Shown here: positions 1-41,843 of the stretch, piece after piece
How positions within the stretch are numbered: the stretch's first letter is position 1
How the letters are laid out: each line of letters starts with the position of its first letter
Virus record (IMG/VR): IMGVR_UViG_3300027896_000089
Coordinates: 1 to 41,843 of that record
DNA: 41,843 bases
Source of the DNA: a virus
Direction: 5' to 3' (one strand)
Made by a program: the position numbers and the translations under genes
The notes under the pieces: generated by a model
The model's input: only the letters and a program-made list of their open reading frames with translations
Told to the model about the DNA's origin: nothing
Databases searched by the model: none

Positions 1-391
1 CCCCCACATTTTCCGGCCTAGCTGTCAAGGGTTTATTTTCTTTATTTTGACTATTTTTTGGGTTATTTGATAGCTGATCTACCATCAATTCAATAATTTG
101 TTGCTGTTCTGGGCCGAGCTGGTTGAACTTGTCTAATAGGGGAGATGATTGTTGTTTGTCAGTGGCTCGCTTTAAACCCTTTCCAGTAATAAACCATTCA
201 ACACAAACATTAAATTTTTCAGCAATCTTTATTGCATTTTCAATGCCTGGCATACCTTTTCCATTTATCCAGTCATTTACTGTCGGTTGCGCGAACCCAA
301 GCCACTTAGCAAGCTGAGTTTGATTGGTAGGCGCATCACTGCACTCCTTCCAAATACGATTTAACCTTTCTGAAAATCCTGAATGTTTCAT
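1..391 (-). CDS. CI-like HTH repressor, 3' end outside window
   Basis: This leftward gene starts at the ATG at 391-389 and stays open to base 1, so only the first 130 residues are visible. Residues about 20-65 form a Cro/CI-type helix-turn-helix (NQTQLAKWLGFAQPTVNDWI, then GIENAIKIAEKF and VEWFITG). The Gln/Asn/Lys-rich stretch that follows, about residues 75-120, looks like a linker. No S24 peptidase domain is visible. It diverges from the cro-like gene at 488, the usual lysis-lysogeny switch layout, and is expected to bind the intervening operators and silence lytic transcription. HTH identity is seen directly; the role as prophage repressor is inferred from position. Confidence 0.85.
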   Translation of the reverse strand, partial: MKHSGFSERLNRIWKECSDAPTNQTQLAKWLGFAQPTVNDWINGKGMPGIENAIKIAEKFNVCVEWFITGKGLKRATDKQQSSPLLDKFNQLGPEQQQIIELMVDQLSNNPKNSQNKENKPLTARPENVG

Positions 392-420
392 GACGCTATT
401 GTCATTGAAAAAAATATCGG

Positions 421-435
421 AATCACCTGTTGATT
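421..435. promoter_or_regulatory. Candidate repressor operator
   Basis: The inverted repeat AATCA-CCTGT-TGATT has perfect five-base arms around a five-base centre. It overlaps the -35 element of the rightward promoter between the divergent repressor and cro genes, where an operator would block lytic transcription. Only one clear copy was found. Confidence 0.5.
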
Positions 436-457
436 TTTTACCGGAATAGCCTATAAT
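430..457 (+). promoter_or_regulatory. Rightward early promoter (PR-like)
   Basis: TTGATT at 430-435 and a consensus TATAAT at 452-457 are separated by 16 bases, 30 bases before the cro-like ATG. It would drive the early operon beginning with cro. Confidence 0.7.
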
Positions 458-487
458 CGAAATCAACATTAACGCCTCGGAATTTAT

Positions 488-679
488 ATGGATGTTCTAA
501 GCAAAATTGACAGTCACTTTAAGAACCAAACCGAATTAGGCTTGGCGGTTGGAGTTTCACAATCTGTTGTTTCTGAGTGGCTAACAGGAAAAGCAACAAT
601 TCCACCACTTAGAGCAAAAAAGATTGCCGAACTCACTGGCATACCTCGCGAAGAAATCCTTCCTAAAGTTTTCGGATAA
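488..679 (+). CDS. Cro-like / YdaS-type HTH regulator
   Basis: This is a 63-residue single-domain DNA-binding protein. Residues 14-31 (QTELGLAVGVSQSVVSEW) form the helix-turn-helix and the rest (LRAKKIAELTGIPREEILP) matches the short Cro/YdaS-type fold. It is the first rightward gene after the promoter at 430-457 and faces the CI-like gene, so it probably represses the repressor promoter during lytic growth. The family assignment is secure; the exact operator preference cannot be seen. Confidence 0.85.
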   Translation: MDVLSKIDSHFKNQTELGLAVGVSQSVVSEWLTGKATIPPLRAKKIAELTGIPREEILPKVFG

Positions 680-685
680 ATAAAC

Positions 686-877
686 ATGGCTCTCGACTTT
701 GAAATTAAAACCTCGGTTGACGAGGAAACCCATGACAACGCTCTTGTTGTTAGTAGAGCTTACGGCTTTAAGACTCGCGCGGAGTGGGCAAGATTTCTAA
801 TAGAACGAGAGCTGTCATGGGCAACACCGCAAGTACATATTAACCGCATACCCGGTGTACTGAAAGGGCGAGATTAG
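686..877 (+). CDS. Small early protein, possibly DNA-binding
   Basis: This 63-residue protein begins six bases after cro, so the two genes are co-transcribed. Its central part (DNALVVSRAYGFKTRAEWAR) reads like the helix-helix part of a ribbon-helix-helix or CopG-type fold, but no diagnostic motif is present. Its position is that of cII in lambdoid phages. The function is unknown. Confidence 0.6.
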   Translation: MALDFEIKTSVDEETHDNALVVSRAYGFKTRAEWARFLIERELSWATPQVHINRIPGVLKGRD

Positions 878-934
878 AGCCTTATTCGTCTACAAAATAA
901 ATTGAACTTTTTGAAAAGTAGTCTAGCGGTATTT

Positions 935-1114
935 ATGAGTCAAAAAAGAAACATAGCAGGGGATAAGAGGGCGGCAAGTTTGACTTTGCAACCTCGTCCA
1001 GCACAGAAGAACACTTTCGGTCGTGGCTTTGAGTTTACTCCAGCACTTACCGACATAGATTACTGTGAAAGAAATCGTATTCAGCAGTGTATTGCAATTA
1101 GAAATAGTAAGTAA
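935..1114 (+). CDS. Small hypothetical early protein
   Basis: This is a 59-residue basic protein without a recognisable domain. The ATG at 935 is preferred to an in-frame TTG at 902. It lies in the early operon after the small gene at 686. It contains a TFGRGFEFTPALTDIDYC stretch and two cysteines. No family is recognised. Confidence 0.45.
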   Translation: MSQKRNIAGDKRAASLTLQPRPAQKNTFGRGFEFTPALTDIDYCERNRIQQCIAIRNSK

Positions 1115-1118
1115 GTCA

Positions 1119-1330
1119 GAGGCACTTTAGTCATAACCCTATCAGGGTTGAACCTCAAGAAACTGATAGCAGTATGCCCCAGAAGATCGGGAGCGGGTGC
1201 AAATCCTTAATAATCTGCGGGCTGGTCGCATCTCGAAGCCCAGGGCGTACGGTAATCAAACCGTAGCATCGAGAATCCCGAAAGGGCAACCCAATCCCCT
1301 CCTTAACTCTAGCTTGCTGGGGTAGGGGGT
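1119..1330 (+). ncRNA. Candidate structured non-coding RNA or leader
   Basis: The gene-free stretch 1115-1449 holds several self-complementary segments. AACCCT (1135-1140) pairs with AGGGTT (1144-1149) inside GAGG/CCTC (1119-1122/1153-1156). TCTCGA (1231-1236) pairs with TCGAGA (1269-1274) and encloses TACGGT/ACCGTA (1248-1253/1260-1265). CCC-GAAA-GGG (1277-1286) is a GNRA hairpin. The GNRA loop exists only in the plus-strand RNA. No credible gene is seen on either strand. It may be an early-operon leader or an antisense regulator of the C4/OOP kind, but no family could be confirmed. Confidence 0.35.
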
Positions 1331-1381
1331 CTATTACAACCCAATAAATATATGATGTGTTTAGCTGGATGCCGGACAAAG

Positions 1382-1423
1382 AAAAACCCCACCAATCCGA
1401 CAAGATGCAATGGGGTTTATTGA
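1382..1423. terminator. Hairpin terminator, stronger on the minus strand
   Basis: AAACCCCA (1384-1391) pairs with TGGGGTTT (1411-1418) around a 19-base loop. On the minus strand the stem is followed by a clean T run; on the plus strand only TTTATT follows. It lies just before the DUF3102-like gene. Confidence 0.55.
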
Positions 1424-1449
1424 AATAAATCAACGAGAGAAATTATAAC

Positions 1450-2229
1450 ATGAGTAAAGAACTGATACCAAACCAAAAACAAATAGTTTCAGGCATCTCA
1501 AAAGCCTTTAACAAAATGGAATCTGCAAAAAAAGGTTACGTTTATTCAGTCATAGAATTAGGTGAAAAGCTAAATTCTGCGAAAGAAATAGTGCCTCATG
1601 GAGAGTGGAATATGTTCTTAAATGCGAACTCCGAGTTCGCATTTGAAGGCCGTCAAGCACAAAAATTTATGCTGATTGCGACCAATAAAACACTCGTTTT
1701 AGAGTTCTTTGATGATGAGCAATCTATCAATAGTTTGACGCGTGCAATCGCAAATGTAACGCCAGAACAAATCGAGAAGGTTGAACAGCTCAAAAAAGAA
1801 GAAGCGGACCGAATCGCATTGGCAGAAGCCAACAAAGCACTTGCCGAAGCCAAAGCCGCTATTGATAACGCCAAAAAACAGGACGATGTAATAGATGGCG
1901 TATTTGAGGAAGTAAAACAACCAGCTCCCGTTGTTGAGATCTTGCCAGAAGATGAATTTGACGAGATCGACGAGCTTAGAGACTTACTTGATGAACAACA
2001 TTCAGCCAATAAAGCGCTTCAAGATGATAACGACTCATTAGTAAAGATACACGAAGCCAATGAACCGCTAGCTGTTGCAATGGAGGAGCTTAAAAAATCC
2101 AACGCACTGAATAGAATCTTGAATGAGCGCATCAATGGTTTAATGAACGAGAAAAACGAAGCGATTAGAAACGCCAAGATGTGGAAAGGTCAATTTGAAA
2201 GGCTTGAAAAAAGCCGTAAGGCGACCTAG
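1450..2229 (+). CDS. DUF3102-like protein with long coiled coil
   Basis: This 259-residue protein opens with a segment (SVIELGEKLNSAKEIVPHGE, then EWNMFLNA and GRQAQKFMLIA) typical of DUF3102/replication-associated proteins of phages and plasmids. Residues about 105-150 are Ala/Glu/Lys-rich, an acidic stretch (EILPEDEFDEIDELRDLLDE) follows, and the C-terminus is again coiled coil. The gene ends three bases before the helicase gene, so the pair are probably expressed together and may act in replication. The molecular role is not known from sequence. Confidence 0.65.
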   Translation: MSKELIPNQKQIVSGISKAFNKMESAKKGYVYSVIELGEKLNSAKEIVPHGEWNMFLNANSEFAFEGRQAQKFMLIATNKTLVLEFFDDEQSINSLTRAIANVTPEQIEKVEQLKKEEADRIALAEANKALAEAKAAIDNAKKQDDVIDGVFEEVKQPAPVVEILPEDEFDEIDELRDLLDEQHSANKALQDDNDSLVKIHEANEPLAVAMEELKKSNALNRILNERINGLMNEKNEAIRNAKMWKGQFERLEKSRKAT

Positions 2230-2231
2230 TC

Positions 2232-3782
2232 ATGTATGAAGAACTGTTTAGTCATGAAGAAGTCAATTATCAAGCGGCAACATTTCCACCGCCACGCGCG
2301 TTCCAAGATCATGCTCATGAGCAATTAAGAATCGGTGCGGCTCAAGGTCATCGTTGTCAGATGATTATGGCGCCGACGGGAGCCGGCAAAACTTATCTTG
2401 GCTTACGCATTGCCCATGAAGCTTTGAAGAAAGATAAAAGCGTTGTTTTTGTCTGCGATAGAACCACCTTAATAGATCAAACCAGTTCTGTTGCTGATAC
2501 TTACGGCTTATCAGCTCATGGCGTTATTCAAGCAAATCATTGGCGTGTCAATAAACGTCGATTATTTCAGATTGCCAGTGTACAAACTTTAGCGCGTCGT
2601 CAATGGCCTAGTGCGGATGTGATTATTGTTGATGAGGCGCACACGATGTACAAGGGATGGGTTGACCATGTGCAAAACTGCGATTCAAGAGTAATCGGAT
2701 TATCAGCTACGCCATTTGCACCAGGACTTGGAAAGATATTCACTAATCTGGTTAATGCAGCAACGATGGCAGAGCTAACGCTATCCGGTGTACTGGTTCC
2801 ACTTAAGGTATTGTCCTGCACCAAGATTGATATGCGCGATGCCAAAGTAATTGCCGGTGAATGGTCGGACAAGGAAGTGGAAACACGGGGCATGGAGATT
2901 ATCGGTGATGTGGTCAAGGAATGGCTGACGTATGCAGACAATAAGAAAACTATTGTCTTTGGCGCAACGATTAATCATTGCGAAGAAATGGCGAGATCTT
3001 TTAAAGCTAATGGCATTAATGCAGCAGTGTTTACGTCTCATACGCTACCCGAAGAACGCCTTGAACTGTTGAAAGAGTATAAAAAACCGGATAGCAGCAT
3101 CAGAGTATTAATCTCAGTGGAAGCATTGGCAAAAGGTTTTGATGTAAAAGACGTTGAATGTGTCTGTGATTGCCGGCCGCTTAGAAAATCATTATCAACT
3201 GCGATTCAAATATGGGGTCGTGGCTTGAGAGCCTCACCTGAGACTGGAAAAACAGAGTGCTTGTTATTAGATTTTAGCGGCAACATTATCCGGTTTAGGG
3301 AGGATTATGAGGACATCTTCAATCATGGCCTTGAGACACTGGACGCAGGTGACAAGCTGGATAAGGTGGTCAGAAAAGATCCAGAGCAAGGCGAAGAAAA
3401 GCTCTCTGAATGTCCGCTATGCAAAGCCCAACCATTCTTTAAGAAATGTATGGCATGTGGATTTGAGAAGGTCACCGCGAGTCATATTGAGCATCATGCC
3501 GGTGAAATGCAGGAGATTAGCATAGGCAAGTCGTCCAAAGCACCGATGATGAGTAAGTATGATTTATGGAATGAGCTTTGTACTTATGCAAAAACACACA
3601 GCTCTAAAGATCGGCAAAATGGGCGGGCGAGTAATTTATATAAAAACTTTACCGGCGAATATCCTGATCGGGATTTATCTTTTGATACCTCCGTTAATGT
3701 ACCTATCTCCAGGCCTGTTTTAAATAAGATTAAGCAACTTAATATTGCTTATGCCAAAAGTGCAAATAGGAAGGCTGCATGA
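2232..3782 (+). CDS. SF2 DEAD/DEAH-type helicase with zinc cluster
   Basis: The 516-residue protein has Walker A APTGAGKT (residues 47-54), DEAH (134-137), an SAT motif near 158, and a second RecA-like domain ending in a Q-x-x-GRGLR motif (IQIWGRGLRASPETGK). After residue 390, CPLCKAQ and CMACGF make a four-cysteine zinc site. It resembles restriction-type/UvrB-like SF2 translocases used by many phages near their replication genes. It probably unwinds or remodels DNA during phage replication. It follows the DUF3102-like gene by two bases and overlaps the next gene by four. Confidence 0.85.
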   Translation: MYEELFSHEEVNYQAATFPPPRAFQDHAHEQLRIGAAQGHRCQMIMAPTGAGKTYLGLRIAHEALKKDKSVVFVCDRTTLIDQTSSVADTYGLSAHGVIQANHWRVNKRRLFQIASVQTLARRQWPSADVIIVDEAHTMYKGWVDHVQNCDSRVIGLSATPFAPGLGKIFTNLVNAATMAELTLSGVLVPLKVLSCTKIDMRDAKVIAGEWSDKEVETRGMEIIGDVVKEWLTYADNKKTIVFGATINHCEEMARSFKANGINAAVFTSHTLPEERLELLKEYKKPDSSIRVLISVEALAKGFDVKDVECVCDCRPLRKSLSTAIQIWGRGLRASPETGKTECLLLDFSGNIIRFREDYEDIFNHGLETLDAGDKLDKVVRKDPEQGEEKLSECPLCKAQPFFKKCMACGFEKVTASHIEHHAGEMQEISIGKSSKAPMMSKYDLWNELCTYAKTHSSKDRQNGRASNLYKNFTGEYPDRDLSFDTSVNVPISRPVLNKIKQLNIAYAKSANRKAA

Positions 3783-4225
3783 AAATTCAATATCCTTTGT
3801 TTGGTAATACATTAGCCTCCCAAATGCGTTGGGGAAATAAACCGGAGCTAGTCATTATTGGTGTGGGTGGTGATTCTATGGCTAGGGCTAAGAACTGGCA
3901 GAACAATACTTCATTTGCACCTTTGATAATGAAATACGATTCGTTACCAAAACAATTAACGTGGCCTGTTAAAGATTGCATGTGTTTGATTGAATGGGAT
4001 GTTGGCCCAAGCTCTGAAATGATTAAACAACTGATCGAGTGCTTGGAAGCTGCTGGTGCTTTATCAATTAAGGTGATGTGTTTATTTGCAGATTACCAAA
4101 ACCCCACGCAGTTTTACAATAAAGATACAGGTCAATGGATTGAAACCGATAGATCAAAACGAGAAATTGAGAGCATGGAATACCATCAAATCAACAGATC
4201 CACAACTAGCACAGCTTATGCTTAA
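3779..4225 (+). CDS. Hypothetical early protein
   Basis: This 148-residue protein starts at an ATG overlapping the helicase stop. It contains a hydrophobic segment PELVIIGVGGDSMARAK and an amphipathic stretch SSEMIKQLIECLEAAGALS. The N-terminus is hydrophilic and no signal peptide is seen. The last approximately 20 codons overlap the next gene in another frame. No family is recognised. Confidence 0.6.
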   Translation: MKIQYPLFGNTLASQMRWGNKPELVIIGVGGDSMARAKNWQNNTSFAPLIMKYDSLPKQLTWPVKDCMCLIEWDVGPSSEMIKQLIECLEAAGALSIKVMCLFADYQNPTQFYNKDTGQWIETDRSKREIESMEYHQINRSTTSTAYA

Positions 4226-4352
4226 TATTAATCAGCTTACCGGAAAGCCTGCGTTTATCGAGGTGGTTATTAATGACAGGGTAGTGCTTAAGCAGGGCAA
4301 TGAGCAGGGTGTTAGAGATATGACAGTACCGAAGTCGAGGGTTAGCTGGTGA
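4167..4352 (+). CDS. Hypothetical small protein, start uncertain
   Basis: The reading frame RAWNTIKSTDPQLAQLMLNI continues into INQLTGKPAFIEVVINDRVV and has coding-like composition. The TTG at 4167 gives about 61 residues; the ATG at 4218 gives 44. The frame stays open further upstream, inside the previous gene, so an upstream start or a frameshift fusion with that gene cannot be excluded. It ends four bases into the methyltransferase remnant. Function is unknown. Confidence 0.45.
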   Translation: MRAWNTIKSTDPQLAQLMLNINQLTGKPAFIEVVINDRVVLKQGNEQGVRDMTVPKSRVSW

Positions 4353-4594
4353 GGGCTTACTACAACGAATTTGATCCAAAAGCAGCGGCTTGGATTAAGC
4401 AGTTAATTAAACCCAGCATTAAGCCGTTGGCTAATGGGCTTCCCAGAGGAATGGGATATAGCAGCGATCCAAGCGAGCCGATTGACCCCAACAACACGCA
4501 AGAAGCGCGAGTCATGCGTTTAAAAGGCTATGGTAATGCAATAGTGCCACAGGTGGCGGCTTCGTTTATCAAAGCATTTATGGCGACACAATGA
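4349..4594 (+). pseudogene. Cytosine-5 DNA methyltransferase remnant, internally deleted
   Basis: An 81-residue frame starting at GTG joins the two ends of a phage C5-cytosine methyltransferase. Residues 1-20 (MRAYYNEFDPKAAAWIKQLI) match the usual start of these proteins. Residues about 29-81 (PLANGLPRGMGYSS, then RLKGYGNAIVPQVAASFIKA) match the C-terminal motif IX-X region. The core between them, including the PCQ catalytic loop, the ENV motif and the target-recognition domain, is absent, so it cannot methylate DNA. The frame is intact and coupled to its neighbours by four-base overlaps, so the peptide may still be made. Ancestry is recognised from memory of the family. Confidence 0.8.
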
Positions 4595-5016
4595 AAGTAT
4601 TTATTATCGACAGTGACCGTAAACACTTTCATGCAATAAAGACGATTAACGATCTGCCGACTGATGGATCAATGGAAGTCGTTATACAAAAACACGTCAA
4701 GAAACGCACCAGTGGGCAGAACCGTTATCAGTGGAAGGCCATACTCGGCGACATATCAAGACAAGTAAGAATCGAAGGCAAAGGCTACACACCTAATATC
4801 TGGCACGAACACTTGAAAGGAATGTTTTTACCGGACGAAGCAAGCGATGAATTGACCTTGCCAAGTTATGTGAAATGGCAGGAAATGCCAGACGGCACAC
4901 TCAAGATGGTCGGCAGCACAACGAAGCTAACCACGAAGGGCATGAGTATTTATTTTGAACGGCTATACGCTTATGCGGTGACTGAGTTGGACGTGAGGTT
5001 TACAGCAAATGTCTAA
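4591..5016 (+). CDS. ninB: NinB recombination protein
   Basis: This 141-residue protein has the NinB/Orf family pattern: an N-terminal beta-rich part, the basic motif KKRTSGQNRYQWKAILGDIS (about residues 37-56), an LKGMFLP helix and a C-terminal TTKLTTKGMSIYFERLYAYA. In lambda, NinB (Orf) assists RecBCD-independent recombination by helping load recombinases on SSB-coated DNA. Here it lies in the early operon with RusA, as in lambdoid nin regions. Length and motifs fit a complete protein. Confidence 0.9.
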   Translation: MKVFIIDSDRKHFHAIKTINDLPTDGSMEVVIQKHVKKRTSGQNRYQWKAILGDISRQVRIEGKGYTPNIWHEHLKGMFLPDEASDELTLPSYVKWQEMPDGTLKMVGSTTKLTTKGMSIYFERLYAYAVTELDVRFTANV

Positions 5017-5572
5017 GATTTGCAATACTTGCAATGAAGAAAAACCTTTAGATTTGTTTTCAAAACAAAAACGAAACACAGATGGGCATACAAGTAAATG
5101 TATCAAATGCTTATCAATTTTTTATAAAAATTATTACTTAAACAACAAAGAAAATATAAAGAAAAAATCAAATATTTATTACGCTAAAAATACCGAAAAA
5201 TGCAAGGAAGCGAATAAATTAAATTATCAAAAAAACAAAACTAGATACATAGAAATGAACAAAAAATGGCGGGAGAACAACCTTGAAAAAGTTAAAGCCT
5301 ATAGAAAAACCGCAAATATAAATAGGCTTGGAAAATACAAGGATATACATAAATTGTGGGTTATAAATAATATAGAAGCAGTTAAAGAAAAAAGAAAGAC
5401 TTGGAAAAAATTTAACTCTGAAAATTTAACGGATAGTTATGTTAGAGGGATGCTGCAAAAAAGAACACAAATATCAGTCGGAGATTTACCACAAGAACTT
5501 GTAGAGGTTAAGCGAGTTCAGATACTAATTAATCGTGAAATAAGGAATAAAAATGTCATTAACAATTACTGA
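5009..5572 (+). CDS. AT-rich zinc-knuckle protein of unknown function
   Basis: This 187-residue, very Lys/Asn/Tyr-rich protein has an N-terminal two-CxxC zinc module (CNTCNEEKPLDLF and CIKC), a long charged region with repeated YxxNK elements, and a C-terminal segment (DLPQELVEVKRVQILINREI) found at the end of some phage proteins. The zinc module is typical of the N-terminus of phage HNH nucleases, but no HNH core is seen. It is clearly more AT-rich than its neighbours, which suggests recent acquisition. It overlaps ninB by eight bases. Confidence 0.6.
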   Translation: MSKICNTCNEEKPLDLFSKQKRNTDGHTSKCIKCLSIFYKNYYLNNKENIKKKSNIYYAKNTEKCKEANKLNYQKNKTRYIEMNKKWRENNLEKVKAYRKTANINRLGKYKDIHKLWVINNIEAVKEKRKTWKKFNSENLTDSYVRGMLQKRTQISVGDLPQELVEVKRVQILINREIRNKNVINNY

Positions 5573-5744
5573 ATTAAGAGAAGATTTATTAAAAGTTTAT
5601 GCTGATTTAAGAAGCGGTGTAATGGACTCAAGAGACGCTAAACAAATAAATAACACGGCTGGAAAAATCATTGCTTCAGCAAAAGTTCAAATTGAGTATT
5701 CATCTTTACGAAATGAAAAGCCTGACATTGACTTTATTAAATAA
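5553..5744 (+). CDS. Hypothetical small helical protein
   Basis: A 63-residue, mostly helical protein (ITELREDLLKVYADL, DAKQINNTAGKIIASAKVQI) overlaps the end of the AT-rich gene by 20 bases and abuts the next gene. Similar short proteins occur beside NinB/YbcO genes in prophages. Function is unknown. Confidence 0.6.
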   Translation: MSLTITELREDLLKVYADLRSGVMDSRDAKQINNTAGKIIASAKVQIEYSSLRNEKPDIDFIK

Positions 5745-6031
5745 TGAGTCGGCTAAGAGAAAGCGCTCGCGGTCAAGAGTGCTTAGTCAGATTGCCGGGT
5801 GTTTGTAATCGCAATCCGGAAACCGTGGTATTGGCTCATTTAGGCGGTGGTGGTATGGGATATAAAACAGCAGATTATGAAGGTAGTTTTTGTTGTAGCT
5901 CATGCCATGACGCTTTAGATGGCCGAGTGAATACAGATAACACACATGACGAATTAGAGTTAATGCACAGGCAAGGCGCTACAAGAACGCGTGATTACTG
6001 GGTTAAAGAGGGGTTAATCAAGATAGCATGA
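5744..6031 (+). CDS. YbcO-like (DUF1364) putative nuclease
   Basis: This 95-residue protein has the DUF1364 pattern: RESARGQECLVRLPGVCN, a conserved VVLAHLGGGGMGYK segment, CCSSCHDALDGR and a C-terminal RTRDYWVKEGLI. Cysteines and the histidines in AHL and SCHDAL make a zinc/HNH-like site. E. coli YbcO is a predicted DNase of the nin region. It lies between small early genes and just upstream of rusA, consistent with a recombination role. Nuclease activity is inferred from the family only. Confidence 0.85.
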   Translation: MSRLRESARGQECLVRLPGVCNRNPETVVLAHLGGGGMGYKTADYEGSFCCSSCHDALDGRVNTDNTHDELELMHRQGATRTRDYWVKEGLIKIA

Positions 6032-6252
6032 TCGAGTCAAAAGAATGTACTAAGTGTAAGCAAGAAAAGAGCCTCACTGAGTTTCATGCCGCCAAAAGGC
6101 ATAGAGGGAACGTACTTAGCCGATGCAAAGTCTGCCAAAACTTATTCGCTGCAACATGGCGAGAGCAAAACCCACGCAAGGTGCAAGCAAATAACAAATA
6201 TCACAGCGACTTAAGGACTGTATTGCGACATGCGAAGAAGGTAGCAGCATGA
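6028..6252 (+). CDS. Small zinc-knuckle protein
   Basis: This 74-residue basic protein has CTKCKQEKSLTEF and CKVCQNLF, the same two-CxxC layout as the protein at 5009. The similarity continues as K-x4-F and an Arg-rich spacer. It overlaps both neighbours by four bases. It could be a stand-alone nucleic-acid-binding module derived from a larger nuclease. Confidence 0.65.
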   Translation: MIESKECTKCKQEKSLTEFHAAKRHRGNVLSRCKVCQNLFAATWREQNPRKVQANNKYHSDLRTVLRHAKKVAA

Positions 6253-6602
6253 AATTACATTTACCTTGGCCTCCTAAAGAATTATCACCAAATGCCAGAG
6301 TTCATTGGGCAAAGAAAAGTAAAGCGGCAAAAGCTTACCGGATGCAATGCGGACTGATGACAAAAGCGGCAAAGATAATCGTACCAGAGATCGATGGGCG
6401 CTTGCATTTGTGGCTGACGTTTTACCCGCCCGACAAACGCCACCGTGATGACGACAATATGATCGCCAGTTTTAAAAGTGGTCGTGATGGTATAGCGGAT
6501 GCTTTGGGCATTAATGATTGTCGATTTATTACCCACCCTTGGGTGCATACAGAAACAGGGGGCTATATCAAAGTATCAATAACAGGTGGACCGGATGATT
6601 GA
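6249..6602 (+). CDS. rusA: RusA Holliday junction resolvase
   Basis: The 117-residue protein has the RusA signature PWPPKELSPNARVHW at the N-terminus and the acidic catalytic cluster RHRDDDNMIASFKSGRDGIA (D67-D69, D80) followed by GINDCRF (D90). RusA is a dimeric endonuclease that cuts four-way DNA junctions. In phages it resolves recombination and replication intermediates before packaging. Length is normal and all acidic residues are present. Confidence 0.95.
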   Translation: MKLHLPWPPKELSPNARVHWAKKSKAAKAYRMQCGLMTKAAKIIVPEIDGRLHLWLTFYPPDKRHRDDDNMIASFKSGRDGIADALGINDCRFITHPWVHTETGGYIKVSITGGPDD

Positions 6603-6672
6603 TTGGATTATATTGCCATTTTATTTAACGATGATTTTAATGATGTATGTGATTTATAAGGCGTGGGAATAA
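6595..6672 (+). CDS. 25-residue membrane peptide
   Basis: The frame MIDWIILPFYLTMILMMYVI plus KAWE encodes one transmembrane helix. Its ATG lies inside the end of rusA and its stop shares a base with the next ATG (TAATG), so it sits in the tight operon like a real gene. No family can be assigned to a peptide this short. Confidence 0.5.
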   Translation: MIDWIILPFYLTMILMMYVIYKAWE

Positions 6673-6944
6673 TGACGATTGAAGCAACGCTAGAAGAAAG
6701 AGGTAGTCGTTATGGTGCATTTACTGAACATGCCAGGATAACCCAAAACATCAAACGCGCAATGGCTGATAGTCCTAACTGGGATACTTTAAAAGACGAT
6801 CAACGAGAGTGCTTAGAGATGGTGGCTCATAAAGTGGGGCGAATACTCAATGGTGATCCTGATTACCATGACTCATGGCACGACGTTAATGGGTATGTAA
6901 AGTTAGTAGCTGATTTGCTAATACCAGAGAAGTTACTTTTATGA
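6672..6944 (+). CDS. DUF6378-like phage protein
   Basis: This 90-residue protein (start MTIEATLEERGSRYGAF) has the pattern typical of a small phage family often placed near replication or nucleotide genes: TLEERGSRYG, then a central CLEMVAHKVGRILNGDPDY and DSWHDVNGYVKLVADLL. The charged, His/Asp-containing core recalls MazG-like nucleotide hydrolases, but the catalytic EExxE motif is not evident. It is translationally coupled to both sides. Confidence 0.65.
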   Translation: MTIEATLEERGSRYGAFTEHARITQNIKRAMADSPNWDTLKDDQRECLEMVAHKVGRILNGDPDYHDSWHDVNGYVKLVADLLIPEKLLL

Positions 6945-7126
6945 TCGAGTGGCCAATGATTAGTTTCGCTCCTATCAATTTACATAATGTGCCGAAGCGC
7001 TTTAAGAAATGTAAGCATAAATATTGGATGATGCTGTACTCAATGAATCAAATGTGGTGTTACGGAAAGAACTGCGGTGAAAAGCGTTATATCAATAACG
7101 GTATAAAAATTGAGCATCAACGGTGA
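6941..7126 (+). CDS. Hypothetical small Cys-containing protein
   Basis: This 61-residue protein contains KKCKHKYWMMLYSMNQMWCY and CGEKRYI. The spacing of Cys and His could hold a zinc ion. It overlaps its neighbours by four bases and one base. No family is recognised. Confidence 0.55.
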   Translation: MIEWPMISFAPINLHNVPKRFKKCKHKYWMMLYSMNQMWCYGKNCGEKRYINNGIKIEHQR

Positions 7127-7260
7127 TGGATGATATGCGAATACTTGCTTTGATTGTTGCCTTGTGCATTTTTGTTATCGGATTAACGATGTTTTTGGTC
7201 AAGTACATATTGAGGCTCTTTGATGACTTATGGGCTGATGATGACAATGGATACTTCTAA
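7126..7260 (+). CDS. 44-residue membrane protein
   Basis: The ATG shares a base with the preceding stop (TGATG). The product has one strong transmembrane helix (ILALIVALCIFVIGLTMFLV) followed by an acidic tail (DDLWADDDNGYF). It is the last gene before the packaging module. It could act in lysis or membrane modification; nothing more can be seen. Confidence 0.55.
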   Translation: MDDMRILALIVALCIFVIGLTMFLVKYILRLFDDLWADDDNGYF

Positions 7261-7299
7261 CGTGCGGAAGATGTGGCACAAGCCTAGTATGGTTGAATC

Positions 7300-7689
7300 A
7301 TGAACCCTAGACAACTCAGATTTGTAGAAGAATATCTAGTCGACTTGAATGCAACTCAAGCAGCGATTAGGGCTGGGTATTCTGCCAGAACTGCGGCAGT
7401 CATTGGTAATGAAATCCTTAAAAAACCTTATATTCAATCCGCTATCCAAATAGCACAGCTGGCAAGGTCTGAACGCACACAGATTACCGTAGATAAAGTG
7501 CTTGAGGACATTGAACTCATTAAGCTAAATGCTATGCAACAGGAAGATAACGGCAAGATGATTAACCATGCCGGTGCGCTTAAGGCTTGCGAGTTACAAG
7601 GTAAGCATTTGAAGATGTTTGTGGATAAGGTTGAGCATTCAGGAGGCCAGACTTTGCACGTCATTACAGGTGTCAATGCAGCCGATTAG
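7300..7689 (+). CDS. terS: Terminase small subunit
   Basis: This 129-residue protein starts with the terminase_2 signature (RQLRFVEEYLVDLNATQAAI, RAGYSARTAAVIGNEILKKP), a helix-turn-helix for recognising the packaging site. A helical oligomerisation region follows. It overlaps the large subunit gene by 14 bases. It selects viral DNA and hands it to TerL. Length and motifs are complete. Confidence 0.93.
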   Translation: MNPRQLRFVEEYLVDLNATQAAIRAGYSARTAAVIGNEILKKPYIQSAIQIAQLARSERTQITVDKVLEDIELIKLNAMQQEDNGKMINHAGALKACELQGKHLKMFVDKVEHSGGQTLHVITGVNAAD

Positions 7690-8998
7690 ACTGAACTATT
7701 ACCCTAGAGACTGGCAACGAGAGTGTCATGCTAACCGTAAGCGATTTACGGTATTAGCGTTACATAGACGAGCCGGTAAGACGGAATTAGCTATCATGGA
7801 GCTGCTAGACGCTGCTATGCGCTTTGATAAAGAGATGGGTCAGTTCTTTTATGTGGCTCCGTTCTTAAAGCAAGCCAAAGCAATCGCCTGGTCAAGACTT
7901 AAGCAGAAGGTTGCACCCTTAGTGCCTCACGGTGCTGTCATTATTAATGAATCAGAGCTATCCGTTCAGATCGTTGCTAACAACTGTCTCATTCGTATTT
8001 TTGGTGGTGATAATCCTGATGCGATGCGTGGAGTTCGACTAGATGGCATTGTCATCGATGAAGTAGCGCAGATTAAGCCTGAAGTTTGGCAGGACATTAT
8101 TCAGCCCGCACTATCAGATAGACTAGGCTGGAGTTTGTTTATAGGTACGCCAAGTGGGATTAACCTTTTCAGTGAATTGTATTTTAGAGCCGATAGTTAT
8201 GAGGATTGGTACTCTGCTAAATATACGGTTTACGACACTCATTCACTCGATGAAGCTGAGGTTGAAAGGCTGCGTCGAGATATGGCAGAGACTTCATTTG
8301 CAAGAGAGTATCTATGTGATTTTAGCGCTGCCGGTGACGATCAACTCATGTCGCTATCAGATGTTGAGGCTGGAGCAACTCGCACTATTCCTGATAGAGA
8401 TATTATGTATGCGCCTAAGATACTAGGCGTGGACCCTGCCCGTTTTGGTGATGACCGGTCCGTCATCTTTATGCGCCAAGGTTTAGCGACTCACAAGCCC
8501 ATTATCTTGCGTGGTATAGATAACATGGCCTTGGCTCAACGGGTGGCCTCCGAAATCATGGAACATAAACCTGATGCGGTGTTCATTGATGCCGGTGCGG
8601 GTTCTGGGGTGATTGATAGATTAAGACAGCTTGGCCATGAGGTCACAGAGGTAGCATTTGCCGGTAAACCGACTGATGGTCGCTATCTTAATAAGCGTGC
8701 TGAAATCTGGTGCGAGTTAAGAGACTGGTTGACAGGTGGTGGTTGCATTCCAAATGACCAAGGGCTTAAGCAAGACTTAGCATCACCGACTTACTTCTAT
8801 AACTCTGCTGGCAAGATTCAATTAGAGTCTAAAGATGAGATAAAAAAGCGCGGATTGCCATCACCGGATATTGGTGATGCCTTGGCCTTAACCTTCTCAT
8901 TCCCTGTTATCCCCAAATCATCCTCCCATCATTCTTCTAACAGACCGCGCACGGACGCTATGCGTGGACACGATCCTTTTGCGAGTAGAACTCAATGA
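7676..8998 (+). CDS. terL: Terminase large subunit
   Basis: The 440-residue packaging motor has Walker A HRRAGKT (residues 30-36), a Walker B GIVIDEVAQI near residue 125, and the C-terminal RNase H-like nuclease acidic motifs LGVDPARFGDD, VFIDAGAGSG and DIGDALAL. The start at ATG 7676 (MQPIRLNYYPRDWQ) is preferred because homologues begin close to the YxPRxWQ element. It works with TerS and the portal to translocate and cut DNA. Confidence 0.95.
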   Translation: MQPIRLNYYPRDWQRECHANRKRFTVLALHRRAGKTELAIMELLDAAMRFDKEMGQFFYVAPFLKQAKAIAWSRLKQKVAPLVPHGAVIINESELSVQIVANNCLIRIFGGDNPDAMRGVRLDGIVIDEVAQIKPEVWQDIIQPALSDRLGWSLFIGTPSGINLFSELYFRADSYEDWYSAKYTVYDTHSLDEAEVERLRRDMAETSFAREYLCDFSAAGDDQLMSLSDVEAGATRTIPDRDIMYAPKILGVDPARFGDDRSVIFMRQGLATHKPIILRGIDNMALAQRVASEIMEHKPDAVFIDAGAGSGVIDRLRQLGHEVTEVAFAGKPTDGRYLNKRAEIWCELRDWLTGGGCIPNDQGLKQDLASPTYFYNSAGKIQLESKDEIKKRGLPSPDIGDALALTFSFPVIPKSSSHHSSNRPRTDAMRGHDPFASRTQ

Positions 8999-9357
8999 TT
9001 AAATGGCTCAGAGCGTCACACTGTGCAGTACCTAATTCTTATCCCTGCCTCATGATGCTGGATTCAGGTGAATCAATCATGGGTATGTATGAAGGACACA
9101 TGAACGTCATCGCCTGGACGGTGGTCAATCTACCTGAGTGGATGCTGATAAAGAGAGGACCAGGCACTGGTAAGGTTTGTGGTGAGAATCATCCTAAGAC
9201 GACTCTATCTGATGATGACTGTGCAACAATCAGAGCGGCTTATGATACCGGCTCCTTATCATATCAAATGCTGGCCGATAAGTTCGACTGCTCAAAGTCT
9301 ACTATCAGAGACATCATCAAAGAGCGTACTCGCTTTAGTGATCGTTTGCGTAAGTAA
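8995..9357 (+). CDS. Hypothetical protein with C-terminal HTH
   Basis: This 120-residue protein overlaps the terL stop (ATGA). The first half is beta-rich (NVIAWTVVNLPEWMLIK). Residues about 75-112 (DDDCATIRAAYDTGSLSYQM, LADKFDCSKSTIRDIIKERT) form a resolvase-like helix-turn-helix. It might regulate late genes or bind DNA during packaging. No named family is recognised. Confidence 0.6.
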   Translation: MIKWLRASHCAVPNSYPCLMMLDSGESIMGMYEGHMNVIAWTVVNLPEWMLIKRGPGTGKVCGENHPKTTLSDDDCATIRAAYDTGSLSYQMLADKFDCSKSTIRDIIKERTRFSDRLRK

Positions 9358-9391
9358 GCCGTGCGGATGATAGCCGATTGAGCCGTTAGAC

Positions 9392-9414
9392 TCTCACTAA
9401 CTTTAAAAGTGAGA
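9392..9414. other. Hairpin before the portal block
   Basis: TCTCAC (9392-9397) and GTGAGA (9409-9414) can form a six-base stem with an 11-base loop just ahead of the gene at 9421. No T run follows, so it is more likely an RNA-stability or attenuator element than a terminator. Confidence 0.3.
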
Positions 9415-9420
9415 TTGATT

Positions 9421-9636
9421 ATGTGTTCATCACCGCCAAAAACCCCTGCTCCACCACCACCTCCACCACCCCCTCAATTAGCCCATGCGCCTGATGTAAA
9501 GGCAGTGGTCGCTGATGTGGGTACACAGAATGTCGCACAAGGCGGAGGCGGAGTTACGACCACTCTATTAACCGGTGGCCAAGGTGATCCTATCGCTGCG
9601 GGTACTCTTGCTAAGAAGACTCTGTTAGGCGCTTAG
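9421..9636 (+). CDS. Small proline-rich virion-module protein
   Basis: This 71-residue protein begins MCSSPPKTPAPPPPPPPP, then has a Gly/Thr-rich part (GGGGVTTTLLTGGQGD). The ATG at 9421 is preferred to a GTG four codons earlier. Cys2 is too close to the start for a standard lipobox with a signal peptide. Similar short Cys/Pro-rich proteins are encoded just before the portal gene in many podoviruses. Their function is not established. Confidence 0.65.
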   Translation: MCSSPPKTPAPPPPPPPPQLAHAPDVKAVVADVGTQNVAQGGGGVTTTLLTGGQGDPIAAGTLAKKTLLGA

Positions 9637-9637
9637 A

Positions 9638-11305
9638 GTGTCAGAAGAAATCAAGCTACTTAATAGACGATGGTCTGCTCTGAAGATGGAGCGGTCCACT
9701 TGGCTACAGCATTGGTCAGATGTGAGTCGCAACTTACTGCCGGTCAATGGTCGCTATTTCATCTCAGATCGCAACAAGGGCTTTAAACGTCACAATGTTA
9801 TTTATGACTCTACCGGCACGAAAGCTCTCAGAGTTTTAGCGGCCGGCATGATGTCCGGCATGACGTCACCATCACGGCCTTGGTTCAGACTATCAATTAC
9901 TGATACTGACTTGATGGACAGTCAGCCGGTTAAGGTTTGGCTCAATTCGGTATCCGATCAGGTCAGTGATGTACTAGCCAAGTCTAACTGTTACCGCGTC
10001 CTTCACTCTATGTATGAAGAACTCGGTGCGTTTGGTACGGCATCGGCTCTGATTGCTGAAGACTTCAATAATGTTATCCATCTTCATCCGTTTACTATCG
10101 GTGAGTACGCTATCACGACAGACTGGAAGGGTGACGTTAATACCTTATACCGTGAGTTTGATAAGACGGTTGCCGAGATCGTCGGTGAATTTGGCTTAGA
10201 GAATTGCTCAAGTGTCGTTAAGTCTGCTTATCAGCGTGGCAACCTCGATCAGTGGGTGACTTTGATTCATGCTATCGAGCCAAGAGCAGATAGAGATCAG
10301 TCTAAGAAAGACAATCTCAATATGCCTTGGAAGTCTGTGTACTTCGAACGTAATGCCGGTGACAAGAAGGTCTTGCGTGAGTCTGGCTATCAAACATTTC
10401 CTTGTGTAGCACCTCGCTGGACTACCGTTTCGGGCGATATTTATGGTGTTTCACCTGGCATGGAAGCACTAGGCGATATTAAGCAGTTACAAGCACAACA
10501 GTTTCGTAAGTCTCAAGCTATCGACTATCAAGCCAATCCGCCTATTCAAGTGCCATCGAGCATGAAGAATAGAGAGATTGAGTTATTCCCTGGTGGTATC
10601 TCTTATTATGATGCCTCCTCTGGTACTCAAGGGGTTAAGACAGCCTTCGAGGTCAATCTTAATCTGCAAACCTTGCTCATGGATATTCAAGACGTCCGTA
10701 CCCGTATCAATGGGGCGTTCTTCTCTGACATCTTTATGGCCATCACTCAGCAAGATACGCGCATGACGGCTACCGAAGTCGCTGCGCGTAATGAAGAGAA
10801 GATGTTAATGCTCGGTCCAGTGGTTGAGCGGCTGAATAATGAACTACTTGATCCACTAATAGAAACAGTCTTTGAACGCCTCTTGACTGCCAACATGTTA
10901 CCACCACCGCCAGAGGAGTTAGCCGGTCATGATCTTAATATTGAATATGTCTCCATGCTGGCACAGGCTCAAAAGGCTGTTGCCGTCAACGGTATTGATC
11001 GCTTTGTCTCATCAATGGGTCAGATTGCAACTCTGCGGCCTGATGTTTTGGACAAGTTTAACCCCGATCATTGGGTAGATGCTTACTCCGATAAGCTCGG
11101 TATTGATCCCGAACTGATTATCAGTGGCGAGCAAGTGGCTTTGGTGCGTCAACAACGAGCAGAAGCGCAAGCTCAACAACAAAAACAGGCGATGCTCATG
11201 CAGGCCAGTGAAGCAGTAAAGAATCTTGGACAAACTTCAACTCAACCAGGCACAGCATCGGGTGATGTCATGGCCGCAATGAAAGGACAACAACAAAATG
11301 CCTAG
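9638..11305 (+). CDS. Portal (head-tail connector, T7 gp8-like)
   Basis: This 555-residue protein has the hallmarks of podoviral head-tail connectors: an N-terminal ERSTWLQHWSDVSRNLLPV, YDSTGTKALRVLAAGMMSGM with SPSRPWFRL, the APRWTTVSGDIYGVSPGMEA segment and a C-terminal TATEVAARNEEKMLMLGP helix, ending in a Gln-rich tail. It forms the dodecameric DNA gate at the capsid vertex. Start is a GTG one base after the previous stop. Confidence 0.95.
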   Translation: MSEEIKLLNRRWSALKMERSTWLQHWSDVSRNLLPVNGRYFISDRNKGFKRHNVIYDSTGTKALRVLAAGMMSGMTSPSRPWFRLSITDTDLMDSQPVKVWLNSVSDQVSDVLAKSNCYRVLHSMYEELGAFGTASALIAEDFNNVIHLHPFTIGEYAITTDWKGDVNTLYREFDKTVAEIVGEFGLENCSSVVKSAYQRGNLDQWVTLIHAIEPRADRDQSKKDNLNMPWKSVYFERNAGDKKVLRESGYQTFPCVAPRWTTVSGDIYGVSPGMEALGDIKQLQAQQFRKSQAIDYQANPPIQVPSSMKNREIELFPGGISYYDASSGTQGVKTAFEVNLNLQTLLMDIQDVRTRINGAFFSDIFMAITQQDTRMTATEVAARNEEKMLMLGPVVERLNNELLDPLIETVFERLLTANMLPPPPEELAGHDLNIEYVSMLAQAQKAVAVNGIDRFVSSMGQIATLRPDVLDKFNPDHWVDAYSDKLGIDPELIISGEQVALVRQQRAEAQAQQQKQAMLMQASEAVKNLGQTSTQPGTASGDVMAAMKGQQQNA

Positions 11306-11591
11306 ACAACTATTTGCCACTACCGGTTATACGGTTGGCGCTAAAGAATACACCGAGCTTGAAGGTGTGCCGGTAACAGCTGCTGATGCAACGGCACTGC
11401 CCAGCGGTCCCTGTACTGGCATTTATGTGACTGCACTAGGTAACGTAGCGGGTACATTAGCTTCAGGTGGTACGTTTGTACTGACGGGTTTAGTAGCAGG
11501 CCAGATCGTTAAGATCAATGCCTCTATTATCGCAGCTACTTCAACAACGGCAACCGGCATCTTCGCTTTATATCCCGCAGGTAACTTGTAA
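11298..11591 (+). CDS. Small beta-rich structural protein A
   Basis: This 97-residue Thr/Ala/Gly-rich protein (TALPSGPCTGIYVTALGNVA, VKINASIIAATSTTATGIFA) looks like an all-beta head or decoration protein. It overlaps the portal gene by eight bases and shares a general pattern with the next protein (DATALPSG versus DSTDLPNG; TTATGIFALY versus TTATLINALY). Probably a virion protein of the head-tail interface; the exact role is unknown. Confidence 0.65.
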   Translation: MPRQLFATTGYTVGAKEYTELEGVPVTAADATALPSGPCTGIYVTALGNVAGTLASGGTFVLTGLVAGQIVKINASIIAATSTTATGIFALYPAGNL

Positions 11592-11869
11592 TGGCTCAAT
11601 ATCCTAATACGCTGGCGTCATCCAATGATATGTACACCAGTTATGCGGATGCTTATGCGGTCACTCCGAATGACTCAACCGATTTACCAAATGGTGTATC
11701 CAGAGCGCTACTGATTTCAGGAGCAGGAACAGTCACGTTACTTATGGCATCGGGTAATCAGATTGTTATTACCGCAACCGCTAACTCAATCGGTTTTGTT
11801 TTGAATCTACGGGTTAAACGAGTTTTAGCAACCGGTACGACTGCAACACTTATCAACGCATTGTATTAA
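11591..11869 (+). CDS. Small beta-rich structural protein B
   Basis: This 92-residue paralogue of the preceding protein aligns through DSTDLPNGVSRALLISGAGT, the GNQIVITATANS segment and the terminal TTATLINALY. It starts on the last base of the preceding stop (TAATG). It is predicted to be a beta-sandwich minor head protein. Tandem duplication of one small gene is the simplest explanation. Confidence 0.65.
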   Translation: MAQYPNTLASSNDMYTSYADAYAVTPNDSTDLPNGVSRALLISGAGTVTLLMASGNQIVITATANSIGFVLNLRVKRVLATGTTATLINALY

Positions 11870-11877
11870 GGATAGCT

Positions 11878-12204
11878 ATGAAACTCATCAGTATGAAGAA
11901 AGAAAGCGACGACATGGGTGAGCCTGCTTACTGCATGTCGGCTAAGTATGGTTACGGCTTGACACTTCATTTAGATGATGACCAGTGCGAGGCGTTAGGT
12001 ATTACGAAAGCATTAAAGGCTGGCACTCAAGTCACTCTTCAAGCGATTGCCATCGTCACCTCTGCAACTGAGTCTTTAGAGCGTGACGGTGATGATAAGG
12101 GTACGGATGTCAGTATCTGTTTGCAGATTACCGATATGGGCTTAACGACCGGTGGCTCACTGAAGAATGCCGCCAAACTCTTATATGGTGCGGATGATAA
12201 GTAA
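11878..12204 (+). CDS. Capsid staple-like protein
   Basis: This 108-residue protein has a KLISMKK start, a beta-rich YGYGLTLHLDDDQCEALGIT core, an acidic SLERDGDDKGTDVSICLQIT segment and a C-terminal helix. This is the pattern of small capsid staple/stabilising proteins next to the scaffold gene in BPP-1-like podoviruses. It would reinforce the procapsid or mature head. Assignment rests on context and general similarity. Confidence 0.6.
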   Translation: MKLISMKKESDDMGEPAYCMSAKYGYGLTLHLDDDQCEALGITKALKAGTQVTLQAIAIVTSATESLERDGDDKGTDVSICLQITDMGLTTGGSLKNAAKLLYGADDK

Positions 12205-12517
12205 TCCTGAAGGTTACTCTGATGACGACGCGAGAGCTGCAACACAACAACTGCGCAAGATTCAAGCGGTGGTTGAAGCGCAGGACTTTACCGCTATCGC
12301 CATGCTGCCAGAAGGTAGAAGACTACTAAGACGGCTAATGAGCGAATGTGGCGTCTTTCAAACCAGCTTTACCGGTGAGGGCTTAACAGCTGCACATAAA
12401 GAAGGTAAGCGGGTTATAGGATTATGGGTACTGGAGCAATTTAATAACTGCCCAGATTTATACATACAATTACTTACGGAACAAACTAATGACCGAAGAA
12501 ATAGCATCGACGACTGA
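12194..12517 (+). CDS. Bbp19-like phage protein
   Basis: This 107-residue protein starts at ATG 12194 (MISNPEGYSDDDARAA). It contains the Bbp19 domain pattern LPEGRRLLRRLMSECGVFQT, SFTGEGLTAAHKEGKRVIGL. Bbp19 was named in Bordetella phage BPP-1 and occurs in the same position, before the scaffold gene. It overlaps the scaffold gene by 29 bases. A head-morphogenesis role is likely. Confidence 0.8.
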   Translation: MISNPEGYSDDDARAATQQLRKIQAVVEAQDFTAIAMLPEGRRLLRRLMSECGVFQTSFTGEGLTAAHKEGKRVIGLWVLEQFNNCPDLYIQLLTEQTNDRRNSIDD

Positions 12518-13052
12518 AGAAGTTGCGACTGATGTTGTCATTGAACCGACTACAGAAACCACTTTATTGTCAGCAGAAGCAACAGACGCTCCTGCCGAGA
12601 TAGAGTACACCGACTTCACATATCCCGAAGGTACAGTGGTTGACGAAACTATCCAAGACGCCTTTAAAAAAGCGGCCAAGGAAGCGGGTCTAACCCAAGC
12701 GCAAGCGCAACACCTAACGGATATGGGGGGCTTGATGAGAGCTAAAGTAATGGCCGACCATCAAGCTGCACAAGCACAGGTCTATACCGACTGGGCTGAA
12801 CAGTCACGCTCTGATAAAGAGTTTGGCGGTGCAAAAATGGACGAGAACCTGGCTATCGCAAGCAAAGCGATCAACGCTTTTGCCACGCCTGAACTGAAAG
12901 CTCTACTCGACCAGACGGGTATCGGTAATCATCCTGAGATGATCCGAGCCTTTTATCGAGCAGGCAAAGCAATGTCAGAAGATAACTTAGTACCTGGGGG
13001 TAAAGGCCCAGCCGCTACGTCATCACTGGCTGATCGACTTTATCCACAATAG
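12489..13052 (+). CDS. Scaffold protein
   Basis: The 187-residue acidic protein has a low-complexity N-terminus (TEEIASTTEEVATD), a central FTYPEGTVVDETIQDAFKKA and a long helix (AGLTQAQAQHLTDMGGLMRA). It ends in a basic segment and lies directly before the capsid gene. This is the usual form of podoviral scaffold proteins that guide procapsid assembly and leave before packaging. Confidence 0.85.
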   Translation: MTEEIASTTEEVATDVVIEPTTETTLLSAEATDAPAEIEYTDFTYPEGTVVDETIQDAFKKAAKEAGLTQAQAQHLTDMGGLMRAKVMADHQAAQAQVYTDWAEQSRSDKEFGGAKMDENLAIASKAINAFATPELKALLDQTGIGNHPEMIRAFYRAGKAMSEDNLVPGGKGPAATSSLADRLYPQ

Positions 13053-13062
13053 GAAGTAAATA

Positions 13063-14067
13063 ATGGCAACTTTAGCAACTGGCGCTTTAACATTGGCAGA
13101 TTGGGCCAAGCGTCTTGACCCCGATGGCAAGGTTCCTGCGGTAGCAGAGCTTTTGTCGCAATCTAATGAAATTTTAGAAGATGCGGTTTTCCAAGAAGGC
13201 AACTTGCCGACTGGTCACCGTGTCATCATCCGTACGGGCTTACCGACTGCCTATTGGCGCTCGATCAACCAAGGTATTCCAACCAGCAAATCAACCACTG
13301 CGCAAGTAGATGAGTCGATCGGTATGTTAGAAGCCTACGCTAAGGTCGATAAAGACTTAGCTTTATTAAACGGCAACACCAATGCTTTTAGAATGTCAGA
13401 AGATTCTGCGTTCTTAGAAGCAATGAACCAAGCACAAGCACAAACCTTGTTGTACGGCAACCCTGCCACTGACCCGCGTCAGTATCTAGGTTTAGCTCCA
13501 CGTTATGGCGCTATCTCTGGTGCGGGTAATGCTCAAAACGTCATCGACGCAGGCGGTGTATCAACTAACAATACTTCTATTTACTTAGTGGTTTGGGGTG
13601 ATAACACTGCTTTCTGCACATTCCCTAAAGGTTCTAAAGCTGGTTTGGCTCATGACGATCAAGGTGAATTGGTGGTTTATGACTCTAACTCTAACCCTTA
13701 CCAAGCCTTCCAAACGCATTACCAATGGAAGAATGGTTTAGTTGTTAAAGATTGGCGTTATGTCGTTCGTATTTGTAACATCAACACAGCTAACTTGGTT
13801 GCTGAATCTGCGGCTGCTGACATTATCAAATTGATGTCACGCGCTTTAGATCGTATCCCTAACTTGTCTATGGGCCGTCCTGCTTTCTATATGAACAGAA
13901 CAGTTTACTCAATGTTAAGAATACAAGCGTTGAACAAATCACAAAACGTCTTAGACATTAATTCAGGTCTAAATCAATTTGGTACACCGTCTAGCTGGAA
14001 CACTTTTGAAGGTGTGCCTCTACGTCGTGTTGACCAACTCTTAAACACAGAAGCGAGAGTGGTGTAG
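13063..14067 (+). CDS. Major capsid protein
   Basis: This 334-residue HK97-fold capsid subunit matches the BPP-1-type podoviral capsids: TLADWAKRLDPDGKVPAVAE, NLPTGHRVIIRTGLPTAYWR, the TDPRQYLGLAPRYG loop and a C-terminal NTFEGVPLRRVDQLL. It has a ribosome-binding AGGAAG spaced well before the ATG. It shows the codon bias of a highly expressed gene and lies just after the scaffold gene. Confidence 0.95.
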   Translation: MATLATGALTLADWAKRLDPDGKVPAVAELLSQSNEILEDAVFQEGNLPTGHRVIIRTGLPTAYWRSINQGIPTSKSTTAQVDESIGMLEAYAKVDKDLALLNGNTNAFRMSEDSAFLEAMNQAQAQTLLYGNPATDPRQYLGLAPRYGAISGAGNAQNVIDAGGVSTNNTSIYLVVWGDNTAFCTFPKGSKAGLAHDDQGELVVYDSNSNPYQAFQTHYQWKNGLVVKDWRYVVRICNINTANLVAESAAADIIKLMSRALDRIPNLSMGRPAFYMNRTVYSMLRIQALNKSQNVLDINSGLNQFGTPSSWNTFEGVPLRRVDQLLNTEARVV

Positions 14068-14069
14068 TC

Positions 14070-14543
14070 ATGGCTTATGTAGACAACAACTTATTATTAT
14101 CTGGCTCGATCTCTGCTACGGGGGTTATCTCTGGCCAAGCGATATTCAGCGCCGGCACTTCGGTACTTAGCACGAACACAGTGGACTTAGGTACTGGCCG
14201 TGATATGGGTGAGGGCTGGGATTTATTCGGACGCTTTGAATATACAGTCGCAGCGGTAGGCGGTACATCCATCGAGATGCAAGTAATCTCGGCTGATGAT
14301 GCAGCCTTATCTGTCAACGTTACTGTAATAGGCACTACGGGCGCGATTCCGATCGCTTCTTTAACACTAGGCTCACGTACAGCTTGCGACATCAATCCTC
14401 GTATTGGCTCTAAAGGTCAGCGTTATTTAGGCGCTCGTTATATCTCTGTAGGTACAACTACGGCTGGATCGGTGTTCGGTGACTTCGGTGCTGAAATCCA
14501 AGACGGCCAAAAGTTCTATCCTAGCGGTTTTGCACTTTTATAA
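14070..14543 (+). CDS. Bbp16-like capsid cement protein
   Basis: This 157-residue protein has YVDNNLLLSGSISATGVISG, GTGRDMGEGWDLFGRFEYTV, a central RYLGARYISVG motif and an end (GQKFYPSGFALL) characteristic of the Bbp16 family of capsid cement proteins. These trimers sit on the head surface and stabilise it. The gene starts three bases after the capsid stop. Confidence 0.85.
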   Translation: MAYVDNNLLLSGSISATGVISGQAIFSAGTSVLSTNTVDLGTGRDMGEGWDLFGRFEYTVAAVGGTSIEMQVISADDAALSVNVTVIGTTGAIPIASLTLGSRTACDINPRIGSKGQRYLGARYISVGTTTAGSVFGDFGAEIQDGQKFYPSGFALL

Positions 14544-14552
14544 GGAGGCTTT

Positions 14553-14693
14553 ATGGCACGTTACAAAGTATTGGTACAAAGTTTTATTAATGATGCGTTA
14601 GTCGCAGAGGGTGACATCATCGAGCTTGATGATAAGGCCGAAGTCGCTGACAACTTAGCGTTGATCGTAGAACCTAAAGAACCAAAGAGTTAA
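14553..14693 (+). CDS. Small head-module protein
   Basis: This 46-residue protein follows a strong AAGGAGG Shine-Dalgarno. The sequence (ARYKVLVQSFINDALVAEGD and ELDDKAEVADNLALIVEP) is a small beta-barrel-like acidic protein of a type often found after capsid genes. It is the last gene before a terminator. Its function is unknown. Confidence 0.7.
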   Translation: MARYKVLVQSFINDALVAEGDIIELDDKAEVADNLALIVEPKEPKS

Positions 14694-14701
14694 AGACCAT
14701 G

Positions 14702-14726
14702 CCCCCTGCTAACGTGGGGGGTTTTT
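14702..14726 (+). terminator. Rho-independent terminator after the head operon
   Basis: CCCCC (14702-14706) pairs with GGGGG (14716-14720) around a nine-base loop, followed by GTTTTT. It separates head genes from the lysis/tail genes. Confidence 0.8.
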
Positions 14727-14749
14727 CTAAGCAAAAGAGTCTATCCCTA

Positions 14750-14968
14750 ATGATCGAGATTATTCAATTTACCACAGGCATTATGGATGCGCTTTCAGCT
14801 ATGTTGACTAGCCTATCAACACTTATTCCACAGGTCATAGCGGGTGCTTCTGTACTTGCAGCCTTTATGCCCCCTCCTGATAGTGAGTCAACCTTAGCAA
14901 AGGCTCACGCCGCTATCAACTGGATAGCCTTTAACTTTAAGAACGCCAAGAATAAGGAGGCTGAATGA
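14750..14968 (+). CDS. Holin-like protein
   Basis: This 72-residue protein starts at ATG 14750 (MIEIIQFTTGIMDALSAMLT). It carries one clear hydrophobic segment (LIPQVIAGASVLAAFMPPP), then AKAHAAINWIAFNFKNAKNK with a charged end. It is just upstream of the Rz spanin and overlaps it by four bases, the usual holin position. It would form membrane lesions that trigger lysis. The assignment depends on context and topology. Confidence 0.65.
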   Translation: MIEIIQFTTGIMDALSAMLTSLSTLIPQVIAGASVLAAFMPPPDSESTLAKAHAAINWIAFNFKNAKNKEAE

Positions 14969-15432
14969 TTTATGCCCTACTTATTATTGCCGCCTTTAGT
15001 ACCGGCTTTGGTGTCGCTTACAAAATAGACAGTGCGGCTATTAATGACTTACAGCGATCTATTCAAGTAAGTAATGAACAAGCAGCCAGTACCTTAACCA
15101 GTATTCAAGCACGAGTCACACAAGCTCAGGCGGTCGCTAAAGAGGCAAACACTAACTTGGAATTATCACATGCCCAATCAATTACAACGATCAATGCTTA
15201 TCATGACGCTCTTAAGTCTAAGCGCTTGTACGACACCGGTCGTAAAGACAGTGGTTGCTCCGTGCCAACAGATACAAATACCGGCATCGCTGTTAGCTCA
15301 ACCGACTCTGCCGAACTTTCAGCAGAACTTACAGACTTTCTTCTCGCCCAATCCCTCGCAGCTGACCAAGTAGCTGCGTATGCGCAGGAGTGTTTTAACT
15401 TTATTAATCATACTTGTGGATTGGAACAATGA
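14965..15432 (+). CDS. Rz-like inner membrane spanin
   Basis: The 155-residue protein has an N-terminal transmembrane helix (IYALLIIAAFSTGFGVAY) and a periplasmic coiled coil (DLQRSIQVSNEQAASTLTSI, QARVTQAQAVAKEAN), then two cysteines. This is the topology of an i-spanin. The presence of an Rz1-like lipoprotein inside the gene in another frame strongly supports this. The Rz/Rz1 complex fuses inner and outer membranes in the last step of lysis, which implies a Gram-negative host. Confidence 0.88.
   Translation: MIYALLIIAAFSTGFGVAYKIDSAAINDLQRSIQVSNEQAASTLTSIQARVTQAQAVAKEANTNLELSHAQSITTINAYHDALKSKRLYDTGRKDSGCSVPTDTNTGIAVSSTDSAELSAELTDFLLAQSLAADQVAAYAQECFNFINHTCGLEQ
15170..15373 (+). CDS. Rz1-like outer membrane lipoprotein spanin, nested in Rz
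   Basis: A 67-residue frame lies entirely inside the Rz gene in a different frame. It has a signal peptide with an Arg in the n-region, a hydrophobic core and lipobox LSAC with the acylated Cys at residue 20, followed by a Pro/Gln-rich mature peptide (VAPCQQIQIPASLLAQPTLP). It pairs with Rz as the o-spanin. The start at 15170 is chosen because it supplies the positive charge. Confidence 0.85.
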   Translation: MPNQLQRSMLIMTLLSLSACTTPVVKTVVAPCQQIQIPASLLAQPTLPNFQQNLQTFFSPNPSQLTK

Positions 15433-15629
15433 GTGAAGCGGAGATACTTATGCCAGTAGTCGGAATGTTAATGTCAGTGTTAATCGTAGTCATAGGCTGG
15501 ATGGGGAATAAGCTCCATGAGCGGCTAGGCGAAATAAACGAAACACTCGCCACTATTGATAAAGACTTGCGTCATGAGTTATCAAGACTTGATACTCGTG
15601 TAGCAGTCATCGAAAGCAAGGTTAAATAA
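15429..15629 (+). CDS. Small membrane protein with coiled coil
   Basis: The 66-residue protein starts at ATG 15429, overlapping the Rz stop by four bases. One transmembrane helix (ILMPVVGMLMSVLIVVIGWM) is followed by a heptad-rich helix (HERLGEINETLATIDKDLRH, LSRLDTRVAVIESKV). It could be a second holin, antiholin or lysis regulator. Confidence 0.65.
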   Translation: MSEAEILMPVVGMLMSVLIVVIGWMGNKLHERLGEINETLATIDKDLRHELSRLDTRVAVIESKVK

Positions 15630-15630
15630 C

Positions 15631-23401: not shown

Positions 23402-25987
23402 ATGAGAGTTCCAGAATATCAGCAATCGGTTTCACAACAAGGCCTGCCTGATGCTAGGCAAACGACTCACTATACAGCCGAGGATTTCATGGGCGGCACA
23501 GAGAAAGCCGCTCTGGGTTATGGCGTAGAGCTAACCGGCAACCTAGCCCATGATGCACAGAAAGTAGCGGTTAAGCATTATGAAGATCAGCTAAAACAGT
23601 CTATTGCCGATCAAGCTCGTGATGCAGTTACGCAATACCGAAACAGCAAACAAGGAGCTATGTTTGGTACGGAAGGTCAGAATGGACAACCAAGAACGCC
23701 CGGCTTTTTAGAATTAACGGGTAAAAATGCCCTTGCACCCATTAATGGACGCTCGCCAGCTAGTACCTTGCAGGATACGCTTCAGCAAAAACGCTCATCG
23801 ATTGCTGACAGCCTAACTTCAGAGGAAGCAAAGGCTATCTTTAGCCAACATGCAGATGAAGAAGATTATCATACCAATGGCTTGATTCAACAGCATGAAG
23901 GCCAGCAGTCTAGGGTATTTCGAGAGTCTACCTTAAAAGCAGAGAGTGATTCCTTAAGTCGAGAAATTGAACAGGGTTATAACGACCCTAATCGCATACA
24001 AACTAACTATGCGAAGTTAAAAGACAGTCAGGTGCAGCTTGCCATGCTTAATGGCTTTGATGATAAGGCAGGATTGGAGTCTGCACGTACTCAATTCTCA
24101 AAGTCACTCAAGATAGCCAATGCAGCAGCCATTCAAAATGGCGGGTGGGAAGTTGCGGCAAATAATATTAAAACATTTGGCCATGAACTCGATGTTGATA
24201 GCTTAACTGATTTAAAAAAATCACAGCTTGATGCTTATGTGCCTAGTGTATTGCAAAGTAATCCACAGGCTTTATTAGATGCAGCAACTGAAAAATTAAA
24301 GCCTAAGACATTCCCTGCAATGGATTTTGAACGACTGAAGCAGATACGCGATACCGTTGAAAGTCATGGAGCAGATTATAATCCTGACGGTTCACCGGTT
24401 ATTCACATTGATAAAGATGGTGTGAAGTCGAAGTTTAAAAACCAAGTGCGTGAAGATGTTGCAAAAGCACCAGGCTTTAATATTCGTCCAGCCGCTAATG
24501 ATAGTCCTGAAGAATACAATCGCGTTGGTGATGAGCTACTAAAGGCACATTATGATTATCATAAAGGCGATGTCGAGAAAACATTAGCCGCTTATAACGG
24601 TGGCAGAGCTGGCATTGATAAAGCTATTAAAGCGGGTGGTGATTGGCAATCTAAAGCAGGGGTTAAAGATTACTTGGATAAGGCTTTGATAGAAGCCAAT
24701 AAAACCAATACCCCTTTGGATGATGCCTCGCCACCAGAACTGCTACAAATCAAAAACCAAGCTGAAAGCATGATTTCTAAAAGTGAGTCTACTTTTAGAG
24801 CAGAAAATCAGATTCAACAAGATAACCAATATGCACAGGCACATGCAACTGGCGTGACGGGGGAAATGATCCCCTTTAAAACGTTTGAACAGGGTTATGG
24901 TAATAAGGCGCCTATTGAATATGAGAAATATGTAGATAATATTAATCATGCCAAACAAGCATTCTCAATTAGAGATATGCCAACGGCTGAGGTCAATAAT
25001 CTATTAGCATCTCAAAAGCCTGTAAATGGCAGTGCTAATTATGAAAGAGAAGATAAGCAATATAATAGCCTCCTACAAGCGGCTAAAGAGGCAAAGGATA
25101 CGCGTGACAAAGACCCTATTGCCTCAGCCTACCAAAGCGGCTATCCAGTACAACCTATAAACTGGACCAACCCACAGCAGGCCGCTACTGAAATTAATAA
25201 TAGACTAGCTATCAGTGACCAACTAACCGCTAAATTTGGCACTAAGCCCACCGTATTAACAACTGAGGAAGCTAAAAGCCTGTCTACCACTTTTGAGGCA
25301 ATGCCAACTAAAGATGCACTTAAGTTCATGGATGGCTTAAGTAAAAGTACCAATCCTATATCCTACAACATGGCCATGCAACAGTTGCGTAAAGACTCGC
25401 CTGTGACTGCAATGGCGGGGGCGCTTTATGGTATCAATGCCAATGGACAAAAAGCGGCTGAATATGTGCTAAAGGGCGAGCGCCTAATTAACCCGCCCAC
25501 AGGGAAGAAGTCCGATACATACATGCCCAAAGATGCAGAATTTCAAGCCGCCTTTGATGAAGTTACCAATGGTGCGTTTGCGAATCATCTTAATGCAGAG
25601 GAGAAAACATTAGAAACAGTAAGAGCGGCTTATGCGGGTATTTCTAACGAAAGTGGCGATACCCATAAGGAATTTAACTCAGATACTTTTGATAAAGCCA
25701 TTGAGATGGTCACGGGTACAAAAGGTGGCGCACTTAATGTGTTTAATAGTCGTATTATCCCGCCTTATGGTATGCCAGAAGATATCTTTGTCAATAAAGT
25801 CACTCAGCAATATAAGCAACAAATGGAGGCTGAGGGTCTGCATCGATTCGTTGCTAATGACAATATAAATCATTACAAGATAATCCCTATGGGAGATGGG
25901 CTTTATGGCTTTACTGATGGTAATACGATAAAACCCATCGTGATTAATCTAAAGCCTGATTCAACAGCTCAGGCCATTAATCCATGA
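23402..25987 (+). CDS. Internal virion protein with lytic transglycosylase domain
   Basis: The 861-residue ejection protein resembles gp15. Residues about 310-425 form an SLT-type peptidoglycan-cleaving domain: catalytic Glu320 in DTVESHGADYNPDGSP, then APGFNIRPAANDSPEEYNRV and TLAAYNGGRAGIDKAI. In T7 this activity is in gp16; here it is in the earlier gene, as in several BPP-1-like phages. It would open the cell wall during DNA entry. The rest is helical. Confidence 0.88.
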   Translation: MRVPEYQQSVSQQGLPDARQTTHYTAEDFMGGTEKAALGYGVELTGNLAHDAQKVAVKHYEDQLKQSIADQARDAVTQYRNSKQGAMFGTEGQNGQPRTPGFLELTGKNALAPINGRSPASTLQDTLQQKRSSIADSLTSEEAKAIFSQHADEEDYHTNGLIQQHEGQQSRVFRESTLKAESDSLSREIEQGYNDPNRIQTNYAKLKDSQVQLAMLNGFDDKAGLESARTQFSKSLKIANAAAIQNGGWEVAANNIKTFGHELDVDSLTDLKKSQLDAYVPSVLQSNPQALLDAATEKLKPKTFPAMDFERLKQIRDTVESHGADYNPDGSPVIHIDKDGVKSKFKNQVREDVAKAPGFNIRPAANDSPEEYNRVGDELLKAHYDYHKGDVEKTLAAYNGGRAGIDKAIKAGGDWQSKAGVKDYLDKALIEANKTNTPLDDASPPELLQIKNQAESMISKSESTFRAENQIQQDNQYAQAHATGVTGEMIPFKTFEQGYGNKAPIEYEKYVDNINHAKQAFSIRDMPTAEVNNLLASQKPVNGSANYEREDKQYNSLLQAAKEAKDTRDKDPIASAYQSGYPVQPINWTNPQQAATEINNRLAISDQLTAKFGTKPTVLTTEEAKSLSTTFEAMPTKDALKFMDGLSKSTNPISYNMAMQQLRKDSPVTAMAGALYGINANGQKAAEYVLKGERLINPPTGKKSDTYMPKDAEFQAAFDEVTNGAFANHLNAEEKTLETVRAAYAGISNESGDTHKEFNSDTFDKAIEMVTGTKGGALNVFNSRIIPPYGMPEDIFVNKVTQQYKQQMEAEGLHRFVANDNINHYKIIPMGDGLYGFTDGNTIKPIVINLKPDSTAQAINP

Positions 25988-28161
25988 GTTATCTATTGGG
26001 CGGTGAGTCGGTACAGTCAAGACAAGATACACTGCAAGACATTAGTGAGTCTAGTTTTAACCAAGAAGATGAAGCCTATAAAAATAGGCTTGATGAAACA
26101 CTCAGCAATGCACTGACTCCCGCCAGAATAGCCACACGTTCGATTGCTAATCTAGGTATTGCGGCTGACGCTATCCCTACCGCGATAGGTACTTACTATG
26201 GCATCGATAATTCTTGGTGGCATAAGCATGTTACCCAAAGTTTAATTCATACACGAGACGCCTTAACACCTGATCCACAAACAACTCATGTATCTTTACA
26301 AATTGCTGATCAATTTGCTGGCATGTTGGGCGATGTTGCAGTGACGCTTGGTAATCCAGTTGCCTTTAGTGCGATGCAAGGTGGCAAACGAGTCACTGAA
26401 GAATTAGAGAAAGGTAAAGGTTTAGGCACGTCATTAAAACTGGGTGCAGTTGATGCACTAGCAGCCAAAGCCTATATGACAGTACCATTAGGTTTTGCCA
26501 GTAAAGCGCTTCCTATTGCAACAAGACTGCAAGGGGCGGCCACTGGGGCTGTCATTGGTGCGGGTATTGGCTCTGCTAGTGAGATGGCTAATGAATCTGT
26601 TTTAAAGGCGGATGGCTATCCAGAAGAAGCCAAGCAACATGATTGGTCAAACCCTACTACACTCGCTTTAAATGCGGCCTTTGGTGCGGTATTTGGCGGC
26701 ATACACCCTCATGTATTGCCTTCACACCAAGATGCTGTGCTAACGGCTATGGATGCCCATGCCATAGAAAATCCAGATAGCTTAAGTGCAACTAATCCAG
26801 CCTCCAATAATGCTTTGGTTGATGGCATGAATCAGTCGGTCAGAGAGTTAGTCGATGGCGTACCGATTACCAGTTCAATACGATTTACTGAGAAACCAGA
26901 AATACCAGCCGATTTGTTAGCCTTGGCAGGGGAAAGGATGAGTCGTGGTGAGCGACAATCCTTAGAACAACAAAAAGCCGATCTTGAATATAAGTTAAAG
27001 CAGATTGAAGAAGGTGATTATGCCCAACAAGGTATGGACCTTGCTAATGAGCAACAAGTTAAGATTGATGCTGAAAACTCAGGCAAGCGCTTATCGGCTA
27101 GAAAGTTGGCTGAACAACGAAAAACCAATATAGAGACAGCTAATGATTTAGGTGAGGGCGTAAGGCTAGATGATGCACAGCCACATCAAGATAGTCTTGG
27201 TCGATTAAATGAAATACTTGCTAAAGATGATATATATCAATCTGCACATGCTGAGATATCTAGAATTGAGCAACAGCATTTATCTGATAACGGATTTATT
27301 CGTAATCCTGCGATTGAGTTATTACAAAAACAAATCGATCATGAAATATCTCAGTTAAACGATGCTTATGATCAGATTAATGACAATCCACTAGGTAAAG
27401 CAGATGATCCTCTAGTTATGATAAAGCCTGAGGATATGGAAGCAGTCGCAGTTGCGCGTGGAGGCTGGAAGGGTATTGGAGATATTGAAGTAAAGGGGAG
27501 CGGCTGGGGGCTTGCTAAATTTATATGGAAGCATGGCGAAAAATCAGCTGAAACACCTGGTCTTAGAGTAATTAAAGAAGATATTATAGAGTTCCCTAAT
27601 ATTATTCGTAAGTATTCGCCTTCACGAGAAGCATCTAAAGACGGCTCAAGGGGTAGGGAATGGCGAGTAAAATTACCCGGAAAGAAAGGAGAGTTAAGGA
27701 CGGTTGTTTTTGCCGATAACTTAATTAATGGCAGAGAGGATAGGCATCTTGTAACAGTTCATGTGCAACAGGAAGGAAGGTCAGGTCATGAAGCGCCACT
27801 ATCTATAAAAAAAGCTGAATCGTCTGATTCCTCCAGCAGGAGGTTGGAATCACCACTGAGAGATACTACGCAAGGCGTGTTGGCACATGCAAGTCAGGAC
27901 GATGCAGCCATTATCAATATAGACCAAAACAAAACAAATGCAAGTAAAACCGAACCCCCTGAAATCACTTCAGCTCGTGAAGCAATCCCGTCTATTGAGT
28001 CTGATCGTCAGTTTGAAATAGAGCATGATGATGGTACTACCGATAAGGGTTCTGCGTCTGAACTTATGGCAAGGGCTGATGAAGAGGCCACATTTGCCGA
28101 ACAATCCGATACTGCTACCAGCGCTGCAATTAGTTGCTTCTTAAAGTTTGGTGATTTATGA
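25984..28161 (+). CDS. Internal virion protein with PBECR-like nuclease domain
   Basis: The 725-residue protein has helices with Gly-zipper segments (GAATGAVIGAGIGSASEMAN; ALNAAFGAVFGGIHPHV) near residues 180-245, coiled coil at 310-480, and at about 490-590 a domain (GSGWGLAKFIWKHGEKSAET; EWRVKLPGKKGELRTVVFAD) of the phage-Barnase-EndoU-Colicin-RelE (PBECR) polyvalent type. The C-terminus (DTATSAAISCFLKFGD) is common in polyvalent virion proteins. It is likely injected and may cleave host RNA. Confidence 0.8.
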   Translation: MSYLLGGESVQSRQDTLQDISESSFNQEDEAYKNRLDETLSNALTPARIATRSIANLGIAADAIPTAIGTYYGIDNSWWHKHVTQSLIHTRDALTPDPQTTHVSLQIADQFAGMLGDVAVTLGNPVAFSAMQGGKRVTEELEKGKGLGTSLKLGAVDALAAKAYMTVPLGFASKALPIATRLQGAATGAVIGAGIGSASEMANESVLKADGYPEEAKQHDWSNPTTLALNAAFGAVFGGIHPHVLPSHQDAVLTAMDAHAIENPDSLSATNPASNNALVDGMNQSVRELVDGVPITSSIRFTEKPEIPADLLALAGERMSRGERQSLEQQKADLEYKLKQIEEGDYAQQGMDLANEQQVKIDAENSGKRLSARKLAEQRKTNIETANDLGEGVRLDDAQPHQDSLGRLNEILAKDDIYQSAHAEISRIEQQHLSDNGFIRNPAIELLQKQIDHEISQLNDAYDQINDNPLGKADDPLVMIKPEDMEAVAVARGGWKGIGDIEVKGSGWGLAKFIWKHGEKSAETPGLRVIKEDIIEFPNIIRKYSPSREASKDGSRGREWRVKLPGKKGELRTVVFADNLINGREDRHLVTVHVQQEGRSGHEAPLSIKKAESSDSSSRRLESPLRDTTQGVLAHASQDDAAIINIDQNKTNASKTEPPEITSAREAIPSIESDRQFEIEHDDGTTDKGSASELMARADEEATFAEQSDTATSAAISCFLKFGDL

Positions 28162-28443
28162 GACAAATGTCTTGATGACAATGGATAGGACGCCAGCAAC
28201 TAAGAAGCCTAGCATCCATCTATTAAGTTTTAACTCACCATCGATGCGCTCAAATCTGGCATCTAACCTATGCTCAACGTCTCGTAATTCATTGCGTAAA
28301 TATTCTTTAGTGACCAAATCTTTTAGATTAACTTCAAGCGCTTCTGATAACGCCTCTGCTTCTGCCTCAGCTTGTTTGTCTGGAACACCGGCAGATTTGA
28401 GTTTGTTGGCAAATTTTAAAGTATCAAAAGTAATGGTAGACAT
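28156..28443 (-). CDS. DUF1640 (coiled-coil) protein, opposite-strand moron
   Basis: A 95-residue leftward protein sits between two rightward ejection-protein genes. It opens STITFDTLKFANKLKSAGVP, has DKQAEAEAEALSEAL, LVTKEYLRNELRDVEHRLDA and a C-terminal transmembrane helix (WMLGFLVAGVLSIVIKTF), as in DUF1640/CCDC90-like proteins. Start at 28443 fits the family; an upstream ATG at 28512 exists. Strand and location mark it as a moron, perhaps expressed in the lysogen. Confidence 0.8.
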   Translation of the reverse strand: MSTITFDTLKFANKLKSAGVPDKQAEAEAEALSEALEVNLKDLVTKEYLRNELRDVEHRLDARFERIDGELKLNRWMLGFLVAGVLSIVIKTFVS

Positions 28444-28529
28444 ATGATTAAGCGCCAGATAAGCAGTTTTATAGTCATCAATGTAGTCGTAATGGCTACA
28501 TGTTGTCAACACGGAATAATGAGAAAACT

Positions 28530-31040
28530 ATGAGAGCAGATTGTATTAACGCAGTTTCACAAGCTATAGGTCGTCAAATCACTCAAGCGGAAGCCGCCAA
28601 AATTGAGCAGCGCATCACTGATTCACAAAAGCAACTCTGGAAAACAGATCGACGCACCATGATGGGCTTAACGAAAGATCAGCAATTTCGTTTAGCAGCC
28701 AGTGAGGCAGCAAAAAGCATCAAGATTGAAGCGGCTAAGAAACAACAGCGAGTTGCCTTAACCATTTTGGCGCATGACAACATTAAAACCTTTTTGGAAA
28801 ATCAGCCTGGGCGCATGGGTGATAATCTTAGGGAATTATTAGCTGGCAAGAAAACCATGTCGGTGGAGTCATCAACAGAAACTAATCGACATAATATATT
28901 GGCGGAACTCGATGCAGTAGCGGAGCCGTTCTTACCCTCCAAGATTGGCTTTGACCAAGGCAATACTAAGATGGAAGCGGTCTATCGGGAATTGCATGGA
29001 CAAGATACTGGCGATGCGCCCGCCAAAGCCTATGCTAAAAAGCTCACGGAAGCCTTTGAGAGCCAGCGTCAGCGCTTTAATGAAGCAGGCGGTAAGGTAG
29101 GGCATCTTGATGATTGGTCGCACCCACAAGCTCATTCTTCATATTTAGCTTTTAAAGCGGGCAAAGATGGTTGGATTAATGCCATTGCACCGAAGTTAGA
29201 AAGAAGTCGTTATGTCAATGAGGATGGCACTGGATTTAGTGATCAGCAGTTCAATGATTTCTTAGGCAAGGCGTGGGAGTCTATTGCTTATGAAGGACAG
29301 CTTAATGGTGAGATAGGTGCAAATAAAGGCACTGGTATGGCGGCTAATGCGCATTCACAAAGTCGTCAATTACATTTTAAAGATGCAGATAGTTACCTTG
29401 AGTATCACAAGCAGTTCGGTGAAAAGTCACTCCATGCTACGCTAATTAGTCATATTGATAGCATGAGTAAAGACATCGCCATGATTGAGCGCTTAGGTCC
29501 TAATCCTAGCCATCAATTTAATTGGTGGAATGATTATGCCTATCGTGAAGATACTAAGTTAGGCGTATCACCCGATAAGCTCAATGCCAACAAAGTTAAG
29601 AATGACAATCTATTTAAAGAGGTTGCCGGCATTCATGAAGCGGTGGGTAATCGTTCATTCTCTCGATGGATGGATGCCATACGTTCAATCAATCTAATCG
29701 CACTAGGTTCGTCTGGTATCTCAACGATTACTGATTTAAACACTATGAACCTGACAGCGCAATACAATCATATCTCGCGTTCTAAGATGATGGTGGAGCA
29801 TTTACGGGCGTTATCGAGTGCGGACTCTAGGAGAGCGGCCAGGCGTTTAGGTATCGGTTTAGATGCGTTTGCTGGTGCAGTCTTAAGGCATGGTCAGGAA
29901 CAAATCACCAACGGCATAGCCTCTAAGATGGGTGGCGCTGTAATTCGATTGTCAGGTATGCCGTTTATTACCGAAGCCAACCGACAAGCCTTTAGTATTA
30001 CCATGATGGATGCAGTGGCTCATGTCGTTGATACCCATGCAGACCTTGCGGCTATTGATAAAACAGATGCTCGCATGATGTTTACGCATGGCATTGACCA
30101 AGCAGACTTTGCTATATGGAAGCAAGCCGTTCCAGAAGTATGGGTGGACGGTGAAAGCAAACTATTGACGGTTAATTCAATACTCGCTGTGCCAGGTGCT
30201 GATCCAAAAGCCTTGAGAAAGTCGGCTGATAAATTTATGGCATTGGTCCTCGATGAGCAGAACATGGCTGTATCACAGCCGGGCGCATCAGAGCGAGCCT
30301 TAATGAACGCAGGAACAGCCAGAGGTACAGTAATGGGAGAACTGGCAAGGTCATTCTGGCAATTCAAATCATTTGGCTTGAGTTATTTAAACGCTAATCT
30401 TAAGCGTGCTATGAGTATTGAGTCGCCTCAATCGGCTGCGGCTTATGCGGCCACCTTCTTAGCACAAGGTTTGATTTATGGAGCGATTGCCACACAGCTT
30501 AAAGAGATAGTTAATGGCCGTGATCCACTAGCAATGGGCAATGCCTCTTTTGCTGGACGCGCTTTATTGGCGTCAGGTGGTTTGGGTTTATTTGGTGACT
30601 TCTTAAATGCTAATAACTCGCAGTATGGCAGTAGCTTAGTGGCTTCTATGGCTGGGCCTACTATCAGCAAAGCCGAGCAGTTCTATGATTTAACCGTCGG
30701 TAATATACACAAAGCAGGGCAGGGCGAAAAGACGCATGTTGGAGCTGAAGCCTTAAGACTGGCTAACAGCGTTAATCCGTTAGGTACAGTTTGGTTTACT
30801 AAGAGTGCCTTTAATCATTTAGTGTTACAGAATTTGCAAGAGTCTTTATCTCCTGGCTATTTAAGAAGAACAACCCAACGCGCTCAACGAGAGTTTGGTC
30901 AGTCTTATTATTGGAAGCCAGGACAAGCAATACCAGATCGAGGGCCTGATGTCAGCAAAGCTTTTACAGAAGGTAAGCAAAGTCATGGTAAATCTATCAC
31001 AGAGAAAGCTGTTGATGCAGTGCGTAATTTAGGAGGTTAA
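28530..31040 (+). CDS. Internal virion protein D (T7 gp16-like)
   Basis: The 836-residue helical protein begins at ATG 28530 (MRADCINAVSQAIGRQITQA). It has a long alpha-helical region, SHIDSMSKDIAMIERLGPNP and hydrophobic C-terminal helices (AAYAATFLAQGLIYGAIATQ). It lacks the T7 transglycosylase domain, which is in the gene at 23402 here. It is the last structural gene and ends two bases before the endolysin. It should form the inner-membrane/periplasmic part of the ejection channel. Confidence 0.85.
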   Translation: MRADCINAVSQAIGRQITQAEAAKIEQRITDSQKQLWKTDRRTMMGLTKDQQFRLAASEAAKSIKIEAAKKQQRVALTILAHDNIKTFLENQPGRMGDNLRELLAGKKTMSVESSTETNRHNILAELDAVAEPFLPSKIGFDQGNTKMEAVYRELHGQDTGDAPAKAYAKKLTEAFESQRQRFNEAGGKVGHLDDWSHPQAHSSYLAFKAGKDGWINAIAPKLERSRYVNEDGTGFSDQQFNDFLGKAWESIAYEGQLNGEIGANKGTGMAANAHSQSRQLHFKDADSYLEYHKQFGEKSLHATLISHIDSMSKDIAMIERLGPNPSHQFNWWNDYAYREDTKLGVSPDKLNANKVKNDNLFKEVAGIHEAVGNRSFSRWMDAIRSINLIALGSSGISTITDLNTMNLTAQYNHISRSKMMVEHLRALSSADSRRAARRLGIGLDAFAGAVLRHGQEQITNGIASKMGGAVIRLSGMPFITEANRQAFSITMMDAVAHVVDTHADLAAIDKTDARMMFTHGIDQADFAIWKQAVPEVWVDGESKLLTVNSILAVPGADPKALRKSADKFMALVLDEQNMAVSQPGASERALMNAGTARGTVMGELARSFWQFKSFGLSYLNANLKRAMSIESPQSAAAYAATFLAQGLIYGAIATQLKEIVNGRDPLAMGNASFAGRALLASGGLGLFGDFLNANNSQYGSSLVASMAGPTISKAEQFYDLTVGNIHKAGQGEKTHVGAEALRLANSVNPLGTVWFTKSAFNHLVLQNLQESLSPGYLRRTTQRAQREFGQSYYWKPGQAIPDRGPDVSKAFTEGKQSHGKSITEKAVDAVRNLGG

Positions 31041-31042
31041 TA

Positions 31043-31486
31043 ATGTTAATTGAGCAGCTAAAAATAGACGAGGGGTTTTCTAGTGTGGTTTATAAGTGTC
31101 CTGCGGGAGCCAATTCGATTGGATATGGCTATAACTTGGATAGCAATAGTCTGCACTTATCCTCATTAGAAATTAACCACGCCTTTCGCAATGGTATGGG
31201 TGAGGTAGAGGCTGAGCGAATACTGATATTAATGGTTAAAAAAACCATAGAGGAATTAAAGAGAATATTTACTAATTGGAATACTATTAGTAAGACTCGT
31301 CAAGATGCTTTAACCAATATGTGTTTTAATCTAGGCGTGACACGATTCCTGAAGTTTAAAAAGATGATCGTCTTGGTAGAAGATAATGATTTTGTTGCGG
31401 CCAGCAAAGAGGGTTTAAATAGCCTATGGGCTAAACAGTTACCGGCCAGATCAAAACGGGTGATGGGTTTACTGATAAGTGGATGA
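31043..31486 (+). CDS. Endolysin, T4-type lysozyme (GH24)
   Basis: The 147-residue muramidase has E10 in the KIDEGFSS motif, the CPAGANSIGYGYNL segment and the C-terminal RQDALTNMCFNLGVTRFLKF and LWAKQLPARSKRVMGLL elements. The positions equivalent to T4 lysozyme Asp20 and Thr26 hold Cys19 and Ser25. Asp to Cys is tolerated in T4 lysozyme and common in other phage muramidases. No signal peptide or SAR helix is seen, so it needs the holin. Confidence 0.92.
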   Translation: MLIEQLKIDEGFSSVVYKCPAGANSIGYGYNLDSNSLHLSSLEINHAFRNGMGEVEAERILILMVKKTIEELKRIFTNWNTISKTRQDALTNMCFNLGVTRFLKFKKMIVLVEDNDFVAASKEGLNSLWAKQLPARSKRVMGLLISG

Positions 31487-31831
31487 TGATCTACCAGTCA
31501 AAGGGTCTGGTGGAATAGTAATAACTCGGTAAGCATCATAACCCGTTGAATTGTCGCTGGCAGGCTCTGCCGGCTCTTCATTCCTAAAAGTAGGCGTAGA
31601 ATGAATCACCATTGGGTTATTCGGTGATTGCTGCGAATACTCATTGCCGTACATTCCATTATGCGAATTAATACTCATGCCTGAGTTATTGTAATAAGAG
31701 GCAGGATTATCGATATTGTTTTTGCCATACGGATTGCCTCCAACTTCACCTAAGTAAGTTCCGTTAGGTGCATAAAGTGAAGCTGCCAAAACAGAATTGC
31801 TGAATAACAGTAAAGCGATAAATGTTTTCAT
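31469..31831 (-). CDS. Secreted protein, probable lysogenic moron
   Basis: A 120-residue leftward gene overlaps the endolysin tail by 18 bases. It has a signal peptide (KTFIALLLFSNSVLAAS) and then a LYAPNGTYLGEVGGNPYG repeat-like segment found in many small secreted bacterial proteins (YAPNGTYLG, NPYG, NPASYYNNSG). It lies beside attP, where genes of host benefit are often carried. Function is unknown. Confidence 0.75.
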   Translation of the reverse strand: MKTFIALLLFSNSVLAASLYAPNGTYLGEVGGNPYGKNNIDNPASYYNNSGMSINSHNGMYGNEYSQQSPNNPMVIHSTPTFRNEEPAEPASDNSTGYDAYRVITIPPDPLTGRSSSTYQ

Positions 31832-31878
31832 TAGTATTCCTATGTATAAAGAGTAAAAAATACAAATTTAGTGTGCGC

Positions 31879-31913
31879 CTTTTTACCGCGCAATGCGACT
31901 TTTTACCGCGCAA
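31879..31913. repeat. Tandem direct repeat, candidate integrase/IHF arm site
   Basis: CTTTTTACCGCGCAA occurs twice at 31879-31893 and 31899-31913 (period 20). It lies about 120 bases left of the attP core in a gene-free stretch, so it may be an arm-type binding site for integrase or Xis. Confidence 0.5.
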
Positions 31914-31921
31914 ACCAGTAG

Positions 31922-31934
31922 CGGGATTTTAGCG
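31922..31934. repeat. Left copy of 13-base direct repeat flanking attP
   Basis: CGGGATTTTAGCG here matches 32151-32163 exactly, on either side of the tRNA-Lys core. Such a pair suggests integrase arm sites. Confidence 0.5.
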
Positions 31935-32031
31935 ATTTGAATTGAGATACATAAAGATTCTATTGGGGTTGCTAACGGAAATAGAAAAGTTAAGTTATTG
32001 ATTTATAACAATTTATATTTAAAATATTGCT

Positions 32032-32076
32032 CTTTTAATGCGATGGTCGCGCGTTCGAATCGCGCACGACCCACCA
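32032..32076 (+). other. attP core: 3' half of a tRNA-Lys gene
   Basis: The sequence from CTTTTAATGCGATGGTCGC through the T-arm TTCGAATC and CGACCCACCA is the anticodon-loop-to-CCA part of a tRNA-Lys(UUU). The 5' half is absent, so it is not a working tRNA. On integration it would restore the interrupted host tRNA-Lys. The integrase gene is adjacent. Confidence 0.88.
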
Positions 32077-32095
32077 CAAAGACTGAATAAAAAAC

Positions 32096-32128
32096 AAGAG
32101 GTTATCTTTGACGGAGACCTCTTTTTTT
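32096..32128 (+). terminator. Rho-independent terminator after attP
   Basis: AAGAGGT (32096-32102) pairs with ACCTCTT (32117-32123), followed by a T run. In a lysogen it would end transcription of the reconstructed tRNA-Lys. Confidence 0.8.
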
Positions 32129-32135
32129 ATGCCCG

Positions 32136-32438
32136 TCATAAAAGCACTAACGGGATTTTAGCGGACTTGATTTTTATATCATCAAGAGCGTAGTTTAAAA
32201 AATCACGCAGCATATATGCCTTTTCTATATCAACACCAAATTTAATGTCTATCTTGGCGTCATTAATCTCACCTACAATCTCATTGTCGTAAATGTCAAT
32301 TTCTTCACCTATAACTTCAATAAACATATACTCAGCACCATCGCCGGGATCATAAATACTCGCTCTTAGCTTCTGTATACTTCCATCTTCACTGTAATTT
32401 ATACAAGCAATATTTTTTTCATTTTCCATAAATATCAT
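32136..32438 (-). CDS. Hypothetical acidic protein after integrase
   Basis: This 100-residue acidic protein begins at the ATG touching the integrase stop codon (TAAATG), with an AGGAG-type RBS in the integrase end. It is beta-rich (IACINYSEDGSIQKLRASIY, EYMFIEVIGEEIDIYDNEIV). No family is recognised. It lies downstream of integrase up to the attP terminator. Confidence 0.6.
   Translation of the reverse strand: MIFMENEKNIACINYSEDGSIQKLRASIYDPGDGAEYMFIEVIGEEIDIYDNEIVGEINDAKIDIKFGVDIEKAYMLRDFLNYALDDIKIKSAKIPLVLL
32151..32163. repeat. Right copy of 13-base direct repeat flanking attP
   Basis: CGGGATTTTAGCG, identical to 31922-31934; together they bracket the attP core. This copy lies in the coding end of the gene at 32136-32438. 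Confidence 0.5.
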
Positions 32439-33503
32439 TTATATCACTCTCCTGATTAAAGTTAATTCTGGTTTTCTGGCTTCACAAAGCAACTCAACAC
32501 AATCTATTAATCGAGCAATCTCAACTTTAGAATAATGCGTGGTAATTCTTCCAGCATGATGCCCTAATAAATCCTGCCGATCTTCAAAGCCAACACCAGC
32601 CGCTCTTAATCTCATTCCGAACGTATGGCGTAAATCATGCACCCTAACCAGCTTAAGGCCAATTGTTTCTCTTGCTTTACGCCAAGCACGATTTGTCATC
32701 CGGTCCAGCTTTCTACCTTCGAAGTCAAAAACGTATTCAGATTTATTATTACGCTTTGCTGCAACGATTGATCGAGCAACAGAGTTTAATGGCACAATGC
32801 GTTCTCGGTTATTCTTGGTTCGGGTTTCATCAATAATAAAGACAGTTGTATCAAGACCGCTAACCTTACATTCATCGGCCCATTTCATGCCACAGATTTC
32901 TTGATCTCTCAAGCCGGTATTGAGTGCAAATAAAACCATTTCTGATAAGTAGCCTGGCAGTTCTTTTAATAACAGTTCCTGCTCAGTCCAACTGATCGGC
33001 CTTGGTTTTCTCTCAATGCCATCAACCAAAGGCATCATGGGTACATTATCAAGCCAAGGCTTGCCATTCTCATCACGCCACTTTGCCGCTGACAGTTTTA
33101 ATACTCGTCTGACAGAGGCCATATCACGATTTAATGTGCCTGCACTAATCCCCGCTTTCTTTCGATCACTGATAAAGCCATCAAACACACCGGAGTGTAT
33201 TTTGGATAATTCAATATGCCCGATGTAAGGCATGATTTTATCTAAACTAATGATGTCTCTATCTAGTGATGTTTTATGACCGTATTCATCAAGGTAACGA
33301 GCTGCTGCTATCTCAAATGGTCGGTCAATCTTTTCACCATATACTTTTACTTTTCTATATTGCTCAATAAGCCTTGCTAAATAGCGTTCTGCTTGCTCAA
33401 GCTCCTTCTCTCCCGTGCTTTGTCGTATGTTGACACCGCCGATAACTTTGTCAACGTGCCAGATTTCGCCTTGCTTTCGTAGGCCTGGTGTTCTTTTTGC
33501 CAT
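32439..33503 (-). CDS. int: Tyrosine integrase
   Basis: The 354-residue tyrosine recombinase has catalytic R199 (NTGLRDQEI), K230, H289 and R292 (HDLRHTFG), H315 (LLGHH) and the nucleophile Y324 (THYSKVE), plus an N-terminal arm-binding region and a core-binding domain. It catalyses recombination between attP and a host tRNA-Lys. The motif set is complete. It overlaps the Xis-like gene by 127 bases. Confidence 0.96.
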   Translation of the reverse strand: MAKRTPGLRKQGEIWHVDKVIGGVNIRQSTGEKELEQAERYLARLIEQYRKVKVYGEKIDRPFEIAAARYLDEYGHKTSLDRDIISLDKIMPYIGHIELSKIHSGVFDGFISDRKKAGISAGTLNRDMASVRRVLKLSAAKWRDENGKPWLDNVPMMPLVDGIERKPRPISWTEQELLLKELPGYLSEMVLFALNTGLRDQEICGMKWADECKVSGLDTTVFIIDETRTKNNRERIVPLNSVARSIVAAKRNNKSEYVFDFEGRKLDRMTNRAWRKARETIGLKLVRVHDLRHTFGMRLRAAGVGFEDRQDLLGHHAGRITTHYSKVEIARLIDCVELLCEARKPELTLIRRVI

Positions 33504-33706
33504 GATTGATTCTCCTTTGCTGGCTTTCCGTTAGCCTGTTTATGTTGTTCCCACCAGGCATCCAAGTCAAGCCGGTCAAAACTAATCATGCTATGTGCAT
33601 CTCTAACTTCAACTAAATACGGCCTGACATGAGCATTAAAATGTGGAATGGACATGCCAAGATAGGCAGGTGCTTGACTCATCCGAATAACTCTAGGCAT
33701 TGTCAT
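33377..33706 (-). CDS. Excisionase-like winged-helix protein
   Basis: A 109-residue basic protein has an AlpA/Xis-type winged HTH (RMSQAPAYLGMSIPHFNAHV, SFDRLDLDAWWEQHK). It lies just upstream of integrase on the same strand, and its 3' end runs 127 bases into int in another frame. It probably directs excision as Xis in lambda. The fold is recognised; the exact role is inferred. Confidence 0.75.
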   Translation of the reverse strand: MTMPRVIRMSQAPAYLGMSIPHFNAHVRPYLVEVRDAHSMISFDRLDLDAWWEQHKQANGKPAKENQSWQKEHQAYESKAKSGTLTKLSAVSTYDKARERRSLSKQNAI

Positions 33707-33915
33707 ACTTCCTCCCCAAATGTTTCGTGGCGTTCTTTGTGGTGCTTATTGCGCTCTGCTATCATTGCGTCGGCAAACTCGTAAGCACCTTCAGTCATCG
33801 CTTTTACCCACTCAGCGGCTGAATCGTGCAATGCACAGTCTCCCATTACTTGGTTTGACAATAACCCTTGCATAGCAAGACCTGCAAAGTGATCGCGTAG
33901 TGTTATGTTACTCAT
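33703..33915 (-). CDS. Hypothetical small protein
   Basis: A 70-residue protein starting at ATG 33915 (MSNITLRDHFAGLAMQGLLS) and rich in Ala/Glu (AAEWVKAMTEGAYEFADAMI, AERNKHHKERHE). This DHFAGLAMQ pattern is widespread in small phage early proteins. It overlaps the upstream gene by eight bases. Function is unknown. Confidence 0.7.
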   Translation of the reverse strand: MSNITLRDHFAGLAMQGLLSNQVMGDCALHDSAAEWVKAMTEGAYEFADAMIAERNKHHKERHETFGEEV

Positions 33916-34270
33916 CGTCAACTCCAATACCGTGAGCTTTCTCAATAGCCCTTGCAAATGCTAATCTTCCTAATTTTTCAGATAATGCCAATATTTCATG
34001 TTCACTCAAAGGCTCACGTTTTGGTGGTGAGGTGTATAGTGGTATTGTTGTCCCATCAAAATTCTTTTCAAACCCTACCGATAAAGTCCGCTCTGTAAAA
34101 TCTCCTTTTTGGCGTTCATACATCCAAGCCACAGGTTCATGCTCAGGTTGGGCGAGGAGTTCTTTTATTTCATAAAATAATTTGCGGTTTCTATGACTGG
34201 TTTTTCCACCTTTCCAATAATCGTCTAATAAATCACATGCTTCCTTCAACAACTCTCTCTCAACACTCAT
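33908..34270 (-). CDS. Paralogous early protein 3
   Basis: This 120-residue protein (MSVERELLKEACDLLDD) shares an N-terminal MSxERELL module, an LLAQPE linker and a C-terminal REPLSEHEILALSEKLG, FARAIEKAHGIG module with the protein at 34340. A middle part (EPVAWMYERQKGDFTERTLS) recalls phage proteins that carry an EPVAW element. The start at 34270 follows the paralogues. Function is unknown. Confidence 0.7.
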   Translation of the reverse strand: MSVERELLKEACDLLDDYWKGGKTSHRNRKLFYEIKELLAQPEHEPVAWMYERQKGDFTERTLSVGFEKNFDGTTIPLYTSPPKREPLSEHEILALSEKLGRLAFARAIEKAHGIGVDDE

Positions 34271-34280
34271 CATCTTTTCC

Positions 34281-34343
34281 TTAACAAAGCCAAAGAACAA
34301 TAGCCACAAGCACTAAAGAACCACATACTATATTTTCGCTCAT
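34281..34343 (-). CDS. 20-residue membrane peptide
   Basis: The ATG overlaps the stop of the upstream gene (ATGA), and the frame MSENIVCGSLVLVAIVLWLC encodes a single hydrophobic helix. Its placement in a tightly packed operon supports it, but it is very short. Confidence 0.4.
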   Translation of the reverse strand: MSENIVCGSLVLVAIVLWLC

Positions 34344-34639
34344 TCCTCACCTCCAATACCGTGTGCTTTTTCTATTGCTCTTACAAACTCGGCTGTAGTG
34401 CCAAGACTATCTTGCCCCCATATGGCTTCTATCTCTTCATTACTCAAAGGCTCACGTTTTAAATCGAGTTCTGCTTTTGCGTAACCCTTTTTATATTCAG
34501 CTAACCCTTCTCTTGGTGTTAAGCCTTCAGGTTGGGCGAGCAGATACTCTATATCTCTTGCAACTCCCCAAGACATACAAGAGTTGTCTTTTCTATAAGC
34601 CACTAATATCTTTCCCAACAACTCTCTTTCTTCACTCAC
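34340..34639 (-). CDS. Paralogous early protein 2
   Basis: This 99-residue protein has the modules MSEERELL, YLLAQPEGL, REPLSNEEIEAIW and FVRAIEKAHGIG seen also in the protein at 33908. It is coupled by overlapping start and stop codons on both sides. It may act in a complex, but no function is known. Confidence 0.7.
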   Translation of the reverse strand: MSEERELLGKILVAYRKDNSCMSWGVARDIEYLLAQPEGLTPREGLAEYKKGYAKAELDLKREPLSNEEIEAIWGQDSLGTTAEFVRAIEKAHGIGGEE

Positions 34640-34955
34640 TCAGTTCTCCTAAAATTTCATCAATAAAGTTTCTAATTTCAAGTAATTTTTTGTACTTGAT
34701 TATATCTAGTACAATTCCATTTTCAGCAAAAATTACTGTAGGTGATTTTGCACAACTTTCTTGTAGAACTAAATTATCAGATACTTGTAAGCGTTTTAAT
34801 CCCATTTCATTAAGTGTTTGAAAATCAACTTTCGATTTTTCATCTTGCTCAGGTTGGGTGAGTAGGTCGTCTACCTTTTTTACTAATTTTGGGTAGTAAT
34901 ACTTCACCATATTTCCGGCTATTAATTCTTTCAACAACTCTCTTTCTCTACTCAT
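34632..34955 (-). CDS. Paralogous early protein 1
   Basis: This 107-residue protein shares the N-terminal MSRERELLKEL module and the DLLTQPEQ linker with the two downstream proteins, but its C-terminal half (LVLQESCAKSPTVIFAENGI, KLLEIRNFIDEIL) is different. It suggests swapping of tails behind a common N-terminal module. Function is unknown. Confidence 0.7.
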   Translation of the reverse strand: MSRERELLKELIAGNMVKYYYPKLVKKVDDLLTQPEQDEKSKVDFQTLNEMGLKRLQVSDNLVLQESCAKSPTVIFAENGIVLDIIKYKKLLEIRNFIDEILGELSE

Positions 34956-35116
34956 AAAGCCTCCACTTCCGCAGTTGCGGATATATGTATAATTTTCTCG
35001 TATTCATTCCAGCAGACTGAAAACATACCGTCTACCCTTTCAAGTCGCAGGATCGTGTTTGATGTATCGCCAACAATTTTAAATAACGTATTGCGGGGCA
35101 AGTCGTAGAGTTTCAT
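34952..35116 (-). CDS. Hypothetical 54-residue protein
   Basis: A short beta-rich protein (KLYDLPRNTLFKIVGDTSNT, GMFSVCWNEYEKIIHISATA), probably an SH3-like barrel. It is coupled by four-base overlaps on both sides. No family is certain. Confidence 0.65.
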   Translation of the reverse strand: MKLYDLPRNTLFKIVGDTSNTILRLERVDGMFSVCWNEYEKIIHISATAEVEAL

Positions 35117-35277
35117 AAAGTCACCGCAAAGCTTGGCGCACTCATTCTGGCAGGGCTACACGGCTCGCAATACTTACGCATCCTGTTTGTGGTAGTAAAT
35201 ATGCCATTACATTTAGGACATTTCACTTTACGCACCCGGTTAAGGCTAACGTGTCCGTTATATGTTTTCACTACCAT
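35113..35277 (-). CDS. Small zinc-ribbon protein
   Basis: A 54-residue protein with CPKCNG and YCEPCS, two CxxC knuckles forming a zinc ribbon, in a basic context (VRKVKCPKCNGIFTTTNRMR). It overlaps the gene upstream by seven bases. It may bind nucleic acid. Confidence 0.65.
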   Translation of the reverse strand: MVVKTYNGHVSLNRVRKVKCPKCNGIFTTTNRMRKYCEPCSPARMSAPSFAVTL

Positions 35278-35633
35278 TCCCCTATAACTTGAACTGTTAC
35301 GGTTTTCGCGTTGCTATGTTTAGCACACAGCTTTTTCAATCCCCATCTATTCTTTAACTCTATACGTTCAAACTGGCCTGAAAAGACTTGTTTAAAACTG
35401 ATGCCGGGCTTTTCAGAAGTAACTTTATACTTTGCCGTTTTACGTCGCTCAATCCAGTCCAGCATGATTTCTCGGTCGTAAAACTTTGATGGCTTACCCC
35501 GGCACATTTCTTTAGGATCGACATAATCAGATGGACCGCAGGGGAGTAACCCCTTATCATCCATAACGCTCACTTGATTTGTCGATACGCCCATCAGTTG
35601 TGCTATTTCTTTTCGTGTAATTAAGCTATCCAT
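35271..35633 (-). CDS. HTH protein of the recombination operon
   Basis: The 120-residue protein has a MerR/excisionase-like HTH at residues 4-27 (LITRKEIAQLMGVSTNQVSV) and then PSKFYDREIMLDWIERR. Its stop overlaps the next gene. It starts on the last base of the ssb stop. It may regulate the leftward operon or bind DNA ends. The precise role is unknown. Confidence 0.65.
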   Translation of the reverse strand: MDSLITRKEIAQLMGVSTNQVSVMDDKGLLPCGPSDYVDPKEMCRGKPSKFYDREIMLDWIERRKTAKYKVTSEKPGISFKQVFSGQFERIELKNRWGLKKLCAKHSNAKTVTVQVIGEW

Positions 35634-36040
35634 TAGAATGGGATGTCGTCATCATAAGGAAGATCACCAACAACCGGCGCATGATTTTCTTTCCTTGGTT
35701 GGGGCGCTTGTTGCTGTACACCCTCTTTTTTGCTACCGACTAAATCAATAATGGTGGCGTTTAATTCCAGATTACTTTTTGTTGTGCCGTCATTCGCTTG
35801 ATATTCGTTAAGCGTTAATTCACCTGAAACAAACACTTGCTGGCCTTTCTTTAGAAAATTAACTAACTGGCCTTCCGCACGTTTACCCCACACATTACAG
35901 CGTACCCAGTTGGTTTTTTGTTTGTCACCAAAGCCGACATTGTTGGCGATGGTCACGGTTAAGATGGCAGCGCCTGACGATGCGTATCTGACTTCTGCGT
36001 CACGGACTACTGTTCCGGTAAAACTAAATACGTTACTCAT
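35633..36040 (-). CDS. ssb: Single-stranded DNA-binding protein
   Basis: The 135-residue OB-fold protein opens SNVFSFTGTVVRDAEVRYAS, has the TNWVRCNVWGKRAEGQLVNF core and a disordered tail ending DDDIPF, the acidic tip that recruits partner proteins. It supports RecT/exonuclease recombination and replication. It overlaps exonuclease by four bases. Confidence 0.95.
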   Translation of the reverse strand: MSNVFSFTGTVVRDAEVRYASSGAAILTVTIANNVGFGDKQKTNWVRCNVWGKRAEGQLVNFLKKGQQVFVSGELTLNEYQANDGTTKSNLELNATIIDLVGSKKEGVQQQAPQPRKENHAPVVGDLPYDDDIPF

Positions 36041-37830
36041 GCTGCTATCTCCATAAATCCAAACTCTTTCATAATCAAATCTTCTGCTTCTTGAGGACCC
36101 ACATCCATCCCCAACTCAACAGCAAGAATAATGCGGTCCCTAATAGTTAGTTCAGGGTTACCAGGCCGCTTATAAACAGTCGGTATCACTTCAAATGAAT
36201 CATCTTTGAATGATGTTTCTTGTTGCTTCTCTAACTCATCCGCTTCTGCTCTTAACTTGGATGCACCGGCTAACTCATCATTTCGTGTGGCGTTACTATC
36301 GGCATACTCAGCACCGGTTGCTATTTCTTTAGCTCGTGCGCGTAGTTTTTCAGGTGTTGGTTTATTGGCTTCTGCTTTAGCCAATTCTTCTTTGACTCTA
36401 AGCGCTTCTAAACGTAATTCTTCAACCAACTTGGCTTGTTCTTCCTGCCGGATCTTTTGACGTTCAGCTTCCAGTAACTTGGCTCGATCAGCTTCGGCTT
36501 TGCGCTTGGCTTCGACTTCTATTTGTAAGCGCTGTGCTTCCAACTTATCAGCTTCTGCGCGTTTATGGGAGTCAATCCTATTTTCTACTGTTAGCTTAAA
36601 ATGATCGGCATCTTGGTAAATAATTGTCTGAATGTCATTAAATAAGAAGCGGTAATCGTCTGATTTAAGCAATAAAATAAGATTGACTCGGACTGATCTA
36701 GCAATAGCATCTACTTCGATCTTGGCATTAGCTAACTCACTAGCGACTGCATCTTCCAAGCTGGCAATGGTGCGTTTATTCTTCATAGCACCGGCAAAGT
36801 CTGGATTATTAACCACTAATCTGATGGGCTGTATTTCATCCTCTACCATATCTTTGTAGACTGAATAATGCTTAACTGCGTTAGACATAATCGCAACCTT
36901 ACGTGCTTCTTTTTGCGCCTTAACGGCCTTTTCTTGTTGCAGTGCCAAAGCATTAAATTTGGACGCATACAGTTCTAACTCTCTAGTCACTTCACTGATG
37001 CTTGATGTTTGGTCAATCACACCTTTAGCCGTTTCAAGGCAGCGCTTGGCTACTACTCGACTTAGTTTGCTTTCAGCTTCTGCCCGTGCAAAATCTTCAT
37101 CGGTAACTAGGTTAACAGCGGCTTCTAACAAGAATTTGTCGAAAACAGGCCGAATGTCGTTTAAATTACAGAGTTTAAGTTCACCAGTGACTTGCACGAT
37201 AACGGCCGGTAGATCCATAATGGACTCAGCTTTGGGTAACTCGACAACTGTTTTCACTTCGTGATCTGCAAGATCGGTATTGAATTGCTCCCAACCAAAG
37301 ATAATGTCGTCTCTTAGCTTGTCATCGGAATAATACTCAAAGTGTTTTTCATCAACTAACTCATTGTTATCCCACTTGGTCGCCATAAACAAGCATTTCA
37401 TAGCACCCGATACTAAAAGCTGTTGCTCCATTTGTACGCGGTAATTCAGTGGTAGTTCTTCAGCAGAATTAACGGACCTTAATTGGTTATTGATCGTCTT
37501 ATGCTCCCAGGCAATCGCCCCATCCATTGTCAAGCCATCAAAGCTGGCTGATAACTCGCCAATGGATCCAGTCACTGGAAACAGATCTTCTCCCAGTATT
37601 TTTTCAGCTAACGGACGCGCTAATTCTTCAAAACGATGACCATCATTAAAAATGCGTTGAGTATGGGCATCAACTTCTGGTGTTAAACCAGTTTTAATCT
37701 CATTCAGTAATTGGGCTCTGGTTTTATATGGTGAGCAATTCATCATAGCCGGTGCATCACTCGCATTGAAATGAATTGAGCGATACGCCAACCATGCTGG
37801 ACTGCCTTGGATCAGGTTATGGACTTGCAT
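36037..37830 (-). CDS. YqaJ-family exonuclease with long coiled-coil extension
   Basis: The 597-residue protein starts at ATG 37830 sharing a base with the recT stop. The N-terminal ~200 residues are a YqaJ/lambda Exo-like nuclease (GSPAWLAYRSIHFNASDAPA; NDGHRFEELARPLAEKIL; DGLTMDGAIAWEHKTINN; VQMEQQLLVSG). The C-terminal 350 residues are a DUF1351-like and Ala/Glu/Lys-rich coiled-coil region. It would resect DNA for RecT. It is about twice the usual length. Confidence 0.88.
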   Translation of the reverse strand: MQVHNLIQGSPAWLAYRSIHFNASDAPAMMNCSPYKTRAQLLNEIKTGLTPEVDAHTQRIFNDGHRFEELARPLAEKILGEDLFPVTGSIGELSASFDGLTMDGAIAWEHKTINNQLRSVNSAEELPLNYRVQMEQQLLVSGAMKCLFMATKWDNNELVDEKHFEYYSDDKLRDDIIFGWEQFNTDLADHEVKTVVELPKAESIMDLPAVIVQVTGELKLCNLNDIRPVFDKFLLEAAVNLVTDEDFARAEAESKLSRVVAKRCLETAKGVIDQTSSISEVTRELELYASKFNALALQQEKAVKAQKEARKVAIMSNAVKHYSVYKDMVEDEIQPIRLVVNNPDFAGAMKNKRTIASLEDAVASELANAKIEVDAIARSVRVNLILLLKSDDYRFLFNDIQTIIYQDADHFKLTVENRIDSHKRAEADKLEAQRLQIEVEAKRKAEADRAKLLEAERQKIRQEEQAKLVEELRLEALRVKEELAKAEANKPTPEKLRARAKEIATGAEYADSNATRNDELAGASKLRAEADELEKQQETSFKDDSFEVIPTVYKRPGNPELTIRDRIILAVELGMDVGPQEAEDLIMKEFGFMEIAA

Positions 37831-38630
37831 TAGACTAACTCCCATTCAGTAGTTTCTTCCCAGGATAAGATTTCTTCTTTCTGGTCATCGGTAAATAGAT
37901 ATTTTGTTTCTATCATGGTGATTATTTGCTGTGCAGTTTTCTTGCCTTCCTTGATTAACTTGTACCAAGAATCTGCTTTTTGATGAAAGTTTTCATCAGT
38001 ACAAACTTCAAGCGCTGGTTTAACATAAGCTTCTTGTGCCGGTAATGGATTGATCTCTTTTTCTGTGATTTCATGTAATTCATCATCTGAATAAACCCCA
38101 AGGATTGCACCAGGACAATAAAGACGCGCCCAGTTCTTGACTTGTAAATAACCCATTTGTTGCTTAGGGTTGGTTTTCCAGAGTGGAGAGTTCTTGACAG
38201 CTACAGTTCTGGCAGATAACCACTCGCTCCAGACTATTTCAGATTCACCTTTAATGATGGCTCCAACTCGGCAGGATAAAGACTCACCTTCACCGTTATA
38301 TTCATAATGAAAGCGACCAGAGATTGCGCCTGATGATTGCACAACAGCATTAACTAGCTGCGCCTCATAACCCAGCACACCATTAACTAGGTGAGTCTTT
38401 TGGCCAACGGAAAATGGGTTCATTCCCCACTGGGCCGCTTGCATCACAATCGCAAAGCAATCACCAGGCGAGCCTTGTAAATGCTTTGGAACAGTGACCT
38501 TTCCATTTGCCATAACATTTGCCAGTGTATTAAATTGGTCCATCATGGATGGATTTCTAACCAACTCGGAAGCACTAACCGGCAGCGTGCCATTTGACTC
38601 AGCTACTCTTAATTCAGTTACATTACTCAT
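37830..38630 (-). CDS. recT: RecT-family single-strand annealing protein
   Basis: The 266-residue protein has the RecT pattern GDCFAIVMQAAQWGMNPFSV, GQKTHLVNGVLGYEAQLVNA, and LWKTNPKQQMGYLQVKNWAR. It anneals homologous single strands produced by the exonuclease. It is coupled to its upstream and downstream genes. Length is typical. Confidence 0.93.
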   Translation of the reverse strand: MSNVTELRVAESNGTLPVSASELVRNPSMMDQFNTLANVMANGKVTVPKHLQGSPGDCFAIVMQAAQWGMNPFSVGQKTHLVNGVLGYEAQLVNAVVQSSGAISGRFHYEYNGEGESLSCRVGAIIKGESEIVWSEWLSARTVAVKNSPLWKTNPKQQMGYLQVKNWARLYCPGAILGVYSDDELHEITEKEINPLPAQEAYVKPALEVCTDENFHQKADSWYKLIKEGKKTAQQIITMIETKYLFTDDQKEEILSWEETTEWELV

Positions 38631-38764
38631 TTTCGTACCCCTACAATTTTTACAGAGCCATTTAGCTCATATTTTGCAAACTTGGCTGCTGGTTCATAAT
38701 CAACCAAACCATAACCCAATGCTTCGAGTCGTTTACAGGCTGTTTGAAAGTCTTTTTTGGTCAT
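38627..38764 (-). CDS. Hypothetical 45-residue protein
   Basis: A small protein (TKKDFQTACKRLEALGYGLV, DYEPAAKFAKYELNGSVKIV) whose start and stop both overlap neighbours as ATGA. It is basic and probably alpha/beta. No family is recognised. Confidence 0.6.
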   Translation of the reverse strand: MTKKDFQTACKRLEALGYGLVDYEPAAKFAKYELNGSVKIVGVRK

Positions 38765-38988
38765 TCTTCACCCCACATATCAACTAAACTCTGATCCGAT
38801 ACTGACTGCCAAACCGTTCCAGCTTCAACCGGCATATAAACAGCGAGTAATGCGATCAGTACCATTGTCATGAGAAATGCGAAAGCGATCTTACCGCTTA
38901 CCATTTGCTTTTCTTCTTCTGCCAAATGTTGGTCATGCTCGTCTAACATACGCTGTCTTGGCGCTTGGTCTTTGTTGATAATGCTCAT
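38761..38988 (-). CDS. Small membrane protein
   Basis: A 75-residue protein with a charged N-terminus (DEHDQHLAEEEKQM) and one transmembrane helix (KIAFAFLMTMVLIALLAVYM), then a polar tail. It overlaps neighbours by four bases. Function is unknown. Confidence 0.65.
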   Translation of the reverse strand: MSIINKDQAPRQRMLDEHDQHLAEEEKQMVSGKIAFAFLMTMVLIALLAVYMPVEAGTVWQSVSDQSLVDMWGEE

Positions 38989-39188
38989 TTCATTAACCCC
39001 TTGTCGATAGGTGTATAAGCCGTTTCCAGTTCAGTCAGTTCATAGATTCGGTTAGATTTTATGCAAAACGCGCCTGAGCGAGTCACCCAAAGCTTGGTGT
39101 AAGCCTCGCTTGAGTAGACTTGGTCAACTGCGATACCTAAGCCAAAAACAACTATGATGGTGATTAACTTGCTTAATTTCGTGTTCAT
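38985..39188 (-). CDS. Small secreted or membrane-anchored protein
   Basis: A 67-residue protein with an N-terminal signal/anchor (LITIIVVFGLGIAVDQVYSS) and a soluble end (YTKLWVTRSGAFCIKSNRIY). It is the first gene of the leftward recombination/integration operon. Function is unknown. Confidence 0.65.
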   Translation of the reverse strand: MNTKLSKLITIIVVFGLGIAVDQVYSSEAYTKLWVTRSGAFCIKSNRIYELTELETAYTPIDKGLMK

Positions 39189-39741
39189 TTATTTACCCTT
39201 ATTATTATTGTTACTGCGTTTAAATCCCCGACACTTTCAGCCGGTCGGGGTTAGCTATTCCACCGAGGTGGTTATTTGCAGAAGTTATGTAAAGTATCAA
39301 TAAATCAAAAAACAACACTACTCGTGGCTTTTACGTGCACGAGGACACGTCTGCAAATTCGGTAATATAGCGAAAACCCGTATTCAATGTGTCGCTACAC
39401 ATTCTCAACCATCAACGGTATAGGGCCGGTCTTTCCCGACTTGTCATATCCTCCAATATTCATTCAGGCCAGGATAAAACCCTTCGCGGTTACGTTGTCC
39501 GCTGCCCTTGAGCCGTCTCTGGTTACGTTATCCAGCTCCCAACTGCCAATAATTAATCGCGGCTCCCGTCAGGTCGTAAATGCAGCGCCCCATAGGTTTT
39601 ACGAAGTAATCAAATGGAGTTACAGGGCCTACACTCTCGGTATTTATATCCCCAATAATCCGATAGGGTTATCCAACACAAACCGCCATTGCAGCGGGTA
39701 AAACAGAATTACTTTGTAAAGGTCTCGAAAATGAAACCTTT
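39189..39741. other. Gene-free leader with palindromes and a short repeat
   Basis: This 550-base stretch upstream of the leftward operon contains no convincing gene. It has CCCCGAC/GTCGGGG (39226-39232/39244-39250), near-palindrome CCACC-GA-GGTGG (39260-39271), ACGTG/CACGT (39333-39337/39346-39350), AATGTGT/ACACATT around CGCT (39386-39403) and two GGTTACGTTRTCC repeats (39488-39500, 39521-39533). It may contain the operon promoter, operators or a replication origin; none can be defined. Confidence 0.4.
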
Positions 39742-39768
39742 AAAAAATGCCCTGGTGTAAGCCAAGGC
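39742..39768 (-). terminator. Rho-independent terminator for the leftward repeat-protein operon
   Basis: On the minus strand GCCTTGG-CTTACA-CCAGGGC forms a seven-pair stem including a G-T wobble, followed by ATTTTTT. It lies downstream of the operon that ends at 39836. Confidence 0.8.
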
Positions 39769-39776
39769 TAAGAAGG

Positions 39777-39825
39777 TATAAAGTTATGAGTACTTTATAA
39801 AAAGCACCCTGAATCAAGATGCTTT
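39777..39825. other. Two consecutive AT-rich hairpins
   Basis: TATAAAGT/ACTTTATA (39777-39784/39792-39799) and AAAGCA/TGCTTT (39801-39806/39820-39825) form adjacent hairpins between the repeat gene and the terminator. They could protect the 3' end or aid termination. Confidence 0.45.
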
Positions 39826-39835
39826 GTATAAATTG

Positions 39836-40063
39836 CTAACCGGAACCGTAACCGGAACCGGAACCGTAACCGGAACCGTCACCGGAACCGTCACCGGAAC
39901 CGTCACCGTAATCGTAACCGGAACCGTCACCGTCACCGTCACCGTCACCGTCACCGTAACCGGAACCGTCACCGTCACCGTAACCGTAATCGTCACAGGA
40001 ACCGTCACCGTAATCGTCACCGTAACCGGAACCGTCACCGGAACCGATAGTTACGCTTTCCAT
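39836..40063 (-). CDS. Glycine-alternating (GS/GY/GD) low-complexity protein
   Basis: This 75-residue protein starts with MESVTIGSGDGSGYG and continues as Gly alternating with Ser, Tyr and Asp to the end (GSGYGSG). Its ATG lies 13 bases inside the upstream gene, in a different frame, so it could be translated by coupling. Similar Gly-Ser-Tyr repeat proteins exist in phages next to this upstream gene family. Function is unknown; a phase-separating or filamentous property is conceivable. Other frames are also open because the DNA is a hexamer repeat, so the protein is less certain than its upstream neighbour. Confidence 0.6.
   Translation of the reverse strand: MESVTIGSGDGSGYGDDYGDGSCDDYGYGDGDGSGYGDGDGDGDGDGSGYDYGDGSGDGSGDGSGYGSGSGYGSG
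39841..40044. repeat. Array of 34 hexamers (CGNNAC-type)
   Basis: The segment is 34 consecutive hexamers with no indel: CGGAAC, CGTAAC, CGTCAC, three CGTAAT and one AGGAAC. Read on the minus strand in the frame above they encode Gly-Ser, Gly-Tyr, Gly-Asp, Asp-Tyr and Cys variants. The array stays perfectly in phase and ends within the 3' overlap of the upstream gene. Confidence 0.95.
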
Positions 40064-40338
40064 GTCGGAACCGAATCAATAGATGCTTTAGCCTTGTCAG
40101 TAATTGGAATGATCTCAATTACCTCGGTAAGCAAAACTTCATCAACTGCAACCGGAAACTTACATTTTTCAGGCTTACTTGTGCCATCTGTTGCGAGTTG
40201 CGATAACGTCGCAGCACCGTACCAATAATAAATCCGCCGTGCATTGGTGAGCTTTGCGGATTTTCCTTCCAGTGTTTCAATAGTTCCAGCAAATACACCC
40301 GCTGAATACGTTCTAACCATGCAATAACGACCAATCAT
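40051..40338 (-). CDS. DUF6948-like phage protein
   Basis: A 95-residue protein with the pattern RTYSAGVFAGTIETLEGKSA, LTNARRIYYWYGAATLSQLA and a C-terminal EIIPITDKAKASIDSVPTWK. This matches the small phage DUF6948 family. It is the first gene after the strong leftward promoter at 40467-40495 and is preceded by a CGGGAG ribosome-binding site. Function is unknown. Confidence 0.85.
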   Translation of the reverse strand: MIGRYCMVRTYSAGVFAGTIETLEGKSAKLTNARRIYYWYGAATLSQLATDGTSKPEKCKFPVAVDEVLLTEVIEIIPITDKAKASIDSVPTWKA

Positions 40339-40364
40339 TTTTTAAACTCCCGCTCTTGTGAAAC

Positions 40365-40408
40365 ACCCTCGGAATGAAGGCGCTTTAAAAGAGCTATTCT
40401 GCGAGGGT
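40365..40408 (-). other. Leader hairpin of the leftward operon
   Basis: ACCCTCG (40365-40371) pairs with CGAGGGT (40402-40408) in the 5' leader, between the promoter and the ATG at 40338. It may be a leader element that affects elongation or stability. Confidence 0.4.
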
Positions 40409-40466
40409 CTGTGTCTCTCGACGTCCTGCAATCCTTCGACGGGGATTTTCCGTTTCATTGGATGTT

Positions 40467-40495
40467 ATTATTCGCCTCAAGCGAATTAATGTCAA
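40467..40495 (-). promoter_or_regulatory. Strong leftward promoter (PL-like)
   Basis: On the minus strand a consensus TTGACA (40495-40490) is followed after 17 bases by AATAAT (40472-40467). It reads toward the DUF6948-like gene. Confidence 0.8.
40470..40486. promoter_or_regulatory. Operator within the leftward promoter
   Basis: The inverted repeat ATTCGC-CTCAA-GCGAAT fills the spacer between -35 and -10. A further GCGAAT half-site is at 40505-40510. The sequence differs from the operator at 421-435, so another repressor may bind it. Confidence 0.6.
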
Positions 40496-40583
40496 TAGCT
40501 AATAGCGAATTTTTTAAACAAAATAACACCTAACCCACAAGTGATTGATTAATTTAGGGATTTATTTTTCGATAGGCGTAAAA

Positions 40584-40604
40584 AAACCGCAGTTAAGCGG
40601 TTTG
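40584..40604 (-). terminator. Rho-independent terminator after the Panacea pair
   Basis: AAACCGC and GCGGTTT form a seven-base stem with a six-base loop, followed on the minus strand by a T run. It terminates the toxin-antitoxin operon. Confidence 0.8.
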
Positions 40605-40624
40605 GTGGGGGATTTGGGTGGGTA

Positions 40625-41038
40625 TTAGTGTTTGTAAGCGCTGAAATTATGATCGAACCACAAAACATAAAATATATTATGCACTCTGTAGCCAATCATT
40701 GGCTTTTTACCATGAAATCTAAAGACTAGAAAATCTGAAAGGTCATCTTTTACAAAGGCAGGAATGGGAGGATTTATAGACTTACGAGTTATTTTCTCTG
40801 TGCCTAAGCCATGTCTTGGTAAGTTTTTTATATCCGACCATAGCAAAGATTTTCTCTTAAATATTGATTCAGAAAATTGAGCTTTATGCTCTTGGTCTAG
40901 CGATGAAAAGCAATAAGATCCTAGCTGAACTCGCTCAAGAGAGAATATAACTGGAAGATCGTCATAATTAATGGCGTTGGTAGGGCTTATATTGTGCTTG
41001 CTCTTAAAGCCACTCTTAGCCTTTATCTTCCCGCTCAT
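40625..41038 (-). CDS. Putative toxin paired with a Panacea antitoxin
   Basis: This 137-residue basic protein starts one base into the stop of the upstream gene (TAATG). It has LPVIFSLERVQLGSYCFSSL and a C-terminal FLVFRFHGKKPMIGYRVHNI, FYVLWFDHNFSAYKH segment. The order antitoxin then toxin, the coupling and an own terminator match Panacea (PanA/PanT) modules. The C-terminal pattern resembles small toxin/nuclease families, but no catalytic residue is certain. Confidence 0.6.
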   Translation of the reverse strand: MSGKIKAKSGFKSKHNISPTNAINYDDLPVIFSLERVQLGSYCFSSLDQEHKAQFSESIFKRKSLLWSDIKNLPRHGLGTEKITRKSINPPIPAFVKDDLSDFLVFRFHGKKPMIGYRVHNIFYVLWFDHNFSAYKH

Positions 41039-41484
41039 TATTTAAGCTGAGTTTTATAAAATTCCATCATTGAGTTCTTATCAATCACTCCGGCATAAGC
41101 CTCTTTACTTAGCCAGGGCGCTTCACTATGCGTCATATTTCTCAATTTCCATGCACTATACTGACCAAACACGTCATTTATTTCATTTAATAACTCTAAT
41201 TGATCTGGGTTAAATAGCTCTGGATTAAAGTCAGACGTTAGTGGAATTGGTGATGATTTATAGTACTTATATTTATGATAGATCTCAGGACATACTGGGC
41301 CATGAGTCCACGCCTCAAAATCCTCGTCAAAAAAAGGTAGCTCATAAATAGCTAAATGAAAGGCTTGGGCATAATAGATTAATTTCTGTAATTTCAAGTT
41401 AGAAATATCAGAGTCGTCCCTATCATTGGTATCTGATAAGAAGTAATTAACTATGTGCTGTATGCCTATCATCTTAATCTCCAT
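41038..41484 (-). CDS. Panacea-domain (SocA/GepA-like, DUF4065) antitoxin
   Basis: The 148-residue protein has the DUF4065/Panacea signature: NLKLQKLIYYAQAFHLAIYE, DEDFEAWTHGPVCPEIYHKY, and a DVFGQYSAWKLRNMTHSEAP segment. These proteins act as antitoxins to varied toxins (PanA) or as proteolysis adaptors such as SocA. It is the first gene of a bicistronic unit with an inverted repeat upstream. Confidence 0.88.
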   Translation of the reverse strand: MEIKMIGIQHIVNYFLSDTNDRDDSDISNLKLQKLIYYAQAFHLAIYELPFFDEDFEAWTHGPVCPEIYHKYKYYKSSPIPLTSDFNPELFNPDQLELLNEINDVFGQYSAWKLRNMTHSEAPWLSKEAYAGVIDKNSMMEFYKTQLK

Positions 41485-41491
41485 AACTACG

Positions 41492-41504
41492 GCTGTTAAT
41501 CAGC
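41492..41504. promoter_or_regulatory. Inverted repeat upstream of the Panacea gene
   Basis: GCTG-TTAAT-CAGC lies eight bases before the antitoxin ATG. AACTACGG occurs at 41485-41492 and 41536-41543 around it. It could be an autoregulatory operator. Confidence 0.4.
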
Positions 41505-41545
41505 TCTTATATATCTAGTATAACCTAATCATATCAACTACGGAA

Positions 41546-41827
41546 TCAATCATCCTTTCGCCTGGTGTAAGCCAATACGTCATTAAAGCTCATGTTTTTA
41601 GTGTGATCGACAGCGGTTGCGCAAGGTGGCTCGCAGTAACACTCGTTGTCCCTACATTTTGTTTTTACCATTTCGACATAACGCTTATTGGCTTCGACTT
41701 CTTCTGCATGTCTTTCCATCACACAACGATCCTGTTCTGTTGCCAGCTCATCTAAAAACCGTCTTCGCTCGAGGTTCCCTTCTTTTATCAGACGATCAGT
41801 CACCCTGCGGTCTATAGCCAAGTTCAC
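41546..41827 (-). CDS. Hypothetical protein at the contig edge, 5' end uncertain
   Basis: The frame encodes 93 residues from the GTG at 41827, but the 5' side is a C homopolymer and stays open. It is charged and helical (RRFLDELATEQDRCVMERHA, EEVEANKRYVEMVKTKCR) followed by CYCEPPCATAV. No ribosome-binding site is visible. If the two contig ends join, this could be the C-terminal part of the CI-like protein. No family is recognised. Confidence 0.5.
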   Translation of the reverse strand: MNLAIDRRVTDRLIKEGNLERRRFLDELATEQDRCVMERHAEEVEANKRYVEMVKTKCRDNECYCEPPCATAVDHTKNMSFNDVLAYTRRKDD

Positions 41828-41843
41828 CCCCCCCCCCCCCCCC
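41827..41843. repeat. Poly-C run at the contig end
   Basis: Seventeen Cs end the window, and five Cs begin it. A poly-C run at a contig edge is typical of read or assembly artefacts and probably does not reflect the true sequence length. Confidence 0.9.

Follow-up and report, generated by a model that had tools for sequence, protein, structure and literature searches.

What does an uninterrupted array of phased hexamers encode in a virus, and why should its units differ almost exclusively at the bases that choose an amino acid? The array lies in an IMG/VR virus record of 41.8 kb that also carries integrase, RecE-like, RecT-like and tail genes (this whole stretch of 41,843 nucleotides is referred to as the window), and has the higher score (217) of the two arrays that TRF detects there. 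Read on the minus strand, the open reading frame runs from ATG GAA AGC GTA ACT ATC through 34 hexamers to a final GGT and a TAG stop, giving a 75-codon product, MESVTI(GX)34G, in which X is Asp, Ser or Tyr (Table 1). The initial annotation had placed the array exactly on this frame, and had described 34 hexamers without an indel, a Gly codon that is GGT nearly throughout, and no synonymous changes, all of which hold. The units are GGTGAC (13), GGTTCC (11), GGTTAC (6), GATTAC (3) and TGTGAC (1); the Gly position is thus off in 4 units, 3 with GAT and 1 with TGT, which fits the wording "nearly throughout". Considering that all Gly codons are GGT and all X codons end in C, silent change is absent from the array.

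Table 1. Positions of the array, its partner gene and surrounding features in the window.
Feature	Position	Strand	Evidence or remark
(Gly-X)n repeat gene, 75 aa	39836..40063	minus	ATG at 40063, TAG at 39838..39836; frame kept in relatives
34 in-phase hexamers	39842..40045	minus	GGT/GAT/TGT then GAC/TCC/TAC; no indel
DUF6948 gene, 95 aa, predicted Sm-like fold	40051..40338	minus	Pfam PF22253, E=5.4e-31
Overlap of DUF6948 end and repeat gene start, 13 nt	40051..40063	minus	same geometry in 70/82 loci
Promoter-like TTGACA-17-AATAAT	40467..40495	minus	11/12 matches, upstream of DUF6948; by site count, such sites are no commoner than in shuffles
Stem-loop and U-rich stretch, terminator-like	39794..39832	minus	MFE -17.1 kcal/mol, z -4.1; directly 3' of repeat gene
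Cassette common to window and Methylococcaceae MAG contig L024	39519..40455	minus	82.6% identity, 943 columns
RecT-like annealing protein gene	37830..38630	minus	Pfam and PHROG matches; neighbour
RecE-like exonuclease gene	36037..37845	minus	PHROG E=1e-138; neighbour

The initial annotation described the behaviour of the array correctly and overlooked the gene with which it is paired. This first gene encodes a member of the DUF6948 family (PF22253), matching with 107 bits against a curated cut-off of 27 over residues 4-87 of 95, and its overlap with the repeat gene likely couples the translation of both. The closest cellular match is L024, the contig from a Methylococcaceae metagenome-assembled genome (MAG), whose DUF6948 is 91% identical. 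Because the sole aligning part of the 4 kb compared is the 0.94 kb around both genes, the pair looks, from this alignment, like a self-contained cassette. Among 398 sampled Pseudomonadota genomes DUF6948 was found in a single one, which is L024's own, indicating that it is mainly a phage gene. Our search of the literature returned no relevant paper naming DUF6948 or its repeat peptides, and no published description of the pair.

To establish how constant the pairing is, we took a forward and a reverse census. In the forward census, relatives were retrieved by DUF6948 similarity alone from viral contigs, annotated phages and one MAG, except for four gut-type loci, which were retrieved via a neighbouring protein. 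An automatic scan found a (Gly-X)n open reading frame directly downstream in 97 of 101 DUF6948 loci; it picked an ambiguous frame in a few rows, and the statistics given here are based on a set of 82 clean, non-redundant arrays with 3021 units. In 70 of these 82 loci the repeat gene starts at the same -13 position. The Gly-X frame is the sole conserved frame of the arrays in relatives, and the overlapping plus-strand frame at 39824-40228 was rejected as coding on that ground. The minus-strand frame is kept in 97 of the 101 relatives and their array lengths are all in frame, rather than showing the loss of frame or the frame-breaking lengths that the initial annotation had named as speaking against it. 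Matches of repeat proteins to Pfam TrAA12, Serglycin and similar families fall below the cut-offs, and were read as chance hits of low complexity. We are close to certain that the repeat frame is a genuine coding gene within a conserved pair, and can discard the idea that the repeat arose by chance or is a feature of the DNA alone, given the pairing in 97 of 101 loci and the retained peptide pattern.

For the reverse census, we searched viral contigs for uninterrupted runs of ten GGYKMY hexamers, which yielded 80 loci. A DUF6948 gene was called by HMM just upstream in 37 of them, 18 were cut by the locus edge and 25 were without such a call. Eleven of these 25 are plain single-dipeptide runs in unrelated reading frames, two have no candidate partner, and eight carry a divergent small protein at the same overlapping position. 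The likeness of the divergent eight to DUF6948 is weak (hhalign E 0.0016, with a probability of 16%), and one of them matches Pfam DUF6948 below the cut-off. Of the remaining four, L133, L140 and L163 have DUF6948 close to the array, and L126 carries it within the same open reading frame as the repeat. Pairing in this direction thus amounts to 49 of 51, or 41 of 51 if the divergent eight are excluded. Among the named carriers are Pectobacterium phages, Iodobacter phage PhiPLPE, Vibrio phage IKEMa6-1 and Chlorobiaceae phage CV-1-33, and the cassette is also found in records of Neisseria gonorrhoeae and in one of Monoglobus. As far as sequence similarity can tell, the cassette is carried by many bacterial viruses, and its repeat protein is widespread in phages. 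The two N. gonorrhoeae records (L236 and L237) have DUF6948 with an Asn-rich Gly-X array that differs between the two strains. In PhiPLPE, the repeat frame (L017 1189-1461) falls inside a gap of the deposited annotation, and such genes may therefore be under-annotated.

What is conserved in these arrays is the choice of residues. Over the 3021 units, Ser (36%), Tyr (29%) and Asp (22%) together fill 87% of X positions, followed by Phe and Asn (approximately 3% each), while Ala accounts for 0.4% and Lys plus Arg for 0.3%; the Gly position is Gly in 96% of cases. Across 76 arrays, aromatics make up at least 11% of X in every one and Lys and Arg are absent from 68, whereas the acidic share ranges from 0 to 43% and is not universal. 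Any two of the codons for Ser, Tyr and Asp are separated by transversions only, so that such a mix is not what mutation bias would produce, and the products of transitions (Phe, Cys, Asn, His, Gly and Pro) each account for under 3% of X. With silent changes missing and transition products rare, independent point mutation was rejected as the source of X variation. The third bases of the Gly and X codons vary between phages (C/C, C/T, T/C or G/C), which means that the conserved thing is the peptide, not the DNA unit.

Within arrays, the fraction of bases that deviate from the mode is 0.021, 0.016, 0.070, 0.311, 0.406 and 0.081 for hexamer positions 1 to 6 (76 arrays); in other words, silent bases are approximately uniform (7-8% off-mode), and the two bases that choose between Ser, Tyr and Asp deviate in 31-41%. 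Silent sites are homogenised and residue-choosing sites are still mixed. The initial annotation had proposed that the array expanded recently or belongs to a system in which residue choice varies and the frame is preserved. This reading is supported and holds generally: the same pattern recurs in the arrays of 76 relatives, and some phages with identical flanks have different arrays. The Pectobacterium phages Ymer and Amona have no differences in the 399 nt of the DUF6948 gene and are identical over 200 nt downstream, yet their repeat products are 73 and 67 aa long with a different unit order. A third Pectobacterium phage, Taid, has 1 difference in 399 and an 85-aa product, and its downstream flank differs as well. 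Between the window and L024, the DUF6948 codons show 22 silent and 9 replacement differences and there is no significant alignment of unit order (p=0.21), with GGT-xxC used exclusively in both.

Tandem-block duplication is detected at p<0.01 in 17 of 72 arrays, suggesting a partial contribution of slippage or unequal recombination; it was rejected as the sole route, since it is confined to those 17 and the window array (p=0.98) is not among them. The words that the arrays of near-identical phages have in common are short, which requires either exchange with a donor or very fast turnover. Diversity-generating retroelements are recognised by template-adenine changes spread over many residues; here, X variation is confined to few codons (TCx, TAx and GAx), the silent bases are homogeneous, and that signature is missing. 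We consider it probable that the arrays undergo fast in-frame recombinational turnover, together with selection for a mix of sticker, acidic and spacer residues. The RecT-like annealing protein could possibly aid recombination of the array, and the neighbours of the cassette in relatives are often recombination or replication genes, which would fit array exchange driven by annealases.

The partner gene offers a clue to the role of the repeat protein. An AlphaFold2 model of DUF6948, built with 70 sequences, has a pLDDT of 98.2 and a pTM of 0.88, and all 50 of the 50 Foldseek matches listed against the PDB are Sm/LSm proteins or complexes containing them (best match: E 1.9e-3, probability 1.00). 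With VIA-align, Z reaches 7.8, typically over approximately 60 residues at 1.6-2.2 A; according to the tool's warning, a Z under 8 may reflect just a common arrangement. We nevertheless read the fold as Sm-like because the matches belong uniformly to one family. The predicted model shows the bent five-stranded barrel, with moderate scores, and on this basis DUF6948 very probably has an Sm-like fold, although sharing a fold does not by itself reveal a function. The canonical Sm2 I-R-G of Sm/LSm proteins is absent: residues 70-72, between strands 65-70 and 73-78, are L-T-E, and LTE is also the family consensus at this position. We therefore did not file DUF6948 under Sm/LSm or Hfq. Pfam Hfq (PF17209) gave no match to the DUF6948 protein of the window and a weak one (E=0.023, short of the cut-off) to one divergent relative, and a sequence search of solved structures with DUF6948 found none. 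With a mean net charge of +2.2 the protein is weakly basic, and no correlation was seen between its charge and the acidity of the repeat protein.

Proteins with an Sm core and a disordered tail provide the nearest parallels. In Escherichia coli Hfq, the acidic disordered tail attaches to the rim of the Sm core in competition with nucleic acid, and a free tail peptide does the same (PMC5606850); GGFGGQ repeats and an acidic tip tune RNA binding by Acinetobacter baumannii Hfq (PMC11617691), and an 11-residue C-terminal motif of Hfq forms amyloid-like filaments (PMC10590398). By analogy, we tentatively favour the reading that the repeat protein is a disordered, acidic-aromatic, tail-like partner of an Sm-like nucleic-acid binder. 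DUF6948 would form a small ring that binds nucleic acid, and the (Gly-X)n product, with Tyr/Phe stickers, acidic Asp, Ser spacers and nearly no Lys or Arg, would act on it in trans, as the acidic or Gly-aromatic tail of Hfq does in cis, by competing for the nucleic-acid site, by gathering rings into assemblies, or both. The array would be rearranged in frame constantly, by recombination or slippage and perhaps with the help of phage annealases, while selection maintains the mixture of sticker, acidic and spacer residues. Contact between the two proteins, the ring, nucleic-acid binding and the route of recombination are steps that we infer. The constant pairing with its overlap, the fusion in L126, the predicted fold, the residue constraint, the turnover between identical flanks, the recombination or replication neighbours and the Hfq precedents speak for a tail-like role. 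The moderate fold scores, the absent Sm2 I-R-G, the weak basicity, the charge of DUF6948 that does not follow the acidity of the repeat protein, and the acid that is sometimes nil count against it.

The pair resembles A. baumannii Hfq in combining an Sm-like core with a Gly-rich aromatic low-complexity part that bears acid (PMC11617691). It differs in that Hfq is one protein from a host gene, whereas here two overlapping phage genes (fused in locus L126) encode a Gly-X repeat of period two with Asp throughout and a hypervariable array. With the C-terminal domain of E. coli Hfq it would share a disordered acidic peptide on an Sm rim, measurable there also in trans (PMC5606850); that domain, unlike the repeat protein, has no repeat array, carries its acid at the tip and naturally acts in cis. 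The pair is best placed within the theme of an Sm core plus a disordered tail, the tail being a separate, hypervariable gene. A bolder and somewhat unlikely extension is a form of diversification without a retroelement, in which in-frame reshuffling of hexamers might rewrite the sticker and acid pattern of the low-complexity partner of an Sm-like ring, giving tunable nucleoprotein condensates or fast counter-defence.

Among other explanations, we regard it as unlikely that the repeat protein blocks a host defence or a nucleic-acid enzyme as an acidic mimic or decoy of nucleic acid, its hypervariability reflecting an arms race with DUF6948 as a helper. The repeat proteins examined are all net negative (mean -11), and early-region neighbours, cassette-like sharing and fast change would suit this role; however, a period of two residues combined with a large aromatic share is atypical of known DNA mimics, acid is sometimes absent, and the obligate association with a single Sm-like protein directs attention to that partner. 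Distinctly unlikely, in our judgement, is a silk-like or scaffold material whose alternating Gly-X strands would pile up as beta fibres or a gel, either inside the infected cell or in the virion. The strict (GX)n alternation, with Gly so constant at its position, is that of silk fibroin, and L126 and the gut-type phages attach the repeat to a globular domain, but Ala, expected at most X positions of a silk-like repeat, is nearly absent, the abundant Asp disfavours stacking, and the neighbours are replication and recombination genes, not structural ones. FUS-type low-complexity domains are alike in Gly/Ser/Tyr composition, and differ, as silk does, from a small phage protein with abundant Asp and almost no Ala. 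The likeness to condensate-forming low-complexity sequences seen by the initial annotation holds for composition, which is compatible with such a domain. It is highly improbable that the array matters as DNA or RNA, as a recombination hotspot or a replication or regulatory element with the protein as a by-product: homogeneous hexamers and fast rearrangement could be read that way, yet one peptide pattern is retained across phages whose hexamer sequences vary, and the start codon at a fixed position, the aromatic floor and the avoidance of Ala speak for the protein. We give a negligible probability to a functionless microsatellite that expanded recently and neutrally, or to an artefact of assembly. 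Hexamer slippage is generally common and the record has C runs at both ends, but the array follows DUF6948 in 97 of 101 loci, cultured phages included, transition products are rare, and conserved pairing and residues contradict it.

DUF6948, a family so far without known function, gains a predicted fold and a constant partner. Aromatics are reported to be heavily under-represented in low-complexity regions of prokaryotes (PMC6821194), and here is a widespread phage low-complexity protein that is rich in them. Near-identical cultured phages that differ in sticker pattern form natural sets for studying the evolution and role of disordered sequence.

Several loci depart from the standard arrangement. 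DUF6948 and the repeat are fused in a single open reading frame in L126, and phrog_18306, with a DUF6948 match at its end and a repeat match in its middle, is a possible second fusion. In gut-type phages and in Monoglobus, a larger protein begins with the repeat and ends in an undescribed C-terminal domain; in the gut-type loci L026, L028, L117, L146, L147, L170, L185 and L188 this domain has invariant His-Gly and Thr-Gly-x-Cys motifs. Its model has a pLDDT of 94.7, and a fold search gave no informative match among the matches listed. A relative of this domain occurs as a separate gene in the same neighbourhood in L121. Locus L140 (1692-2935) contains five or more copies of the repeat gene in tandem, which share identical ends, MGLKAFLKFG...EPNLTSAGATVVEE, and differ in their arrays. 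In L163 (1-1108) two repeat genes flank a DUF6948 gene, apparently as two DUF6948-repeat pairs in tandem.

As for the window itself, its structural genes had no near DNA match among phage records. A 20-bp tandem repeat (31874-31913) and a partial tRNA match (32010-32065), the sole match of an Rfam scan, lie beside the integrase gene (32439-33503), in what is possibly an attachment region. The record begins with 5 C (1-5) and ends with 17 (41827-41843), runs that are probably an artefact of library preparation or assembly.

Follow-up and report, generated by a model that had tools for sequence, protein, structure and literature searches.

Panacea-containing toxin-antitoxin (PanAT) systems are already known (Kurata 2022, PMC8832971; Ernits 2023, PMC10440598), and some of them include the RelE-related toxin MqsR. 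Both papers describe lone Panacea domains that neutralise toxins directly, and the validated PanA proteins in the survey of PMC8832971 bind and block their toxins directly. The same survey reports antitoxin-first as the commoner gene order, finds that 8 of 25 predicted PanTs showed no toxicity in E. coli, contains 41 toxin clusters with members that have no recognised domain, and notes that SocA carries a Panacea domain (PMC8832971). For proteins of the RelE/ParE fold, RNA cleavage and gyrase inhibition are described as both possible (PMC10440598). We examined a Panacea gene and its small partner in a viral genome, and conclude that they are very likely a real toxin-antitoxin unit of the known PanAT kind, with a toxin family that is apparently not yet characterised.

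The gene pair and its genomic setting

The window, i.e. the whole 41,843-nt stretch of DNA that we analysed, is a virus record with terminase, head-tail adaptor, head and tail genes. It also encodes a RecE/RecT/SSB block and a tyrosine integrase; close to this integrase, at about 32010-32078, lies a tRNA 3' half that ends in CCA. A tRNA 3' end adjoining an integrase is the usual look of an attP site, and this fragment is likely the attP core. Based on the virion genes, the recombination block, and the integrase near the tRNA 3' half, we read the window as most likely a temperate podovirus. No near relative of its first 25 kb was found in the phage collection.

PanA-PanT is located in a leftward-transcribed region and adjoins a DUF6948 gene. 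Right after the DUF6948 gene, at 39837-40046, a TAACCG-like unit of 6 bases is repeated 35 times (77% matches), and more than one reading frame is open through this tract. A run of C closes the record (41830-41843); it probably arose at the end of the contig as an artefact of assembly or sequencing.

The initial annotation, made from the sequence without database searches, had proposed a phage-encoded Panacea pair with a TAATG junction. Both open reading frames lie where it placed them, on the minus strand, and the junction is present (Table 1). The overlap is predicted to couple the translation of PanA and PanT. The probable start of PanA is an internal ATG at 41472, with GGAG six bases 5' of it, giving a protein of 144 aa; in the alignment, this ATG lines up with the first Met of the relatives.

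Table 1. Coordinates of the PanA-PanT features in the window and of two relatives with damaged PanA
Feature	Position	Strand	Description
PanA, stand-alone Panacea (DUF4065/SocA-like) antitoxin	41484..41038	minus	148 codons; PF13274 match
PanT, predicted RelE-fold toxin	41038..40625	minus	137 codons; phrog_8366 match and AF2 model
TAATG stop/start overlap, PanA/PanT	41036..41040	minus	one shared base: PanA stop TAA, PanT ATG
Intrinsic terminator	40603..40580	minus	AAACCGC-TTAACT-GCGGTTT, then T-run; inverted repeat I4
Damaged PanA beside intact PanT (CF34a, phiv205-1)	L003:3300-3970 and L004:3503-3890

Two flanking signals had been proposed as well, and they fared differently. The pair does have its own terminator, about 22 nt 3' of the PanT stop, with a 7-bp stem, a 6-nt loop, and a T-run; its RNA fold (-9.9 kcal/mol) is far better than those of shuffled sequences (z -4.1), and in phage Emek a terminator is annotated at the matching place behind the pair. 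The upstream inverted repeat, GGCTGTTAATCAGCT at 41491-41505, is present in front of PanA but weak, as repeats like it occurred at 2 sites in the scan vs 1.2 expected, not above chance, and the fold of the PanA leader RNA is no more stable than those of shuffled sequences (z -0.45). We rejected this repeat as an autoregulatory operator because it is at chance level and PanA has no extra DNA-binding domain. The promoter scan gave no promoter excess.

The assignment of the first gene to DUF4065/Panacea was confirmed by the Pfam model PF13274, which PanA matches with 80.6 bits, three times the cut-off of 25.7 (E 2.1e-22). PanA also matches phrog_1281 (E 8e-48). Its AF2 model (pLDDT 93) combines helices with two strands, in agreement with the published description of Panacea, and comprises the Panacea core alone, with no extra domain. 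Among solved structures, this model strongly matched just one, chain B of the DarTG complex from M. tuberculosis (7yk3), with Z 7.7 across 128 residues, the runner-up reaching 3.5. The Panacea fold may thus be shared with part of DarTG, a possible link to another antitoxin.

Pairing and distribution across relatives

In order to count pairings, we fetched loci from bacterial genomes and viral contigs with PanT only, because a PanA-seeded search would be biased. The PanT relatives belong to bacterial genomes of many phyla, plus phages. A Panacea gene lies directly upstream on the same strand for 93 of 106 distinct PanT sequences. Of the 92 distinct PanTs that are full-length, 91 are directly preceded by a full-length PanA in the same orientation, the exception being one locus (L107) with its Panacea on the opposite strand. 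These counts reject chance adjacency of the two genes. The distance from PanA stop to PanT start ranges from -35 to +31 nt and is mostly within 10, with an overlap or short gap in nearly all relatives.

Sequence distances of PanA and PanT correlate across 90 non-redundant pairs (r 0.61; the maximum of 2000 permutations was 0.25), which co-adaptation and common descent of the pair explain equally well. On the PanA side, a PanT partner was found in 36 of 43 usable distinct loci and a different small partner in others, as expected of a promiscuous antitoxin. Three loci (L198:3553-3939, L203:1403-1789, and L211:3544-3903) have a member of a related Panacea group directly followed by a different partner of 119-128 aa with no Pfam match; they lie behind a phage repressor gene.

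Broken copies lean towards loss of the toxin, in favour of a toxin-antitoxin pair: five have a broken PanT and an intact PanA vs one that is the reverse, and these numbers are small. The PanA gene is frameshifted in phiv205-1 and 5'-truncated in Pseudomonas phage CF34a, each beside an intact PanT. A potent toxin would not be expected in this state, unless PanT is silent there, what remains of the truncated PanA is enough, or the sequence contains an error.

Two further relatives have unusual architectures. A Holosporales MAG (L071:4821-6047) has the PanT domain as a fusion with a DNA methyltransferase of the N6/N4 type (PF01555, E 5e-43), and PanA precedes this gene by 14 nt. At L048:4442-5294, a PanT-like ORF overlaps a TIR-domain ORF at the latter's end; the locus has an upstream HTH/MqsA-like gene but lacks Panacea, and it may represent a frameshifted TIR-PanT fusion. 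Together, the methyltransferase-fused and TIR-adjacent relatives hint that the PanT domain may also be an effector in other defence systems.

The pair moves between genomic sites, and the genes that flank it differ between phages. In P22-like phages, it is found in the immI (mnt/arc/ant) region, flanked by the genes for DNA injection on one side and the tailspike on the other, and it is also present on a Legionella plasmid. Two versions occur in complete E. coli genomes, in 34/5426 and 48/5426 of them. About 1% of the complete E. coli genomes carry the pair, mostly within prophages, and its PanT is labelled 'hypothetical' or has no annotation at all.

Predicted fold and conserved residues of PanT

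The partner had been described as small, basic, and of no clear family, and this description holds. PanT is a basic protein of 137 aa with nothing above cut-off in Pfam, NCBIfam, PADLOC, or PDB sequence searches, and its one match is phrog_8366 (E 2.5e-33), an uncharacterised phage family that includes PanT's own family and for which no function was found. The Pfam toxin families had no match in the 86 PanT members, and no similarity emerged when the PanT profile was compared with profiles of YoeB, ParE/RelE, and HigB, whose alignments were made from sequences in the relatives' genomes. Because both comparisons were negative, we place PanT in no named family and treat the relationship as one of shared fold only. 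The searches likewise placed it in no known non-toxin family, an assignment that would have spoken against the initial reading.

Two weak similarities fell short of assignment. PanT scores 22.1 bits against the MAG6450 family NF046006, below the curated cut-off of 40, and it resembles the C-terminal part of PADLOC NsnC, with 88/284 positions matched and not over the full length, NsnC being twice as long. These similarities were seen in 73/86 and 79/86 PanT relatives, respectively. Our literature search for MAG6450 and NsnC found no paper giving a function for either.

The AF2 model of PanT, built with 86 aligned relatives, has a pLDDT of 91.3 and the element order strand, helix, helix, strand, three strands. 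This agrees with the RelE/ParE superfamily fold, in which a strand and two helices are followed by a sheet of three to four strands. A Foldseek search of the PDB returned mainly YoeB, RelE, YafQ, HigB, and ParE, at E-values of only about 0.1. In the VIA comparison with the PDB, the first rank was taken by a Thermus RelE (Z 8.3, 2.8 Å, 86 residues), all other matches had Z < 8, and essentially all of the best 50 belonged to the RelE/YoeB/HigB/YafQ/ParE superfamily. The viral structure library gave nothing useful. We base the fold assignment on the uniformity of the match list rather than on any single score, and the structure-based search that had been suggested as a check thus supports a model of PanT as a RelE/YoeB/HigB-fold protein, divergent in sequence.

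Conservation points to a candidate active site. E81 and R107 are present in 86/86 sequences, Y135 and H137 in 85/86, D129 in 83/86, and H76 in 79/86. The invariant polar set E81/R107/Y135/H137 looks catalytic. By eye, the GLGxE81 motif and the C-terminal Y/H of PanT resemble the GxGKPE motif and C-terminal His-Tyr of YoeB, which we offer as a lead.

Interpretation and comparison with known systems

The near-obligate pairing, the correlated divergence, and the RelE/YoeB/HigB fold of the partner support the central proposal of the initial annotation, namely that the phage encodes a Panacea toxin-antitoxin pair whose toxin is divergent. More specifically, we consider it reasonably probable that the pair is type II PanAT cargo of a temperate podovirus, in which a RelE-fold, RNA-cleaving PanT is directly blocked by PanA. 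Several results count against this reading, namely the weak Foldseek E-values, the VIA scores past the first rank, the negative profile-profile comparisons, and the intact PanT beside damaged PanA in phiv205-1 and CF34a, as well as the non-toxic minority of predicted PanTs in the published survey (PMC8832971).

RNases and gyrase inhibitors alike are built on the RelE fold, the point stressed in PMC10440598, so PanT could belong to a PanAT pair and still act like ParE, as an inhibitor of DNA gyrase, or have some other target that is not RNA. ParE and PrpT structures do appear among its fold matches, but the leading VIA matches are mostly RNases (RelE, HigB, and YafQ). The catalytic look of the invariant polar set also argues against this reading, as ParE proteins are not known to have a conserved catalytic set. 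We regard ParE-like action as rather unlikely. Somewhat less likely still is that PanT is no toxin at all, and that the two proteins form a regulator or anti-defence pair using toxin-like folds. The damaged PanA genes beside intact PanT would suit such a role, as would the fusion of a PanT domain to a DNA methyltransferase, but the near-obligate pairing and toxin-superfamily fold fit a toxin better, and the antitoxin-first order agrees with the commoner one of PanAT systems (PMC8832971).

A type VI route like that of SocAB, in which PanA would be an adaptor that delivers PanT to a protease of the host, e.g. ClpXP, appears very unlikely. SocA shares the Panacea domain (PMC8832971), and PanA matches the SocA equivalog model weakly over its N-terminal half; this match, however, scores 67.9 bits against a cut-off of 190, and direct blocking is the rule among the validated PanA proteins of that survey. 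In P22-like relatives, a gene resembling a Clp protease is found close to the pair; beside the pair in the window, we saw no such gene.

Under the preferred reading of an RNA-cleaving toxin blocked by PanA, we infer the toxicity and RNase activity of PanT, its direct binding by PanA, the trigger, and the role of the pair. PanA would be made first from the shared mRNA, with PanT translation coupled to it via TAATG, and would bind PanT directly through its lone Panacea domain. PanT would most likely stop translation by RNA cleavage, using an active cleft that may be formed by E81 and R107 together with the C-terminal D129, Y135, and H137. If PanA were lost, degraded, or signalled to release its partner, e.g. 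by an incoming phage, PanT would halt growth, and this could protect the lysogen population or penalise prophage loss, with superinfection defence and lysogen stability as the candidate roles. A broader idea, which we consider speculative and doubtful, is that temperate phages have recruited unnamed, widespread RelE-fold toxins, blocked by a lone Panacea, as an infection-triggered abortive system.

With respect to the described PanAT systems, the pair in the window has in common a Panacea antitoxin first, a small toxin-like partner behind it, and a mobile distribution over many species, phages, and prophages. We found no description of the PanT family in the main texts of PMC8832971 and PMC10440598; because it is so common, it is probably already present, unnamed, among the survey's 88 toxin clusters. 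What we add to the known systems is the RelE-fold assignment, which gives PanT a testable active site, and the pairing statistics, for a protein left unannotated or 'hypothetical' in public genomes though the pair spans many phyla. PanT is like RelE, YoeB, HigB, and YafQ in predicted fold, size, conserved acidic and basic residues, and Tyr/His C-terminal end, and it is likewise the second gene of a two-gene module. It differs from them in having no detectable sequence similarity and in being partnered by a lone Panacea protein rather than by RelB, YefM, or HigA.

The MqsR-PanA system of Bacillus fungorum (PMC10440598) similarly joins a RelE-type RNase to a Panacea protein. In that system, neutralisation is the task of a separate zinc-binding domain (PMC10440598), whereas the PanA of the window has no extra domain, so that Panacea itself would have to neutralise PanT. 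The pair would thus add a case in which a RelE-type toxin must be blocked by a lone Panacea, and it is relevant to the question of how this small domain neutralises many unrelated toxins.
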